A DNA stretch of 64,000 bases from NCBI GenBank assembly GCA_905182535.1, contig CAJJBZ010000010.1, positions 62,001-126,000 of the forward strand, written 5' to 3'. Under the pieces are notes generated by a model that worked only from the letters and a program-made list of their open reading frames with translations, had not been told where the DNA came from and did not search any database. Positions 1 through 64,000 of this stretch are shown piece after piece; positions within the stretch are counted from its first letter, which is position 1; every line of letters begins with the position of its first letter. The translations under genes and the position numbers were made by a program. Origin of the DNA: an uncultured Planktomarina sp. (GTDB lineage Bacteria > Pseudomonadota > Alphaproteobacteria > Rhodobacterales > Rhodobacteraceae).

Positions 1-1
1 T

Positions 2-163
2 ATTCTGCGGGACATTCGTGGTATCAATATGGTCGGGGGCGATGTTGTGGAGGTCTCTCCACAGTATGATGTCTCAGGGGCGACGGCTGTGGCCGGTGCC
101 CATGCTGCGATGGAGCTGATGTGTCTATATTGCTGGAACTTGCGTGCTCAAAAAGTGTCTTAA
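2..163 (+). CDS. Ureohydrolase (agmatinase-like), C-terminal end only
   Basis: This is the last 53 codons of a gene cut by the window edge. The reading frame ends in TAA and carries the C-terminal ureohydrolase signature G-x-N-M-V-G-G-D-V-V-E-V-S-P followed by YDVSGATA, which lies just after the last metal ligands in arginase/agmatinase-fold enzymes. The family hydrolyses guanidino compounds to urea, using two Mn ions. The following gene on the same strand is a second, clearly diverged family member 18 bases downstream, so the pair probably forms an operon. Substrate cannot be told from this fragment; agmatine and guanidinobutyrate are both possible. Confidence 0.75.
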   Translation: MLRDIRGINMVGGDVVEVSPQYDVSGATAVAGAHAAMELMCLYCWNLRAQKVS

Positions 164-181
164 GATATTGATCCAAGTCAA

Positions 182-1120
182 TTGGCCAAAGACATTTCTG
201 GAAATGATTTGGCTCGATTTGCTGGACCTCAAACCTTTATGCGTCTTCCTGAGGCTACCAGTCCTGAGGGATTAGATGTGTGCTTTATGGGTATTCCTAT
301 GGATATTGGTACTAGCTGGCGTAGTGGCACCCGTTTCGGCCCTAAGCAAATCCGCCAAGAAAGTGCGATGATCCGGCCCTATAATTTACAAACTGGGGCT
401 GCACCATTCGATAGTCTACAAATGGCAGATTTGGGAGATGTAGCCATCAATACGTTTTCGCTCGCAGACAGTTTGCATATCATTGAGGCGGCCTATGACA
501 AGCTGCATGCTTATCCTGTGTTGCCAGCCACAATGGGGGGTGATCATTCGCTAACGCTACCAATCCTGCGCTCCATTGCTAAAAAGCATGGGCCTGTGGC
601 GCTTGTGCATGTAGACGCCCATGCGGATGTGAATGATGAGATGTTTGGCGAACGTGAAACCCATGGCACTGTGTTTCGTCGTGCCTATGAGGAAGGTCTT
701 TTGGTACCAGAGTTGGTTTTCCAAGTGGGCCTACGAGGCACGGGCTATACCGCTGAGGATTTCACTGAAGCCACTGGTTGGGGCTTTAACATAACTACAG
801 CGCCGGAGATCTGGCATAAATCTCTTACACCTTTGGGCCAAGCTATCCGCCAAGCCATTGGTGATCATCCATGCTATTTGACCTATGATATCGATAGCCT
901 TGATCCTGCCTATGCACCGGGCACTGGCACCCCCGAAATTGGTGGACTAACGACGCCGCAGGCCATGGAGTTTATACGCGCTTTGCGGGGACTAAATATT
1001 ATTGGGTTTGATATGGTGGAAGTAAGTCCTATGTATGACACCTCTGGTAATACCGCCCTAACAGCTGCTAATCTGATGTTTGAAATTCTAAGTATTTTGC
1101 CGGGTGTTCAATTCCGCTAA
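182..1120 (+). CDS. speB: Agmatinase/ureohydrolase family protein
   Basis: This 312-residue protein has the full set of ureohydrolase metal motifs: GGDHS near residue 119, DAHAD near 145 and a YDIDSLDPAYAPGTGTPE stretch near 238. These supply the His and Asp ligands of the binuclear Mn centre. The family cleaves agmatine (to putrescine and urea) or related guanidino acids in the cytoplasm. The start chosen is a TTG that gives normal family length; there is no strong Shine-Dalgarno sequence in front of it. It follows another ureohydrolase on the same strand. The C-termini of the two differ strongly, so they probably have different substrates. Agmatinase is the default call; guanidinobutyrase or a guanidine hydrolase cannot be excluded. 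Confidence 0.75.
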   Translation: MAKDISGNDLARFAGPQTFMRLPEATSPEGLDVCFMGIPMDIGTSWRSGTRFGPKQIRQESAMIRPYNLQTGAAPFDSLQMADLGDVAINTFSLADSLHIIEAAYDKLHAYPVLPATMGGDHSLTLPILRSIAKKHGPVALVHVDAHADVNDEMFGERETHGTVFRRAYEEGLLVPELVFQVGLRGTGYTAEDFTEATGWGFNITTAPEIWHKSLTPLGQAIRQAIGDHPCYLTYDIDSLDPAYAPGTGTPEIGGLTTPQAMEFIRALRGLNIIGFDMVEVSPMYDTSGNTALTAANLMFEILSILPGVQFR

Positions 1121-1138
1121 CTCCGAAAAGGGTATTAG

Positions 1139-1522
1139 GTGAAGACAGTACTAATCTTACTCGTAGTCTTCGCGGGTATACAAACCATAGTTCGTTTCTG
1201 GCCTTTACCAAGTAGTCTGTGGCACGATATTTATATGGCGGCTGACGCTCGTGATGTGGTCGTCCTGGGCGGATATTACCTTCAAAGCAATGATGCTCAT
1301 TTTGGCCAGGTCACAGCCGCTCTCAAATCTACGTCAGGGCTACGTGTCATAAAGGAGGGTCCGCCGTTGCTGGCGGTGTACCGCTCTTGGTTTTGGGGCT
1401 TTTCTGATATGATTGAAGTTTGGTCCGATGAAGGGACACTGCATATTAGAGGCCATTCAGTTTTGGGTGGTTGGGATTTGGGTAGTAATAAAAAACGTAT
1501 AATAAAATGGCTTAATCCTTAA
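1139..1522 (+). CDS. DUF1499 family protein
   Basis: A small 127-residue protein with one hydrophobic N-terminal segment (about residues 3-22, rich in L, I and V), so it is probably anchored in or exported across the inner membrane. The rest matches the DUF1499 pattern: a predicted strand ending in AVYRSWFWGFSDMIEVW, then HIRGHSVLGGWDLG-x-NKKRI, resembling the conserved SRSRVG-x-S-D-x-G-x-NRKRI end of that family. The start is a GTG 18 bases after the ureohydrolase stop, so it is probably cotranscribed with it. The function of the family is not known. Confidence 0.65.
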   Translation: MKTVLILLVVFAGIQTIVRFWPLPSSLWHDIYMAADARDVVVLGGYYLQSNDAHFGQVTAALKSTSGLRVIKEGPPLLAVYRSWFWGFSDMIEVWSDEGTLHIRGHSVLGGWDLGSNKKRIIKWLNP

Positions 1523-1583
1523 AAATATTTTGTCAGATCAAAGCAGCCCTTGACCCAGAAGCCTACATAGGTGACCTAAAAGT

Positions 1584-2634
1584 ATGATAGCAGAAGACAC
1601 ATTAGCCCAGATCGTACAAAGATTTGAGTTTCTTGAAGCACAAATGTCCGAAGGTTCAAATGATATTGCCAAGCTGGCGAAGGAGTATTCGGACCTTAAA
1701 CCAGTTGTAGATGAGGTACGGGCTTATCAGTTACTCTTGCGGGATATATATGATGCAGAGGTTATGCTAGAAGACGAAGAGATGCGTGAGCTTGCGAAAG
1801 AAGAACTTGCCGATTTTACGTGCAGCGCTGCCAAAAGCTGAGCATGATTTGCAACTTACACTTTTGCCAAAAGACTCTGCGGATGCTCGGTCCGCAATTT
1901 TGGAAATTCGGCCGGGCACAGGTGGCGATGAGGCCGCATTATTTGCAGCGGATCTAATGAGGATGTATCAACGTTATGTTGAAACTCAAGGTTGGGTATT
2001 TGACGTGATTGAAAACCAAACTACGGAGTTGGGTGGTGTGAAAGAGTTTGTCGCACATGTCAAAGGTGATGGAGTTTTTGCGAAGCTGAAATACGAATCT
2101 GGTGTTCACCGTGTTCAGCGTGTTCCAACTACTGAAAGTGGTGGACGCATTCATACATCGGCTGCCACAGTCGCTGTATTACCTGAAGCGGAAGATGTGG
2201 ATATTCACGTTGACCCTGGCGATATCCGTATCGATACCATGCGCGCTAGTGGGGCTGGGGGTCAGCATGTGAACACGACCGATTCTGCGGTACGTATTAC
2301 ACATTTGCCTACAGGTTTGATTGTAGTCAGCGCTGAAAAATCCCAGCACCGCAACCGTGAGATTGCAATGCAGGTGCTTAAAACCAGGCTTTATGATTTA
2401 GAACGCGCGCGTGTGGATGGCGAACGCTCTGCCAATCGTAAGTCCCAAGTAGGGTCTGGCGATCGCTCAGAACGGATTCGCACTTATAATTTTCCCCAAG
2501 GCCGGATGACAGACCATCGGATTGCATTGACACTGTATCGTCTAGACCAAATCCTTCAAGGTGACTTAAATGAAATTATCGATGCGCTTACTGCTGAAGC
2601 GCAAGCGGCTTTGCTGGCCGACATGAACGGATGA
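1584..2634 (+). CDS. prfA: Peptide chain release factor 1 (frame broken once)
   Basis: Release factor 1 reads UAA and UAG in the ribosomal A site and triggers peptidyl-tRNA hydrolysis. Visible motifs are the PxT anticodon-like tripeptide in [19 protein letters not shown] and the catalytic GGQ in [17 protein letters not shown]. The PxT motif separates it from RF2, which has SPF. The reading frame shifts by one base near 1815: upstream residues end at KEEL, and the expected continuation [13 protein letters not shown] is in the next frame, consistent with one extra G in CTTGCCG. As prfA is essential, a sequencing error is the likelier cause. prmC, whose product methylates the GGQ glutamine, overlaps its stop codon. 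Confidence 0.9.
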
Positions 2635-3473
2635 CCAAAAGTGTGCAGGACGCTCTAAAACAGGAAAATCAAGTCCTAGTTGCAGCTGGAGTTCAGTGTG
2701 CCACGCGTGATTTACGTTTGTTGATGGCTTTTACGCTTGGAGTTCAGCCGTATCAAATATCTCTTCTACTCAACAATGTTTTGGATCCATCCCAACAAGC
2801 TATATTTGACCAAGTGTGTGCGAAGCGTGCAGCTCGGGTGCCCATGTCGCATATTCTGGGCTACCGCGACTTCTATGAACATCGTTTTATAGTAACGCCT
2901 GACGTACTAGATCCACGACCTGAAACTGAAATTTTAGTGTCGTTAGCTTTTGAAGAGGACTTTATGACAGTGCTAGATTTAGGTACAGGTTCGGGATGTA
3001 TCTTACTGTCTCTATTGGCAAATAGGCGTCTCTCGCGTGGCGTAGGGGTTGATCAATCACCCAAGGCTATTTCGATTGCACAGCGCAATGCCGCGAAGCT
3101 ACATCTCAGTAAACAGGTTGATTTTTTTGTGTCAGATTGGTTTTCATCGGTCCCTATTACTAAGTTTGATTTGATCGTCTCAAACCCGCCTTATATCCAT
3201 CCTAACGCTATGGCTGACTTATCGTTAGAAGTCCTACACGAGCCTGAGTTTGCTCTCACCGACTACAGCGACGGTTTGAGCCATTACCGCCAAATTGCCA
3301 AGTCTGCTCATAATTTTTTAGCACCCAACGGGCGGCTATTGTTTGAAATTGGATTTGATCAAGGCCCTGCTGTGTCTGCTATTTTATTTGACCATCAGTT
3401 TAGAGATATTACTGTATTACCGGATTTGGACAACTGCCCTAGGGTCGTGGCCTGTCGATCTAGCCATCAATAA
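2631..3473 (+). CDS. prmC: Release factor glutamine N5-methyltransferase
   Basis: PrmC methylates the glutamine of the GGQ motif in release factors 1 and 2, using S-adenosylmethionine. The 280-residue product has the SAM-binding motif [15 protein letters not shown] (near residue 115) and the catalytic NPPY ([10 protein letters not shown], near residue 184), the hallmark of N5-glutamine methylases. The N-terminal helical domain seen in the family precedes them. The ATG overlaps the prfA TGA as ATGA, so translation is probably coupled to that of its substrate. Length matches the family. Confidence 0.93.
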
Positions 3474-3642
3474 TGGTAAATAATGTAGCTAAACCTGCAT
3501 TTTTCTCTTGCTGATTTGTGTGGGGCGTGGTCTTAATGCATAGTCGAGAGCACGCGCAAGTGTGCAAGACAATAAACCTTATATATGGCCCATTGCATTT
3601 TATTGCTTGATAGGTCCGTCGCCAAATAGGCTTTTTCATCAC

Positions 3643-4260
3643 ATGAGATCTTCAAAACCGCGTCCACGCTCGAAGAATAATCGTCACAACAACAATAATA
3701 ATCGGTCAGTGGCCAATGTTATGAACCGTGTGTTTGATAGCTCCGGTCCTGAGGGGAAAGTGCGCGGTACACCGCAGCAGGTTATCGAAAAATATCAACA
3801 GCTCACCCGTGATGCGCAATTGTCAGGTGACCGTGTGGCGGCTGAAAACTTCCAGCAGCACGCAGAGCATTACATGCGGCTCTTGGCAGAAGCTCAGCGT
3901 GAAATCGAAGCCCGCCGTGAGCAGCAAGATCGTGAGAATCGTGAAAAACAAGCCCAAAGGGATCAAGAACGCAATGAACGTCCGGAGCGTAGCGTCCGCC
4001 ACGATCGTTCCGAGCCACAATCTGAACCCGTTGAACACGAAAAAAAATCTGCTCCATCTACATTGGATGTATCAGATTTAGCCGAAACACCTCAGCCAGA
4101 TTTAGCACCTTTAGTCCCAGCTGAACTGGTGCAGACAACAGAGGTAGCTAAAGCGGACACAGGGGAACGGCCTAAGCAACGTGTTAGACGCCGGCCGCCT
4201 AAACCCGTTGTGTCAGTTGAGGCTCTGCCAGTACAGCCGGAACCGGCGAGCGAAGATTAA
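3643..4260 (+). CDS. DUF4167 domain protein
   Basis: This 205-residue protein begins MRSSKPRPRSKNNRHNNNNN, a basic and Asn-rich N-terminus typical of DUF4167 proteins in alphaproteobacteria. It continues into the conserved block RVFDSSGPEGKVRGTP and QVIEKYQQL, then a charged, probably coiled-coil region (residues about 70-130) and a disordered Pro/Glu-rich tail. I chose the ATG at 3643 because the family motif starts there; the frame stays open upstream but that part has no family resemblance. The basic N-terminus would suit nucleic-acid binding, but no role is established. It lies downstream of prfA-prmC and ends exactly against the convergent rsmA stop. Confidence 0.75.
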   Translation: MRSSKPRPRSKNNRHNNNNNRSVANVMNRVFDSSGPEGKVRGTPQQVIEKYQQLTRDAQLSGDRVAAENFQQHAEHYMRLLAEAQREIEARREQQDRENREKQAQRDQERNERPERSVRHDRSEPQSEPVEHEKKSAPSTLDVSDLAETPQPDLAPLVPAELVQTTEVAKADTGERPKQRVRRRPPKPVVSVEALPVQPEPASED

Positions 4261-5097
4261 TTAGCTCGCCAAGCCTCGGGCTAAAGCACAAAACCCTTCA
4301 AGAGATATTTCTTCAGCCCTTGCAGTGGGCTCTATACCTGCATCTCGTAGAACATTTTCAATATTAGGCGAAGCTGATTTCAAGCTTGAGCGTAGCATTT
4401 TGCGTCTTTGATTGAATGCCATAGCCACAGTTGATGTTAGCAGACCGGCAGGGGCTGGAAACCGCGGCTCTGGCAAAGCGTCAAAATGTACTACGGCCGA
4501 ATGGACTTTAGGTGGTGGTGTAAAGGCCTCTGGGGGGAGCTCCATCATGATTTTTGGATTAGATTTCCATTGTGCTAAAATGGCAAGACGGCCATAAGAT
4601 TTAGAGCCTGGTGTTGCAATGATCCGTTCTGCCACTTCTTTTTGAAACATTAGGGTTAATGTACTCCAAAATGGTGGCCAGTCTTTTGGTGTGAGCCATC
4701 GGATTAATAGCGCTGTACCCACATTATAGGGCAGGTTAGCCACAATGCGGATAGGGACTGTCAAATGGCTGCGGACATCAAAATCAAGTGCATCGGCATT
4801 GAATATATCTAACTGACCGGGGTAGACTTCTGCAATCTCATTCAAAGCAGGAATGCAACGCGGGTCTTTTTCAAGGGCGATAACCCGGCGCGCCCCTGAA
4901 GCCAAAAGACCCCTCGTTAAGCCACCGGGTCCAGGCCCTACTTCCAAAACATCGTAACCCTCAAGATCACCGGCTAATCGAGCTATTTTTGCTGTCAAAT
5001 TGAGATCAAGTAAAAAATTTTGTCCTAGTGATTTTTTGGCGTTCAAGGAATGGGTGCTAATAACGTCATGCAGCGGTGGTAACTGATCAATTTGCAT
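4261..5097 (-). CDS. rsmA: 16S rRNA dimethyladenosine transferase RsmA (KsgA)
   Basis: RsmA dimethylates two adjacent adenines in helix 45 of 16S rRNA late in small-subunit assembly. The 278-residue protein shows the family N-terminus [19 protein letters not shown]-binding [15 protein letters not shown] (near residue 51), and the catalytic [11 protein letters not shown] motif. Family length is normal. It is the last gene of a minus-strand train lptF-lptG-lptD-surA-pdxA-rsmA; its start overlaps the end of pdxA by 11 bases. Its stop abuts the convergent DUF4167 gene with no terminator space between them. Confidence 0.94.
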
Positions 5098-6060
5098 TCT
5101 TGCGGGCCTTTATCATATGATCGGCGGTGCGTATCGCTTGTATCATTGAGGTGGCATCTGCAATGCCTTGACCGGCGATATCAAAAGCTGTGCCGTGGTC
5201 GGGTGAGGTGCGTACAATGGGCAAGCCAAGTGTGACGTTGACGCCCCCAGAAAAATCTAGTGTTTTAATTGGAATTAAAGCTTGGTCATGATACATGCAT
5301 AGAGCCACATCATAATTAGCACGAGCTGTTGTATGAAACATCGTGTCGGCAGAATGTGGACCAGTTATAGACAGGCCTTGGGCCTGAAACTCGGTGACCC
5401 AAGGAGCTATACGGTCAATTCCTCACTGCCAATTTTTCCACCTTCGCTAGCATGCGGATTAAGCCCCGCCACGCAGATTCTAGGATTTTTAATACCAAAA
5501 TCATTTTGTAATCCGTCATGGATTATCTGGATAGTTGTTCGAAATAGCTTGCGTGTGATTGCCTGAGGCACATCGCTAATGGGGATATGAATGGTAAGTG
5601 GCACAACGCTTAGCGTGGGACAGGTGAGCATCATCACAACCTTATTTACGCCGCAGAGGTGTGCCAAAAACTCAGTATGACCTCCAAATTTAAAATTGGT
5701 ACCATCTTGGAGGTTAGCCTTGTGAATAGGTGCAGTGCAAAGGCCTGCCATCTGACCCTTTTGGGCCAAATGGCAGGCCTGTTCAATGGCACGAATGACA
5801 CCGGCAGTATTTTGTGGATCAGCTTGACCAGGAACTGCTATATTATCAAAATTAATTTGATATAAAGCTATCCCTGTATCAAAATTTGTGGGGATCTCAG
5901 GAGTCCAAAGTGTGTAATCTAAATTATTTGGTAAGTGTTTTTGATCGGCAAATAAAACCATTGGAATCTCACGACCAATCTCTTTGTGAGCCGCAAGGAA
6001 AACTTCAATTCCAATGCCAGCAGGATCGCCGCAAGTGATAGCTAAGGGAAGCTTTACCAT
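5087..6060 (-). CDS. pdxA: 4-hydroxythreonine-4-phosphate dehydrogenase (frame broken once)
   Basis: PdxA oxidises 4-phosphohydroxy-L-threonine in the DXP-dependent vitamin B6 pathway. The N-terminal part carries [15 protein letters not shown] and the metal-ligand region [10 protein letters not shown]; the C-terminal part carries [11 protein letters not shown] and [16 protein letters not shown], all PdxA signatures. The frame breaks near 5418: restoring one A (a GAATT that should read GAAATT) gives [20 protein letters not shown], which joins the two halves to the usual length of about 323 residues. A single-base deletion in a short A run points to a sequence error. The start overlaps the surA stop by one base. 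Confidence 0.9.
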
Positions 6061-7256
6061 CAGTGATAGGTAATCTTGGCGTTAGAACGCAATTCAGCAA
6101 GGTAGTTATCTGCAAAGCTTGTTAGCCGTGCAGAGCGCAGGTTGCTTGCGACCTGACTGCGTGACACATCTTCTAGTGCTGTGTAGACCCGTGCACAAAG
6201 CATTAACATATCAGCCTGATCTGTTTCTGGCGTAATAAGGATATTGGTCTCATTTTTGTCTAAGCTGATCAATCGTAAAGCTATCTTGGGATTGATTTGA
6301 TCAGGCAGCTGCGATTGAACAGAGAGCTCCAACAGTGGGTCTGCTTTTGCCATACTATAGAGATCGTCACAGGTATCAACCTTGCTGTTCGCAGTTACTA
6401 GGGCAGAAACTGGGCCCAACAATTGGGCATATTCTATAGCTGAAACCGCTGGGGCAATGGATGCGGTTTCAGCAACATTGCGTAGTTGGAATAAAACAAT
6501 CGCGTTTTCGACTTTCAGTGGTTTAGTAATTTGTCCGGGTCGCAGGCCAGAAATAATTGGCCGTAGGCCTTTGGGTAGGTCATTGAGGTTTATCCACTCT
6601 AATTCTCCACCATTTTCTCTTGATGGTGAAGCTGACAAAAGTCGCGCCTGCTCCGAAAATTGCTTAGGAGATTTTATGCGAGTTAATCGTTTGGCAGTTT
6701 GTTGGGCGTTGATGAGTTGATCTGGAGAGGCGGGCAAAACAATTTCTGTAAGCAAAACTCTAATGCCACCCCGAGTGCCAGTAGAAGCCATCGCGCGATC
6801 AATCTCGGATTCGGTTGGATTGCTACGGGATGCAAAGCGACGGGTCACAACTTTGCGCCAATTGGTACGGGTCTCAACATAGTCCCGAAATGCTTGCTCA
6901 TCAACGCCCTTAACAGTCAAATCCTCTAACATTTTATTTAAACTTCGATTAAAATTTGCCGCAAAGTTAGACATTGATTCAATTAGATCCTGTTCGCTTA
7001 ACATTATAGAGGCGCGACGTGCGGCAGCCATTTTCAGGCGATCCTCGATCAGGCTTTCCTTAGCGTTCTGTTTGTCACTTTCTAAACTTTTGAAAATTTC
7101 CATAAAAAGGATTCTCTGGTTAATTTCATACTTAGTGATGGCTGCACGGTCGACTGAGATGACTTGATCAAACAAGCTTTGAGCCAATACCGGCCCCGTT
7201 CCTCCAATTATTATTGCTAGGGTTGCTACGAATTTGTGCAGGTTTAGTTTCAACAT
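6060..7256 (-). CDS. surA: Periplasmic chaperone/peptidyl-prolyl isomerase SurA
   Basis: A 398-residue exported protein. The N-terminus (about residues 7-26, hydrophobic and ending GPVLAQ) is a signal peptide. A SurA N-terminal chaperone module follows (YEINQRI-x-F onward), then one parvulin-like rotamase domain around residues 175-270 (GGIRVLLTEIVLP, GGELEWINLNDLP, IVLFQLRN). SurA escorts outer-membrane proteins, including LptD, through the periplasm, which fits its place 13 bases downstream of lptD. The C-terminal 130 residues are poorly conserved. Annotated alternatives would be a generic parvulin-type isomerase. Confidence 0.85.
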   Translation of the reverse strand: MLKLNLHKFVATLAIIIGGTGPVLAQSLFDQVISVDRAAITKYEINQRILFMEIFKSLESDKQNAKESLIEDRLKMAAARRASIMLSEQDLIESMSNFAANFNRSLNKMLEDLTVKGVDEQAFRDYVETRTNWRKVVTRRFASRSNPTESEIDRAMASTGTRGGIRVLLTEIVLPASPDQLINAQQTAKRLTRIKSPKQFSEQARLLSASPSRENGGELEWINLNDLPKGLRPIISGLRPGQITKPLKVENAIVLFQLRNVAETASIAPAVSAIEYAQLLGPVSALVTANSKVDTCDDLYSMAKADPLLELSVQSQLPDQINPKIALRLISLDKNETNILITPETDQADMLMLCARVYTALEDVSRSQVASNLRSARLTSFADNYLAELRSNAKITYH

Positions 7257-7269
7257 TTGGAACCTCCGG

Positions 7270-9402
7270 TCATAATGCGCCGCACTGGCGACTTTTTGGT
7301 GCTTTGCGAACGCCTGAGGAAAAACCTGATAGTTCTACACTCAAACCAAATTCGGTTTTGTTGGAGAAAGTAGTGGAAGTAGAGAAATGGCGCGAGGCTG
7401 AGAAATTAACATCTACGCATTCATTTGCATACTTCAAGCCAAAATTAAGTTTTGACAGCTTGCCATTGGTGGCGTTGAACTGAAAGTCGGATGCCGACTG
7501 CCAGTCGGGTGCAAAGCGGTATTGCCAGTTTAGCGCTAGTGAGCTGAGGGGGGTGGCGCGACCCTCTAGTGTATCCGCGCTCAGGCCGACATAGGTTGCA
7601 GCTATTTTGTGTGTTGGATTTTTCCACGCCATACGTGCTTCTGCTTTTTTGATATAACCCAAATCTTTCAATAATGCGCGTGCCACCAGCTCAATGCCTG
7701 ATGGCGTCTCAATTGCCCCCGCTACTAACCAATCTGAGACAGAGCCTGATAGTCCAGATGCTTTTGAAAATTTTTCAAAAGCATTGCCGCGATATACTCG
7801 TCCAACTTCCCAACCAATTTTTGTTTTTGTTTTATACTGGTTGTAGCCACTAACGCCAATATTAATTCGGGCACCCGTTTCTATTTGGTCAAAGCCGGGA
7901 CCGCGGTTTAAACGATAGAGATTACCTTCGTCGAATTCTACCCGAGTGCTGTCTTGGTTAGGAATTTTTTCTGAATGACTATTCATGTCTACTAATTGGA
8001 TGTGTGGCTCAATGCGTTGCATTCCACCATCTTTGAGGCGGCGCGACAGTGGCCAGCGCAAGCCAACAGCGGCAGCGGTGCTTATCCGAGTTATATTTGG
8101 GTCAACATTTTTATGCTGACGCACCACATATTGAGATGTTTCCACCTGGCTTTCTACGTCTACGATAAAGCCATTTTGAAAGCTATAATTGCGTTGCCAA
8201 TTAGCTATGAGTGAGAGCCGCGCGGTATCATAGCCGTCAACATACCCATCGGCATCGCCGTCGCTGTCGATGTCTGAATAACGGTAACTTGCAAGAAAGC
8301 TGCTTTCAAGGTCCAGAACTCCACCGATAGAACTAGGGACTATGCGTTGCTGGTAAATTCCCTCGGCAACCAGAGTGGGCTGTGTGGCATTACTGTCGCT
8401 ATCACGTAGGGAATGGTAATTTGAAAATCGCAACTCTGAGTTTTCGTATCTTTTTGTGCGGCTGAAGCTAATTTTGGTTTCTAGCCTATCAATTTTGGCT
8501 ACATCATATTCAAAAAAATAAGAAGGGTCGCTTACGGTCTGAACTTGTACGTCCAGTTTATAGTCTCGATCGAGCTCGTAATTAGCTGTTCCAAATAAAT
8601 AACCGCGGTTTTGATCCGTCGAAAGATTGTCGCGTGAGACAGCACCTTCTAGGCTCAGTTTTCCAGTTTGAAAGGCTTCGCGATATCTGAATCCTAGTGT
8701 GTTTGTCCTAGACGATAAAATCGGTGTCAGGGTGAAATCTTTATGATCTCCTAGTTTGAAAAAATAAGGAGTTCTTATGGCTGTGCCTACGGTGGTGGAT
8801 GTCGTGAGTTGCGGTACTAAGAAACCTGAAGCCCTCTTTAATGAGGGGTCGGGTAGGCGCAAATAGGGAAAAAAGAGTACTGGTAAATCCATAATACGCA
8901 GTTGTGCGTTGTCAAAATGTAGTTGCTTCTCCAATTTATCGTGTACGATACGCTGGGCTCTGATTTGCCACAGTGGGGTTTTGCCTGCGCACACATAGCA
9001 CGAGGTTGCAGCCACTTTGTAGGCCTGAGTATATCTACTGTTTACGCGTGATATTTGGGCAGCGGCAATTTGGACTTGTTTGTTGAGAATAATACGCGCA
9101 CTTTTGATTAAACCTTGGCTCAAATCCTGTGACAGAGCGGCTTGATCTGCCAAAATCACTGTTCCGGTGCCATCGGTTAGACGTATTGGCCCTGTTATTT
9201 CCAAAGAATTTATCGTGCCCTCGTAGGAGATTTTATTGGCTGTGATCTTAGTGTCGCCCTGCCATACTGTGACTGATCCACTGGCCACTAAAACGCCATC
9301 CGAGTTGATTTCTATCTGATCTGCGATCAAATTGGTCAACTGTTGCGCGGATATTGTGACACTACTTAACGCTAGGAATATGACACTTAGGAACAAGCGC
9401 AT
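7270..9402 (-). CDS. lptD: LPS-assembly outer membrane protein LptD
   Basis: LptD is the beta-barrel that, with LptE, inserts lipopolysaccharide into the outer leaflet. The 710-residue product starts with a signal peptide (MRLFLSVIFLALSSVTISA), followed by an OstA/LptA-like beta-jellyroll domain (LIADQIEINSDGVLVASG, about residues 24-130), then a segment conserved in LptD (PVLFFPYLRLPDPSLKRASGF, near 175-195, with residues here split for length) and a long barrel of alternating polar/apolar strands ending in an aromatic-rich region. It sits directly between lptG and surA, completing a transport-system operon. Confidence 0.9.
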   Translation of the reverse strand: MRLFLSVIFLALSSVTISAQQLTNLIADQIEINSDGVLVASGSVTVWQGDTKITANKISYEGTINSLEITGPIRLTDGTGTVILADQAALSQDLSQGLIKSARIILNKQVQIAAAQISRVNSRYTQAYKVAATSCYVCAGKTPLWQIRAQRIVHDKLEKQLHFDNAQLRIMDLPVLFFPYLRLPDPSLKRASGFLVPQLTTSTTVGTAIRTPYFFKLGDHKDFTLTPILSSRTNTLGFRYREAFQTGKLSLEGAVSRDNLSTDQNRGYLFGTANYELDRDYKLDVQVQTVSDPSYFFEYDVAKIDRLETKISFSRTKRYENSELRFSNYHSLRDSDSNATQPTLVAEGIYQQRIVPSSIGGVLDLESSFLASYRYSDIDSDGDADGYVDGYDTARLSLIANWQRNYSFQNGFIVDVESQVETSQYVVRQHKNVDPNITRISTAAAVGLRWPLSRRLKDGGMQRIEPHIQLVDMNSHSEKIPNQDSTRVEFDEGNLYRLNRGPGFDQIETGARINIGVSGYNQYKTKTKIGWEVGRVYRGNAFEKFSKASGLSGSVSDWLVAGAIETPSGIELVARALLKDLGYIKKAEARMAWKNPTHKIAATYVGLSADTLEGRATPLSSLALNWQYRFAPDWQSASDFQFNATNGKLSKLNFGLKYANECVDVNFSASRHFSTSTTFSNKTEFGLSVELSGFSSGVRKAPKSRQCGAL

Positions 9403-10500
9403 TCAACCGTCCTCTGTGTGTAAAAGAAATGCAAGCGATAAGCCTATGGCTGCGATTGGCGGAATCCAGGCGGCCCAGATCTCCGGCAATTGACCGTTCT
9501 CACCAAGGATTTGTGCAAAATTCCGTAGAAAATACAGACTAAATCCGAACATTATCGCTAACAAAACTCGGAGGCCAGCACGGTTTCTCTGCCCTTGTCG
9601 CATGGTAAAGCCTGCACCGATCATGACAATAGATGCCAAAAATAGAGGCAATGCCAATTCCATATGAAACCAAACGGTATGACGCCGGGCTGAAAAGCCC
9701 GCTTTTTCCAACCGTTTTATAAGGGCAGGTAGTTTCCAAATTGGAATTGAAGCCGGGCTACCAAAGCTATTATGGATATGCTCCTTGGTTAACTCTGTCG
9801 GAATTTTATAGTGGCGCATTTGATCTGCATCGGCCTCTGCATTTCCGCCGAGGTGCAATGGCCATTCTTTAACGTTCAACAAATTCCAATGCCCCTCTTC
9901 CAGAGTCGCCGTATATGCAGCTACCCGTCTCGTGGCCTTACCGGACAGATCAAACTCATAAAGTGCTACGTTGTAAAGCTTGGTACCGTCAAGATTGGCA
10001 CGTTGGGCGTGGATCACGGTTTGCACCTGATCATTGCCTTGTCGCAACCAAAGGCCATTGGCCGATAGTGCCACAGCGCTCACCTTTTTAGTATAAAAGC
10101 TGGAAAACATTGTTTCATATTTCTTTTGGGTTGACGCAATCACGGGGTTTAGTATCGAAACCGCAAAGAGGCCAATGGCCAGCGCAGCCAGTAGGGGGCC
10201 GATGAGTGAGCGCAGCGCAGAGCGCCCAGCTGCGCGAACCACTATCAACTCGCTGCTCCCTGCGAGGTTCAAAAATAACATAACGCTGCATAACACCATG
10301 ATCAAAGGCAACATTTGGTACAGAGTTGCTGGGATATTGAGTGCTACTAAATGCATTATTTCGCTTAAAGCTACATCTTTTCCCCGAAATCGTCTAAGTT
10401 GTTCGATGAAATCAAGGAAAATAACTAAAACTGAAAAAGCTCCTGTTACTGACAAAAAAGCTATTACGAACCGGCGGGCAAAATAGAGGTGGAGAATCAT
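9403..10500 (-). CDS. lptG: LPS export ABC transporter permease LptG
   Basis: LptG is one of two inner-membrane permeases of the Lpt bridge that pulls LPS from the inner membrane, powered by LptB. The 365-residue protein has the YjgP/YjgQ layout: three N-terminal membrane helices (ALNIPATLYQMLPLIMVLCSV region near residue 55, then LLAALAIGLFAVSILNPVIA), a periplasmic beta-jellyroll (about residues 120-260), and three C-terminal helices. It is downstream of lptF and adjacent to lptD. The start codon lies within the last bases of lptF, so the two permeases are probably translated together. Confidence 0.9.
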   Translation of the reverse strand: MILHLYFARRFVIAFLSVTGAFSVLVIFLDFIEQLRRFRGKDVALSEIMHLVALNIPATLYQMLPLIMVLCSVMLFLNLAGSSELIVVRAAGRSALRSLIGPLLAALAIGLFAVSILNPVIASTQKKYETMFSSFYTKKVSAVALSANGLWLRQGNDQVQTVIHAQRANLDGTKLYNVALYEFDLSGKATRRVAAYTATLEEGHWNLLNVKEWPLHLGGNAEADADQMRHYKIPTELTKEHIHNSFGSPASIPIWKLPALIKRLEKAGFSARRHTVWFHMELALPLFLASIVMIGAGFTMRQGQRNRAGLRVLLAIMFGFSLYFLRNFAQILGENGQLPEIWAAWIPPIAAIGLSLAFLLHTEDG

Positions 10501-11613
10501 GGCGCTGTTTCACTGATTTAGCCCACGGTCGGTCAGAACGTAGAATTAAAATATAAGTGGACAAAAAACCAAAAATTAATGGTAAGTACATAACCCAAAT
10601 TACACCTGTCGAACGACGGGCGTAATCTAGGCAGAGCCCCTCCATAAACCTCAATATTATCAAGAATACCACGGCGGTCAGAACTGAACGCCAGAGGCCA
10701 AATCTACTGAAGCTGGAAGTGACTAAGACCGCATAGCCAATCAACACAGCAAAAATACTCATTAAAGGCCCTGCGACGCGTTGATGCAAAGTGAATATGG
10801 CTTCGAGTTGTGTGGTGCTGCCTGGAGTGGCACCTCGCATTATTTGATTAAGGATTTCGAAACTGGTAAAATGATCGATATTCTTAACTGTTGCAGAGGG
10901 TGACTGATAATCTGCCCAATATTAATGACAAAATCATTGAATTTTGTCACGGTCAGCCTGTCGGTAAAAAGATCAAGGTTTTGAATTAGCCCATCGATCA
11001 GCACTAAACGGGGTCCAACATCGGAGCGCACCAAAAAGGCTTTTGCGGCGGAATAGGTTAAGTTTTTAGTGGGATTAGATGTGTCATTGAGAAACACCCC
11101 CTCTAGTTCACCCTCTGCAGTGATTTGGCGCAAATAAAATGTTATGTTATTGCTTGGGCTTAAAAAAGTGCCCTCTGTGAGTAACCGACTGGTCATGTTT
11201 TCTGCTACTTCCAATTGCCGCTGGTGCAACTTTGATTGGCTTATGGGCACTAAAACATTGCTTAAAATCATAATCAAGGTTGCCAAACTGACTGCAAAAA
11301 TCCACACCGGTTTGGCAACGTCGCGTGCTGATAGGCCCGTGGTTTGCAACACTACCAATTCGCTGTCCGACGCCAGCCTATGGACTACATAAACTACAGC
11401 GGCAAAGCCGGCGATTGGGGCGATTACTGATATCATCCACGGCAGGGTAAGAGAGGTAAATTCCAAGAATACTATGGCCGATTGACCATCTGCGATTAAG
11501 CGGTCGAATAGACGCACTGCGCGGTTGATCCAATAGATCAACACCAGGACCAAAGCAAAAAAGCCAAACAGCGTTAGTAGTTGCTTAAGGATATATGTGT
11601 TGATACGCACCAT
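10501..11613 (-). CDS. lptF: LPS export ABC transporter permease LptF (frame broken)
   Basis: The partner permease of LptG. The N-terminal part has the YjgP/YjgQ helices (LLTLFGFFALVLVLIYWI, FIEFTS-like region, LVVLQTTGLSARDVAKP coupling helix) and the periplasmic domain; the C-terminal part resumes at MRGATPGSTTQLEAIFTLHQR with the last three helices. The break near 10892 is repaired by one extra A (CAGTTAAG to CAGTTAAAG), giving LKNIDHFTSFEILNQIMRG. A second missing A near 10512 would end the protein VKTAP with its TGA overlapping the lptG ATG as ATGA; without it the frame runs on into lptG. Both are single-base losses in A runs, so error is likelier than decay. Confidence 0.87.
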
Positions 11614-11640
11614 TCCCCCCCTTGATGACCCCTATGACCC

Positions 11641-11659
11641 TGCTAAAGTAATTTTAGCA
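11641..11659. promoter_or_regulatory. Perfect inverted repeat between divergent lptF and pepA
   Basis: TGCTAAA and TTTAGCA form perfect 7-base arms around a 5-base centre, 28 bases upstream of lptF and 77 bases upstream of pepA. It sits where promoters of both divergent genes should be. It could be an operator or a chance palindrome; no poly-T tract follows it, so a terminator is unlikely. Confidence 0.35.
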
Positions 11660-11735
11660 AAACAGAAACATGAATCTGGTCAATATGGGATACAAAGGCT
11701 AGGCTCTTACTAACAACTTTTGAAAAGGAATTTAT

Positions 11736-13223
11736 ATGACACCGTTACCAAAATTTTCTGTTATAAAAACGGATTTTGACGCACTACTAGAGTGTACTGG
11801 GCAAATTGTAATTTTGGTGTCGGACGATCAGAAATTAGATGCGGTTTCGAGCTGGATCAATAAAGTTACAAAAGGCGCTCTGGAACGGTTTTTATGTTCT
11901 GAGGAATTTAAAAACCTGTTGCTAGGTAATACTTTGTCTTTGTCTTACCCAACTGATTTATATGCAAAATCTGTGATGATAGCTAAAATAAATAGTAATG
12001 CCACCGTAGCACAAGCGCGCAGTTGTGGCGTAAAAATTACAAAAGCATTAACCTGCGAAAAAATCTTACTGGTGGGTGGTAAATTTGGGCGTATCGTAGA
12101 CCTTGTCGAAGGTATGGCCATGCGCAACTATGAATACCTCGATCAAAAAACTAACACTGACCCAAAGCCATTGGATGTAAGGGTAATGGTAGATAATATT
12201 GCCAGCCAAGCAGCAGAGATTGATACTAAAATGGCTATGGTCGATGGTGTATTTTTCACCCGTGATCTAATCAATGCCCCAGCCAATGTCTTGACCACTA
12301 CCACATTCGCCAAACAACTCTCTGCGCTGTCTAAATTGGGCATCACGGTTGAAGTTTTGGACGAACCTGCGTTGAAAAAACTGGGTATGCGCACGCTGCT
12401 TTGCGTGGGCCAAGGCTCTGACAGCCCGTCAAAAGTGGTTGTGATGCAATGGAACGGTGGTGGCGATGAAGCGCCCTTTGCGCTTGTGGGTAAGGGCGTG
12501 GTGTTTGACACTGGTGGAATATCGCTGAAACCCGCTGGTGGTATGGAAGATATGACCATGGATATGGGCGGTGCTGGTGTCGTGGCTGGTGCTATGAAAG
12601 CTTTGGCTTTGCGCAAGGCGAAAGCTAATGTTGTAGGTGTAGTGGGTTTGGTGGAGAACATGCCGTCAGGTAATGCGGTCCGTCCCGGTGATGTTATTAA
12701 ATCCATGAAGGGTGATACGGTGGAGGTGATAAATACAGACGCCGAAGGACGTCTCGTTTTGGCTGATATTCTTTGGTATACTCAAGAACGTTTTGCTCCC
12801 ACCGGCATGATAAATCTCGCAACCTTAACAGGAGCCATTATCGTAGGCTTGGGTCATGAAATGGCGGGTGTATTTTCCAACAATGATAGGCTGTGCAAAC
12901 AGTTTATTGATGCGGCTACCGCAGAGGGTGAAGGCGCATGGCGCATGCCTTTGGCACCTGCCTACGATAAATTGCTAAAGTCACGGATCGCAGATGTGAA
13001 GAACGTCGGCTCTCGGGCTGCGGGTTCCATTACAGCGGGTCAGTTTTTGCAACGCTTTGTCAAAGAAGATATGCCTTGGGCTCATCTCGACATTGCTGGC
13101 GTGGCGTCTATTGCTTCGGAAAGCGCGTTCTCGCCAAAAGGGGCCACGGGCTGGGGCGTGCGCGCTTTGAACCGAATGATCGCGGATCATTATGAGATAA
13201 AAGAGGAAGCAGCTAGTGGGTGA
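11736..13223 (+). CDS. pepA: Leucyl aminopeptidase
   Basis: A 495-residue M17 family cytosolic aminopeptidase that removes N-terminal residues from peptides using two metal ions. The metal-binding signature NTDAEGRLVLAD lies near residue 330, GKGVVFDTGGISLKP near 250 supplies further ligands, and the C-terminal catalytic half is well conserved; the N-terminal half is divergent as usual. A clear AAAGGA ribosome site precedes the ATG. holC overlaps its last 8 bases, the standard pepA-holC pairing of proteobacteria. PepA also serves as a DNA-binding protein in some bacteria; nothing here tests that. Confidence 0.94.
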   Translation: MTPLPKFSVIKTDFDALLECTGQIVILVSDDQKLDAVSSWINKVTKGALERFLCSEEFKNLLLGNTLSLSYPTDLYAKSVMIAKINSNATVAQARSCGVKITKALTCEKILLVGGKFGRIVDLVEGMAMRNYEYLDQKTNTDPKPLDVRVMVDNIASQAAEIDTKMAMVDGVFFTRDLINAPANVLTTTTFAKQLSALSKLGITVEVLDEPALKKLGMRTLLCVGQGSDSPSKVVVMQWNGGGDEAPFALVGKGVVFDTGGISLKPAGGMEDMTMDMGGAGVVAGAMKALALRKAKANVVGVVGLVENMPSGNAVRPGDVIKSMKGDTVEVINTDAEGRLVLADILWYTQERFAPTGMINLATLTGAIIVGLGHEMAGVFSNNDRLCKQFIDAATAEGEGAWRMPLAPAYDKLLKSRIADVKNVGSRAAGSITAGQFLQRFVKEDMPWAHLDIAGVASIASESAFSPKGATGWGVRALNRMIADHYEIKEEAASG

Positions 13224-13680
13224 AGCCTATTTCTACCACTTGACCCGCCAAACTGTTGACCAAGCGTTGCTTCCTTTGCTTGCTAAATGCCTGTCAAACA
13301 GCTGGCGGGTGGTGATCCGGGGCCACGATACCCAAGCGATGGCGTCGCTTAATGATAAGCTTTGGCAAGGACCCTCCGACACCTTTGTACCACACGGGCT
13401 GGCAGGCGACGCTGGAGAGGCAGATCAACCGATCCTGCTGACCATTGCGGGGCAATCGTATCCGCATGACTGCCTGATCTGTATCGATGGGGCTGATGTT
13501 TCTGCCCAAGAAGCAGAGAAAGCCAAACGTGTTTGCGTTGTGTTTCAAGACGAAAATAGAAGCGATATGCAAACTGCACGCAACCAATGGAAATCTCTAA
13601 CTCGAGCTGGACTTGCCGCCAAATACTGGAGCCAAGCTCAGGGTATTTGGGAGCTTCAGGCTCAAAAAGCTGCGTTATAG
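13216..13680 (+). CDS. holC: DNA polymerase III subunit chi
   Basis: Chi links the clamp loader to single-strand-binding protein at the fork. The 154-residue protein matches HolC in length and in the N-terminal pattern AYFYHLTRQTVDQALLPLLAKCL, followed by WRVVIRG and the NDKLW motif that forms the conserved core. The GTG start overlaps pepA by 8 bases, a linkage shared by many alpha- and gammaproteobacteria. Confidence 0.88.
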   Translation: MGEAYFYHLTRQTVDQALLPLLAKCLSNSWRVVIRGHDTQAMASLNDKLWQGPSDTFVPHGLAGDAGEADQPILLTIAGQSYPHDCLICIDGADVSAQEAEKAKRVCVVFQDENRSDMQTARNQWKSLTRAGLAAKYWSQAQGIWELQAQKAAL

Positions 13681-13699
13681 GATAGAGTACAAAATGGCA

Positions 13700-14272
13700 C
13701 TACCTATGCAACACCAACCTATCATTCAATATTTCAATACGGTCATATTTCCCTAAATAGCTCATACCCAGAAGGCTTTTATCCATTTCTCCACCGTTGA
13801 TTGAAGCCGAGACGCTGCGGTCGAGATGTGGCCCGAGGCGCACTTCTCTAAGGAGGGTGTATGCTATGGGGACGGTGCCATTAGCAGTATAAGCGCTGCC
13901 CAGAAAAGGAAGTTCCGCCACATTAAGCCCTATTTTGTCTGCATCCGCTCTGCTAAGCACCAGATCAGTAGCGCCTGTGTCGACCAAAAAGTTGATATTA
14001 ACCCCATTAATTTTGACTGTCGCATAGTAGTGGCCATCGCGAGCACGCGGCAGGGTAATTGCTTCGTCTTCGCTCGTAACTTGGGCAACATAGCTACGTG
14101 TAATGTCGCTCCACATGCCGTAGATTGCCATAGCTGCCATAAAAATCATGCCCCAAACTAAAGCTATTTGAAGCGACTTTCCAATAGAGGGACGATTACT
14201 GGCCATAAACCAGCCACCTATTGCAATCAGTAAAATGGTCAAATATCCAACGCTTGCAAGTGTGTCAGCCAT
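13700..14272 (-). CDS. TIGR02281-type retropepsin-like aspartic protease
   Basis: A membrane-anchored clan AA aspartic protease. Two hydrophobic segments near the N-terminus (LTILLIAIGGWFM and IALVWGMIFMAAMAIYG) precede a single retropepsin-like domain with the active-site motif FLVDTGATDLVL near residue 107 and the closing LLGMSYLGKYDR. Such one-lobe proteins act as homodimers. I start it at the second possible methionine (MADTLASVG); five more codons are open upstream. The substrate is unknown. It is convergent with holC and lies beside marC on the same strand. Confidence 0.78.
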   Translation of the reverse strand: MADTLASVGYLTILLIAIGGWFMASNRPSIGKSLQIALVWGMIFMAAMAIYGMWSDITRSYVAQVTSEDEAITLPRARDGHYYATVKINGVNINFLVDTGATDLVLSRADADKIGLNVAELPFLGSAYTANGTVPIAYTLLREVRLGPHLDRSVSASINGGEMDKSLLGMSYLGKYDRIEILNDRLVLHR

Positions 14273-14307
14273 AGCAGGTCTCCCCAAAAGCCTAGGTTGT
14301 TGTTAGA

Positions 14308-14937
14308 TCAGCCAATTGCAATCCCAAAGCCTGTGAGCCCATTCAAAATAAATTGTACTGCAAGGGCGGCCAAAAGCATTCCCAAAACACGGCTAACTAC
14401 TAAAATACCAGTTTTTCCTAGAATTTTCTCTATTAATGCAGCCATCATGAACAGCACCATAACCGTAAAAACAACAATAAACATCGCGCAAAATACGCCG
14501 GTTAATTGCCAGATATTGTTTTGCACGTCATTAGTCAGCAGAATCATTGAGGTAATCGCGCCTGGACCAGCAATTAACGGGATACTTAGAGGGAAAACTG
14601 ATGGATCACGATCATCCTCTTCGCTCTCTTCCCCCTTGTCACTGCGGCGTTTGCCACGCAGTTCAAATAACATTTCAAAAGCCGTAATAAATAGTAAAAT
14701 CCCGCCCGCAATTTGGAAGGCAGGCATGGAGATGCCCGCAAAGCTTAAAACAGACTCACCCATCAATCCAAACAACGAGAGAATAACAAAGGCGATGACG
14801 CAAGCCCGCAGGGCGATGGCTTTGCGCTTTTTGGGTGCCATACCTTGGGTTAATGCTACGAATACAGGTGCTAAGCCAATCGGATCAATCACCACAAATA
14901 ATGTTGCAGAGGCGGTAAATAGGATTGCAAAATCCAT
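14308..14937 (-). CDS. MarC family integral membrane protein
   Basis: A 209-residue protein with about six hydrophobic segments, matching the MarC/UPF0056 family: N-terminal FVVIDPIGLAPVFVALTQG, central FPLSIPLIAGPGAITSMILL and C-terminal VLGMLLAALAVQFILNGLTGF are all characteristic. The cytoplasmic loop in the middle is highly charged (ELRGKRRSDKGEESEEDD). The family was once linked to multiple antibiotic resistance, but no transport function is proven. It is 4 bases downstream of the ABC-F gene on the same strand. Confidence 0.85.
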   Translation of the reverse strand: MDFAILFTASATLFVVIDPIGLAPVFVALTQGMAPKKRKAIALRACVIAFVILSLFGLMGESVLSFAGISMPAFQIAGGILLFITAFEMLFELRGKRRSDKGEESEEDDRDPSVFPLSIPLIAGPGAITSMILLTNDVQNNIWQLTGVFCAMFIVVFTVMVLFMMAALIEKILGKTGILVVSRVLGMLLAALAVQFILNGLTGFGIAIG

Positions 14938-14941
14938 AAAA

Positions 14942-16779
14942 TTATACCTTCTCGAGCTTCTCTACTGTGTTGCTGGCAGTAAGCCAAAGCTTTTCAGCTC
15001 GGAGGAGAGCGGTCTCGATTTCGTGGAATTTTTTCTGCCAAACGGCGAGATCTACCGCATTATGATCTTCATAAAGCTTAGGATCTGCAAGTTTTTCTTG
15101 AAGTTTACTGTGCATCAGGGTGATCTTATCGATCCGCTCTTCACTTCGTCGCACATCGTTACGTGCAGCGATCAGGTGCTCACGACCAAATTTTTTGGCC
15201 TTTGGCTTTTCGGATGATTTTTTCTGGGCAGGTCCGCCCAGTAAGAAATCACGATAGGCGCTCAAATCCTGTTCGAACGGGGTAACACGACCATCTGAGA
15301 CCAACCAAAGCCGATCAGCGACTAATGATAGTAGGTGCATGTCATGGCTCACCAGAATAACTGCGCCAGAATAGGTAGTCAACGCTTGGACCAGCGCTTC
15401 GCGGCTTTCGATGTCGAGGTGGTTGGTTGGCTCGTCCAAGATCAACACCTTGGCTCCGAAATGCACAGCACGTGAGATAGGCGAGCTTTTTGGCCACCAG
15501 AGAGGCGGCCCACCACAGTGTCCACTTGATCTGGACCCAAGCCAAAACCTGCAAGCATGGCACGCAGGCGGGCAGGACTATGGTCTGGGCGCTCTGACTG
15601 CAGGTGTTGCAATGGAGTTTCGTCTAATTGCAGCTCATCGACCTGATGCTGCGCAAAATAACCGATGCGTAACTTATTATGGGTAACAAGACGGCCTGAG
15701 GAGGTTTTCAACCGATCTGAAATTAATTTTGCAAGGGTTGACTTCCCCTCTCCATTTTTACCCAAAAGTGCTATGCGGTCATCTTGGTCGATGCGCAGTT
15801 CAAGCTGCGAAAGAATATCTGGTCCACCATAGCCCACAGCGCCGTTTTCTATTGCCACGATAGGTGGTGACAGTTCTTCGGGCTGTGGGAAAGTGAAGAC
15901 GCGCTTTGCCACTTCTTCCGGTGGTGTTATCAGCTCCATACGTTCAAGTGCTTTTACCCGCGATTGCGCCTGTTTGGCCTTGGAGGCTTTAGCTTTGAAG
16001 CGATCTACGAAGCTTTGCAAGTGATCGCGCTGAGCTGTTTGCTTTTTTGCAGCCGCAGCCTGCACTGCGCGTTTCGCAGCGCGAGTTTTGGCGAAGGTGT
16101 CGTAGTTGCCCTGGTAAAAGGTCAACTGCTTATTCTCGAGGTGCAAGATGCCACCGACGGCCCGGTTGAGCAGGTCGCGGTCATGGCTAATTACCACAAC
16201 CGTATGGGGGTAGCGCGCAAGGAAGGATTCTAACCAGATGGTACCTTCCAAATCGAGATAGTTGGTGGGTTCATCGAGCAGCAGAATATCAGGGGCTGAG
16301 AATAAGACTGCCGCCAACGCTACTCGCATCCGCCAACCACCAGAGAAATCAGCGCAGGGGCGCTTTTGCGCGGCTTCATCAAAGCCGAGACCTTTTAATA
16401 TTGCCGAGGCACGGCCTTCGGCAGACCAAGCGTCGATATCCGCAAGGCGCGTTTGCACTTCGGCGATTCGGTTGGGTTCTTGACTGGTATCGGCCAAAAG
16501 TGTGGCCCGCTCGATGTCAGCGGCCAATACAGTTTCTAGCAGGGAGAGATCATTCGCGGGCGCTTCTTGCGCGACGCCGCCAATCTTTGCACGACGCGGC
16601 AACTCAATTTCTCCACCTTCCAAGGCAAGTTCGCCGCGAATGATACGAAAAAGCGTAGTTTTGCCGGTCCCGTTGGGACCCACAAAGCCAACTTTATGTC
16701 CGGTTGGAATGGTGGCGCTGGCGTTTTCAAATAAACGCCGACCGTCGATGGCATAGGTGATATCTTGGATTTTTAACAT
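14942..16779 (-). CDS. ABC-F family ATPase (frame broken once)
   Basis: A soluble protein with two ABC ATPase domains and no membrane part, as in the ABC-F family of ribosome-associated factors (Uup/YheS/EttA group). Domain 1 has Walker A GPNGTGKTTLF and signature FSGGWRMRVALA with LLLDEPTNYLDL; the linker region (residues about 235-300) is Lys/Ala/Arg-rich; domain 2 has LLGKNGEGKSTLAK, LSGGQKARLS and LILDEPTNHLDIESREA. The frame breaks at about 15470, just after the second signature motif: a single missing base rejoins the parts, giving about 612 residues. YheS-like is the closest guess; substrate ribosome state is unknown. Confidence 0.88.
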
Positions 16780-16899
16780 GCCGCACCCATGGCCTAGCTT
16801 TGGCTGGGCGTCAATCGTACCTTTTCATCGATCCTGTGCCATGCTAACGCGCGTCCAGACAATTAGACATGATAACAAAATATAAAAAGGACGACCCCA

Positions 16900-17322
16900 A
16901 TGGCTTTGGAACGCACATTCTCAATCATTAAACCAGATGCAACGCGCCGCAACTTGACAGGCAAGATTAATGCTAAATTTGAAGACGCTGGCCTGCGTAT
17001 TGTTGCTCAAAAGCGGATCCACCTAACTACGGAACAAGCTGGTGAATTCTATGCCGTGCATAAAGAACGTCCATTTTATGGAGAATTATGCGAATTCATG
17101 GCCTCTGCTCCGATCGTTGCACAGGTCCTTGAAGGTGAAGGCGCTATTGCTAAAAATCGTGAAGTTATGGGGGCCACTAATCCAGCAGATGCAGCAGCCG
17201 GTACTATCCGCGCTGACTTTGCAGAATCGATGGGTGAAAATTCAGTGCACGGATCTGACGCTCCAGAAACTGCTGCCTTGGAAATAGCATATTTCTTTTC
17301 TGGTCTTGAGCTTGTGGGTTAA
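16900..17322 (+). CDS. ndk: Nucleoside diphosphate kinase
   Basis: Ndk transfers the gamma-phosphate of ATP to nucleoside diphosphates through a phosphohistidine. The 140-residue product has the N-terminal [26 protein letters not shown], and the active-site histidine in [12 protein letters not shown]. Length matches bacterial Ndk. An AAAAGGA ribosome site precedes the ATG. A stem-loop with a T run follows immediately, so it is probably a single-gene transcript. Confidence 0.96.
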
Positions 17323-17341
17323 CCATATAATTTTTTTAAAA

Positions 17342-17375
17342 AGGCTGCATTCAACTGTGAGTGCGGTCTTTTTTT
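17342..17375 (+). terminator. Rho-independent terminator after ndk
   Basis: Arms AGGCTGCATTC and GAGTGCGGTCT pair over 11 bases (with G-T pairs) around a 6-base loop and are followed by a run of seven or more T. It lies 20 bases after the ndk stop. Confidence 0.75.
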
Positions 17376-17418
17376 ATAATAAAGTCTTTGGCTGGAACTA
17401 ATTTTACTTAATAGATTT

Positions 17419-17706
17419 TTAATTTTGTGACCATATAGTTTGGCACAGCCTTCTAACGGTACGGCAAAGTGGACCGAACGAAGCCTGCATAATCATTTTC
17501 GGCGACATGTGTAATAGATAACAGTTTATGAAATGAGAGTGTGTTCCAGCTGACAAAAGCAACGGGTAATTTTTATCTAGGCCTAGATTGCCCAAGGCAT
17601 CTGCGGTGGCAATACATGCAGCTCCAAATTTAGTGTCAAAAGTAGGGTCAAAATTTTGGGTGTAGGAGATATCTATTATTATTTGGCCAAGTCTGACAAG
17701 ATGGGA
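17419..17706 (-). other. Gene-poor stretch with an unidentified open frame (remnant?)
   Basis: Between ndk and iolB about 470 bases hold no recognised gene. On the minus strand a frame of 95 codons is open between two stops, reading LGQIIIDISYTQNFDPTFD, then AACIATADALGNLGLDKN and LLLSAGTHSHFINCYLL. It has no good start codon near its beginning and I recognise no family. It follows the iolB stop on the same strand, so it may be the degraded end of a former operon gene; it may also be chance. Confidence 0.25.
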
Positions 17707-17790
17707 TTATTAGAACGTGAGGCTGTAGCCCTCTCTCTTACTTGCTTATTTAGTAAAAAAAATTCAGATTATTGCACGATAGTACATGGC

Positions 17791-18615
17791 TTAGGCTGGT
17801 GGTAGAGTATCTGCGTCACGCTTAGCAATCCAATCATGGGCCGGGTCGTTTTTGAAACGCCACTTACGCAGGGGCCCGGCCATAACGTTTAGGTAATAGA
17901 GTTCATAACCATAAGGGGCCGCGCACGGGTGGTGGCCCTTGGGCACCAAGATCACATCACCATCAGCCGCAGACATGGTTTTATCTAGAGACCCATCCTC
18001 GGTATAGACCCGCTGGACTGCAAAGCCTTGTGCAGGGTTGAGGCGGTGGTAATAGGTTTCCTCGAGGTAGGTCATATCAGGGTAAATATCTTCGTCATGT
18101 CGGTGGCTGGGATAACTGGACCAATTACCTGCAGGAGTGAAGACCTCGGTAACCAGCAGGCTGTCGGCCACGTCGCGGTCTTCCATGGCAATATTGTTGA
18201 TAAAACGCGTATTTTGTCCCTTTCCACGTGGGGTTAGGGTAATTCCCTCAGGCCCTAAACGTTGCACTCTGTGGCCGCTTTTGCCCGGTGCGGTGCAGAC
18301 CGCCAAAGTACAAACAGTGGTGGCTATGGCTTGCCAGCTTTTATCATTGGGCACATAGAGACAATGGGGGGGTAAGCGATCGAACACTGACATGCGTTCG
18401 CCCATTTCTCCAAAGTCTTGACCGTCGGCTGTTATTTGGGCTTTGCCTTCTACCAGCACCAAGATGACCTCTCGGTCGCCCGTGGCCTCTTGTACGCTGT
18501 CGCCAGGCTGCAACTTATACAGACCGAATCCCACGTAACCCCAATTTGCGCTATCGACATTGATATCGTGACACTTTCCGGTGAGGGCTATGGGTTTGCG
18601 TAGAAGGTTAGCCAT
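17791..18615 (-). CDS. iolB: 5-deoxy-glucuronate isomerase (IolB/KduI-type cupin)
   Basis: IolB isomerises 5-deoxy-D-glucuronate to 5-dehydro-2-deoxy-D-gluconate in myo-inositol breakdown. The 274-residue bicupin has the metal-binding block SSYPSHRHDEDIYPDM, then YLEETYYHRLNPAQGF and GDVILVPKGHHPC, matching IolB. No other iol gene (iolC, D, E, G) is present in the window. Instead it is the last gene of a minus-strand set with an FAH-fold hydrolase, a sugar-acid dehydratase and an SDR, so it may act on another uronate-like intermediate here. The start MANLLRKPIAL fits the family. Confidence 0.82.
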   Translation of the reverse strand: MANLLRKPIALTGKCHDINVDSANWGYVGFGLYKLQPGDSVQEATGDREVILVLVEGKAQITADGQDFGEMGERMSVFDRLPPHCLYVPNDKSWQAIATTVCTLAVCTAPGKSGHRVQRLGPEGITLTPRGKGQNTRFINNIAMEDRDVADSLLVTEVFTPAGNWSSYPSHRHDEDIYPDMTYLEETYYHRLNPAQGFAVQRVYTEDGSLDKTMSAADGDVILVPKGHHPCAAPYGYELYYLNVMAGPLRKWRFKNDPAHDWIAKRDADTLPPA

Positions 18616-18685
18616 GCTGGGACTTTCAAATTGTAGGTTTCGTTGGAAATTGGTATGTTCCGCGCCAAAAATCAGATATTATGAT

Positions 18686-19534
18686 TTAAGTGTCTTGCCC
18701 CACACGTTGGCGTTGTTTGCCGAGGCCGGTAATTCGCAACTCCATCACGTCACCGTTCTGTAGATAAATAGGGTCAGGCTTAATTCCCATACCGACGCCT
18801 GGTGGGGTCCCTGTGGTGATAATATCACCGGGGTGCAATGTCATCAGTTGTGACAGATGGCTAATGATTTGGGCCACGGTGAAGATCATTGTGGACGTAT
18901 TACCAGTTTGCATGCGCTTACCGTTGACATCCAGTGACATATCAAGGGCCTGTGGATCTGGAACCTCGTCGCGGGTTACCAAAAAAGGTCCGGTCGGGCC
19001 AAAGGTGTCGCAGCTTTTGCCCTTGGTCCACTGGCCGGTTAATTGAGTTTGAAAATGCCGCTCAGAAACGTCATTTACGATGCAGTAGCCCGCCACATGC
19101 GACAGGGCGTCCTGTTCAGAGACATATTTAGCAGTGGTGCCGATGACCACGCCCAGCTCAACCTCCCAATCCGTATGGGTGGAGCCGCGGGGCATGATCA
19201 CATCATCATTGGCTCCAACGATGGCTGAATTGGCTTTGAAAAATAGGATTGGATGCTCCGGGATCGCAGCTCCAGTTTCTGCAGCATGATCTGAATAATT
19301 TAGACCTATGCAAAGATACTTTCCAATATTGCCCACAATAGGTGCGAAGCGCGGCGTACCTTCGACCCTTGGCATGGACGATGTGTCTATAGCGCGTAGA
19401 CTATCCAGCGACGCATCATCGAGCATGCGCCCGTCAATATCTTCAATATGCGCAGAAAGATCACGCAAGGCGCCATCCGTATCTATCAAACCAGGGCGTT
19501 CTGCGCCCTCATTGCCGTAGCGAACCAATTTCAT
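18686..19534 (-). CDS. Fumarylacetoacetate hydrolase family protein
   Basis: A 282-residue member of the FAH superfamily. The N-terminal cap MKLVRYG-x-EGAERPGLID leads into the core with KYLCIGLNYSDHAAETG, the metal ligands in DWEVELGVVIG, and GDIITTGTPPGVGMG near the end. This subgroup includes 2,4-diketo-3-deoxy-L-fuconate/rhamnonate hydrolases and ureidoglycolate lyases. Beside an IlvD/Edd dehydratase and an SDR, a diketo-deoxy sugar-acid hydrolase is the best guess, yielding pyruvate plus a short acid. A ribosome site AGGAG lies 7 bases before the ATG; the start is 9 bases after the dehydratase stop. Confidence 0.8.
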   Translation of the reverse strand: MKLVRYGNEGAERPGLIDTDGALRDLSAHIEDIDGRMLDDASLDSLRAIDTSSMPRVEGTPRFAPIVGNIGKYLCIGLNYSDHAAETGAAIPEHPILFFKANSAIVGANDDVIMPRGSTHTDWEVELGVVIGTTAKYVSEQDALSHVAGYCIVNDVSERHFQTQLTGQWTKGKSCDTFGPTGPFLVTRDEVPDPQALDMSLDVNGKRMQTGNTSTMIFTVAQIISHLSQLMTLHPGDIITTGTPPGVGMGIKPDPIYLQNGDVMELRITGLGKQRQRVGQDT

Positions 19535-19543
19535 GTCATGCTC

Positions 19544-21335
19544 CTAGTGATTGTCACGTGGCGTATGTTTACGGGCGATATCCTGATATTTATGGGCACC
19601 TTCGAGGGTCATACCTTCGGAAAAGGGTTGAACTTTTTCACGAAACAGTTCTTGCCAAGGTGTTTGGCTGTCGGGGGTAAATGGGCGAGGGCCGAGGACC
19701 GCCTTCCTACGTTCCAATTCAGCTGGATCCACCAACATGTCTGCAGTGCAAGCGTTCAAATCAATCCTAATTGTGTCGCCTGTCTGGACTAAGCCTAAGC
19801 CACCACCGTCTGCAGCCTCTGGGGAGGCGTTGAGAATGGAAGGAGAGCCAGACGTACCTGACTGTCGTCCATCACCTAAACAGGGTAGGGAAGTGATGCC
19901 TTGGGTGATTAGATAGGAGGGTGGACGCATGTTCACCACTTCGGCCCCGCCAGGATAGCCAATTGGCCCTGCGCCTCGCATAATCAATACGCAATTAGCA
20001 TCAATCATCAGGCTTTGGTCGTCAATAGTATGGTGAAAATCCTCTGGACCATCAAATACAACAGCGCGCCCTTCAAAAGCGTTAGGGCTATCGGGGTTGG
20101 ACAAATAGCGCGAACGAAATTCTGGTGAAATCACCGATGTTTTCATGATTGCACTATCAAATAAATTGCCCTTAAGGTTTATAAACCCAGCCGATTGTAC
20201 CAGTGGCGCGTTCACTTGTTTGATCACATCACTGTTTTCACTTCTTAGATGACCACAGTTCTCTAAGATTGTCTTTCCATTGACTGTCTGCGCATTCGGG
20301 TGAGGCAGCAAATCAGCTGCCAGTAATTCCCCTATCACTGCAGGCACGCCGCCCGCCTCTATGGTAATCTTCGCCGAGATATTCGCCAGCTGGCTGCAAA
20401 TTAACTAGTAAAGGTACGTTATGGCCAAGGCCCTGCCAGTCGTCATTATTTAAAGCTACGCCTAAATGTTTGGCGATCCCGTTCAGGTGAATTGGCGCAT
20501 TGGTTGAGCCACCAATAGCGGAGTTGATCACAATAGCATTTTCAAAAGCTTCGCGCGTCATAATGGCGTCTGGGCGTAGATCTTCATGCACCATATCCAC
20601 AATGCGCAAGCCGGTTTCATAACTGATTTGCCCTCGTTCACGGTAAGGTGCAGGAATTGCAGCCGCACCTGGTAACTGCATGCCCAACCCTTCAGCTAAA
20701 GAGTTCATAGTGGTTGCTGTGCCCATGGTGTTGCAATACCCAACCGAAGGTGCCGAGGAGGTCACCATCTCCATAAATCCGTCGTCGTCAATCTCACCGG
20801 CAGCAAGCATTTCGCGGGCTTTCCAAACGATGCTGCCTGATCCGGAGCGTTTGCCACGGAACCAGCCGTTTAGCATCGGTCCCACCGATAGAGCTATCGC
20901 GGGGATGTTAACCGTGGCCGCAGCCATCAGTAGCGCAGGTGTGGTTTTGTCACAGCCAATGTTTAGCACAACTCCGTCAATTGGGTAGCCAAATAGGGTC
21001 TCCACCAAGACTAAATATGCAAGATTTCGGTCTAAGCATCGCAGTTGGACGCTTGCCAGTTTCCTGAATGGGATGCACGGGGATCTCAATCACTGTTCCA
21101 CCCGCTGCTAATCACCCATCCGTCACCGTTTCGTAAGTTCAATGTGGTGGCGATTGCACGGTGACAAATCACTGCCCGTCTGTGCAATTCCGATAATTGG
21201 GTTACCAGACTGTAATTCTTTTCTAGTAAGACCATAGTTAAGATATCGCTCTAAATAAAGAGCAGTCATTTCTGGATCTTTTGGATTATTAAACCATTGT
21301 TGGCTTCTTAAATTTTTTTTACGTTTTATTGGCAT
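19544..21335 (-). CDS. IlvD/Edd family sugar-acid dehydratase (frame broken at several points)
   Basis: The parts add up to a dehydratase of about 595 residues of the kind that turns pentonates or hexonates into 2-keto-3-deoxy acids. Iron-sulfur cysteines are visible in [26 protein letters not shown] and [30 protein letters not shown] and [20 protein letters not shown] are further family signatures. The start [21 protein letters not shown] region resembles arabinonate/xylonate-type enzymes more than IlvD. Four small indels lie between 21020 and 21130 and one near 20345 (an extra G before CGGGCGG). Whether these are errors or true decay is open. Confidence 0.75.
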
Positions 21336-21372
21336 AAATACTCGTAAAGTTCTAATGGTTTGTTCGCATCGA

Positions 21373-22113
21373 TTAGTTCGACCAGCCACCGTCTATGACT
21401 TGAGTTGTGGCAGTAGTGAATGCACTTTCGTCTGATCCTAAATAAACCGCAAGAGCAGCAATTTCCTCGGCGGTTCCAATACGCCCCATCGGTTGGCGGG
21501 CGGTGAAGTCTTTCATGGCTTGCACTTCATCACCAGTGGCGCGCAACCGCTCGTGAAGGGATGGGCTCTCCACTGTGCCGGGGCAAATGGCATTGCAGCG
21601 AATACCTTGGCTTATGTAATCAATGGCCACGGATTTTGTCAGCCCAATCACTGCGGCCTTTGTGGTTCCGTAAATGAACCTATTTGGCGCGCCAATGACC
21701 GATGAGCAAGCGGAAGACATATTGATTATCGAACCAGTACCACGCTGCAACATTCCAGGCAGAGCCGCTTGAATTGTGCGCAACATCGAGCGGACGTTGA
21801 GGTTTAAGGCAAATTCCCAATCTGCGTCGATTGCTTCCAAGATACTGCCATGATGCACGAACCCTACACCATTGAACAATATATCTGGATTAGCGTGCGC
21901 CACACCCTCGGTTACAGAGCTCTCGTCCAAAACATCTAAAACATTTACCTCAAGCATGCCGCTGCTGGCGCTTTTTAACTCAGCCAGCGTGTCAGGGTTG
22001 ACGTCGGTAGCAAAAACATGTGCGCCTTCAGCGGCCATTGCTAAGGCTGTGGCGCGGCCAATGCCTTGCCCTGCGGCGGTGACTAAGGCGCGTTTTCCGG
22101 CTAGTCTTTCCAT
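21373..22113 (-). CDS. SDR family oxidoreductase, probable deoxy-sugar-acid dehydrogenase
   Basis: A classical short-chain dehydrogenase of about 246 residues: cofactor motif [29 protein letters not shown], catalytic Ser in [11 protein letters not shown] and [16 protein letters not shown] (Tyr-x3-Lys), and closing [12 protein letters not shown]. An acidic residue after the second strand (FATDVNPDT) indicates NAD preference. The pattern resembles 2-keto-3-deoxy-L-fuconate dehydrogenases and the related BDH2 group. I chose the ATG preceded by GAAGGA over a longer frame opening 12 codons earlier. It heads the set dehydratase-FAH-iolB. Confidence 0.8.
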
Positions 22114-22362
22114 CTTTCCATCCTTCAATATATCGTAAAGCTGACCCATATCGTCATGGAGAGGCCGTATGTTCGTGATTTAAACTATATTTTTAGCTTG
22201 GGAACCTATCTCCAGCCTTGTCTAAGCTCATTTAAGGATGAGTTATAGATAAGACCATCGCTGTTGCTTTGCGGAATTGATGTGTTGCAATTTGTCTATT
22301 TCACAACCAAAATATATTTTAGTAAACCGCAATCTTTGCGTCTAAAAAAGGTTTTAAGATCA

Positions 22363-23243
22363 ATGTCAGTGCAAAAAATTGCCCTATTAGGCACGGGTTT
22401 GATGGGAGCGCCGATGGCCCGAAACCTTTGCCAGGCTGGTGTGGATACGACCGTGTGGAATCGTACAGCTAATAAGGCCAAGCATTTGGCCCACTTTGGA
22501 GCAACAGTCGCCCAAAGTGCAGCAGGTGCCGTAGCACAAGCAGATATCGTGATCTCGATGTTGTCTGATGGTCCTACTGGAGTCATGGTGCAGTCTGACC
22601 CTGATGTGCGCGCCTCTTTGAAAGCTGGCGCTATTTGGGTCGAAATGGGCTCGATTAAACCGGAGGAGGCGCGTGCGTCTGCAGCCAATCTGGCGCAGTT
22701 GAATGTCGGCTATGTAGATGCTCCGGTGTCTGGAGGTACTAAAGGTGCTGAAGAGGCAAACCTTGCTATCATGGCAGGTGGCGATCTGGTAATTTTTGAA
22801 GATGTGTGCAGTGTCTTTGACGCGACCGGTGCATGTGGGTCCGGTGGGAGCAGGGCAATTGGCGAAATTGGCCAACCAAGCCATTGTTGGTATCACCATT
22901 GCTGCGGTAGCCGAAGCGATGTTGATGCTGCAAAACGGTGGTGCGGATCCGGCTGCGGTGCGGGCTGGCCTTGAAGGGTGGCTTTGCAGACAGTACAATT
23001 TTGCAGCAACACGGTGCACGCATGACGACTGGAGACTTCACTCCTGGTGGGTTGTGTGAATTACAGCTAAAGGACCTTAATAATGCTTTGGCAGAGGCTG
23101 AAAGCTTTGGGCTAAGCTTACCAACTCTGATCAATACCCGCGATCGCTTTCAGCGCTTAGTCAGCGATCTTAATGGCGCAAAGCTCGATCACTCAGCATT
23201 ATATTTGGAGCTGTGTGATCTTAACGGTCTCGGCTCAGTTTAG
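22363..23243 (+). CDS. Beta-hydroxyacid dehydrogenase, NAD(P)-binding (frame broken twice)
   Basis: A member of the 3-hydroxyisobutyrate/tartronate-semialdehyde reductase family, about 290 residues. The Rossmann motif ALLGTGLMGAPMARNL opens the protein; VDAPVSGGTKGAEEANLAIM is the substrate-binding segment; GQLAKLANQAIVG carries the catalytic Lys; the C-terminal helical domain ends GAKLDHSALYLELCDLNG. The frame changes near 22835 and again near 22977 (an extra G in GAAGGGTGG), so three frames must be joined. It is divergent from the sugar-acid set and may reduce or oxidise one of its short hydroxyacid products. Confidence 0.8.
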
Positions 23244-23437
23244 TGTGTAAATTACTGAGCTCTATTTGATTTTGCTGCTGCATTTTTTCAAACGAAAAAA
23301 TTAATTAAAGAATTTCTGCTATAGATTGAATAGAAATCATAGCTTGCATAGTAAAAATTATAACCTAAGCTAAAGTAAGGTTTTCAAGTAAATGCTGTTG
23401 GCCTATGCGTGATTGACGTGCCTGGGAGGCATTATAT

Positions 23438-23953
23438 TTGGATTTTGAAGACGACCGCATTATAGTTGCATCACCTGAAAAAGTTTGGGCAAACCTGCTT
23501 GACCCAGAGATACTGAGGAAGTGCGTGCCAGGGTGCCAGAGCCTTACGGGCGACGTCGAGGGTGGTTTCGAGGCTACTGTTGTTCAAAAGGTTGGCCCCG
23601 TGAAAGCTAAGTTCAAGGGAACCGTGCATTTAAGTGAGCTCAATGCCCCATATAGTCTGCGCATTAGTGGTAAGGGTGAAGGCGGCGTTGCCGGGTTTGC
23701 CCGAGGGGGTGCGGATGTAACTCTTGAGGCCGATGAATTAGGAACAAAATTAAGTTATGCGGTAAAGGCGCAAATTGGTGGAAAGTTAGCACAGCTAGGC
23801 TCTCGCATCATCGACAGTTTTGTCAGTCAAATGGCAAATCAGTTTTTTGAGACGTTTCAGAGCGAAGTGGAAGGGGCCAACTTAACAGTGGCTGAAGTAC
23901 CAATGCAAAAAATTGGATTTTGGAAAAGAATTTTACATATTTTCAAAAAATAA
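23438..23953 (+). CDS. coxG: CoxG family (SRPBCC fold) protein
   Basis: A 171-residue START-like protein of the CO dehydrogenase subunit G family. The pattern [30 protein letters not shown] and [19 protein letters not shown] is typical. CoxG is thought to help attach or mature molybdenum hydroxylases at the membrane. The C-terminal tail [14 protein letters not shown] looks amphipathic and could touch the membrane. The start is TTG with GGGAGG 8 bases upstream. It is the first gene of the train running through coxSLM, coxDE and the reductive dehalogenase. Confidence 0.82.
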
Positions 23954-23973
23954 TATGGCTAGGGAGAGAAAGA

Positions 23974-24456
23974 ATGAAAATTGCGATGACTGTAAACGGG
24001 AAATCTGTATCCCGTGAGGTGTCTGACAACACCCTGCTTGTTGAATATATTCGAGATCACCTGAGACTGACTGGTACCCATGTGGGCTGTGACACCAGCC
24101 AATGCGGTGCATGTGTGGTGCACGTGGACGGTCAAGCGACGAAATCTTGCACCATGTTGGCTGCTAGCGCAGAGGGTCTAGCAGTCACTACAGTGGAAGG
24201 TTTGGCAAAATCGAAAGATGACCTGCATCCGATGCAAGTGGCGTTCAAAGAAAACCACGGCCTGCAATGTGGGTTTTGCACTCCAGGCATGATTATGACC
24301 GCCACAGATATGGTGACACGATATCATACGCAGGGCAAAGAACTCACTGAGGACGCCATTCGTGTGCATTTGGAGGGTAATATTTGCCGCTGCACTGGCT
24401 ACCACAATATTGTGAAATCCATCGCGGACGGTGCGTCCAAGATGACGACTGTATAG
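23974..24456 (+). CDS. coxS: Molybdenum hydroxylase small subunit, 2x[2Fe-2S]
   Basis: The 160-residue iron-sulfur subunit passes electrons from the Mo site to the FAD subunit. The plant-type cluster ligands are in [15 protein letters not shown] plus a Cys at KSCTM, and the second cluster is in [10 protein letters not shown] and CRCTGY. The start ATG has AGGGAGAGAAAGA just upstream and excludes a longer open frame that overlaps coxG. The stop is 6 bases before coxL. Gene order S-L-M is that of form II CoxL clusters. Confidence 0.92.
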
Positions 24457-24462
24457 GGGGGA

Positions 24463-26829
24463 ATGAATATGTCTGAAGGAATTGGAGCCCGCGTCTTACG
24501 CAAGGAAGACAAAAGATTCATCACTGGAAAAGGTCGGTATACCGACGATATTGTAGAGGATAATCAGGCCTATGCCGCCTTTGTGCGCAGCCCGCATGCC
24601 CATGCGCGTATCGTGTCGATCGACACCACTGCGGCCATGAAAATGGAAGGTGTTGAAACAGTTCTCAACGGCGCCCAATTGACCGGCGACGGCATTGGCA
24701 ACATTATTTGTGGCTGGGCGGTTGCATCCAAAGATGGCAGCCCGATGAATATGGGCGCATGGTCGGCTTTGGCTACTGAAAAAGTGCGCTATGTTGGAGA
24801 TGCCGTGGCCATAGTTGTGGCCGATACAAAGTCACTGGCTAAATTAGCAGCTGAAGCAGTCGTCGTTACCTATGAGGAGCTGCCTGTGGTAGTGGGGTCG
24901 CTGCAGGCCCTAGCGGGCGGTGCGCCGCAACTGCATGAGAATGCGCCCGGTAATTTGATTTTTGATTGGGAAATAGGTGATTTGGCCCCAACCGACGCTG
25001 CTTTAGCTGCTGCGGCTCATGTGACGGAAATGGACATCACCAACAATCGCTTGGCGCCAAATCCAATGGAACCTAGATCTGCGATTGCCACATTTAACGA
25101 TGCTGAAGACCATTATACACTCTATACAACCAGCCAAAATCCCCATGTAGCGCGTTTGGTGCTCTCTGCGTTTTATAACGTAGCTCCGGAGCATAAGTTG
25201 AGGGTGATAGCGCCGGACGTAGGTGGTGGATTCGGATCAAAAATCTACATTTATCCTGAAGAAATTGCTTGCCTATGGGCTGCTATGAAATCTGGGCGTT
25301 CAGTTAAATGGACCTCTGATCGCACTGAAGCTTTTTTGACTGATGCCCATGGCCGCGACCACGTATCAACTGCCAAAATAGGTTTTGATGGAGATGGTAT
25401 GATTGTAGGTTTGAAGGTCAACACTAAGGCTAACCTCGGCGCCTATATGTCGCTGTTCAGTTCGGCAGTACCAACCTATCTCTACGGGACACTACTCTCG
25501 GGTCAGTATAACATAGCCAATATCTATTGTGATGTGCAGGCCGTTTATACTAATACAGTGCCGGTTGATGCATACCGTGGTGCTGGTCGTCCTGAAGCGT
25601 GCTATGTAATTGAACGGATTATGGAAACTGCTGCGCGTGAAATGGGAGTCGATCCCGCTGAACTTCGTGCTAAAAATTTCGTAACTTCCTTTCCTCATCA
25701 AACCCCAGTGATTATGGCTTATGATAGCGGTGACTTTGCAACCAACCAAAAGCAAGCGCAAAAGGCGGCTGACGTAGCCGGATTTAGAGCCCGCAAAGCT
25801 GAGGCGCTGGGCCGTGGTAAGCTTCGTGGCCTCGGCTATTCCAACTATATTGAAGCTTGTGGCATCGCACCTTCAGCGGCTGTGGGTAGCTTGGGCGCCG
25901 GTGTAGGTCTATGGGAAAGTGCCGAAGTGCGCGTTAATCCAGTGGGCACTATTGAAATTCTCACTGGTTCTCACAGCCACGGCCAAGGTCATGAAACCAC
26001 ATTCGCTCAGATTGTAGCTGAACGCTTTGATCTTCCGACTGAGAATATCAAAATTGTGCATGGCGATACTGATAAAGTCCAATTTGGAATGGGCACCTAT
26101 GGATCCCGTTCTGGGGCTGTGGGCATGTCTGCCATCGTGAAAGCTATGGATAAGGTCGAAGCTAAGGTCAAAAAGATTGCGGCCCATGTCCTGGAAGCTG
26201 GTGAAGATGACATAGTGATTGAGGGTGGTGCTGTGAAAGTTGCTGGTACCGATAAGCAGATGCTTTGGCATGAAGTAGGTCTGGCGGCTTATACCGCGCA
26301 TAATATTCCTGATGGGATGGAGCCTGGCCTTAAAGAAACTGCATTCTACGATCCAACTAACTTCACCTTCCCAGCGGGATGTTATATCTGTGAGGTTGAG
26401 GTGGATCCGGATACCGGTGTGACTGAAGTTGTCCAATTTGTAGCATCTGATGATTTTGGTACCATAATTAATCCTATGATTGTAGAAGGCCAAGTGCATG
26501 GTGGGATAGCTCAGGGAATTGGCCAAGCGATGCTGGAAAATGTGGTCTATGATGACGCTGGCCAACAATTGTCGGCCAGCTACATGGATTATACAATGCC
26601 ACGGGCCGATGACTTGCCAAATTATTCAGTGCATCACGCGTCAACCACATGCCCAGGAAATCCCCTTGGCATGAAAGGTTGTGGTGAAGCAGGTGCCATT
26701 GGATCTCCACCGGCTGTAATCAATGCAATTACAGATGCCATTGGCAACAATAATCTTTCTATGCCTGCCACCCCTGCTGCGGTCTGGACTGCTTTGCAGG
26801 CTGCAAGCATCAAATTAGCAGCTGAATAA
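24463..26829 (+). CDS. coxL: Form II CoxL-type molybdenum hydroxylase large subunit
   Basis: The 788-residue catalytic subunit of the xanthine oxidase family, binding the molybdopterin cytosine dinucleotide cofactor. The active-site loop is AYRGAGR (residues 370-376), the form II signature; true (form I) CO dehydrogenases have AYxCSFR with the Cys that bridges Cu and Mo. The MPT-proximal glutamate is in GCGEAGAIGSPPAV (about Glu742), and PDVGGGFGSK lies near residue 250. Form II enzymes are often labelled CO dehydrogenase but their substrates are mostly unknown. The frame is intact. Neighbours CoxS, CoxM and maturation factors CoxD/E/XdhC make a complete enzyme set. Confidence 0.9.
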   Translation: MNMSEGIGARVLRKEDKRFITGKGRYTDDIVEDNQAYAAFVRSPHAHARIVSIDTTAAMKMEGVETVLNGAQLTGDGIGNIICGWAVASKDGSPMNMGAWSALATEKVRYVGDAVAIVVADTKSLAKLAAEAVVVTYEELPVVVGSLQALAGGAPQLHENAPGNLIFDWEIGDLAPTDAALAAAAHVTEMDITNNRLAPNPMEPRSAIATFNDAEDHYTLYTTSQNPHVARLVLSAFYNVAPEHKLRVIAPDVGGGFGSKIYIYPEEIACLWAAMKSGRSVKWTSDRTEAFLTDAHGRDHVSTAKIGFDGDGMIVGLKVNTKANLGAYMSLFSSAVPTYLYGTLLSGQYNIANIYCDVQAVYTNTVPVDAYRGAGRPEACYVIERIMETAAREMGVDPAELRAKNFVTSFPHQTPVIMAYDSGDFATNQKQAQKAADVAGFRARKAEALGRGKLRGLGYSNYIEACGIAPSAAVGSLGAGVGLWESAEVRVNPVGTIEILTGSHSHGQGHETTFAQIVAERFDLPTENIKIVHGDTDKVQFGMGTYGSRSGAVGMSAIVKAMDKVEAKVKKIAAHVLEAGEDDIVIEGGAVKVAGTDKQMLWHEVGLAAYTAHNIPDGMEPGLKETAFYDPTNFTFPAGCYICEVEVDPDTGVTEVVQFVASDDFGTIINPMIVEGQVHGGIAQGIGQAMLENVVYDDAGQQLSASYMDYTMPRADDLPNYSVHHASTTCPGNPLGMKGCGEAGAIGSPPAVINAITDAIGNNNLSMPATPAAVWTALQAASIKLAAE

Positions 26830-26841
26830 GGAGTTTGGACG

Positions 26842-27669
26842 ATGTATGAGACCAATTTTCATAAAGCTTCCACGGCGCAAGACGCGGCAGCACTCTTAGC
26901 CAAATCAGACGATGGCAAAATCTTGGCGGGTGGTCAGACATTGATTCCCACGATGAAGCAAAGACTGGCAGCACCTGCGGATCTAGTCGATCTGAGCCGG
27001 GCCGAGGCCCTGCGCGGTGTGACCATCACCAAGCGCAAAAAAATGGGTATAATGAAGGCAGATGGTGGTGAGACGATAACCATTGGTGCCATGACCACGC
27101 ATGCAGAAGTGGCTGGTGATACAGAGTTGGCTAAAGTTTGTCCTGTAATCTCTGGATTGGCAGCTAACATTGGTGATCCTGCGGTACGCCATCGTGGCAC
27201 CATCGGTGGCTCTGTAGCCAATAATGATCCTGCAGCTGATTATCCCGCCGCTTTAATGGCTTTGAGAGCTACAATCCATACCAACAGTCGTGAAATCAAA
27301 GCTGAAGATTACTTCCAAGGTATGTTTGCAACGGCGTTAGCTGATAATGAGATTATCACTGCGGTGAGCTTTCAGGCCCCAGCGGTGGGCGGTTATGGCA
27401 AATTTCCCAACCCGGCGTCCCGCTATGCAATGGTGGGCGTATTTATTGCCAAATCTGTTGACGGTGATGTGTGCGTTGCTGTGACTGGGGCGGGCGATAA
27501 TGGTGTTTACCGCCACGCTGGATTAGAAGCGGCTCTATCTGCAGATTGGTCCACAACAGCGATCGAAGCGATTGAGGTCTCGGCGGATGGGCTTATGTCC
27601 GACTTACATGGGACTGCGGCTTACCGCGCTAATCTTATTAAGGTTATGGCCAAACGCGCTTTGGTCTAG
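26842..27669 (+). CDS. coxM: Molybdenum hydroxylase FAD-binding medium subunit
   Basis: The 275-residue flavoprotein subunit takes electrons from the iron-sulfur subunit. The FAD pyrophosphate motifs are in ILAGGQTLIPTMKQRLA and TIGGSVANNDPAADYPAAL, and GDPAVRHRGTIG is the typical loop. The C-terminal CoxM/CO_deh_flav_C domain follows. It starts 12 bases after coxL with a GGAG ribosome site. A strong hairpin separates it from coxD. Confidence 0.92.
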   Translation: MYETNFHKASTAQDAAALLAKSDDGKILAGGQTLIPTMKQRLAAPADLVDLSRAEALRGVTITKRKKMGIMKADGGETITIGAMTTHAEVAGDTELAKVCPVISGLAANIGDPAVRHRGTIGGSVANNDPAADYPAALMALRATIHTNSREIKAEDYFQGMFATALADNEIITAVSFQAPAVGGYGKFPNPASRYAMVGVFIAKSVDGDVCVAVTGAGDNGVYRHAGLEAALSADWSTTAIEAIEVSADGLMSDLHGTAAYRANLIKVMAKRALV

Positions 27670-27687
27670 CCTGCCTATTTACATCTC

Positions 27688-27716
27688 ACACCAGCTCCAA
27701 AATTTTGGGCTGGTGT
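27688..27716 (+). other. Stem-loop between coxM and coxD
   Basis: ACACCAGC and GCTGGTGT make a perfect 8-bp stem whose interior contains a second palindrome CCAAAATTTTGG. Only a short T-poor sequence follows, so it is a weak terminator at best. It could attenuate expression of the maturation genes or protect the 3' end of the subunit mRNA. Confidence 0.45.
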
Positions 27717-27748
27717 TCCTTATTTGGGGATTGATACCGTGAAACAAA

Positions 27749-28624
27749 TTGCCGCAATCTATTGACGCAACCACCGCTCTGCTCGCTTCTGAGGGCTATG
27801 TGGCAGATCGTGCTTTGTCGACGCTGACCTTTCTCTCCCTTACGCTCAACCGGCCAATTTTTTTGGAAGGGGAAGCAGGCGTTGGTAAAACTGAGTTAGC
27901 CAAGGTGATAGCTAAAGGATTGGGCAGAGACCTGATACGTTTGCAATGCTACGAAGGGTTGGACACGTCGACTTCAGTTTATGAATGGAATTTTGCGGCT
28001 CAAATGCTGGCTATGCGAAATGAAGGCGAGGCAGATATCTATAATGAAAAATATCTAATCAAACGCGCCTTGCTGAAAGCGGTTGAGCCGCATGCCTCCG
28101 GCCCACCCGTGCTGTTGATTGATGAGATTGATCGTTCAGATGCACCTTTTGAGGCATTCCTGTTGGAAGCCCTCTCAGATTTTCAAGTCACTGTGCCTGA
28201 GCTTGGTGTTATCAAGGCGCAAGACCCGCCTATCGTAATCCTGACTTCCAACCGCACCCGTGAAGTGCATGATGCCCTGAAGCGGCGGTGTTTGTATCAT
28301 TGGGTGGATTATCCCGATTTTGACCGTGAGATGGAGATTTTGGCGGCCCGCGTGCCGGAGGCCAAACAGGCGTTAAGCCTAGAGGTAGTTGCCTTTATAC
28401 AAAAGCTGCGTGAAGAGGATCTGTTCAAGCGCCCCGGACTCGCGGAAACGCTTGACTGGGCCAAATGCCTTATTGCGCTGGATATTGTAGCTCTGTCGCC
28501 GGATGTGATTACCGACACGATAGGCGCGGTACTTAAATATCAAGACGATATCGCCAAAATTACTGGTGGTGCGGCGGCGCGCATTTTGGATCAGATAAAA
28601 CAGGACATGCAGGCGCTGAAATGA
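27749..28624 (+). CDS. coxD: MoxR-type AAA+ ATPase CoxD
   Basis: A 291-residue AAA+ ATPase: Walker A EGEAGVGKTELAK, Walker B VLLIDEIDRSD, and the sensor region ILTSNRTREVHDALKRRC. CoxD is the chaperone-like ATPase needed for assembly of the sulfurated metal centre in CO dehydrogenase and acts with the VWA protein CoxE. The best start is TTG giving PQSIDATTALLASEGY, since the ATG/GTG codons upstream are out of frame or blocked by a stop. Its stop overlaps the coxE start as ATGA. Confidence 0.88.
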   Translation: MPQSIDATTALLASEGYVADRALSTLTFLSLTLNRPIFLEGEAGVGKTELAKVIAKGLGRDLIRLQCYEGLDTSTSVYEWNFAAQMLAMRNEGEADIYNEKYLIKRALLKAVEPHASGPPVLLIDEIDRSDAPFEAFLLEALSDFQVTVPELGVIKAQDPPIVILTSNRTREVHDALKRRCLYHWVDYPDFDREMEILAARVPEAKQALSLEVVAFIQKLREEDLFKRPGLAETLDWAKCLIALDIVALSPDVITDTIGAVLKYQDDIAKITGGAAARILDQIKQDMQALK

Positions 28625-29841
28625 CTTCAGCTGCCGGAACACTACCGGATAACATTGTCTATTTTTCTCGCGCTTTGAGGCGGGCGGGGGTGCCGGTGGG
28701 TACCGCGCAAATCCTTGAAGCTCTGCGGGCGGTCGCGGCGGTGGGGTTTACTAATCGCCTAGATTTTCATACCACTCTACGTGCAATGATTGTTTCTCGG
28801 GCTGATCATTTGTTGGTATTTGATCAGGTTTTTGCCATGTTTTGGCGTGACCCTGAATTTTTAGAAAATATGATTACCAATCTTTTGCCCGTGATAACAG
28901 CACCGCCAGTGGATAGCTCGATGGAGCCTGCTCAAACCCGAGCAGCTGAAGCAATGGCTTCTGGGGGGGGCAAGCCGCGCTGTGCACCACAACAAGAACA
29001 ATTAGAAATTGATGCGCAGTTTTCGCATTCTGACGTGGAAAAACTGTCGGAGAAAGATTTTGATGCCATGACTGCAGCCGAAATCTGTGCGGCTGAAATC
29101 GCAATTCGAACCATGGGACTGAATTTACCTAAAGTACCGGGACGGCGGCATGGCTTGGCCGCAAATGCAGTACAAATTGATCGTCGTAGGGCTTTGCAAA
29201 GTGCGCGCCGAAGTGGCGGTGAAATGATACATCTTCCCAAACGCCGCGCCAAACCCCGAAGGCTTAACCTTGTGGTACTTTGCGACATATCAGGTTCAAT
29301 GACAAGTTATAGCAGAATGATGATGCATTTTGTGCATTCTGTGGCGCAGGTTCAGGGACAATCATGGGCGACGGTGCATGGTTTCACTTTTGGTACACGG
29401 TTGCACAATATCTCGCCCTTGCTGACGATCAAAGACCCAGACGCAGCGCTAAGGGCCATTGGCAGCCACGTGCGTGACTGGGAAGGCGGTACTCGGATTG
29501 CCAGTAGTCTTGGAGACTTCAACAGGCACTGGGCGCGACGTGTACTGTCGACCCCTTCAGTAGTGCTGCTGATTACGGATGGGCTGGAGCGTGAGGGTAT
29601 CGCAAAACTGGAGAGTGAAATGGCACGGATGGCACTACAAACTCGTGAGTTGATATGGCTCAATCCACTACTGCGGTGGGGGCAGTTTTCCCCACAAGCG
29701 GCCGGCATTCGCGCCATGCTCCCCTATGTATCGTCCTTCGTAGCCTGTCATAATCTGGACAGTCTGCAAGAATTATCTGATAGTTTGAAAAATGGTTTGC
29801 ATGCGGATCACAAGAAACGATTGATTGGAATGCTAAAATGA
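28621..29841 (+). CDS. coxE: VWA domain protein CoxE
   Basis: A 406-residue protein with a C-terminal von Willebrand A domain: the metal-ion site DISGSM lies in LVVLCDISGSMTSYSRM, followed by GGTRIASSLGDF and LLITDGLERE. The N-terminal half is the CoxE-type region (ALRRAGVPVGTAQILEALRAV). CoxE and the MoxR ATPase CoxD form a maturation pair. It overlaps coxD at one end and the xdhC-like gene at the other, each by ATGA. Confidence 0.9.
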   Translation: MTSAAGTLPDNIVYFSRALRRAGVPVGTAQILEALRAVAAVGFTNRLDFHTTLRAMIVSRADHLLVFDQVFAMFWRDPEFLENMITNLLPVITAPPVDSSMEPAQTRAAEAMASGGGKPRCAPQQEQLEIDAQFSHSDVEKLSEKDFDAMTAAEICAAEIAIRTMGLNLPKVPGRRHGLAANAVQIDRRRALQSARRSGGEMIHLPKRRAKPRRLNLVVLCDISGSMTSYSRMMMHFVHSVAQVQGQSWATVHGFTFGTRLHNISPLLTIKDPDAALRAIGSHVRDWEGGTRIASSLGDFNRHWARRVLSTPSVVLLITDGLEREGIAKLESEMARMALQTRELIWLNPLLRWGQFSPQAAGIRAMLPYVSSFVACHNLDSLQELSDSLKNGLHADHKKRLIGMLK

Positions 29842-30809
29842 TTGTTTCAAAGCATATGGGCGGCTTGGCTGCTGCATTTCACAAAGGGGGCCAAAAAGTG
29901 GCTTTAGCGACTGTGTTGGGTACATGGGGCTCGTCGCCCCGTCCAGTGGGTGCGCAATTGGTTGTTTGTGAGGATGGATCTTTTCATGGCTCAGTTTCTG
30001 GAGGCTGCGTTGAGGGCGCTGTGGTTTTGGAAGCTTTGGAAACCTTGGCTAATGGTACTTGTAGGCTATTGGAGTACGGTGTGAATGATGCCGACGCTTT
30101 CGCCGTTGGATTGGCTTGTGGCGGTACCATAAGGATCATGGTTGAGCCAGTGGGTATAGGTCAGGGCATTGCGCCTTCCTTGTTGGAAAATTTGGAGCGT
30201 GCGGATGCTGCACGTCAAGCTATAGGCCTACGGGTCAATTTAGATACTTGGGAGCGAGCAGTGCTCACGCCTCAGAGCCATCCATACGAATTTTCTGGTT
30301 CGGGTGGTGTTGAGCGGAAAATTTATACGCATATTCAAAACCCACCACTGCGATTGGTGCTAATTGGCGCTGTTCATATTGCTCAATTTCTGGCTCCCAT
30401 GGCACAAATGGCTGGCTATCATGTTACTATTATTGATCCACGTGAGTCGTTCGCTAGCCCGCAGAGGTTTTTGAACCAAGAGCTTATCGTTGATTGGCCT
30501 GAGGATGCTTTAGCAGACTTAATCATAGACAATCGTACAGCTCTCGTGACATTAACCCATGATCCGAAAATGGATACGCCATCCCTGCAAGCTGTTTTGG
30601 CTACCGAGGCGTTTTATATAGGTGCATTGGGTTCGACGCGCACACATGCCAAACGTCGTACATCAATGTTGGAATTGGGAGTGCTTCCTGCACAATTCGA
30701 CCGCATTCAAGGTCCCGTTGGACTATCCATTGGCAGTAAATCTCCGGCGGAAATTGCTGTTTCCATTCTTGCGGAAATTACCCAGTGCCTAAGACAAAAA
30801 GCCACATGA
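29838..30809 (+). CDS. XdhC/CoxI/CoxF family maturation protein
   Basis: A 323-residue XdhC family protein. The N-terminal XdhC/CoxI domain has VLGTWGSSPRPVGAQLVV and GSVSGGCVEGAVV with the conserved Cys; the C-terminal Rossmann domain has IGAVHIAQFLAPMAQMAGY, YIGALGSTRTHAKR and IGSKSPAEIAVSILAEI. XdhC binds the Mo cofactor and delivers the sulfurated form to the hydroxylase. It could be called coxF or coxI. Its TGA overlaps the ATG of the reductive dehalogenase. Confidence 0.88.
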   Translation: MIVSKHMGGLAAAFHKGGQKVALATVLGTWGSSPRPVGAQLVVCEDGSFHGSVSGGCVEGAVVLEALETLANGTCRLLEYGVNDADAFAVGLACGGTIRIMVEPVGIGQGIAPSLLENLERADAARQAIGLRVNLDTWERAVLTPQSHPYEFSGSGGVERKIYTHIQNPPLRLVLIGAVHIAQFLAPMAQMAGYHVTIIDPRESFASPQRFLNQELIVDWPEDALADLIIDNRTALVTLTHDPKMDTPSLQAVLATEAFYIGALGSTRTHAKRRTSMLELGVLPAQFDRIQGPVGLSIGSKSPAEIAVSILAEITQCLRQKAT

Positions 30810-33800
30810 GTAAGCTATTTTCAGATCGCAACCGTCCCATCCATATGGGACGCTTTCCAACAGAGCGCTTGAAACGTGCCTCGAAGTGCTCAGATTTGTC
30901 CGCCATTGCTCCTTGGCCCATGTTGAGTTTTCAACGCCCTGCTGGGAGTGCCAGTATTGTACCCGCTATGGCGGAATTTCAGGCCATGATGGATGCGGTG
31001 CGGGATGGCAACGCAAACTCTGTTGCCTCAGACATCCCAACAGATTTACAAGAGCGATCCAATCATCTTAAGGCATTCGCCTATTTTAATGACATAGCCA
31101 TGGTGGGTCTTACGGCATTGGCTACAGATGACCACCTCGCAATTCCCCGCCTGAATCCAGACGTTAAACGTTTGGCATATGCCTTAAGTACCCGGCAGAC
31201 TAAAACCTTAGCGGCGGGCATTGATCTTATCATGGCTGATCTCAAGGAAAGTATGGCCGCAAAACCAGAGTCTATCACGCATCACACTGGGGCTTTAGTA
31301 TTTTTAGTAGACTATCGCCGCGACCCGAGGCGTGATGAGGCTGGCTGTGATTGGGTGCAAGACGGGCAGGCCGAACGGGCTGCAATCTTGGGTGCAGAGA
31401 CGGCAACAGTACTGGCCAACTACCTTCGGGTCTTAGGCTTTAGCGCGCGTGCGCATAGTGCCACTACTACTGATGTGGAGCTTTCGCGGTTGGCAGTAAA
31501 GGCGGGCTTAACACAGGTCGAGGGTGATCAGATAGTTCATCCTTGGCTGGGCCGCCGTTTTGGCTTGGCTGCTGTGACGACCGATATGCCTTTGGCTTTT
31601 GATAAGCCTTTGGCCGCTAAGCAACCAAAATCCGCCCTGAACTGTATGGAATGGGTCTTGGGGCGGCATGGTGGTGCCTGCCGGAGCAATCATGATCCTT
31701 ATTTGGGGCGTGATTATGTCAGTGGGGCGCATCCATTTGAGACGCTCAAACGGGTGGAGACACCCACTACTTATATGGATGAGCCGAATATTGCGCGGGT
31801 GCCTAAACGAACCGATATGTTTGCACGCGCGCAATTTGGCGATATGGGCCCGCAGGTGCAAAAAGGCGCGACGGGCGGCCATTATGTTCGAAAAGCCGCC
31901 CCGAGCGCCGCGCAACGGCGACTTTTGGGGGCCTTTGTGCTGTTGCAAGATGGCGAGCCTGCCCAAGAGGTGCAACAGATTTCACCAGAGATTGCAGCCA
32001 AAAATATAAAGGGTGCGAGTTACTTTCTCGGCATTGATGCCGCGGGCCTGTCGCGATGCCCTGCTTGGAGCTGGTACTCTCATGATGCCTACGGCACACC
32101 AATTATCCCGCCCCACGACCATGCGATTAGCATGATTGTGGATCAAGGCTTCGAAACGATGGAGGGGGCCTCCGGTGATGATTGGATCAGCGTGGCGCAA
32201 TCCATGCGGGCCTATCTGCGGTTTTCGCTATTCGGTGGGATTCTGGCCCAGCATATCCGCAATATGGGCTATTCGGCCAAGGCCCATACGGTGATGGATG
32301 GCGAGGTGCTGCAACCACCGTTGCTGCTGCTGTCGGGGCTGGGGGAGGTAAGCCGGATTGGTGAGGTGATCTTGAACCCGTTCCTAGGGCCACGGTTGAA
32401 GTCAGGTGCGGTTACCACATCATTGCCTGTGGCGCATGATAATCCGATTGATTTTGGTTTGCAAAAATTCTGTGACAGCTGCAATAAATGTGCGCGTGAA
32501 TGCCCGTCTGGTGCTATCACCGCCGGACCAAAATTGATGTTTAATGGCTATGAAATTTGGAAGTCTGACAGTCAAAAATGTGCGACCTACCGGATCAACA
32601 CCCCCGGTGGGGCGATGTGTGGGCCGTTGCATGAAGACCTGCCCGTGGAACCTAGAAGGGTTATTTTCTGAAGCGCCTTTTCGTTGGGCCGCGATGAATG
32701 TACCGCAGATGGCTCCAGTTTTGGCCAAGCTGGATGATATGGCCGGTCACGGTGAGTTGAACACTGTAAAAAAATGGTGGTGGGATCTGGAGCTAACTGA
32801 GCAGGGATCCTATGCCCCAAGCCCACATATGGTAAATGCGCGTGCACTTCAGAAGGACCTGGACCTTAAATATGCCGACCAAACCTTGGCAGTCTATCCA
32901 GCTCCCTTGGCACCACATCCTTATCCCTATCCGGCACTCATGGATCGTGAGGCGGGAATTGAGGCCTATCAAGCGATGATTACCGCAGAGGCCTACCAAG
33001 TTAAATCTGCCAGTGGCGCCCGCGATCACTTACATCTGTACCAAAACGATCAGGAGGCGCCGGTCATTCAGATGATTGTGGACCAAGTCACTCAAAGTGT
33101 TGGAGCTGTTATGAAATATAGATTGGTAGCCGTAGATGGTGCGGATTTGCCACTTTGGACAGCAGGGGCACATTTGGACATCGTTGTGGCCCCAGAATTC
33201 CTGCGTCAATATTCTATGTGTGGGAATCCTTCAGATCGCAGCTGCTATGAAATTGCCGTACTCTTGGAGCCTGAGGGCCGTGGTGGCTCAAAGCTGATGC
33301 AACGGATCTTTGAGGAGGGCCGGCGGGTGTTTGTTTCCAAACCAATCAACCATTTTGCACTGGAGGCCTCTGCAAGTCTATCCTTGTTGTTTGGTGGGGG
33401 AATTGGTGTCACGCCGATGATTGCTTTTGCCCATGAACTGGATAGCGCGGGACGTCATTTTAAGCTGATGTATTCCGCCAGCACGCAAGCATCAGCTGCT
33501 TTTGACAGTGATTTTGAGGGGCAGCCTTGGGCCAAAAAATGCAGTAAACATTACTCAGATCAAGGCAGCCGTCTCGATATTACTTCAGTTGTTCCGCCTT
33601 ATGAGGCTGGTATTCATATCTATGTTTGTGGACCGAATGCCTATATGACATCTATTCTAGATCAAGCCCGTTTCATGGGTTATCCTGATATAGCGCTGCA
33701 TGCGGAGTTTTTTGCGGTTCCGGATATGCCTGATTGGGTAAACTTTCCATTTGAGATTGAGCTAAACGATGGCCAAAAAGTTTCTGTGAGCGTAGATCAG

Positions 33801-34007
33801 TCGGCTAGTGACGCGCTCATTGCGGCGGGTATCTCTGTGGACGTGAAATGTTCTGATGGTCTCTGTGGTGTGTGTAAATGCACATTAATTTCTGGTGTGG
33901 TAGAGCACCGAGATTTTGTTTTATCTGCCGCGCAACGCGAAACTACTATGATCCTGTGCCAGAGCCGAGCCTTTCACAAAAATGCTGTGTTAAAACTGGA
34001 TATCTAG
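30806..34007 (+). CDS. rdhA: Soluble reductive dehalogenase fused to NAD(P)H reductase (frame broken once)
   Basis: A protein of about 1066 residues when the frame is joined. Residues 1-620 form a cobalamin-dependent reductive dehalogenase core with two [4Fe-4S] motifs: C-x2-C-x2-C-x3-CP at 556-566, and C592 then C605-x2-C608-x3-CP. Residues about 720-1066 are a phthalate-dioxygenase-reductase-like module: YSMCGNPSD (flavin), FGGGIGVTPMIAF (pyridine nucleotide) and a 2Fe-2S motif CSDGLCGVCKC. This matches the respiration-independent enzymes NpRdhA and BhbA, which debrominate hydroxybenzoates and phenols. No Tat signal and no RdhB anchor gene are seen, so it is cytoplasmic. One extra C at 32624-32625, inside the second cluster motif, breaks the frame. 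Confidence 0.85.
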
Positions 34008-34011
34008 CCGA

Positions 34012-35177
34012 TTACGCGTTTGTCAAAACCTCAAGACCACTTAATCTTTCACAGACTGCCAAGCCGCATACTCGGAATAATTCTGCCGGAATGCGAGCTT
34101 TTCCTGCCGGGGTGAGGTGGGTTCTGACTTCGGGCCAGATAACCAGTAAATCTAAATTTTTCTTTGTTCTATTTGCCTTGACTTCAATTCGGCGAATTAG
34201 TTTATCGTCTTCCAACATTGGAAACACATAGCAGCCGTAGACACGCTTACTGGCAGGAATAAATATTTTAATTCTGTATGAGAAGCCAAACAAATCTTGT
34301 GCGCGCTGCCGGTTCCCGAGGGCTGGATCAAAGGGACTTAGAGTGCGCCCCTGCTGGGTGAATTGCAACGGAGTTTTTAGTTTTCTCCAGTTTTCAGCAA
34401 AGATTAACTGTGGTCGTTGTGTACCATCTGCGCCCTCGATATTTATCCAGTGGATTTCACCCTGAGCCTGCTTTAGTTCCAGCTACTGGCCCACTTCTGC
34501 AAGGTTAACAAAATCATAAAATTCTTCGATTTATTTTGGAGTGGCGAAGTCCAGAGTCCGTAAAGCTAAGTGGCAAGCCCAATCGGTGCTGTCAGCAGCG
34601 GATGGGCGATATTGGAAATACGTGGCAGGGATCACGTTTTGGATCAAATCATAAACTTTGCTAAACCCATCCCTACGGGTCACGGCAATGTGGCCAGTGC
34701 GCCAAAGATATTCAAGTGCGGCTTTGGAGAGATGCCAATCCCACCAACCGCCGCCACCTCGTTTTTCCTGCGTGCCAACATCGCCTGAGCCAACTGGGCC
34801 TTGGCTGGCAATTTGGTCCAATACCGTCTGCGTTTGTGCTAGAAAATCTCCCCGATGCCAAGTTTTCCAATGCTGTTGAAGTAGTACAGCGTCGCGTGTG
34901 AATTTATTAAGCCAATGGGGGAAGGCCTCTATGGGCAGGATTAAGGCGTCATGGGTCCAGCCTTCAAAAGCGCTGCGTTCGTGATCAACCATTTTGCGCA
35001 AATCAAAGGGCTGGTAGGATTGTTGGCGTGACCTTAGAACTAGGTCATGGGCCTGCGCCATGGTGTTGATACTATCGACTTGCACAAAGTTAAGATGGCC
35101 TAGTACTTTTTCTAGAGTTGTACTTACCGGTGGTTTGCGCAGGCGTTGGTGATCTAGAAAATGTTGCCGAGCTAGCT
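34012..35177 (-). pseudogene. YcaQ-like winged-helix (crosslink-repair glycosylase family) pseudogene
   Basis: All parts lie in a single frame. It reads LARQHFLDHQRLRKPP, FVQVDSINTMAQAHDLVL, then after two in-frame stops LIFAENWRKLKTP, TLSPFDPALGNRQRAQ and RVYGCYVFPMLEDDKL. These match the HTH_42/YcaQ family, which includes DNA glycosylases that unhook interstrand crosslinks. The stops are TAA at 34531-34533 (PK*IEEF, where Glu is expected) and TAG at 34483-34485 (VGQ*LEL, where Trp is expected). The beginning also lacks a start codon: a TAA precedes NKLARQ. Base substitutions rather than indels point to true gene decay. Confidence 0.8.
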
Positions 35178-35188
35178 TATTTTAAAAA

Positions 35189-36142
35189 TTAGTAAGTGTC
35201 ACTCTCATAGAGTTGCAGATGAGCGATACATCCCGCAAGGGCCGCATGGTCATCTTGCACCAAATGTACTGAGAACTGGCTCATAAATTCTGAAAATCGT
35301 CCTTTTGCGGCAAATGCGCTGTGGAATGGGCTGTCTGGATAGTGATCTGCCAGTGCCTGTGCCACGCCACCAACTAAATAAATACCGCCAAAGGGTAGGT
35401 GTGTGAGGGCAAGATTGCCGCATACGCAGCCAAATACCTCTAATAATATAGCTATAGATTTGACCGCAAGCGGATCATTGTCCAAATTTTCTATGATATG
35501 TTGTGAGCTGGGCAGAGCCTCTGAGGCGCTATGCTTTGCCAGAAAGGCATACACATGGCTCAATCCACGACCAGACAGTACTTCCTCCGCAGAAGCAAAC
35601 CCAAAACGGCCTGCAAGGTATTGGTGCAATTCAAATATCTCAGGGCTGGGCACGGGGAGGTTTACATGCCCCGTCTCACTGCCTGGAACGGTGAGTTTTG
35701 GCCCATCACCCAAAACTACGGCAGAATTGAACCCAGTACCCATATTGACCACGATGCAGTTGCCACTTTGGGCCGTGCCTTTGAGTACTGTGCGGAACGA
35801 CTCAGCTGGCAAGTGCGACAGGGCCATACCTTGGGCCTGCATGTCGTTGATAATGGCCCCGCGGCTTGCGCCTGTGGCGTCACAAAGTTGAGCGGTTGTA
35901 ACTGTCCAATCGAGATTGGTCAGCTGACCTTGGTTGTCTCCAACCGGGCCCGCTACATCAATACAAACAGCTGAGGGGTGCGTTCCGGCGGCATGAGTGT
36001 GTAGGTAGTCTATTAAAATTTCTGCAACACCAAATTGATCAGCATTGCGGTAGCGTTGTATGCTGTCAATCTGCAATACCCCTTCATGGGCTAGCGCCAC
36101 GCGGGTGTTAGTGCCACCCACGTCCGCGATCAAATATTGCAT
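35189..36142 (-). CDS. glk: Glucokinase
   Basis: A Glk family (COG0837) glucokinase of 317 residues that phosphorylates glucose to glucose-6-phosphate. The N-terminal phosphate loop is LIADVGGTNTRVALA; INDMQAQGMAL, VVNMGTGFNSAVVLG and the sugar-binding GSETGHVNLP follow; GGIYLVGGVAQAL is near the end. I start it at MQYLIADVGG because AAGGAAA lies just upstream; the frame is open 15 codons further. It is the last working gene before the YcaQ-like remnant on the same strand. Confidence 0.9.
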   Translation of the reverse strand: MQYLIADVGGTNTRVALAHEGVLQIDSIQRYRNADQFGVAEILIDYLHTHAAGTHPSAVCIDVAGPVGDNQGQLTNLDWTVTTAQLCDATGASRGAIINDMQAQGMALSHLPAESFRTVLKGTAQSGNCIVVNMGTGFNSAVVLGDGPKLTVPGSETGHVNLPVPSPEIFELHQYLAGRFGFASAEEVLSGRGLSHVYAFLAKHSASEALPSSQHIIENLDNDPLAVKSIAILLEVFGCVCGNLALTHLPFGGIYLVGGVAQALADHYPDSPFHSAFAAKGRFSEFMSQFSVHLVQDDHAALAGCIAHLQLYESDTY

Positions 36143-36298
36143 GCCCATTTCCTTAGTCCAACTTAATAGTATTTCATTTAGTTTCATACTTGATGTTAGG
36201 TAATTCTTGCAAGGGCGTAGAGGAGGATAGTTCTGAAAAGGCTTGTAATTGTGTCTATTCTATGACTGATTTATGGCTAATTTAAAGAGGACTGTGTC

Positions 36299-37069
36299 AT
36301 GCCCGCACCTGTAAACAAATTGAAATCTGCAGTTTGGGCGGGTGAAATGCAAATCGGTATTTGGTTGGCGCTCACCAGTCCCGCTATTGCTGAGATGGCT
36401 GGGGGTGCAGGCTTTGACTGGTGTTTGATTGATGGTGAGCATGGTCCCAATGATTTACCGCTGATTGAGGCGCAGGTGCGAGCTTTGCAAGCGTTAAGCG
36501 CCAGCGCCATTGTACGTGTGCCAGACGGCGAGAATTGGATCCTAAAGCAGGTCTTGGATATCGGTGCGCAAAGTATTTTGGTGCCTATGGTTGAGACTGC
36601 CGAACAGGCGGCCAAAGTCGTTGCGGCTTGCAAATATGCGCCCGAAGGCAATCGAGGGGTGGGGTACGCGTTGGCCCGTGCGAGTAGTTACAATGCGATT
36701 ACAGATTATGCACAAACTGCCAATGATCAAATTTGCGTGATTGTGCAGGTAGAAACACTGGCTGCAATACATAACATTCCGGAAATTTCTAAAGTTCCAG
36801 GGGTAGATTGCATTTTCATAGGCCCCGCAGATCTAAGTGCCGATATGGGGCACTTGGGCGATTTGAATCATCCTGAGGTTTTAGAAGTGATTGCGCAAGG
36901 CATGAAAGATATTGCTGCGGCAGGCCTTTGCGCCGGTACGATTTGTTTGGCGGATGATGAGCAAAAGCGCTTTATCGCGCAGGGTGGAAAGTTTTTAGGG
37001 GTAGCGGCGGATGTAATCATGCTGCAATCGGCTTTGAAAGCCACAGTTGCTAACGCGCGCAACTCATAA
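36299..37069 (+). CDS. HpcH/HpaI aldolase family protein
   Basis: A 256-residue class II (metal-dependent) pyruvate aldolase. Family motifs are FDWCLIDGEHGPND (metal and active-site region), ILVPMVETAEQA, the loop RGVGYALARASSYN, and DCIFIGPADLSADMG. The family cleaves 4-hydroxy-2-oxo-heptanedioate or 2-keto-3-deoxy-L-rhamnonate to pyruvate plus an aldehyde. It stands alone between divergent glk and a convergent C1 gene, and might serve the sugar-acid pathway at 18-22 kb; the link is inference. Confidence 0.87.
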   Translation: MPAPVNKLKSAVWAGEMQIGIWLALTSPAIAEMAGGAGFDWCLIDGEHGPNDLPLIEAQVRALQALSASAIVRVPDGENWILKQVLDIGAQSILVPMVETAEQAAKVVAACKYAPEGNRGVGYALARASSYNAITDYAQTANDQICVIVQVETLAAIHNIPEISKVPGVDCIFIGPADLSADMGHLGDLNHPEVLEVIAQGMKDIAAAGLCAGTICLADDEQKRFIAQGGKFLGVAADVIMLQSALKATVANARNS

Positions 37070-37070
37070 A

Positions 37071-37105
37071 GTTAAAAGGCACGGTAATAAACTGCGCTTT
37101 TTAAC
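37071..37105. terminator. Bidirectional terminator between convergent genes
   Basis: GTTAAAAGGCA pairs with TGCGCTTTTTAAC (one bulge) around an AT-rich loop. It sits in the 45-base gap between the aldolase stop and the stop of the convergent methyltransferase, giving a T run in both directions. Confidence 0.6.
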
Positions 37106-37114
37106 TCTATTCTA

Positions 37115-38179
37115 TTAGCCTCGGCGGCGTTTTCGTCCACCACGCCCACCTACATCATCACCTGGCACTTTGTTGAATTTGATCCAGGCACCACCGCTTG
37201 GATCATTTGCCATCAAAAAGTTGGCTGCGCGAATGGCTTCCATTTCTTTACCAGCTTTTGACAGTGTTGAGCCCATACCAAATAGGGTGACGAAGGATTC
37301 ATCGTCCATGCCCTCAGGTAAAATGATGCCCGCGGCACAGATAACCTCTTTCTTTGCGGCAATTTTCTTTTGACTCACAGGCAACATCACCGGGTTCATG
37401 ATTGCAGATGTCATACCGGCCACCATGGCCATGGGGAGGAAGGCGTTATTTATCCCATGCCGATTTGGCAGGCCAAATGAGATATTAGAAGCACCGCAGG
37501 TCGTGTTCACACCAAGCTCATCACGTAAGCGCCGCACTAAGGTGTAAACCTGCAAGCCAGCTGTGCCCATTGCACCCACGGGCATAACCAGGGGATCTAC
37601 CACGATGTCATGAGCAGGAATTCCAAAATCAGCAGCCCGTTCGACAATCTTTTTGGCTACAGCAAAGCGCACATCAGGATCTTCAGAAATTCCCGTATCG
37701 TCATTGGATATTGCGACCACAGGTACGTTATATTTTTTCACCAAAGGCAAAACTAGCTCAAGCCGATCTTCCTCGCCAGTCACAGAATTAAGTAAGGGTC
37801 GACCTTCTGCTGCGGCCAGACCATTTTCCAAAGCACCAGGGACGGAGCTGTCAATACACAAAGGTGTATCCACTACGGCTTGTACCCGCAGCACTAACTC
37901 TCGCATCAAGGTCGGCTCGACAAAATTATTATCTGCATATCGAGGATCTTCAGCCATTTTGTTGGAAAAGACGGCACCGGAGTTGATGTCTAATATAGAT
38001 GCGCCAGCTGCCGCTTGTGCAATGGCGTCGGCTTCAACCCGAGAAAAATCTCCAGCCTCAAGCTCGGCGTTAAGAATTTTGCGGCCGGTTGGATTGATGC
38101 GCTCCCCGATAACGCAAAAGGGCTCGTCAAAACCGATAATTGCAGTTTTGGTTTTGGACTCAACAACTGTGCGTGTCAT
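37115..38179 (-). CDS. Pterin-binding methyltetrahydrofolate:corrinoid methyltransferase-type protein
   Basis: A 354-residue TIM-barrel pterin-binding protein (DHPS/MeTr fold): VIGERINPTGRKIL, ASILDINSGAVF, LCIDSSVPGALENGL, LNSVTGEEDRLE, GASNISFGLPNRHGIN. These match the folate-binding half of methionine synthase and MeTr enzymes that move a methyl group between a corrinoid and tetrahydrofolate. The very basic tail GGRGGRKRRRG is unusual. It is followed upstream by a MetF-like gene and a 'virulence factor' protein; that trio occurs in roseobacters and rhizobia with corrinoid methyltransferases for methylated amines. Neither an MttB-type methyltransferase nor a corrinoid carrier gene is in the window. 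Confidence 0.8.
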   Translation of the reverse strand: MTRTVVESKTKTAIIGFDEPFCVIGERINPTGRKILNAELEAGDFSRVEADAIAQAAAGASILDINSGAVFSNKMAEDPRYADNNFVEPTLMRELVLRVQAVVDTPLCIDSSVPGALENGLAAAEGRPLLNSVTGEEDRLELVLPLVKKYNVPVVAISNDDTGISEDPDVRFAVAKKIVERAADFGIPAHDIVVDPLVMPVGAMGTAGLQVYTLVRRLRDELGVNTTCGASNISFGLPNRHGINNAFLPMAMVAGMTSAIMNPVMLPVSQKKIAAKKEVICAAGIILPEGMDDESFVTLFGMGSTLSKAGKEMEAIRAANFLMANDPSGGAWIKFNKVPGDDVGGRGGRKRRRG

Positions 38180-38191
38180 TCTTAGAAATCC

Positions 38192-39115
38192 TTAGGATTG
38201 AGAGACAGGAATGGCAGAAGATCCACCGTTTTCGATGGCCCATTTTGCATTCGCCTTAATCCCGCCAAGTGGGAAAAAATGCACGTGCGAGACAGTAAAC
38301 TGTGGGTTCTCAGCCTTATGGGCTGCCAACTCGGTGAGGAAAATATCTGGCGTGAACGGCAGGAGCAATTTGGTCAAATCCTTGGCCCGGCGCTGCAGTA
38401 CGCGTAGTGATGCGCCAACACCGCAAGCGATGGAAAACTTGATCAAGGTCTGCAACTTGGCAGGACCCGCCACGCCAATATGTATTGGTAAGGTGATACC
38501 ATTGGCTGCCAATCTATTTGCCCAAGCAATCACAGGTTGGGCCTCAAAACAAAATTGTGTTGTGATGGCCATCTCGGCGTCTGATGTTTCTGAAAAGGCT
38601 CGTTTCCAATGCAGGGCGGAGTCTACATTAGTCATTGCACCGTCTGGGTCAATGTCTTTGTTACCCTCTGGGTGGCCAGCCACATGCAGGCGTTTGAACC
38701 CAGCATCGCCAAAGGCACCAGATTCTAAAAGCTGCATGGAGCTGTGATAGTCCCCATGCGGAGTGGTGACACCGCCCGCAAGAATCAGGGCTTGCTCAAC
38801 GTCAGCCTCACCTTGATACATGGCAATCCAATTGCGCAGCGTCGCTTCGTCCTTGATGATCCGCGCCGGGAAATGCGGCATTACATCGTAACCTTCAGCC
38901 GCCAACCGCTTTGCGGTTGCAACCATATCTTCGATAGGCATGCCTTCGATATGTGCAACATACACCCGCGTCGTTTTGGGCAATAGGTCGCGAAAGTCTT
39001 CAATCTTTTCAGCAGTACGGGGCATCACCTCGATAGAAAAATCATTTAAAAAAGCTTTAGGTGGTTTATATTTTACCATTGACGCGTCTTTGGATCCAAA
39101 ATTAAGCAGGGCCAT
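38192..39115 (-). CDS. Methylenetetrahydrofolate reductase family protein
   Basis: A 307-residue TIM-barrel flavoprotein of the MetF family: FSIEVMPRT near the start (the family's F-x-x-E-x-x-P), ALILAGGVTTPHGDYHSS, KRLHVAGHPEGNKDID, and a FCFEAQPVIAWANRL segment. It interconverts methylene- and methyl-tetrahydrofolate. It is diverged from housekeeping MetF, and its placement 12 bases upstream of the pterin-binding methyltransferase suggests it works in the oxidative direction on methyl groups from demethylation. Confidence 0.82.
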   Translation of the reverse strand: MALLNFGSKDASMVKYKPPKAFLNDFSIEVMPRTAEKIEDFRDLLPKTTRVYVAHIEGMPIEDMVATAKRLAAEGYDVMPHFPARIIKDEATLRNWIAMYQGEADVEQALILAGGVTTPHGDYHSSMQLLESGAFGDAGFKRLHVAGHPEGNKDIDPDGAMTNVDSALHWKRAFSETSDAEMAITTQFCFEAQPVIAWANRLAANGITLPIHIGVAGPAKLQTLIKFSIACGVGASLRVLQRRAKDLTKLLLPFTPDIFLTELAAHKAENPQFTVSHVHFFPLGGIKANAKWAIENGGSSAIPVSQS

Positions 39116-39145
39116 GGGCCTCTCCTTTGTGTAAGTGTTTAAGGG

Positions 39146-39445
39146 TCAGGTGGACCAGCCATTATTTGCAATAAGCTGTTTTATTTTCGCTTGATCATAT
39201 TTAGTATCGATACGATTAGCTTCCGATTGCGCCACTTCTTCTTGATCACCTTCAATCTGATACGCAGCAGCTTTACGCCATTCAGCTAGATAGGAGTCGG
39301 TATCTTCTGCGCCAGTTTTCATGGCTGTACGATCAATAGCCTGCTCGAACCGTTCGGGCAGTTGAACTTTAGCGGACTTACGACCTTTGCCAACAATCAC
39401 TTGAGCTGGAATATCTCGCCAATACACAATAAACACATCTACCAT
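39146..39445 (-). CDS. 'Virulence factor' domain small protein
   Basis: A 99-residue protein beginning VFIVYWRDIPAQVIVGKGR with RFEQAIDRTAMKTG and YLAEWRKAAAY, matching the small 'virulence factor' family (PF13769). Despite the name its function is unknown; in alphaproteobacteria it is found with MetF-like and pterin-binding methyltransferase genes, as here. It is the first gene of that three-gene minus-strand set. Confidence 0.75.
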   Translation of the reverse strand: MVDVFIVYWRDIPAQVIVGKGRKSAKVQLPERFEQAIDRTAMKTGAEDTDSYLAEWRKAAAYQIEGDQEEVAQSEANRIDTKYDQAKIKQLIANNGWST

Positions 39446-39671
39446 TTAATTCCTCAACTTCCTGTCATGGATTACTATAAGCAACTGTGCGTAAAACAGG
39501 GTCAAATTTCGACAATTGAACAGGTGGTAGCGACTTCGGAGTGATGACAAATTGGTAAGAGAAATAATAGTGTTAGATACTGGATTATTTTATAATAACT
39601 TTATGAATGATTGCATGACCACTTGGATGTGCTTAGGTTACGGTAACTCGAAATCCGAAAGGCGTATAATT

Positions 39672-40787
39672 ATGACGCCACAGCGTCCCCGGTCTGTGGG
39701 CGCGGTTCCTACAGCGGTTGAATCCACCGCAGGCCATAAGGCTCAAGCCCAAACGCTTTATGCTGCTTTGGACTTAGGCACAAATTCGTGCCGTATGCTT
39801 ATTGCGCAACCTGACGGTGCGCAATTTAAAGTTGTGGATAGTTTTTCCAAATCAGTTCAGCTTGGATTAGGTTTGGAAGAAACTGGGAGGCTAAGCCGTG
39901 CATCCATGAACCGTACCTTGCAGGCCCTGCGAATTTGTAGTCAAAAACTCAAACAATACCAAGTTAAAAAGATGCGATTGGTCGCGACAGAGGCCTGCCG
40001 TCGTGCTGACAACGGGGCATCTCTAATGCGGCAAATTAGAAAGGAGACGGGGCTTAAACTAGAGGTTATCCGAGCGGAGGAAGAGGCGCAGTTGGCAGTT
40101 TTGTCTTGTGCACCTTTGGTGTCCAATGACACCGATCAATTGTTGGTAGTGGATATTGGTGGCGGCTCGACGGAGTTGGTGTGGATTGATTTGGTTGATG
40201 TGGTGCCAAAGCAGCGTAGTCGAGCGATTATGCATATGCATAAGGGGTTCCGCTCCGGTGAGCGGCCTAATAAATATGGTGCAAAGGTTGTTGACTGGAT
40301 TTCTGTGCCATTAGGTGTGGCAACTTTGCGCGATTTATTCAACGATGTGGATGATGATGCCGGGCGCTTTGCTCTCATGAGTTTGATGTTTGAGGAAAAG
40401 CTAGAAAAATTTATTCCCTATGAGCGCGCCTATAACATGGCACATTTTCAGATCATTGGGACCAGTGGTACTGTGACGACGGTTGCAGCCAGCCATTTGG
40501 GTTTGCGGCGCTATGACCGTAATAAAGTCGATGGGCTATCGATGTCTTCTTTGGAGATTGACAAGGTTATACACGAATATATCAAAATGGGCCCTGTAGG
40601 ACGAAAAAATGATCCCCGTATCGGCAAAGATCGGCAAGATCTGATCATGTCTGGGGCCGCAATTTTGCAAGCATTACTGCGAAGTTGGCCTACCCATAGG
40701 CTGTCTGTGGCGGATAGAGGTTTGCGTGAGGGTTTACTATATGCACAAATGAGCGCAGACGGTGTTTTCCGCGAACAAAAGAGCTGA
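39672..40787 (+). CDS. Ppx/GppA exopolyphosphatase/pppGpp phosphatase
   Basis: An ASKHA-fold phosphatase of 371 residues: LYAALDLGTNSCRMLIA (phosphate 1), ATEACRRADNG, LLVVDIGGGSTELVW (phosphate 2) and IGTSGTVTTVAA. The family hydrolyses inorganic polyphosphate or pppGpp. I place the start at the ATG that begins MTPQRPRSVGA, as the 40 codons open upstream have no family match. The gene is shorter than the two-lobe Ppx of enterics, as is usual in alphaproteobacteria. rlmE follows 5 bases later. Confidence 0.88.
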   Translation: MTPQRPRSVGAVPTAVESTAGHKAQAQTLYAALDLGTNSCRMLIAQPDGAQFKVVDSFSKSVQLGLGLEETGRLSRASMNRTLQALRICSQKLKQYQVKKMRLVATEACRRADNGASLMRQIRKETGLKLEVIRAEEEAQLAVLSCAPLVSNDTDQLLVVDIGGGSTELVWIDLVDVVPKQRSRAIMHMHKGFRSGERPNKYGAKVVDWISVPLGVATLRDLFNDVDDDAGRFALMSLMFEEKLEKFIPYERAYNMAHFQIIGTSGTVTTVAASHLGLRRYDRNKVDGLSMSSLEIDKVIHEYIKMGPVGRKNDPRIGKDRQDLIMSGAAILQALLRSWPTHRLSVADRGLREGLLYAQMSADGVFREQKS

Positions 40788-40792
40788 ATTAA

Positions 40793-41503
40793 ATGGCAAA
40801 GATCCCTACCAAAAATAGTGGCCGTGGCCAGCGCGAACTTCGAGTTAAGGTGAAAACGGCGCGTGGTAGAAAGCTGTCGTCCACGCTTTGGCTGGAACGC
40901 CAACTCAATGATCCTTATGTTAAGCGCGCCACCCTCGAGGGTTATCGTGGGCGTGCCGCGTTTAAAATTTTGGAACTCGATGATAAATACCGCTTTTTGG
41001 TGCCCGGTGCTCGGATTGTAGATTTAGGGTGTGCGCCAGGTGGTTGGTGTCAAGTGGCGGTGCCACGCATAAACGCCTTGGGCGATAGGCCGGGCAAAAA
41101 GGTTGGCACTATTCTGGGGGTTGATCTGCAAGAGGTAGAACCTATTCCTGGTGCTGAGATTCACGTTTTAGATTTCATGGACGAGGGTGCTGATGATAAG
41201 GTCAAGGCATGGCTGGATGGTGCCGCTGATGTGGTTATGTCGGACATGGCTGCAGCCTCTTCTGGCCACAAACAGACCGATCACCTGCGTATCATTGCAC
41301 TCTGTGAGGCTGCGGCCTATTTTGCCTTTGATGTTTTGGCACCCGGTGGGACCTTTATTGCCAAAGTTTTGGCAGGTGGTGCTGAAGGTGATATGCAAGC
41401 CTTGCTGAAGAAAAAATTTAACAAAGTATCTAATATCAAGCCACCAGCTTCGCGCTCTAATTCATCGGAAAAATTTGTTGTGGCTACCGGATTTCGGGGC
41501 TAA
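40793..41503 (+). CDS. rlmE: 23S rRNA (uridine-2552-2'-O)-methyltransferase
   Basis: RlmE (RrmJ/FtsJ) methylates U2552 in the A loop of 23S rRNA. The 236-residue product has SRAAFK-like [19 protein letters not shown] motif [30 protein letters not shown] and the late catalytic [12 protein letters not shown]. These contain the K-D-K-E tetrad Lys and Asp. The basic N-terminus ([17 protein letters not shown]) is normal for alphaproteobacterial versions. It is coupled to the ppx-like gene as in related genomes. Confidence 0.93.
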
Positions 41504-41662
41504 AATTTTAGTTGAGTAAGTATTTTCTGTTGGGCTGCTTTGTCATTGTGTGGTAGCTCTGACTGTGGTGCATTGCCACTTTACAATCAATATCGCCAAC
41601 CGCACGTTCACAACCAAATCCCAACCTATTTTGGTTGTGCTAATCTGATGAGAGGCCTTACG

Positions 41663-43135
41663 ATGTATATTCTGGCAATTGACCAAGGCACCACTTCCAG
41701 CCGCGCCATCTTGTTTGATGCCCAAATGCGCCCAGCATTCACCAGCCAAAAAGAATTTCCTCAGTATTTTCCACAGTCTGGCTGGGTTGAGCATAATGGC
41801 GAAGAAATTTGGTCCTCAGTCTTAGCGGTAGTGCATGATGTGATGCAAAAAGGAGCCTGTGAACATTCGGATATAGCAGCCATTGGAATCACTAATCAGC
41901 GTGAAACTACCTTAATTTGGGACCGGGCCACTGGTGTGCCGATACACAATGCGATCGTCTGGCAAGATCGCCGCACGGCCCCCTTCTGTGACGCTTTGCG
42001 TGATGCAGGGCACGGACCTGCTATCACCGCAAAAACTGGACTTTTGATTGATCCTTATTTCTCTGCCACAAAGGTGAATTGGCTTTTGGATAATGTGCCT
42101 GGAGCGCGAGTGCGAGCGCAAAACGGTGAGCTACTCTTTGGAACTATGGACAGTTATTTGATTTGGAAGCTGACTGGCGGTTCTGCGCATATGACGGATG
42201 CGACCAATGCCGCGCGCACCATGCTTTATGATATCGTACAAGGTTGTTGGGATCATGAGATTTGTGGTATTTTGGATGTGCCACAAGCCATGCTGCCGGA
42301 GGTGCGTGACTGTGCTTCTGAATTTGGCTCCACCTGCCTTTTTGGGGGTAATATTGCTATCCTAGGGGTTGCTGGAGACCAACAGGCCGCTACCATCGGT
42401 CAGGCTTGTTTTACATCGGGTATGTTGAAATCTACTTATGGAACTGGCTGCTTTGCACTTATGAACACGGGCGACAGCTTAGTTAAATCAAAAAATGGTC
42501 TTCTGGGTACAATTGCCTACCAATTCGATGGTAAACCAACCTATGCCCTCGAGGGATCTATTTTTATAGCTGGCGCAGTAGTGCAATGGCTACGCGATGG
42601 CTTGGGTATTATTCAGGATGCCCACCAAACAGCAGATATGGCTGCTTCTGCCGACCCCACACAATCATTGTATCTAGTGCCTGCATTCACCGGGCTTGGA
42701 GCACCCTATTGGGATGCGGAGTGCAGAGGGGCTATATTTGGGTTAACTCGCAACTCAGGCCCAAAAGAACTTGCCAGAGCGGCCCTTCAGAGCGTGGGCT
42801 ATCAAACCCGCGATCTTTTGACTGCTATGCAGGATGATATGGGAATAGATGGCGGGGCAGTGCTTCGGGTGGATGGGGGCATGACTGCAAGCGATTGGAC
42901 TATGCAGTTTTTGGCCGACATCCTTGGTGCATCTGTGGACCGTCCACAAGTGCTGGAGACTACAGCACTTGGCGCCGCATGGCTGGCTGGGTTGATGGCA
43001 GGTGTTTACCCAGATCAAGGTAGCATCGCCAAAACATGGGCCTTAGAACAAAGATTTGAGCCCCAAATGACGCGTAATGTCCGCGACGAACTCTATGAAG
43101 GCTGGCAAGACGCCGTACGACGTACATTGGGGTAA
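41663..43135 (+). CDS. glpK: Glycerol kinase
   Basis: A FGGY family kinase of 490 residues that makes glycerol-3-phosphate. Key motifs are [18 protein letters not shown] at the N-terminus, [37 protein letters not shown], and [19 protein letters not shown]. The start at MYILAIDQG is favoured because glycerol kinases begin there and GAGAGG precedes it; the frame is open 41 codons upstream. No glycerol transporter or GlpD gene is adjacent. Confidence 0.93.
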
Positions 43136-43582
43136 GGGCATTTATATTTTAACCATTATGCTACTGAACTCTGTTCAATATATTATAGTATTAGTGACAC
43201 CTAGCGATCCATTAATGGCCAGCCTTTAGATTATTTTTTATTGACTAAACTATCCCTAACGAGCACCTGTCGGGCAATTCGCCAGCGCTAAAGTTACTAA
43301 AGCTCACATTCCAGCTTCAGATAGTCATCATAGCGGCTATACATTTGTACCGCATCACGACCGTCGCTCTGCTGCGCTCCATTGCGTGCATCTGCATACC
43401 GTCGCGTACTTCCAGATCGTTTCCTTTAGGCTTGAGTGCCTGTAGATGCTTACCGGTTTTTGGTAGTCACTTGGCGTTGGCTGTGTAGCACACCTTGTTC
43501 CCAACTAATACGGGATGATTTAAAGGCAACTTCCCGCTTCAGGCAATATTCTGCTTTAGTCCTTATTAGGTTTTAGGTGGAA
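43136..43582 (-). other. Gene-poor stretch with a decayed open frame
   Basis: No recognised gene lies between glpK and the tRNA-Ala gene. On the minus strand one frame reads CLKREVAFKSSRISWEQGV and later RYADARNGAQQSDGRD and MYSRYDDYLKLECEL, interrupted by two TAA codons and lacking a start codon; it ends at a TAG at 43297. The amino-acid composition looks protein-like, so it may be a dead small gene, but I recognise no family. Confidence 0.25.
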
Positions 43583-43658
43583 TGGTGGACCCTAGCGGGA
43601 TCGAACCGCTGACCTCCTGCATGCCATGCAGGCGCTCTCCCAGCTGAGCTAAGGGCCC
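43583..43658 (-). tRNA. tRNA-Ala (GGC)
   Basis: A complete 76-base cloverleaf: acceptor GGGCCCT pairing with AGGGTCC, D arm GCTCAGCTGGGAGAGC, anticodon stem CCTGC/GCAGG around loop ATGGCAT (anticodon GGC), T arm with GGTTCGATCC and an encoded CCA end. The acceptor has the tRNA-Ala look but its third pair is G-C; the G3-U70 identity pair should be checked by folding. It reads on the minus strand. Confidence 0.93.
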
Positions 43659-43726
43659 TCTCATACTTGTATTAGGCAAGGCTTGGCGCGGGATCAAGAG
43701 TAAATCAGCGCGCCAAGCGAAGAAAT

Positions 43727-44050
43727 TTAGCTATCGTCGTCGTCTGAAGCGACATCGGCGATTTCGTCAAGAGAAACGGTGTCATCGTCGTCGTCATCAA
43801 GCACATCATCGCCCAAATCTGCGTCAATATCATCGTCATCCAATACCACCTCTTCAGATTCGGCATCAGCTTCGTTCTGCTTTTTTGTCTGAGCATCTTC
43901 GGCATCAGCCACCATCGTGCGGCCTTTGTTTCCATCAAGTGCAACAGTTTCACCCGTGTAAGGGCTAATAATCGGATCTTTATTCAGGTCGTAAAAACGC
44001 TTGCCTGTGGTGGGGCAAACACGTTTAGTACCCCATTCTTCTTTGGGCAT
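43727..44050 (-). CDS. TIGR02300 family acidic protein
   Basis: A 107-residue protein with the conserved N-terminus WGTKRVCPTTGKRFYDLNK and SPYTGE of the TIGR02300 (FYDLN acid) family, followed by a highly acidic low-complexity tail (runs of D and E over about 50 residues). Only two Cys/metal-ligand-like positions are seen. The family is nearly confined to alphaproteobacteria and has no known role. It lies just downstream of tRNA-Ala reading the same way and is divergent from the metallopeptidase. Confidence 0.82.
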   Translation of the reverse strand: MPKEEWGTKRVCPTTGKRFYDLNKDPIISPYTGETVALDGNKGRTMVADAEDAQTKKQNEADAESEEVVLDDDDIDADLGDDVLDDDDDDTVSLDEIADVASDDDDS

Positions 44051-44147
44051 GGGTTTCCCCCTCTCGCAATCGGTGACAATCTGTGTCGAGTGCCATAGAG
44101 AATGGGCGGTGTCAAAGGTGAAATCTATTAATTTGTGGATGTCTTGG

Positions 44148-44933
44148 ATGAATTCAGCATCAATTGCCCCTGTTCAGCAAATAATGCTGCTTGGGAGCCC
44201 GAGAATCAGTGTTGTTTTACGGCGATCTAAGCGGGCTCGGCGTATGTCACTGCGTATTTCGAGGTTGAAAGGCCATGTTACGTTGAGTTTACCACTATCT
44301 TGCCCTGTTGTGCAGGCAGAAAAATTTATTTTAGAAAAAGAAACTTGGATTCGGACACATTTGAAAGATTTGCCGCAAAGTACCGAGCTGACATTCGGAT
44401 CCACGGTCTTGTACCAAGGTCAAATTCTAGACCTTTGCCTTGGCCAGGGTCGGCAAGTCCACCAAATTGGTTCTGAGCTTTTGGTACCAGGGCCTGACAG
44501 TATGGTATCCTCGCGAGTGAAAGCCTTTTTTAAAATTCAAGCAAGGCTACATCTGCATCAGGCAACAGACCGTTACGCTGCGGCTTTAGGGAAACCTTAT
44601 GGCAAGATCACGCTACGCGATACTACGTCCCGTTGGGGTTCCTGTTCCAGCCAGGGCAACATCAACTACTCTTGGCGGCTTATTATGGTTCCCCCGGATG
44701 TACTGAATTATGTGGTGGCCCATGAGGTGGCGCATTTGGCGGAGATGAATCATTCTGCCCGATTCTGGGCTGTTGTGGAACGGCTCTATCCTGACCACTC
44801 AGAGCAACGTGTTTGGCTTCGTAAACATGGGGAAGATTTGCATCGATATGCTGTTCTAAAAAATTCTATAATTCAATTTACTTATAAATGTTTGTATCAA
44901 GTGCTAACTGCGTCAAAGACTTTAAAAGCTTAG
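44148..44933 (+). CDS. YgjP/M48-type metal-dependent hydrolase
   Basis: A soluble protein of about 261 residues of the YgjP (DUF45, SprT-related) family. The zinc motif HEVAHLAEMNH (HExxH with a further His) lies near residue 188; TSRWGSCSSQGNINYSWRL upstream and RFWAVVERLYPD downstream are family hallmarks. The N-terminus RSKRARRMSLRIS is also typical. The start is uncertain: I take the ATG at MNSASIAPVQQ, while a later MLLGSPRISV is possible. Physiological substrate is not known. Confidence 0.82.
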   Translation: MNSASIAPVQQIMLLGSPRISVVLRRSKRARRMSLRISRLKGHVTLSLPLSCPVVQAEKFILEKETWIRTHLKDLPQSTELTFGSTVLYQGQILDLCLGQGRQVHQIGSELLVPGPDSMVSSRVKAFFKIQARLHLHQATDRYAAALGKPYGKITLRDTTSRWGSCSSQGNINYSWRLIMVPPDVLNYVVAHEVAHLAEMNHSARFWAVVERLYPDHSEQRVWLRKHGEDLHRYAVLKNSIIQFTYKCLYQVLTASKTLKA

Positions 44934-44981
44934 GCTAGCGATCTGTGCTTTAAACTTTTCTTATTTGACAGCCTGTATAAA

Positions 44982-44991
44982 TGTGATCACA
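44982..44991. promoter_or_regulatory. TGTGATCACA palindrome in front of gntR
   Basis: A perfect 10-base palindrome ends 7 bases before the gntR start codon, just downstream of TTGACA and TATAAA elements. Its place would block transcription start or elongation, as in autorepression. The same 10-mer occurs twice before sucC. GntR-family FCD regulators typically bind short palindromes of this kind, so this is a probable operator for the adjacent regulator. Confidence 0.6.
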
Positions 44992-44998
44992 AACACAT

Positions 44999-45674
44999 AT
45001 GGTAAACAAATTACAAGATAGTTACCTCGCTGCGCATGATCAGGTGTACCGAACCCTTCGAATGCGGATCATGTATGGTGAGATGAGACCAGGCCAAGCA
45101 ATTACTCTGCGTGGGGTTGCGGCCGAATTTGGTGTTATCAGTTACCCCAGTACGAGAGGCGTTAAAGCGTTTGGCAGCCGAGGGGGCTTTGAGCATTTCG
45201 GTTACTGGGCGTTTTCAGACCCCTAAACTGTCGAATGATCGGATTGAAGAGCTTGCATCGCTGCGGGCTTTGATAGAAGTTGAGCTTGCCACGCGGGCCT
45301 TACCACGTGCGCACATGGCGCTGGTGGAGCGATTGCAGACTATCAACAACGCTATATCCGTTGCTGTGGCCAGGGCTGATGCGGTGGCGTACATCCGTAC
45401 TAATCTTGAATTTCATAGAACCCTATATCTGCGTGCACAAGCGCCGGCCATGTTGGCAACGGTCGAAACCGTTTGGCTACAAATGGGCCCAACAATGCGG
45501 GCGCTTTATGGCCGGTTGCAACGCAAGGATCCGCCAGTTAATCACCGGCTCATCTTGGTAGCTCTAAAAGCTGGCGACGAGCCAGGTCTGCGGGTGGCGT
45601 TGAGGGCAGATGTAACTCAGGGTCTGCGAATGCTAGCTCTAAGATTAATTTATATTTATAAGTTATTGATTTAA
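44999..45674 (+). CDS. GntR family (FCD type) transcriptional regulator (frame broken once)
   Basis: About 224 residues when joined. The N-terminal winged helix reads [33 protein letters not shown] and [17 protein letters not shown], with the family's VTPVREAL recognition helix. The C-terminal helical FCD ligand domain follows ([27 protein letters not shown] with a metal-binding His). The frame shifts near 45137, where one extra A (GTTATCAGTT for GTTTCAGTT-like) splits FGV from SVTPVREAL. No Shine-Dalgarno is visible, so translation may be leaderless. Its stop overlaps the convergent lpdA stop by 4 bases. It probably regulates the suc operon (see palindromes). Confidence 0.83.
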
Positions 45675-47059
45675 CTATGTATTGCACCATTACCACAAGC
45701 TAAGGCAGCTTCTCGTACTGCCTCCGAATAGGTGGGGTGTGCATGACAGGTACGCGCCAAATCCTGCGCCGAGGCCCCAAATTCCATTGCAACACAGATT
45801 TCATGGATTAAATCACCTGCTGCAGGACCAATAATGTGCGCACCCAATATCCTGTCTGTTGCAGTATCGGCTAAGATTTTTACAAACCCATCGGCTGCAA
45901 AATTCGCCTTAGCACGACCATTGCCCGTGAAGGAAAACTTACCTATCTTGTAATCACGTCCTGCTGCTTTCAATTGTTCTTCAGTTTGACCAACGCTTGC
46001 GACTTCAGGGTGGGTGTAGATCACCCCAGGAATTACGTTGTAGTTAACATGTCCCGCTTGGCCGGCTAGAATTTCTGCCACTGCCATACCTTCATCTTCC
46101 GCTTTATGGGCAAGCATTGGCCCTGCTATAGCGTCACCAATAGCATAAATTCCTGAAACTGTGGTAGCGTAATGGCTGTCAGTTTGAATTTGGCCACGAT
46201 CGGTCAGGTTTACGCCTAGCGCCTTTAGGCCCAATCCATCGACGAAGGGCCTACGGCCAGTGGCCACAAGAACCACATCGGCCTCCACCTGATGCTGAGT
46301 ATCTTTTTTGCGTTTTACATAGCTAACGCTGGCTTTTCCTTTTTTGACAGATACTGATTGTACGGCTGCGCCCATGGTGAATTTAAGACCTTGTTTCTTC
46401 AGAATCCGCTGAAAGGTTTTTTGCACTTCTGCATCCATGCCGGGGGTGATGTCATCCAAGAATTCAATAATCTCTACTTCACTACCCAATCGGGCGTAGA
46501 CTGACCCAAGCTCAAGGCCGATCACTCCAGCGCCGATGACAATCATCTTTTCTGGAATCCTATCCAAGGCTAGCGCGCCGGTGGATGTTACGACAGTTGT
46601 CTCGTCGATCTCTATGCCCGAGAGTGTGGAGGGTTCAGAGCCGGTAGCAATGATGATATGTTTAGCATTATAGATCTTATCGTTGACTTTGACTTGGCCT
46701 GCAGCGGCTATACTGGCCCAGCCTTTAATCCAGTCAATTTTATTTTTCTTAAACAAAAACTCAATGCCTTTGGTATTGCCGTTAATTACCTCGGTTTTGT
46801 AACTTTGCATTTTTGTCCAATCCACAACGGGGTTATCAGTAATAAGACCCATTTTTGCAAAGTTATGCTGAGCTTCGTGCAGTTGGTGGCTGGCGTATAG
46901 TAGCGCTTTGGACGGAATGCAGCCCACATTTAGGCAGGTGCCGCCAAGCGTATCGCGCCCTTCTACACAGGCGGTTTTAAGGCCTAATTGCGCGCAACGA
47001 ATAGCGCTGACATAGCCGCCTGGGCCGGAGCCAATCACAATCACATCATAAGAATCCAT
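45671..47059 (-). CDS. lpdA: Dihydrolipoyl dehydrogenase (E3)
   Basis: E3 reoxidises the lipoyl groups of 2-oxoglutarate dehydrogenase and passes electrons to NAD. The 462-residue protein has [18 protein letters not shown] (FAD), the redox disulfide [34 protein letters not shown] (NAD) and the C-terminal [15 protein letters not shown] with the catalytic His-Glu pair. It is the last gene of the suc operon. The frame is intact. Confidence 0.95.
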
Positions 47060-47221
47060 GGAGGAGGTCCTTTGTCTTAGGCAATGTGGGCCTTTGCCCA
47101 GTTGTTATCAATAAATTGGTTAGTGCTCCAAACCGCATAACACTTAAGTGCAGAGGACGGCTGCAGAAGCTAAACTATTATAAATCATCTGAATGAATAT
47201 TTTCACGCCATCTCGGGGTCC

Positions 47222-48681
47222 CTATAAGTCCATCAACAGGCGGCGTGGATCTTCTAGCGCCTCTTTGACCCGCACCAAAAATGTGACTGCACCTTTGCCG
47301 TCCACCACGCGATGGTCATAGCTCAGCGCCAGATACATCATTGGGCGAATAACCACTTGGCCATTGATCGCAACTGGGCGATCTTGTATCTTATGCATGC
47401 CTAAGATGCCTGATTGTGGTGGGTTAATGATTGGCGAAGACATCAAGGAACCATACACGCCACCGTTGGAAATCGTGAAGGTACCACCCTGCATTTCTGC
47501 CATGGACAATTTCCCATTGCGAGCGCGAGCACCTTTTTCTGCAATGGCTTTTTCAATTTCTGCAAATGACATGCGTATCCGCATCTCGGATTATCGGCAC
47601 TACCAGTCCTGTAGGTGTTCCTGCGGCGACACCCATGTGAACAAATTTTTTGTAGACTATATCTGTTCCATCAATTTCGGAGTTAACCTCCGGTACTTCG
47701 CGTAGCGCATGGCAGCAAGCAACGGTAAAAAAAGACATAAACCCAAGTTTCGCACCATGCTTTTTAAAGAACAACTCTTTGTATTCGTTTCGAAGTGCCA
47801 TGACTTCAGTCATATCGACCTCATTATATGTAGTCAGCATAGCGGCAGTATTTTGGCTATCTTTAAGACGGCGCGCGATGGTTTGACGCAGACGAGTCAT
47901 CTTCACACGCTCTTCACGGGCCGCATCATTAACAGGTACTGCAGTGCGGGGGGCTTCCGCAGTGGCCATTGTGGTTGTGAGTCCCGCGGCAAGTGTGTTT
48001 TGTACATCTTCCTTCATTACGCGTCCACCTTTACCTGTTGCTGTGACTTTTGCACGGTCGAGACCTGTTTCGTCCATCAATTTCTTGGCCGAGGGAGCAT
48101 CTTCAATGTCTTTGCTAAGCTCTGATGCGTTGTTCGCAGCTATGGACGCAGGGGCTAAAGAAACCTCACCGCCGATTACAGCCAGTTGGCCCCCTGCTTG
48201 CACTGTACTTCCCTCAGGGGCTATAATTTTCCCTAAGACACCATTGGCAGGTGCTGGAACTTCAACGCTTACTTTGTCAGTTTCCAATTCGCAGAGCATC
48301 TCATCCTGTACTACTGTATCCCCTGGCTGTTTGTACCAAGTGGCAACTGTCGCTTCGCTAACGCTTTCTCCTAATGTTGGCACCATAACACTAATGGTTT
48401 CCAATGGCGCAGGATGTTTTTTCGGTGGGAGCTGGGGCCGTGGCGCCTTCACTAATTTGAGCTAGCAGTGCTTCGACGCTAACTGTGGTGCCTTCTGGGG
48501 CTACGATTTCAGAAATGGTACCTGCAATCGGGCTAGGCACTTCAACAGTAACTTTATCTGTTTCCAGTTCGCAGAGCATTTCATCAACTGCCACTTGGTC
48601 ACCAATTTTTTTAAACCATGTAGCAACGGTGGCTTCTGTTACAGATTCGCCTAAAGTTGGGACACGAACTTCGGTGGACAT
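47222..48681 (-). CDS. sucB: Dihydrolipoyl succinyltransferase (E2), two lipoyl domains (frame broken twice)
   Basis: The E2 core of 2-oxoglutarate dehydrogenase. Two lipoyl domains are seen, each with the lipoylated Lys in ELETDKV: the first begins [13 protein letters not shown], the second [13 protein letters not shown] subunit-binding domain follows ([20 protein letters not shown]), then the catalytic domain ending [16 protein letters not shown] with the active His. Breaks lie near 48420, where an A run is one base too long (repair gives [13 protein letters not shown]), and near 47580, where one extra base splits RDAD from [10 protein letters not shown]. Two lipoyl domains in SucB are common in the Rhodobacteraceae. 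Joined length is about 486 residues. Confidence 0.88.
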
Positions 48682-48685
48682 GGTC

Positions 48686-51662
48686 TTATCCTTTCAACGA
48701 AAGCGCTTCATCGATGAGCGCGGCTTGTTGTGATTTATGTATTGAGGCAAGGCCCGTCGCGGGTGAAGCAGATGTGGCGCGGCCAGCGTATCTAGGGCGG
48801 GCGTGTTTGGCGTTAATACGGGTCAGGACCCATTCGATATTGGGCTCAATAAAGCTCCAAGCGCCTTGGTTCTTGGGCTCTTCTTGACACCAGAAAAATT
48901 TAGCTTGTTTGAAGCGTTCCAATTCTCTGACCATTGAAATTGCGTGGAAATGGATAGAATTGCTCAATACGCGAGAAGATATACGTCGTTGATCCTGCGT
49001 GCATCGCGCTCTTCTAGAAGATCAAAGTAAACCTTGCCCGAGCACATAACGACCCGCTTGATCTTGTCATCTTTCACCAGCGTGGTGTCCGAGTTTCCTT
49101 TTTGCGCATCATCCCACATCAGGCGGTGGAAGGAGGATCCAGTGGTAAAGTCCTCGGCGTTGGAAACGGCCATCTTGTGACGCAGCAATGATTTTGGCGT
49201 CATTAGTACCAGTGGCTTGCGGAAATCGCGGTGCAGCTGGCGGCGCAAGATGTGGAAGTAGTTTGCTGGTGTCGTACAGTTTGCGACGATCCAGTTGTCC
49301 TGGCCACACATCTGCAAGAAGCGCTCTAGGCGGGCAGAGCTGTGCTCTGGTCCTTGGCCCTCAAAGCCGTGAGGCAGAAGCATTACAAGGCCAGACATCC
49401 GCAACCATTTGCTTTCACCTGAGCTGATGAATTGGTCGAACATGATTTGCGCGCCGTTGGCAAAATCGCCGAACTGCGCTTCCCAAAGGGTTAGCGCGTT
49501 TGGTTCTGCCAATGAGTAGCCGTATTCAAATCCAAGCACCGCGTATTCAGACAGCATTGAGTCGATGACTTCATATTGTGCCTTGACCCTCGCGAATGCT
49601 GTTCAGTGGATAGTAGCGTTCTTCGGTGTTTTGATGCACAAGGCCTGAATGGCGTTGGCTGAATGTGCCGCGGCTGCTGTCCTGACCGGATAGGCGTACT
49701 GAGTGATACCTTCAGTCAACAAGTGAACCAAAGGCCAGAGCTTCGCCTGTAGCCCAGTCAAACCCTGACCAATGGTCAAACATTTTGCTTTTGCAGTCCA
49801 GATAGACGTGCCAACAGTTTTGTGGACAGGGAACCCGTCTGGGATCCGCTCAGTGCTGTGCGACGTTGTCAGCCATAGTTTCGGCTCGTCATCGCCGTGT
49901 CGCCGCGCTGATATTCGTCTTTCCGTGGCGATCGAGGTGTGACCAGCGGCCGTCCAGCCAGTCGGCTTTGTTCGGTTTGTAGTCTTTGCCCGCTTCAAAT
50001 TCATTGTTTAGATTGGCTTGAAACGCCGCTTTCATGTCTTCGATCTCGCCCTCAGGGATAAGCCCGTCTCGCACAAGACGTTCTGTATAGAGGGTCAGGG
50101 TGTCTTTTGGGTTTTGATCTTTCTTGTACATCACCGGGTTGGTGAACATCGGCTCATCGCCTTCGTTGTGACCAAAGCGACGATAACAGAATGATATCAA
50201 GCACCACATCTTTGTTAAATTTTTGGCGGAACTCTGTGGCTACTTTCGCGCGCGTGTACCACCGCTTCTGGGATCATCGCCATTGACGTGGAAAGATCGG
50301 CGCCTCGACCATAAGCGCGTTGTCGGTGGGGTATGGGAGACGAGCCGCTGAGAAGTGCGGCGCTGTGGTGAAGCCGATTTGGTTGTTCACCACAATATGC
50401 ATGGTGCCCCCGGTTTTATGACCTTTGAGGCCCGACAGGCCAAAGCCCTCGGCCACAACTCCCTGACCGGCAAACGCTGCGTCACCATGCAGGAGGATCG
50501 GCATAACAGTTGTCCGCTCCGCGTCATTTTTTTGATCTTGTTTAGCGCGAGCTTTCCCCAAAACCACAGGATTCACAGCCTCAAGGTGGCTTGGATTGGC
50601 AGTGAGCGATAGGTGCACAGAGTTACCATTAAATTCACGATCAGATGACGCGCCTAGGTGGTATTTTACGTCGCCAGATCCATCAACATCTTCAGGCTTG
50701 GACGATCCACCTTGGAATTCGTTGAAAATCGCACGGTATGGTTTGGCCATTACATTAGCCAGAACAGACAAGCGGCCCCGGTGCGGCATTCCAATGATTA
50801 TGTCTTTAACACCCAAAGCGCCACCACGTTTTATGATTTGCTCCATAGCAGGTATCAGGCTTTCGCCGCCGTCTAGGCCAAAGCGTTTGGTTCCCATGTA
50901 TTTTACATGTAGGAACTTTTCAAAACCCTCTGCCTCAACCAATTTGTTAAGAATAGCTTTGCGGCCCTCTCGGGTGAAGATAATCTCTTTACCGTAGCCT
51001 TCAATACGCTCTTTTAGCCAAGCGGATTGCTCGGGATCGGATATGTGCATGTATTGCAGGGCAAAGGTGCCGCAATAGGTCCGACGCACGATTTCTTGGA
51101 TTTCACGCATGGAAGCAAATTGTAGTCCCAATACATTATCAAGAAAAATAGGGCGGTCCATATCTGACGCCGTAAACCCATAGCGTGAGGGATCTAATTC
51201 GGGCCTATCATCTTCTTGGCGCATTCCTAAAGGGTCTAGATCAGCAGCTAAATGTCCTCGGATCCGGTAGGCCCGGATCAACATAAGTGCCCGTAGGCCA
51301 TCAAGCACCGCCCGCTTAATTTGTTCTTCAGTCACGGGTGCCCCAATTTCAGAAGCTTTGGCTGCAATCTTTTGGCCCGAATCGTGCGCCTCAGCAGCGG
51401 TTGGATATTCTCCGGTGAACGCCGACGTCAGATCATCCAATGGAGTGGGTGGCCAATCGCTGCGCGCCCATGAGGGGCCAGCGGCTTGAGCCACTACATC
51501 ATTATCTGAGTCACCCATCTCAGCAAAAAATGTTGCCCATTGGGCGTCTACTGAAACTGGGTCTTTGGCGTAGCGAGCATACATTTGCTCAAGATAGTCT
51601 GCGTTATGGCCCTGCATAAAACTGGAGGCATGTAATTGATCGTTTGCTGGATGGTTGGTCAT
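48686..51662 (-). CDS. sucA: 2-oxoglutarate dehydrogenase E1 (frame broken at many points)
   Basis: The thiamine-diphosphate E1 of about 990 residues. The N-terminal 460 residues are intact: [60 protein letters not shown]. Later pieces in other frames are [56 protein letters not shown] and FVW-like [20 protein letters not shown] with [16 protein letters not shown]. At least six small indels lie between 48960 and 50280. Since sucC, sucD and lpdA are intact and the enzyme is central to the TCA cycle, clustered sequence errors are likelier than loss, but this needs reads. Confidence 0.85.
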
Positions 51663-51877
51663 CGATTGGCACCTTGGTGAAAAGACGAATGGGTGTAGGG
51701 GTTTTGAGTAAACTTTTTCTGTGGGTTAACGGCCGAAGTGCCTCTGCTAAAAGAACGGCACCGCCAGAAGCGCTTAGGTGACAGGGGAGCACAAGGCGAG
51801 GCAAATCAGTGGCGGGTGGTATGATCACCACTCCCCCCATCTGCTTAAATCTGAACGCCAAGTTTGCCCCCATCATT

Positions 51878-52753
51878 TCACCCAATAGCTTCTAAAACAG
51901 CTTCGCCCAAACCGGCTGGGCTCTCTGCCACAATAATGCCAGCTATTTTCATAGCTTCTATTTTTTCTTCTGCGCCGCCCTTGCCACCCGCAACGATTGC
52001 GCCCGCATGGCCCATGCGACGGCCTGGAGGGGCTGTGCGGCCTGCGATGAAGCCTGCTGTTGGTTTCCAACGCCCTTTTTTCTTCTCATCGGCTAAGAAT
52101 TGGGCCGCTTCTTCTTCGGCTGAGCCGCCAATCTCACCAATCATGATCATGCTGTGAGTTTCGTCATCCGCCAAGAACCATTCCAGTACGTCAATGTGCT
52201 CTGTTCCTTTGATTGGATCGCCGCCGATGCCCACACAGGTGGATTGACCAAGGCCTACATCGGTCGTTTGCTTGACGGCTTCATAGGTGAGGGTGCCAGA
52301 GCGTGAAACCACGCCCACAGAACCACGACAATGGATATGGCCCGGCATAATACCAACAAGCGCTTTGCCGGGGCTGATGGTGCAGTTGGGACCAATCAAG
52401 CGGCTGGACGAGCCTTCTAGCGCACGCTTAACTTTCATCATGTCCAAAACTGGGATGCCTTCGGTTATACAAACTATTACCTCCATTTCCGCGTCGATAG
52501 CCTCGAGAATTGAATCGGCGGCAAAAGGAGGGGGTACATAGATTACCGTGGCATTTGCTTCTGTGATGGCTTTAGCTTCATGAACTGAGTTGAATACGGG
52601 CAAATTCAAGTGAGATTTTCCACCTTTGCCTGGTGTCACGCCACCAACCATTTTGGTGCCATAGGCAATTGCCTGTTCCGAGTGGAATGTGCCTTGGCTG
52701 CCAGTAAAACCTTGGCAGATTACTTTGGTGTTTTCGTCAATAAGTACGGCCAT
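51878..52753 (-). CDS. sucD: Succinyl-CoA synthetase alpha subunit
   Basis: A 291-residue protein that carries the phosphohistidine and the CoA-binding domain: [18 protein letters not shown] at the N-terminus, [32 protein letters not shown], and the active-site His in [15 protein letters not shown]. It makes ATP or GTP from succinyl-CoA in the TCA cycle together with SucC, 92 bases upstream. A 215-base gap with no convincing gene separates it from sucA. Confidence 0.95.
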
Positions 52754-52845
52754 GAGGCGCTCCTAGTTAGTGTGTTTGGTAACGATTACGCAAAAATTAG
52801 GAATTTTTGGAACCAGTCAGCCGAAATTTAGAATTCAGCGTTTAA

Positions 52846-54045
52846 TTATTGCAAAGCCTTCACGGCTGCGACAATTTTTTCGGCACCATCTTTTAGGTTG
52901 TTGGCTGCAATTACATTTAATCCACTGTCAGTGATTATGGCTTTTCCTTCCTCAACATTTGTGCCTTCTAAACGTACAACCAAGGGAACTTGAAGGCCCA
53001 CTTCTTTGACCGCAGAAACCACACCTTCGGCAATCACATCACATCGCATGATGCCGCCGAAAATATTAACTAAGATGCCTTTGACTTGTGGGTCAGAAGT
53101 GATAATTTTAAATGCTTCAGTGACCTTTTCTTTAGTGGCACCGCCACCTACGTCTAAAAAGTTGGCAGGCTCTGAGCCAAAAAGTTTGATGATATCCATT
53201 GTTGCCATCGCTAGACCTGCGCCATTGACCATACAGCCAATTTGGCCGTCCAAAGCAATATAGTTTAAGTCATATTTGCTAGCCTCGAGCTCTTTTGGAT
53301 CTTCTTCGGTAGTATCGCGCAACTCGGCTATGTCGCGGTGTCGATACATTGCGTTGCCGTCAAAGCTCATTTTAGCATCCAGACACTTCAAATCGCCACT
53401 ATCAGAAATAATTAGTGGATTGATTTCTAGCATTTCCATGTCTTTGTCGACAAATAGGCGATATAGATTAGCCATCAGGGCTACACATTGTTTGGTTTGT
53501 TTACTATCCAGACCCAGATTAAATGCAATGCGTCGGCCATGATAGCCTTGATAGCCAGTTGCGGGATCTACAGAAAACGACAGAATTTTTTCTGGAGTGG
53601 ATTCAGCTACTTCTTCGATATCCATACCGCCTTCAGTGGAGGCTACAAAAGAAATACGGCTGGATTGACGATCGACAAGGATAGCCAAATAGAACTCTTT
53701 TTCGATGCCGGATCCATCTTCGATATAGATACGATTCACCATTTTGCCAACTGGACCGGTCTGCTTTGTGACCAAGGTCCTTCCCAACATGGCCTTGGCT
53801 TCTTTTTCAGCTTCTTCTACCGAACGTGCCAAACGAACACCGCCACCTGAACCAGCGTCAGCCTCTATAAAGCTACCCTTACCGCGACCACCTGCGTGAA
53901 TCTGTGCTTTTATAACCCAAAGAGGTCCCTCCACCTCGCTCGCGGCCCTTTTGGCCTCATCTGCACTAAGCACAATTCTACCTTCGCTGACGGGTACACC
54001 ATATCTGTGAAGTAGTGTTTTTGCTTGATATTCGTGAATGTTCAT
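52846..54045 (-). CDS. sucC: Succinyl-CoA synthetase beta subunit
   Basis: A 399-residue ATP-grasp subunit: [64 protein letters not shown] and [18 protein letters not shown] are all SucC signatures. It is the first gene of the operon sucC-sucD-sucA-sucB-lpdA. The upstream gap carries two TGTGATCACA palindromes. No mdh gene precedes it in this window. Confidence 0.96.
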
Positions 54046-54139
54046 AGAGTTAATCCCGCATTTTTTCTTTGCGGCATCTAATGCATATTAACTCTTCTAA
54101 TATAGTGAATTTGTTCTGATAATCTATTTATCGTACATT

Positions 54140-54170
54140 TGTGATCACATTAAAATTTTATGTGATCACA
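54140..54170. promoter_or_regulatory. Paired TGTGATCACA operators upstream of sucC
   Basis: Two perfect copies of TGTGATCACA (54140-54149 and 54161-54170) are separated by an 11-base AT-only spacer, so their centres are 21 bp, two helical turns, apart. The whole 31-base unit is almost palindromic. They are about 95-125 bases upstream of the sucC start on the minus strand, and downstream of the preceding gene's stop. The identical 10-mer sits at gntR. Cooperative binding of two dimers on one DNA face is the simple reading. Confidence 0.62.
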
Positions 54171-54230
54171 AAAAATCATATAAGAGTAAAATTGAGAATA
54201 TTCTAGCGTAGTTAGCATTAATATAGCCTT

Positions 54231-55429
54231 TTAGAAAAATGCCTGTAGCCCAGTTTGCGCGCGCCCTAAAATTAAGGCATGTACATCGTGGGTGCCTTCA
54301 TAGGTGTTTACTGTTTCCAGGTTGGCAGCATGTCGCATGATCTGAAATCCCTCTGAGATGCCATTCCCGCCATGCATGTCACGGCTGACTCGGGCTATAT
54401 CCAGCGCTTTGCCACAATTGTTACGCTTCATCATGCTAATCAGCTCAGGGCTGGCGGTGCCGTTGTCCATCATTTGCCCCATTTGGAATGCAGCTTGCAA
54501 TCCAAGAGATATTTCGGTTTGCATGTCTGCCAGTTTTTTCTGAAATAATTGTGTCTGCGCTAAAGGTTTGCCAAATTGCTTGCGGTCGATGGCGTACTGC
54601 AAAGCAGAGTGCCAGCAAAATTCTGCAGCGCCTAAAACGCCCCAAGAGATACCATAGCGAGCTCTATTGAGGCAGCCAAACGGACCTTTGAGGCCCTGAA
54701 CATTTGGCAAGAGCGAGCCTTCACCCACCTCAACATCATCCATGACAATCTCGCCGGTAACTGAAGCCCGAAGCGACAGTTTTCCACCAATTTTTGGAGC
54801 AGTCAGGCCTTTCATACCCTTTTCGAGTACGAACCCACGAATTTTGCCACCATGATCTTCCGATTTTGCCCAAACAATAAACACATCCGCGATTGGTGCG
54901 TTTGAAATCCACATTTTAGATCCAGATATTTGTATCCGGTAGCAGTTTTTACAGCGCGGGTTTTCATGCCTGCAGGATCAGATCCCGCATCAGGTTCTGT
55001 CAGGCCAAAACAGCCAATCAAAGCGCCAGAGCATAGGCCTGGTAAGAATTTCTTACGTTGTTCTTCGCTGCCATACGCGTGGATTGGGTAGATCACCAAA
55101 GATGATTGCACTGACATCATCGAACGATAGCCGCTGTCAACACGCTCAATCTCTCGAGCAATTAAGCCGTACGCAGTATAGCTGGCGCCAAATCCACCGT
55201 ATTCTTCTGGGATAGTTGCACCCAAGAGCCCGGCTTCACCCATTTTGGGGAACAGTTCAGGACTAACGGTGGCCTCACGATAGGCATCGATTACCAAAGG
55301 CTGGAGCTCGTTTTGAGCAAATTGCGCAGCTGCGTCTCTCAACATGCGATCATCTTCGCTCAATTGATTTTCCAGTAGAAACGGGTCCTGCCAATTGAAA
55401 TCTGCAAGCTGTGGTTTGAGTTCTGCCAT
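54231..55429 (-). CDS. gcdH: Acyl-CoA dehydrogenase, glutaryl-CoA dehydrogenase type (frame broken once)
   Basis: About 400 residues when joined. It begins with [22 protein letters not shown], the pattern of Gcd[16 protein letters not shown] and [19 protein letters not shown] are FAD/substrate motifs; [18 protein letters not shown] near the end holds the catalytic Glu. GcdH oxidatively decarboxylates glutaryl-CoA to crotonyl-CoA in lysine and tryptophan catabolism. The break near 54940 is repaired by one A in an A run, giving [12 protein letters not shown]. Its C-terminus ends GLQAFF. Confidence 0.87.
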
Positions 55430-55531
55430 TGTGATTAGTCCTATTTAATATTTTTAAAAAATTTGATCTAACTCGGCCTAAAGCACAACCCCTGATAAAA
55501 GGAATTCCTGTGACAAATAGGAACAATAAAT

Positions 55532-55562
55532 AAAAAAGCCCGGAGATTTCTCTCTGGGCTTT
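55532..55562 (-). terminator. Rho-independent terminator after infC
   Basis: AAAGCCCGGAGA pairs with TCTCTGGGCTTT (one mismatch) around a 4-base loop. Read on the minus strand it is followed by a run of T (complement of AAAAAA at 55532-55537), 20 bases after the infC stop. Confidence 0.8.
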
Positions 55563-55582
55563 CAAAAATCTTTTAATTTTTT

Positions 55583-56128
55583 TTATTTAGGCATTGGGCC
55601 AATCAACATAATCATTTGACGGCCTTCCATTTTAGGCATGTTTTCAACTTTCCCAATTTCCTTGGTATCTTCTGCAACACGCAATAAAAGATGACGGCCC
55701 AATTCCTGGTGCGCCATTTCGCGCCCCTTAAATCGCAAAGTTATTTTTGCTTTGTCGCCATTTTCTAAAAACTTGAACACGTTCCGCATTTTGACTTCAT
55801 AGTCATGCTTATCTGTGTTCGGGCGGAATTTAACCTCTTTGATCTCAATGATCTTTTGTTTTTTACGGGCTTCCGCTTCCTTCTTCTGGGTTTCATATTT
55901 GAATTTCCCAAAGTCCATGATTTTGCATACGGGTGGATTAGCATTAGGGGAGATTTCCACCAAATCTAAACCGGCATCCTCTGCCATTATCATCGCGCGT
56001 TCTGGTGTCACCACTCCGATGTTTTCACCATCTTCGTCGATTAAACGAAGATCAGATCCACGAATGCGTTCGTTGATGCGGGGTCCGGTTTCGCGCTGCG
56101 GAGGCGCGTTGTGAGGTCTGCGGGCTAT
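55583..56128 (-). CDS. infC: Translation initiation factor IF-3 with ATA start
   Basis: IF-3 prevents premature subunit joining and checks the start codon. The conserved frame extends upstream of the first GTG through [20 protein letters not shown] and [18 protein letters not shown], the usual alphaproteobacterial N-terminus, and reaches only one sensible start: an ATA with AAAGGA eight bases before it. Rare start codons (AUU, AUA, AUC) are conserved for infC because IF-3 represses its own translation from them. The rest, such as [12 protein letters not shown] and [17 protein letters not shown], matches IF-3. Length 181 residues is normal. Confidence 0.92.
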
Positions 56129-56336
56129 AGCTATCGTCCTTTTGTGATAAAATTAACGTGGCCTATCTAGCCGCGTGTGGGCATAATTTCAAGGTGAATA
56201 TTTGCCATTTGCCCAATGAAGGTGGTTTGACTCTCTCTTTTAACAATTAAACCACTGCTTTAATATTTTGTAGTTTTGACTAATGAGATTGGTTAAATTA
56301 AAGAAAAACAGCTACTTTAGCCTAAGCTAGGCTAGG

Positions 56337-57171
56337 TCAATCCACAAAGGCCTTCTCAATCACATAGTCACCTGGATCAGAATTAGCACCTTCGCGTAGC
56401 CCATAATTTTCGAGAATACGTTTCATGTCAGTGTTCAACCCCATAGATCCACAAACCATTGCGCGGTCGTTGGTGGCGTTAAAGTCGGTGATATTTAGGT
56501 TTTTAAATAGACTGCCATCTTCTAGCGCTGTGGTGATACGGCCCATTTTAGCCGAAGTTTCGCGGGTAGTGGTCGGGTAGTAAAGTAATTTATACTGTGC
56601 TTCTTCGCCCACTAAAATATCATTTTTGGTCTCTGCTATCAGCTCTTCGCCAAATTTGAGATCTGCCAGAGTCTCGGCAGGTATGGGTCAAAACCACCTG
56701 ATTAAAACGCTCATAAGTTTCTGGCTCACGCAACAGGGAGGCAAATGGTGCGATGCCTGTGCCAGTTGAGAAAAACCACATACGGTTGGCGCGTGTCAAA
56801 GCGTCATGAACCAGTGTGCCCACAGATTTCTGCTTCAAGATTAGCTGATCGCCCACTTTAATATGCTGTAATTTGCTCGTAAGCGGACCATTTTCAACTT
56901 TGATAGAATAAAATTGTAAGGTTTCATCCCACGCTGGTGAGGCGATGGAATAAGCGCGTAGCAAAGGTTTTTGTTTACCGGTATCCGGGTGTGGATCACC
57001 CAAAAGGCCAATCATTACAAATTCACCTGAGCGAAACCGCATGGATGAAGGCCGTGTCACGCGAAATCGAAACAGGCTATCGGTGTAATGCTCAACCTCT
57101 GTCACCGTTTGGGCATCAGGCAAAATTAAGGGTATTACTGTATCCAGGGTCACTGTGCTGTACTCGGTCAT
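56337..57171 (-). CDS. fpr: Ferredoxin--NADP reductase (frame broken once)
   Basis: A flavoprotein of about 277 residues: RPLLRAYSIASP-like KPLLRAYSIASPAWDETL (FAD), STGTGIAPFASLLREPETYERF (NADP) and AMVCGSMGLNTDMKRILE with the C-terminal EKAFVD. The frame breaks near 56683: restoring a lost GA in GAGAGAC gives CRETLADLKFGEELIAETKND, which joins the halves. It closes the sulfite-reduction operon and probably supplies reduced ferredoxin to the sulfite reductase. Its gene is 62 bases after DUF934. Confidence 0.88.
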
Positions 57172-57233
57172 GTTGTTTCCTCAAAGGGTTTACGCCCCGG
57201 CTGCCAAAAGTTCAATTGCTTGCGATTTAGCCT

Positions 57234-57638
57234 TTATAACGTTTGCTCGCGTAGACGGCCTTGATAGTCATGCCTTCTCCAATCTGCACGGTCTTGCCAT
57301 TGTTTTTTGGGCTGTCGTATAGCTAGTTCTTCGCTTATTTCCACATCGTCAAACCCTGATCTCCGGACCATGGTATATTGGTCTGCGAGAATATAACCAA
57401 CGGCCCGAAGATGCCCGGTATAACCGTGGCTGCGCAGCAAGATTGCAAGAGTGAAGGCACGACCGTCAGCAAAACTTGGCAGTTCAATGCGAATGCAACG
57501 TGCTTGTAATAACTCCTGAGTGATGTCTTTTGGATCAAAGTCTGATTTCAGATCTACCGAAGGTCCCGGATGATTTGGGCTGACTTTTGCATCTTGGTAG
57601 TTGGAGAAAAAACCGCTGTCAGTAATGATGATACTCAT
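57234..57638 (-). CDS. DUF934 family protein
   Basis: A 134-residue protein with ARCIRIELPSFADGRAFTLA and RAVGYILADQYTMVRRSGFDDVE (shown in parts), the conserved core of DUF934. The family is almost always found in sulfate/sulfite assimilation operons next to cysI or cysH and is called an oxidoreductase of unknown activity. Here it directly follows cysI, with no cysH in the 97-base gap where related genomes carry it. Confidence 0.85.
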   Translation of the reverse strand: MSIIITDSGFFSNYQDAKVSPNHPGPSVDLKSDFDPKDITQELLQARCIRIELPSFADGRAFTLAILLRSHGYTGHLRAVGYILADQYTMVRRSGFDDVEISEELAIRQPKKQWQDRADWRRHDYQGRLREQTL

Positions 57639-57735
57639 AGTATTCCTGTCTTTAGGGTGGAAATGGATCTAGTATTCTGTTCAGATCGGCTAGCCTAATT
57701 ACCAGCGGTGTCATGCATGCTGACAATCAATTGAC

Positions 57736-59387
57736 CTATTTTTCTTTCGGATAAAGTAATGCTTTGAAGGGGGCAGCACCCAAGCGCTGGTACGATTGCA
57801 AAAATGTCTCATCTGCATCAGCGCGTAGCTCAATGTAGCCAAGTACCAAACGCTCAATTGCGGGTACAATATCTTTGGCACCAAATCCTGGTCCTGCCCG
57901 TGTGCCTAATTGCGCCTCAGCACCCGCATCGCCGCCGAGTGTGATTTGGTAGCTTTCAACTCCAGCCCGTTCCAGACCCAGTATGCCTATATGGCCTACA
58001 TGGTGATGGCCGCAGGCATTGATACAGCCAGATATTTTTAATTTCAGTAGACCTACATCATGTTCCAATTCCAGCTTAGCAAAGCGGGTCGCAATTTGCT
58101 GTGCTATGGGAATGGAGCGGGCTGTGGCTAATGCACAATAATCCATACCCGGGCAGGCGATTATATCAGAGATCAACCCGATATTGGCTGTGGCCAAATT
58201 TGCTGTTCTCAGGGCGCGATAGACAGTGGGAAGATCAGAGCGGTGAACGTGGGGTAAGATCACATTCTGCTCATGGGAAATGCGTAGCTCATCATGGCTA
58301 AATTTCTTTGCCAGCTCTGACATAACCCGCATTTGCGCTGCTGTCGCATCTCCGGGCGTATCGCCATGCTTTTTCAAGCTGATGGAGACTATGGCATAGC
58401 CTTCAGCCTTGTGTGCAGTGATGTTTGTGTCGACCCAAGAACAAAATCCGGGGCTCTCTTCTTTAAAAGCATCAAATTCGGGCGCTTTTTCACATATAAA
58501 TTCTGGCGCTTTGAAATGGGCCTCAATCTGTTGTAAAAGCTGCTGATCTGCACCTTTGAACAAGGTTTTTAACCTAGCATAGCGTGCCTCTACCCGGGCT
58601 CTAATCTCCTCAATACCATTTTCATGAACAGTAATTTTAATCCGAGCTTTATATTTATTGTCACGCCGCCCTAGCAAGTTGTAGACGCTTACAATCGCCT
58701 CCACATAAGGTAGTAAATCTGCCGCTGGCAAAAATTCACGTAGTGTTTTGCCAATCATCGGCGTGCGCCCAAGGCCGCCGCCGACAATCACCTCAAAGCC
58801 TGCTGCACCGCCCAGCGTTGTCATCCGCAAACCAATGTCATGAGCGCGGGTGACGGCGCGGCGGCCGCGCTGCCGGTTACGGCTATTTTAAATTTGCGTG
58901 GCAAAAATTGAAATTCTGGATGATCCGTAGACCATTGCCGCAATAGCTCGGCAATTGGCCGTGGATCTGCAATCTCATCGGCGGCGGCACCTGAAAAATG
59001 GTCGGTGGTGATATTGCGGATCGTATTGCCACTGGTTTGAATCGCATGCATCTCAACCTCTGCCAAAGCCTCCAAAATATTAGGTACATCTTCCAGCTTG
59101 GGCCAGTTGAATTGAATGTTTTGGCGGGTGGTAAAGTGGCCATAACCCTTGTCCCAACGCTCCGAAATCATGGCTAATTGTGTCATCTGGCGGCTATTAA
59201 GAGTGCCGTAAGGGATAGCTACGCGAAGCATATAAGCATGTAGCTGGAGGTAAAGACCATTCATCAGCCGGAAGGGCTTAAACTCATCCTCGGTCAGGCT
59301 GCCATCAAGCCGTCGCGCCACCTGAGCCCTAAATTGTTCTACTCTGGTATTAACAAAGTCCTGATCAAAACTGGAATAGTGATACAT
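57736..59387 (-). CDS. cysI: Nitrite/sulfite reductase hemoprotein (frame broken once)
   Basis: A siroheme/[4Fe-4S] reductase of about 550 residues. The N-terminal half has YMLRVAIPYGTLNSRQM, TTRQNIQFNWPKLEDVP and TSGNTIRNITTDHFSG; the C-terminal half has the cluster ligands ACPGMDYCALATARS and KISGCINACGHHHVGH (C-x5-C and C-x3-C). The frame shifts near 58860, where one missing A (GCCGACCGC read as GCCGCCGC) restores SAADRAVTRAHDIGLRM. In an operon with siroheme synthase, DUF2849 and DUF934 it is most likely an assimilatory sulfite reductase; nitrite cannot be excluded. Confidence 0.88.
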
Positions 59388-59388
59388 A

Positions 59389-59685
59389 TCAAATGCCCTG
59401 TTTGCCGTTGGTGACGTTCGCTGGCCCTTGGCTCCGAAACTTATCTCGGAAGTGAATGGCCGTTAAGCCGAGTTCATCCTGTTTCACATCGCTGAGATAG
59501 GCGCCCACTACGACATCAGATTGGCTTTCAGCAAAGGCTAGGCCTGCCTTTGCAAGATCCGCATCTGTGATCACTGCTGCATCGCCTAAATTGCTCACCC
59601 ATTCATAATTGTCTGTCATATAAGTGACCAAACCAGACCGGAGATTATTTGCTGTAATCACTTTTAAAAATTGATTTAGTTTCAA
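59389..59685 (-). CDS. DUF2849 family protein
   Basis: A 98-residue protein starting KVITANNLRSGLVTYMT with WVSNLGDAAVITDADLAKAGLAFAE-type text and VVGAYLSDVKQDE, matching DUF2849. It is known only from alphaproteobacterial sulfite-reductase operons, between cysG and cysI as here. Its stop and the cysI start are one base apart, so the two are translationally linked. Function unknown. Confidence 0.82.
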   Translation of the reverse strand: MKLNQFLKVITANNLRSGLVTYMTDNYEWVSNLGDAAVITDADLAKAGLAFAESQSDVVVGAYLSDVKQDELGLTAIHFRDKFRSQGPANVTNGKQGI

Positions 59686-59722
59686 TAAATAATTTTACTT
59701 TTAAAAAGTATTTTTATTTTTT

Positions 59723-61090
59723 TTAAATCGGATATTTACCCCATAATGTAGCACTGTTTGCAGTTATTATTTCCAATACTTTTGGTAGTAGTTTTAAGCA
59801 GGTTGAAATAATCTTTTGGTCTAACCTGGAAACGTTTTCTACCACGCTTATTGGTGTTTCTGGATCCGCTCCATGCATCATTAGGCGGCCTTGGATAAAG
59901 CGAGCAGAAGCTTTGCCCATGTAGATCGCTGCCACCGTATCCGGATTGGCCATACCGCGCCAATCTTGATCTGCAAACCCCGCCATATTGTGGCCGGTGG
60001 TCAACCTCAAACTAGAGTTACGCCCTCTTTGGGTTAAGCTGCGGCCGAGGCTGGCTGCGGCGGCAGAGGCTGCGGTGATGCCCGGCACGATGCTGTGAGA
60101 GATATCATGAACGGCTATTGCTTCCAGCTCTTCATCCAATCGACCAAAAACTGTAGGATCACCAGATTTCAACCGCACAACTTGGGCGCCTGTGTGGACA
60201 TGATCAATAATGAGCTGATTTATGTCACTTTGCGCCATAGACTCGCCAAAGCCAGTTTTCCCCACCTCTACCATCACTGCCTCGCGGCGCGCTAATTCCA
60301 AAATATGCGGATCAACAAGTTTATCATATAGGACCACATCTGCTTCGTGCAGCAGCACCCGAGCCTTGTGGGTGAGAAGGGTGGGATCGCCGGGCCCTGC
60401 GCCAACGAAATCAACACGGCCTTGTTTTGGAGCTCCTTTGCTAAAATCTTGTAACAGTTGGTCAAGTGCTGCCTGTGCCCCCTCTTGTCCAGAAGCGTCA
60501 TAGGCTTTGGGTCCCGTTCCAAAGTAGAACGCTGACCAAAAGTCACGACGTACACGGCCAAAGGGCAGGGCACCTGCTTGGGAACGGAAGGCTTGGCCAA
60601 TTTTGGCTAGCTTACCCAAGGCTTGAGGTAAGTTGCTCTCGATATCGCGCTTAATGGCGCGGGCTACCACAGGGGCAGCGCCTTCGGTGCCGATGGCGAC
60701 TGTTACCGGATCTCGATCTACGATGGCGGGGGTGATGAAATCAGATTGTGACAGATTATCAACCCAATTGAAAAGGGTACCAGCTTCCTGTGCTAGCTTC
60801 TGAGAGGCCGCATCGCGGCCGTCGTCTTCTGCTGCAGCATATATGAGGCAGGCATTGCGAGCTTGCTTAACGGTTAGGGGGTCCTGTGAAATTGTCAAAA
60901 CCCCGGCATCGCGCCAACTGCAAATCTCTAAAGCCGGCGCGTTATCATAAACGGTTATTTGACCTTCGGTTTTTAACAGTAAGCGCAGCTTTGCAATCGC
61001 CGCATCACCGCCGCCCACTACGGCAATGTGTTGATTTTCGATATTCAGAAAAATAGGAAAATGTTTCAAAACCGTACCTCCACATCCCAT
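59723..61090 (-). CDS. cysG: Siroheme synthase CysG
   Basis: A bifunctional protein of about 450 residues. The N-terminal precorrin-2 dehydrogenase/ferrochelatase has HFPIFLNIENQHIAVVGGG and a long linker; the C-terminal uroporphyrinogen-III methyltransferase has VDFVGAGPGDPTLLTHKA, VRLKSGDPTVFGRLDEE, IVPGITAASAAAASLG and AIYMGKASARFI. It supplies siroheme for CysI. The start may be the GTG/ATG a few codons into the open frame (VLKHFPIFL). It is divergent from an Lrp-type regulator with 110 bases between them. Confidence 0.92.
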   Translation of the reverse strand: MGCGGTVLKHFPIFLNIENQHIAVVGGGDAAIAKLRLLLKTEGQITVYDNAPALEICSWRDAGVLTISQDPLTVKQARNACLIYAAAEDDGRDAASQKLAQEAGTLFNWVDNLSQSDFITPAIVDRDPVTVAIGTEGAAPVVARAIKRDIESNLPQALGKLAKIGQAFRSQAGALPFGRVRRDFWSAFYFGTGPKAYDASGQEGAQAALDQLLQDFSKGAPKQGRVDFVGAGPGDPTLLTHKARVLLHEADVVLYDKLVDPHILELARREAVMVEVGKTGFGESMAQSDINQLIIDHVHTGAQVVRLKSGDPTVFGRLDEELEAIAVHDISHSIVPGITAASAAAASLGRSLTQRGRNSSLRLTTGHNMAGFADQDWRGMANPDTVAAIYMGKASARFIQGRLMMHGADPETPISVVENVSRLDQKIISTCLKLLPKVLEIITANSATLWGKYPI

Positions 61091-61105
61091 TTATAGAAAA
61101 TTGTT

Positions 61106-61120
61106 CTAGTATTTGACTAG
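61106..61120. promoter_or_regulatory. Inverted repeat between cysG and the Lrp-type gene
   Basis: CTAGT and ACTAG flank a 5-base centre, 16 bases upstream of cysG and 81 bases before the regulator's start. Its position and size suit an Lrp/AsnC or other small dimer operator. With arms of only 5 bases it may be chance. Confidence 0.35.
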
Positions 61121-61200
61121 TATGCTACGATAATAAGAATGTAATACATAGAGTTGGGCATGCTTTTGGCTGCTCGTTCTAATATTGGAGGGAATGCCAA

Positions 61201-61668
61201 ATGCCTGTTCGCCTAGATGCGGTTGATCGCAAAATTCTGTCCGAGCTACAAAAGGATGCCAGCCGGTCTCTGGATGACATTGCCAAGACAATTGGGGCGT
61301 CAAAGACCCCAGTTTGGAACCGAATCAAAAAGCTGCGCGCCGCAGGGGTGATCAAACGCACCACGGTAGAGCTGGACGCCGAGGCACTAGGGTTTGAAGC
61401 CTGCTTTTTTGTGCTGATCCGCACTTCAGAACATGAGGCCGATTGGCAGAATAAGTTCCTCAAGGCCCTCAAAAACCGTCCCGAAGTCCTGGAAGCGCAT
61501 CGCCTGGCTGGTGAGATCGATTATATCCTTAAAGTACTGGTGCCAAACGCGCGGGCGTACGACACTTTTTACCAAGCACTGATAGCAGAAGTACGCGTTT
61601 TTAATGTTACAGCATTGTTGAGTATGGAAGAGCTGAAATCCGGTGGCGGGTTGAGTTTAGACGAGTAG
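61201..61668 (+). CDS. Lrp/AsnC family transcriptional regulator
   Basis: A 155-residue regulator. The N-terminal winged helix reads LDAVDRKILSELQKDASRSLDDIAK, TIGASKTPVWNRIKKL; the C-terminal RAM ligand domain follows, with AHRLAGEIDYILKVLVPNARAYD. An exact GGAGGG ribosome site precedes the ATG. Divergent placement from cysG makes it the likely regulator of the sulfite-reduction operon, possibly sensing a sulfur amino acid; the ligand is inference. Confidence 0.9.
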   Translation: MPVRLDAVDRKILSELQKDASRSLDDIAKTIGASKTPVWNRIKKLRAAGVIKRTTVELDAEALGFEACFFVLIRTSEHEADWQNKFLKALKNRPEVLEAHRLAGEIDYILKVLVPNARAYDTFYQALIAEVRVFNVTALLSMEELKSGGGLSLDE

Positions 61669-61847
61669 AATAGTTTGTCTTTTGTGGACGTGACCAAATA
61701 ATTATCACACCGTGTTGTGCGTGAAATATCTATAGTTGAGCTCTGTAGTAAAAGTTTCGTAAAATAATTATCAAAAACGCACTGGCTGCTTGACGCTGCC
61801 AAGGACCTTCCTTAGAGAAACATCACGTCTTACAAGACACACAGTCA

Positions 61848-61924
61848 GCGGTTGTAGCTCAGTTGGTTAGAGTACCGGCCTGTCACGCCGGGGGTCGCGG
61901 GTTCGAGTCCCGTCAACCGCGCCA
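61848..61924 (+). tRNA. tRNA-Asp (GTC), copy 1
   Basis: A full 77-base cloverleaf with encoded CCA: acceptor GCGGTTG/CAACCGC, D arm GCTCAGTTGGTTAGAGT, anticodon stem CCGGC/GCCGG around CTGTCAC (anticodon GTC), T arm CGGGTTCGAGTCCCG. It is identical to the copy 25 bases downstream, so the two are probably one transcript. Confidence 0.95.
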
Positions 61925-61949
61925 CTGTGAGTTTTGAGAAGTCTAATGC

Positions 61950-62026
61950 GCGGTTGTAGCTCAGTTGGTTAGAGTACCGGCCTGTCACGCCGGGGGTCGC
62001 GGGTTCGAGTCCCGTCAACCGCGCCA
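61950..62026 (+). tRNA. tRNA-Asp (GTC), copy 2
   Basis: Base-for-base identical to the first copy over all 77 positions, including the CCA end. The spacer is 25 bases and shows no terminator. It lies just before the convergent M20 peptidase stop. Confidence 0.95.
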
Positions 62027-62036
62027 TTACTACAAA

Positions 62037-63460
62037 TCAGAAAAGTAAAATTTTAAGTGTCTGTTCTAGTTTTCTGCCTTGGAAGCATTGCAGATGCAAA
62101 ATCCGCGCCCAGCTACGAATGCCTTTGTGAAAACTGCGTTGGTCATATTTTTCATTAGGGCTGTGGATAGCGTCATTGTCGCGCGCAAAGCCGATCAACA
62201 TCGCATCCATGCCTAGAATGGTTTTGAAATGCCCCGCTATTGGGATTGAGCCACCGCACCCGACAAAGGCCGCAGCCTGTGGCCATTCATCCGACAAAGC
62301 TTCTCGCGCGGCTTCAAAGGCGGGGTCGTCAGTCGCCATTTCTGAGCCTGCAGAGGTGCCATGTTCCCTAAATTCAACACTGCAATCCGGTGGTAATAGG
62401 GATTGCACCATGGAACGAAAGCTTTCCCGAATGGCATTTGGGTCTTGTTGGCCAACTAGCCGGAAGGAAATTTTAGCGCTGGCTTGGCTAGGCAATACGG
62501 TTTTGAATCCGGCTCCAGTGTAGCCACCCCAGATACCGTTCACTTCACAGGTTGGGCGTGACCAGATCATCTCCAAAGCCGTACGCCCTTTTTCACCTGC
62601 TGGCTCTGAAAGACCGACTTGGGCTAAAAATCCGTCAGAATCGAATTTCAAGCCGTCCCATTGCGCGGCAATTTCTGGCGATAGCTCACGCACGCCATCA
62701 TAAAAATTTGGAATAGTAATGCGGCCGGTATCATCGTGCAAAGCGGCGATAATTTTTGCCAAAACCCGAGCTGGGTTCATAGAAACCCCACCGTACATGC
62801 CGGAGTGCAGGTCTTTGGACGGGCCGGTCACTGTTAACTCTTCGCCTAACAGTCCGCGCAAACGGGTCACGATCCCGGGTGTGTCATTTCCAAATAGACC
62901 TGTGTCACAAATTAAAGCGATATCTGCGGTTAGTTCTTCTGCATTTTCCGTCATAAAGGGTACCAGCGATGGAGAGCCGGATTCTTCTTCACCTTCAAAA
63001 AACATAGTCAAAAAAGAGCTAGGGTGCCATGCACGGACTTCCAGGCTCGGCAGGCCTCCACAAAGGTCATTAGTTGGCCCTTGTCATCAGACGATCCACG
63101 TGCCCTGATTACTGGGCCCAAATCGCCGGGTTCTAAGGATGGTTCAAATGGGGGGCTGTCCCAAAGATCCAAAGGATCCACCGGCTGCACGTCGTAGTGG
63201 CCGTAAAACATCACATGCGGACCTGTGTCGCCTGCATGAGCGACCACCATTGGATGACCAGATGTTACGCGTTTTGTAGCATCAAAACCAATGGATTTCA
63301 GATCTTGCACCAACCAATCAGCGGCCCTATCACAATCGGCTCTATAGGCCGGATCGGTTGACACGCTGGGGATGCGTAGCAGGTCAAATAAATGTGCGGT
63401 AGTGTTTTCTATGTGCGCGTCGATATGAGCCAAAACGGGATCAAGCGTGGGTACTGACAT
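62037..63460 (-). CDS. M20 family dipeptidase/peptidase (frame broken once)
   Basis: A zinc metallopeptidase of about 474 residues. The first half has LLRIPSVSTDPAYRADCDRA, MFYGHYDVQPVDPLDLW with the first zinc His and Asp-x-x, and IRARGSSDDKGQLMTF with the bridging Asp. The second half has FFEGEEESGSPSL (catalytic Glu pair), LHSGMYGGVSMNPARVL, and GCGGSIPIAGHF near the end. The family cleaves dipeptides or carboxypeptidase substrates. The frame breaks near 63010, at a T run (CTCTTTTTTGAC), between WKSVHGTL and LTMFFEGEE. Confidence 0.87.
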
Positions 63461-63731
63461 GGTGTCTCCTAGTAATTTTTGGTACGAATCTATCGAGTTT
63501 AGCCCAGAGGTCCAGCCAATTTATATAAGCCAGTCAGCTCAAAACTTCCTAGATGCGCTCATGTTTGTCTCAATTTGGCGAAAATTCGCATAACATACAC
63601 ATATTCTATTACTATTACCCGAGTTATGGTGCTGTAACACTATATTTTGATACACATTGTTGTTATAGTCATTTCAGCAATTCTGATGTCTGTGTTACAG
63701 GAACTGCAGTATTAACTGATAGGACAGGTGC

Positions 63732-64000
63732 ATGATTAACCTGAAGTCACCACCGTTGAGGAATATCAAGAAGGAGTTAAAGCTAAAAGGCTTTGATGAT
63801 TTTGAAGTACGTCTCGGTGATTTTATGCGTGGTGAGCGAGCAACACGCGGCAAATCTCTGATGGATGTTCAGCGAGAACTTAAAATTAAAGCGGCTTATA
63901 TTGCAGCGGTGGAGGATTCCGATCCTTCAGTTTTTGACACGCCCGGTTTTATTGCGGGCTACGTTCGTTCCTACGCTAAATATTTAGGTATGAATCCTGA
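63732..64000 (+). CDS. RodZ-like helix-turn-helix protein, N-terminal part
   Basis: The first 89 codons of a gene cut by the window edge. After a short basic N-terminus, FEVRLGDFMRGERATRGKSL, DVQRELKIKAAYIAAVEDSD and FIAGYVRSYAKYLGM match the HTH_25 cytoplasmic domain of RodZ, which links MreB to the cell-wall elongation machine. The membrane segment and periplasmic domain would lie beyond the window. Start is the first ATG after GACAGG. Confidence 0.78.
   Translation, partial: MINLKSPPLRNIKKELKLKGFDDFEVRLGDFMRGERATRGKSLMDVQRELKIKAAYIAAVEDSDPSVFDTPGFIAGYVRSYAKYLGMNP

Follow-up and report, generated by a model that had tools for sequence, protein, structure and literature searches.

A form II molybdenum hydroxylase operon in an uncultured Planktomarina genome ends in a gene for a self-sufficient reductive dehalogenase (rdhA) that overlaps the maturation gene xdhC, and this translational xdhC-rdhA pair is conserved within the genus. 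The explanation to which we give slightly better than even chances is that the dehalogenase was added to the hydroxylase operon, so that the two enzymes are made together and act on separate substrates. The junction of the cox genes with rdhA is a local arrangement, with little sign in relatives of a shared pathway.

Organization of the cox-xdhC-rdhA cluster

All eight genes, coxG-S-L-M-D-E-xdhC-rdhA, were found on the + strand of the window (the whole stretch of 64,000 nt analyzed here), in the order given by the original prediction (ORF list of the window). The block opens with coxG (23438-23953; PF06240, E 6.7e-32), followed by coxS for the [2Fe-2S] subunit (ATG at 23968, end at 24456; PF01799 (Fer2_2) and PF00111 (Fer2)), coxL for the molybdopterin subunit (24463-26829; MoCoBD domains PF02738/PF20256) and coxM for the FAD subunit (26842-27669; PF00941 (FAD_binding_5), E 5.8e-40). 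Next come coxD, encoding an AAA+ ATPase (27749-28624; PF00004/PF07728), coxE, encoding a VWA-domain protein (28621-29841; PF05762 (VWA_CoxE), E 7.6e-53), and xdhC, encoding a Mo-hydroxylase maturation factor (29838-30809; PF02625 (XdhC_CoxI) and PF13478 (XdhC_C)), and rdhA begins at an ATG at 30806. Upstream of the block, on the same strand, lies a 3-hydroxyisobutyrate/2-hydroxy-3-oxopropionate dehydrogenase-like (HIBADH-type) gene (22372-23243; PF03446), the first part of which scores 112.4 bits against TIGR01505, below the cut-off of 340.75.

ATGA overlaps, likewise foreseen, can be read in the sequence at all three junctions, coxD/coxE, coxE/xdhC and xdhC/rdhA. Because ATGA overlaps are common in bacteria, an overlap alone says little; we take the one between xdhC and rdhA as meaningful because it recurs across the genus (see below). 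A scan for promoters and terminators stayed at chance level (14 found where chance gives a mean of 13.5, and 14 where it gives 12.1).

The translation of coxL carries the motif AYRGAGR, which together with the S-L-M gene order assigns the enzyme to form II (BMS) as defined in passages of PMC13203968. Motif and order are the same as in the form II (BMS-type) cox operons of alphaproteobacteria and Planktomarina, and an excerpt of PMC10675870 reports form II coxSLM in Planktomarina species C2-C8. Among solved structures, the closest in sequence are CoxL (8uem) and CutL (1ffu). A form I CO dehydrogenase was rejected, since AYRGAGR stands in place of AYXCSFR and the score against TIGR02416 (633.5 bits) misses the cut-off of 991.15. 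The claim of a form II CoxL accompanied by maturation genes is supported. Form II enzymes are described as widespread and their substrate as unclear (parts of PMC6794299 and PMC13203968).

A fused reductive dehalogenase with a frame break

The first frame of rdhA (30806-32671) holds the dehalogenase core and the first [4Fe-4S] motif. RdhA scores 165.3 bits against TIGR02486, above the cut-off of 160.35, and matches NpRdhA of Nitratireductor pacificus (4ras/6zxu; phmmer E ~1e-124, best stretch 166-608). All three catalytic residues are kept: Y477, K539 and R603, numbered from a GTG at 30785 and counted by hand on the alignment, correspond to Y426, K488 and R552 of NpRdhA. PF13486 gave no match to RdhA, in a genome search that was equally silent in all 14 controls. 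The second part of the gene (32610-34007; PF00111 (P0001)) covers the end of the Fe-S motif and a PDOR-like NAD(P)H reductase/[2Fe-2S] region, which matches NADH oxidoreductase models with scores short of the cut-offs.

Both [4Fe-4S] motifs and the reductase domain are present, but spread over two frames as assembled, unlike in self-sufficient RdhA-PDOR fusions. The fused type that had been proposed is nonetheless borne out, as an intact relative at 95% identity can be aligned end to end with the BhbA gene of pBHB (protein WP_015585978; 48.6% identity), whose product is so named in a part of PMC10463259. BhbA of Comamonas sp. 7D-2 and JtRdhA of Jhaorihella thermophila combine a dehalogenase core with an NAD(P)H reductase, as here, whereas NpRdhA shares the Y/K/R residues and, according to an excerpt of PMC10463259, lacks a reductase domain. 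The same source describes debromination of 3,5-dibromo-4-hydroxybenzoate by the related fused RdhA of marine Jhaorihella. BhbA is surrounded by protocatechuate ring-cleavage genes, porins and IS elements, and no Mo hydroxylase appears in PLSDB's incomplete gene table, whereas rdhA of the window ends a Mo-hydroxylase operon.

The original prediction placed rdhA at the end of the operon; the gene is there and joined to xdhC, but its frameshift had been overlooked. The break lies near 32615; it interrupts the second Fe-S motif, and compared with the 95%-identical relative the window carries a single additional G there. The first frame stops at 32671 and the remainder is read in the frame 32544-34007, which continues along the intact 1073-aa protein of L031. 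We attribute the break to a likely sequencing or assembly indel, because genus relatives at 89-95% identity have open frames (1084-1088 aa) and because two neighboring genes show similar breaks, a dehydratase gene with one and the HIBADH-type gene with two (relative to L031, L178 and L153; HSPs below 55% identity omitted). A programmed frameshift was rejected on the same two observations. Should the break instead be real, rdhA would be decaying in this genome and the operon would yield a truncated, inactive dehalogenase. The break does stand in the assembled sequence, one other family genome (G499) has its rdhA over two frames, and a degenerate second copy occurs in another (G593). Against decay, besides the intact relatives and the broken neighbors, the rdhA core shows a dN/dS of ~0.08 between the window genome and two other clade A genomes, and we regard it as very improbable.

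Conservation of the xdhC-rdhA pair within Planktomarina

Across the 20 genomes sampled from the genus, the whole cox-xdhC-rdhA arrangement is common to four. The xdhC-rdhA overlap measures 4 nt in four genomes (G000, G005, G007 and G018) and 8 nt in five (G001, G004, G006, G012 and L032, the last with the contig coordinates of G002); the junction pattern was not matched in G016. An orthologous CoxL (92-93% identity) is sited elsewhere in five genomes (G001, G002, G003, G004 and G012), where it follows a 405-aa gene, with iolB next in four. In G012, assembled as one contig, it lies 880 kb from rdhA. In four of these five, and in one further genome, xdhC and rdhA still overlap, and in sister genomes without the cox block at this site a HIBADH-type gene stands directly upstream of the pair. 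After its separation from the cox genes xdhC is still constrained (dN/dS 0.11-0.19). In the xdhC tree, the branching of G007, G018, G010 and other groups is not settled. CoxL occurs in 10 genomes of the genus and RdhA in 11, the odd one being G006 (80% complete).

A conserved linkage was found within the genus, with cox-xdhC-rdhA in four genomes and xdhC-rdhA in five more, and not across lineages. Close relatives thus show linked and overlapping genes, not the lack of linkage that, in combination with separate start sites, would have told against the original prediction. Our literature search found no description of xdhC-rdhA coupling and no work joining the terms 'reductive dehalogenase' and 'molybdenum hydroxylase'.

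The hydroxylase and the dehalogenase outside the genus

The gene rdhA was absent from all 12 fetched regions with this CoxL family in other alphaproteobacteria. In five of these outgroup regions xdhC and a MoCo gene lie behind the cox genes: L184, L185 and L186 share the window's order coxG-S-L-M-D-E-xdhC and continue into the MoCo gene, where the window has rdhA after xdhC; in L188 coxG was undetected, and in L189 coxS follows coxL. Outside the genus, the two nearest CoxL relatives, in G023 (75%) and G026 (73%), have their genes in another order than the window (regions L181 and L182), one with G-S-L-M only (L181) and the other with D-E-G-S-L-M and a distant xdhC (30%) on the opposite strand (L182).

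RdhA of this type was detected in 80 of the 198 sampled family genomes and in 79 of 197 sampled genera. We compared 84 rdhA loci, six of them class-level matches, with most genera represented once; neither the locus of the window itself nor G436, whose RdhA is without the reductase part, belongs to this set. A Mo-hydroxylase large subunit lies near rdhA at 4 of the 84 loci against 2.5 expected (P = 0.23), a base rate drawn from 24 of these genomes, all with rdhA, using rounded genome sizes and per-genome counts. A dehalogenase/Mo-hydroxylase system conserved across lineages was accordingly rejected. Outside the genus, no xdhC was detected next to rdhA at the other 83 loci. Clustering of neighbors over 83 of the 84 loci (L271 left out) found no family at more than six, an undercount since the crude ORF caller picks wrong-strand ORFs in G+C-rich DNA.

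A different Mo hydroxylase lies downstream of rdhA, on the same strand, at 26 of 80 RdhA loci, mostly in Ruegeria, and a relative of it stands head to head with rdhA in G013. The Ruegeria loci resemble the window in having a Mo hydroxylase near rdhA on the same strand; however, the enzyme is only 26-28% identical to the window's CoxL, which is encoded upstream of rdhA rather than downstream, and coxD, coxE and xdhC had no match in the Ruegeria-type loci. Its best models, 4-hydroxybenzoyl-CoA reductase alpha subunit and xanthine dehydrogenase, both fall under their cut-offs. Co-occurrence of this HBCR-like enzyme with rdhA was not significant (29/60 against 51/138, p = 0.16), and it was rejected as a general rdhA partner.

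Interpretation

In our preferred reading, a stand-alone catabolic rdhA would have been added to the 3' end of a coxG-S-L-M-D-E operon with its maturation gene xdhC, in the ancestor of part of Planktomarina. CoxD, CoxE and XdhC would load the Mo hydroxylase, which may oxidize a substrate of its own. NAD(P)H would feed electrons into RdhA via the enzyme's own C-terminal reductase domain, and the cobalamin of RdhA is predicted to remove a halogen ortho to a phenolic OH. If the genes are co-transcribed, translation of rdhA would follow that of xdhC through the overlap and both would be made together, which does not require a common target molecule. Support for this reading comes from the five outgroup operons with xdhC, a MoCo gene and no rdhA, the xdhC-rdhA overlap in nine genomes, the location of the CoxL orthologue elsewhere in five, the wide occurrence of an RdhA with its own reductase domain and conserved catalytic residues, and the lack of either a common rdhA neighbor family or a significant enrichment of Mo hydroxylases. 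The proposed order of events is weakened by the differing gene orders of the closest outgroups and by the unsettled forks of the xdhC tree.

That the two enzymes share a compound or work on consecutive intermediates, as the original prediction had it, is not supported. The Mo hydroxylase of such a pathway would oxidize a halogenated aromatic, for instance by converting a bromo-4-hydroxybenzaldehyde into its benzoate or by attacking a ring position; the product or the precursor would lose its halogen to RdhA, with 4-hydroxybenzoate passing on to PobA. The contiguous, overlapping genes, the near-complete co-occurrence of CoxL and RdhA in the genus, the second Mo hydroxylase of the Ruegeria-type loci and the activity of the Jhaorihella enzyme are consistent with it, as is a PobA above cut-off in 11 of the 20 genus genomes, the window's own included. 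The distribution of PobA, however, does not follow the presence of this rdhA, and G007, with the full cluster and 95% complete, yields nothing better than E 6e-6. The five sister genomes with CoxL and rdhA apart, the 12 outgroup regions without rdhA, and the non-significant counts both over 84 loci and for the Ruegeria-type enzyme speak against a common pathway, which we consider rather unlikely. Its absence is nevertheless argued less firmly because nine genomes retain the xdhC-rdhA join and xdhC is constrained, because genomes of the genus mostly have this CoxL and this RdhA together, and because a different Mo hydroxylase lies near rdhA in the Ruegeria-type loci and G013. The overlap might alternatively serve a shared maturation or expression control, in which XdhC, a requirement of the form II Mo hydroxylase, would come from the dehalogenase transcript and make Mo-hydroxylase activity depend on rdhA induction, including in genomes that have the structural genes at another site. 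In G012 none of the five XdhC_C genes adjoins the relocated coxSLMDE, and at E <= 1e-20 the window's xdhC has a single homologue there, namely the gene joined to rdhA; constraint on xdhC in this group points the same way. These genomes contain further XdhC paralogues that could do the same job, though, and we hold such a dependence to be quite unlikely.

Implications

A bolder view, which we find quite unlikely, is that selection has kept the xdhC-rdhA overlap as a means of control: part of the genus would make its form II maturation factor only together with the dehalogenase, because both enzymes work on one route for brominated phenolics of algal origin. If true, the form II substrate would be an aromatic aldehyde or a ring compound belonging to that route, and Ruegeria would have arrived at the same pairing independently, with another Mo hydroxylase. 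Should the link be a mere accident of gene order, the case would caution against inferring pathways from one operon. The conserved translational link between a maturation factor and a dehalogenase offers a testable lead on the form II substrate in one abundant marine lineage, and the presence of fused RdhA in so many genera of the family bears on who recycles natural organobromines at sea.

Organization of the locus in the window

The gene order coxG-S-L-M-D-E-xdhC-rdhA on a single (+) strand was confirmed in the window, as were the three ATGA overlaps of the original prediction (coxD/coxE, coxE/xdhC and xdhC/rdhA), and profile searches returned domain contents that agree with the assigned names. 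CoxL, the large subunit of the molybdenum (Mo) hydroxylase, carries the form II motif AYRGAGR and stays below the cut-off of the form I model (633.5 vs 991.15 bits). The assembly comprises 2.39 Mb at 74% completeness, and the closest named relatives by locus are marine Rhodobacteraceae (L031-L034), two of the four labelled Planktomarina. A second Mo hydroxylase cluster with its own xdhC, coxD, coxE and coxG lies elsewhere in this genome (G000:C2:44267-51648).

Form II coxSLM has been described in Planktomarina species C2-C8 (PMC10675870), in whose available text the word 'dehalogenase' does not occur. Within partial literature coverage, no title or abstract was found that deals with rdhA adjacent to form II cox genes in an operon.

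RdhA and its interrupted reading frame

The first frame of rdhA matched NpRdhA of Nitratireductor pacificus (E ~1e-124) and passed the TIGR02486 cut-off; equivalents of NpRdhA Y426, K488 and R552 are kept by manual count on the alignment. The C-terminal frame contains a [2Fe-2S] domain and matched NADH oxidoreductase models under their cut-offs. With an intact relative (L031) as the query, identity was 48.6% over the whole length to the RdhA of Comamonas plasmid pBHB (WP_015585978), which the available part of PMC10463259 names BhbA. The Roseobacter debrominase of PMC13101508 has, in the portion available, a domain and motif positions described without a fused reductase. A second, short RdhA-like gene is present in six genus genomes (G001, G002, G003, G004, G012 and G018) as an open frame of 421-432 aa, which lacks the length of the fused reductase and is 32-35% identical to RdhA of the window.

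The window's rdhA is divided between two frames near 32615, a feature absent from the original prediction. Because the gene is a single open frame in genus relatives at 89-95% identity, and because two nearby genes are also broken with respect to intact relatives (the IlvD/Edd-like dehydratase gene at 19544-21089 once, the HIBADH-type gene at 22264-23243 twice), the interruption is probably a sequencing error. Counter to this reading, rdhA also occupies two frames in one other family genome, G499 (C4:333242-336423), and a second rdhA copy in G593 is degenerate with two stops (C12:38798-40105). In the nearest relative, G005, coxL is spread over three frames (L180 9577-11963) and rdhA is intact.

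Two arrangements within the genus

Among 20 genus genomes, the window's own included, RdhA was found at at least 79% identity in 11, CoxL at at least 88% in 10 and XdhC at at least 64% in 11. The cox block, xdhC and rdhA are contiguous in four (G000, G005, G007 and G018; clade A). In clade B (G001, G002, G004, G012 and, as far as its contigs reach, G003), coxS-L-M-D-E is located at another site, between a 405-aa gene and iolB, the contig of G003 stopping after coxL. The single contig of G012 has coxL at 1.01 Mb, 880 kb from rdhA (1.89 Mb). The window's own iolB (5-deoxy-glucuronate isomerase; 17794-18615) is ~5 kb from the cox block; with iolB also behind the relocated coxSLMDE (L173-L176), the two stay near each other when moved.

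In clade B, xdhC and rdhA are still joined, behind the HIBADH-type gene (L153, L156, L032 and L033). The two genes overlap by 4 nt in all four clade A genomes and by 8 nt in G001, G004, G006, G012 and L032 (taken as G002). Apart from the cox genes, clade B xdhC is still constrained (dN/dS 0.11-0.19), and none of the five XdhC_C genes of G012 lies beside the relocated cox block. G006 has the clade B-type xdhC-rdhA arrangement, and CoxL of the window's kind was not found in this 80% complete genome. The contig of G016 ends at xdhC. G010 has xdhC, coxM and a partial coxS at the same site, adjoining a glucokinase gene, and rdhA was not found there; its coxS is followed directly by coxM without an intervening coxL (L155 10824-11123 and 9879-10706), and coxD/E are absent ahead of xdhC, through either a contig end or gene loss.

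Order of events

Outside the genus, 12 cox regions (L181-L192) were compared, and rdhA was not seen within any fetched stretch. In five of them, with CoxL at 60-64% identity, coxD-coxE is followed by xdhC and a MoCo-type gene: L184, L185 and L186 in the order coxG-S-L-M-D-E-xdhC, L188 with no coxG detected, and L189 with coxS placed after coxL. The two closest CoxL relatives lack this arrangement; L181 (G023, CoxL 75%) has G-S-L-M only, and in L182 (G026, 73%) the order is D-E-G-S-L-M, a divergent xdhC lying on the opposite strand. The remaining five (L183, L187, L190-L192) showed only coxL or G/S/L/M in the fetched stretch, some limited by contig ends. Since xdhC beside cox is common to clade A, G010 and the five deeper outgroups, we infer from this mixed evidence that rdhA was added to a pre-existing cox-xdhC pairing; several forks are not settled by the xdhC tree.

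Mo hydroxylases beside rdhA

The CoxD, CoxE and XdhC families function in loading Mo hydroxylases. Here, the three would load the window's enzyme for oxidation of its substrate; CO is doubtful as a form II substrate according to the available parts of PMC6794299 and PMC13203968. The related JtRdhA of Jhaorihella thermophila dehalogenates ortho-halogenated phenols (PMC10463259, part available), and by analogy RdhA, with its cobalamin, its pair of [4Fe-4S] clusters and the reductase it carries, would take the halogen off such phenols. Translation of rdhA would be coupled to that of xdhC through the overlap.

The original prediction placed both enzymes on the same compound or on successive intermediates. 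Suggestive of a link is a different Mo hydroxylase, found downstream of rdhA on the same strand in 26 of 80 RdhA loci from named genomes, mostly Ruegeria (FAD, FeS and Mo subunits, HBCR/xanthine-dehydrogenase-like; L035 13299-16926 and 25 similar loci); these are the best 80 of 592 among the matches listed, with Ruegeria the commonest genus. Its best model is 4-hydroxybenzoyl-CoA reductase alpha, under cut-off, and in G013, a member of the window's genus, a relative and rdhA are arranged head to head (L162). Across the family, co-occurrence is not significant (rdhA in 29/60 genomes with this hydroxylase vs 51/138 without; p = 0.16). A shared pathway is possible but unsupported by genome comparison, and we consider it unlikely.

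RdhA of the window's kind is common: within the family, 80 of 198 genomes and 79 of 197 genera have it, and class-wide it is present in 31 of 385, many without the reductase part. We fetched 84 rdhA loci averaging 18.4 kb, some shortened by contig ends; they represent 78 of those 80 family genomes plus six class-level hits. On plasmids of Jannaschia and Aminobacter, the gene immediately upstream of rdhA is annotated as a MarR-type regulator (L276 7458-7910; L275 7509-7964), and a 156-aa family takes this position in 6/83 loci. Any cox- or xdh-type gene was present in five of the 84, one being clade B G012 with xdhC alone. A Mo hydroxylase large subunit was present in four, against 2.5 expected at a base rate of 153 genes in 96.4 Mb (P = 0.23), and no neighbour family exceeded 6 of 83 loci, an undercount owing to crude ORF calling. 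RdhA therefore occurs mostly on its own, in keeping with an enzyme that carries its own reductase.
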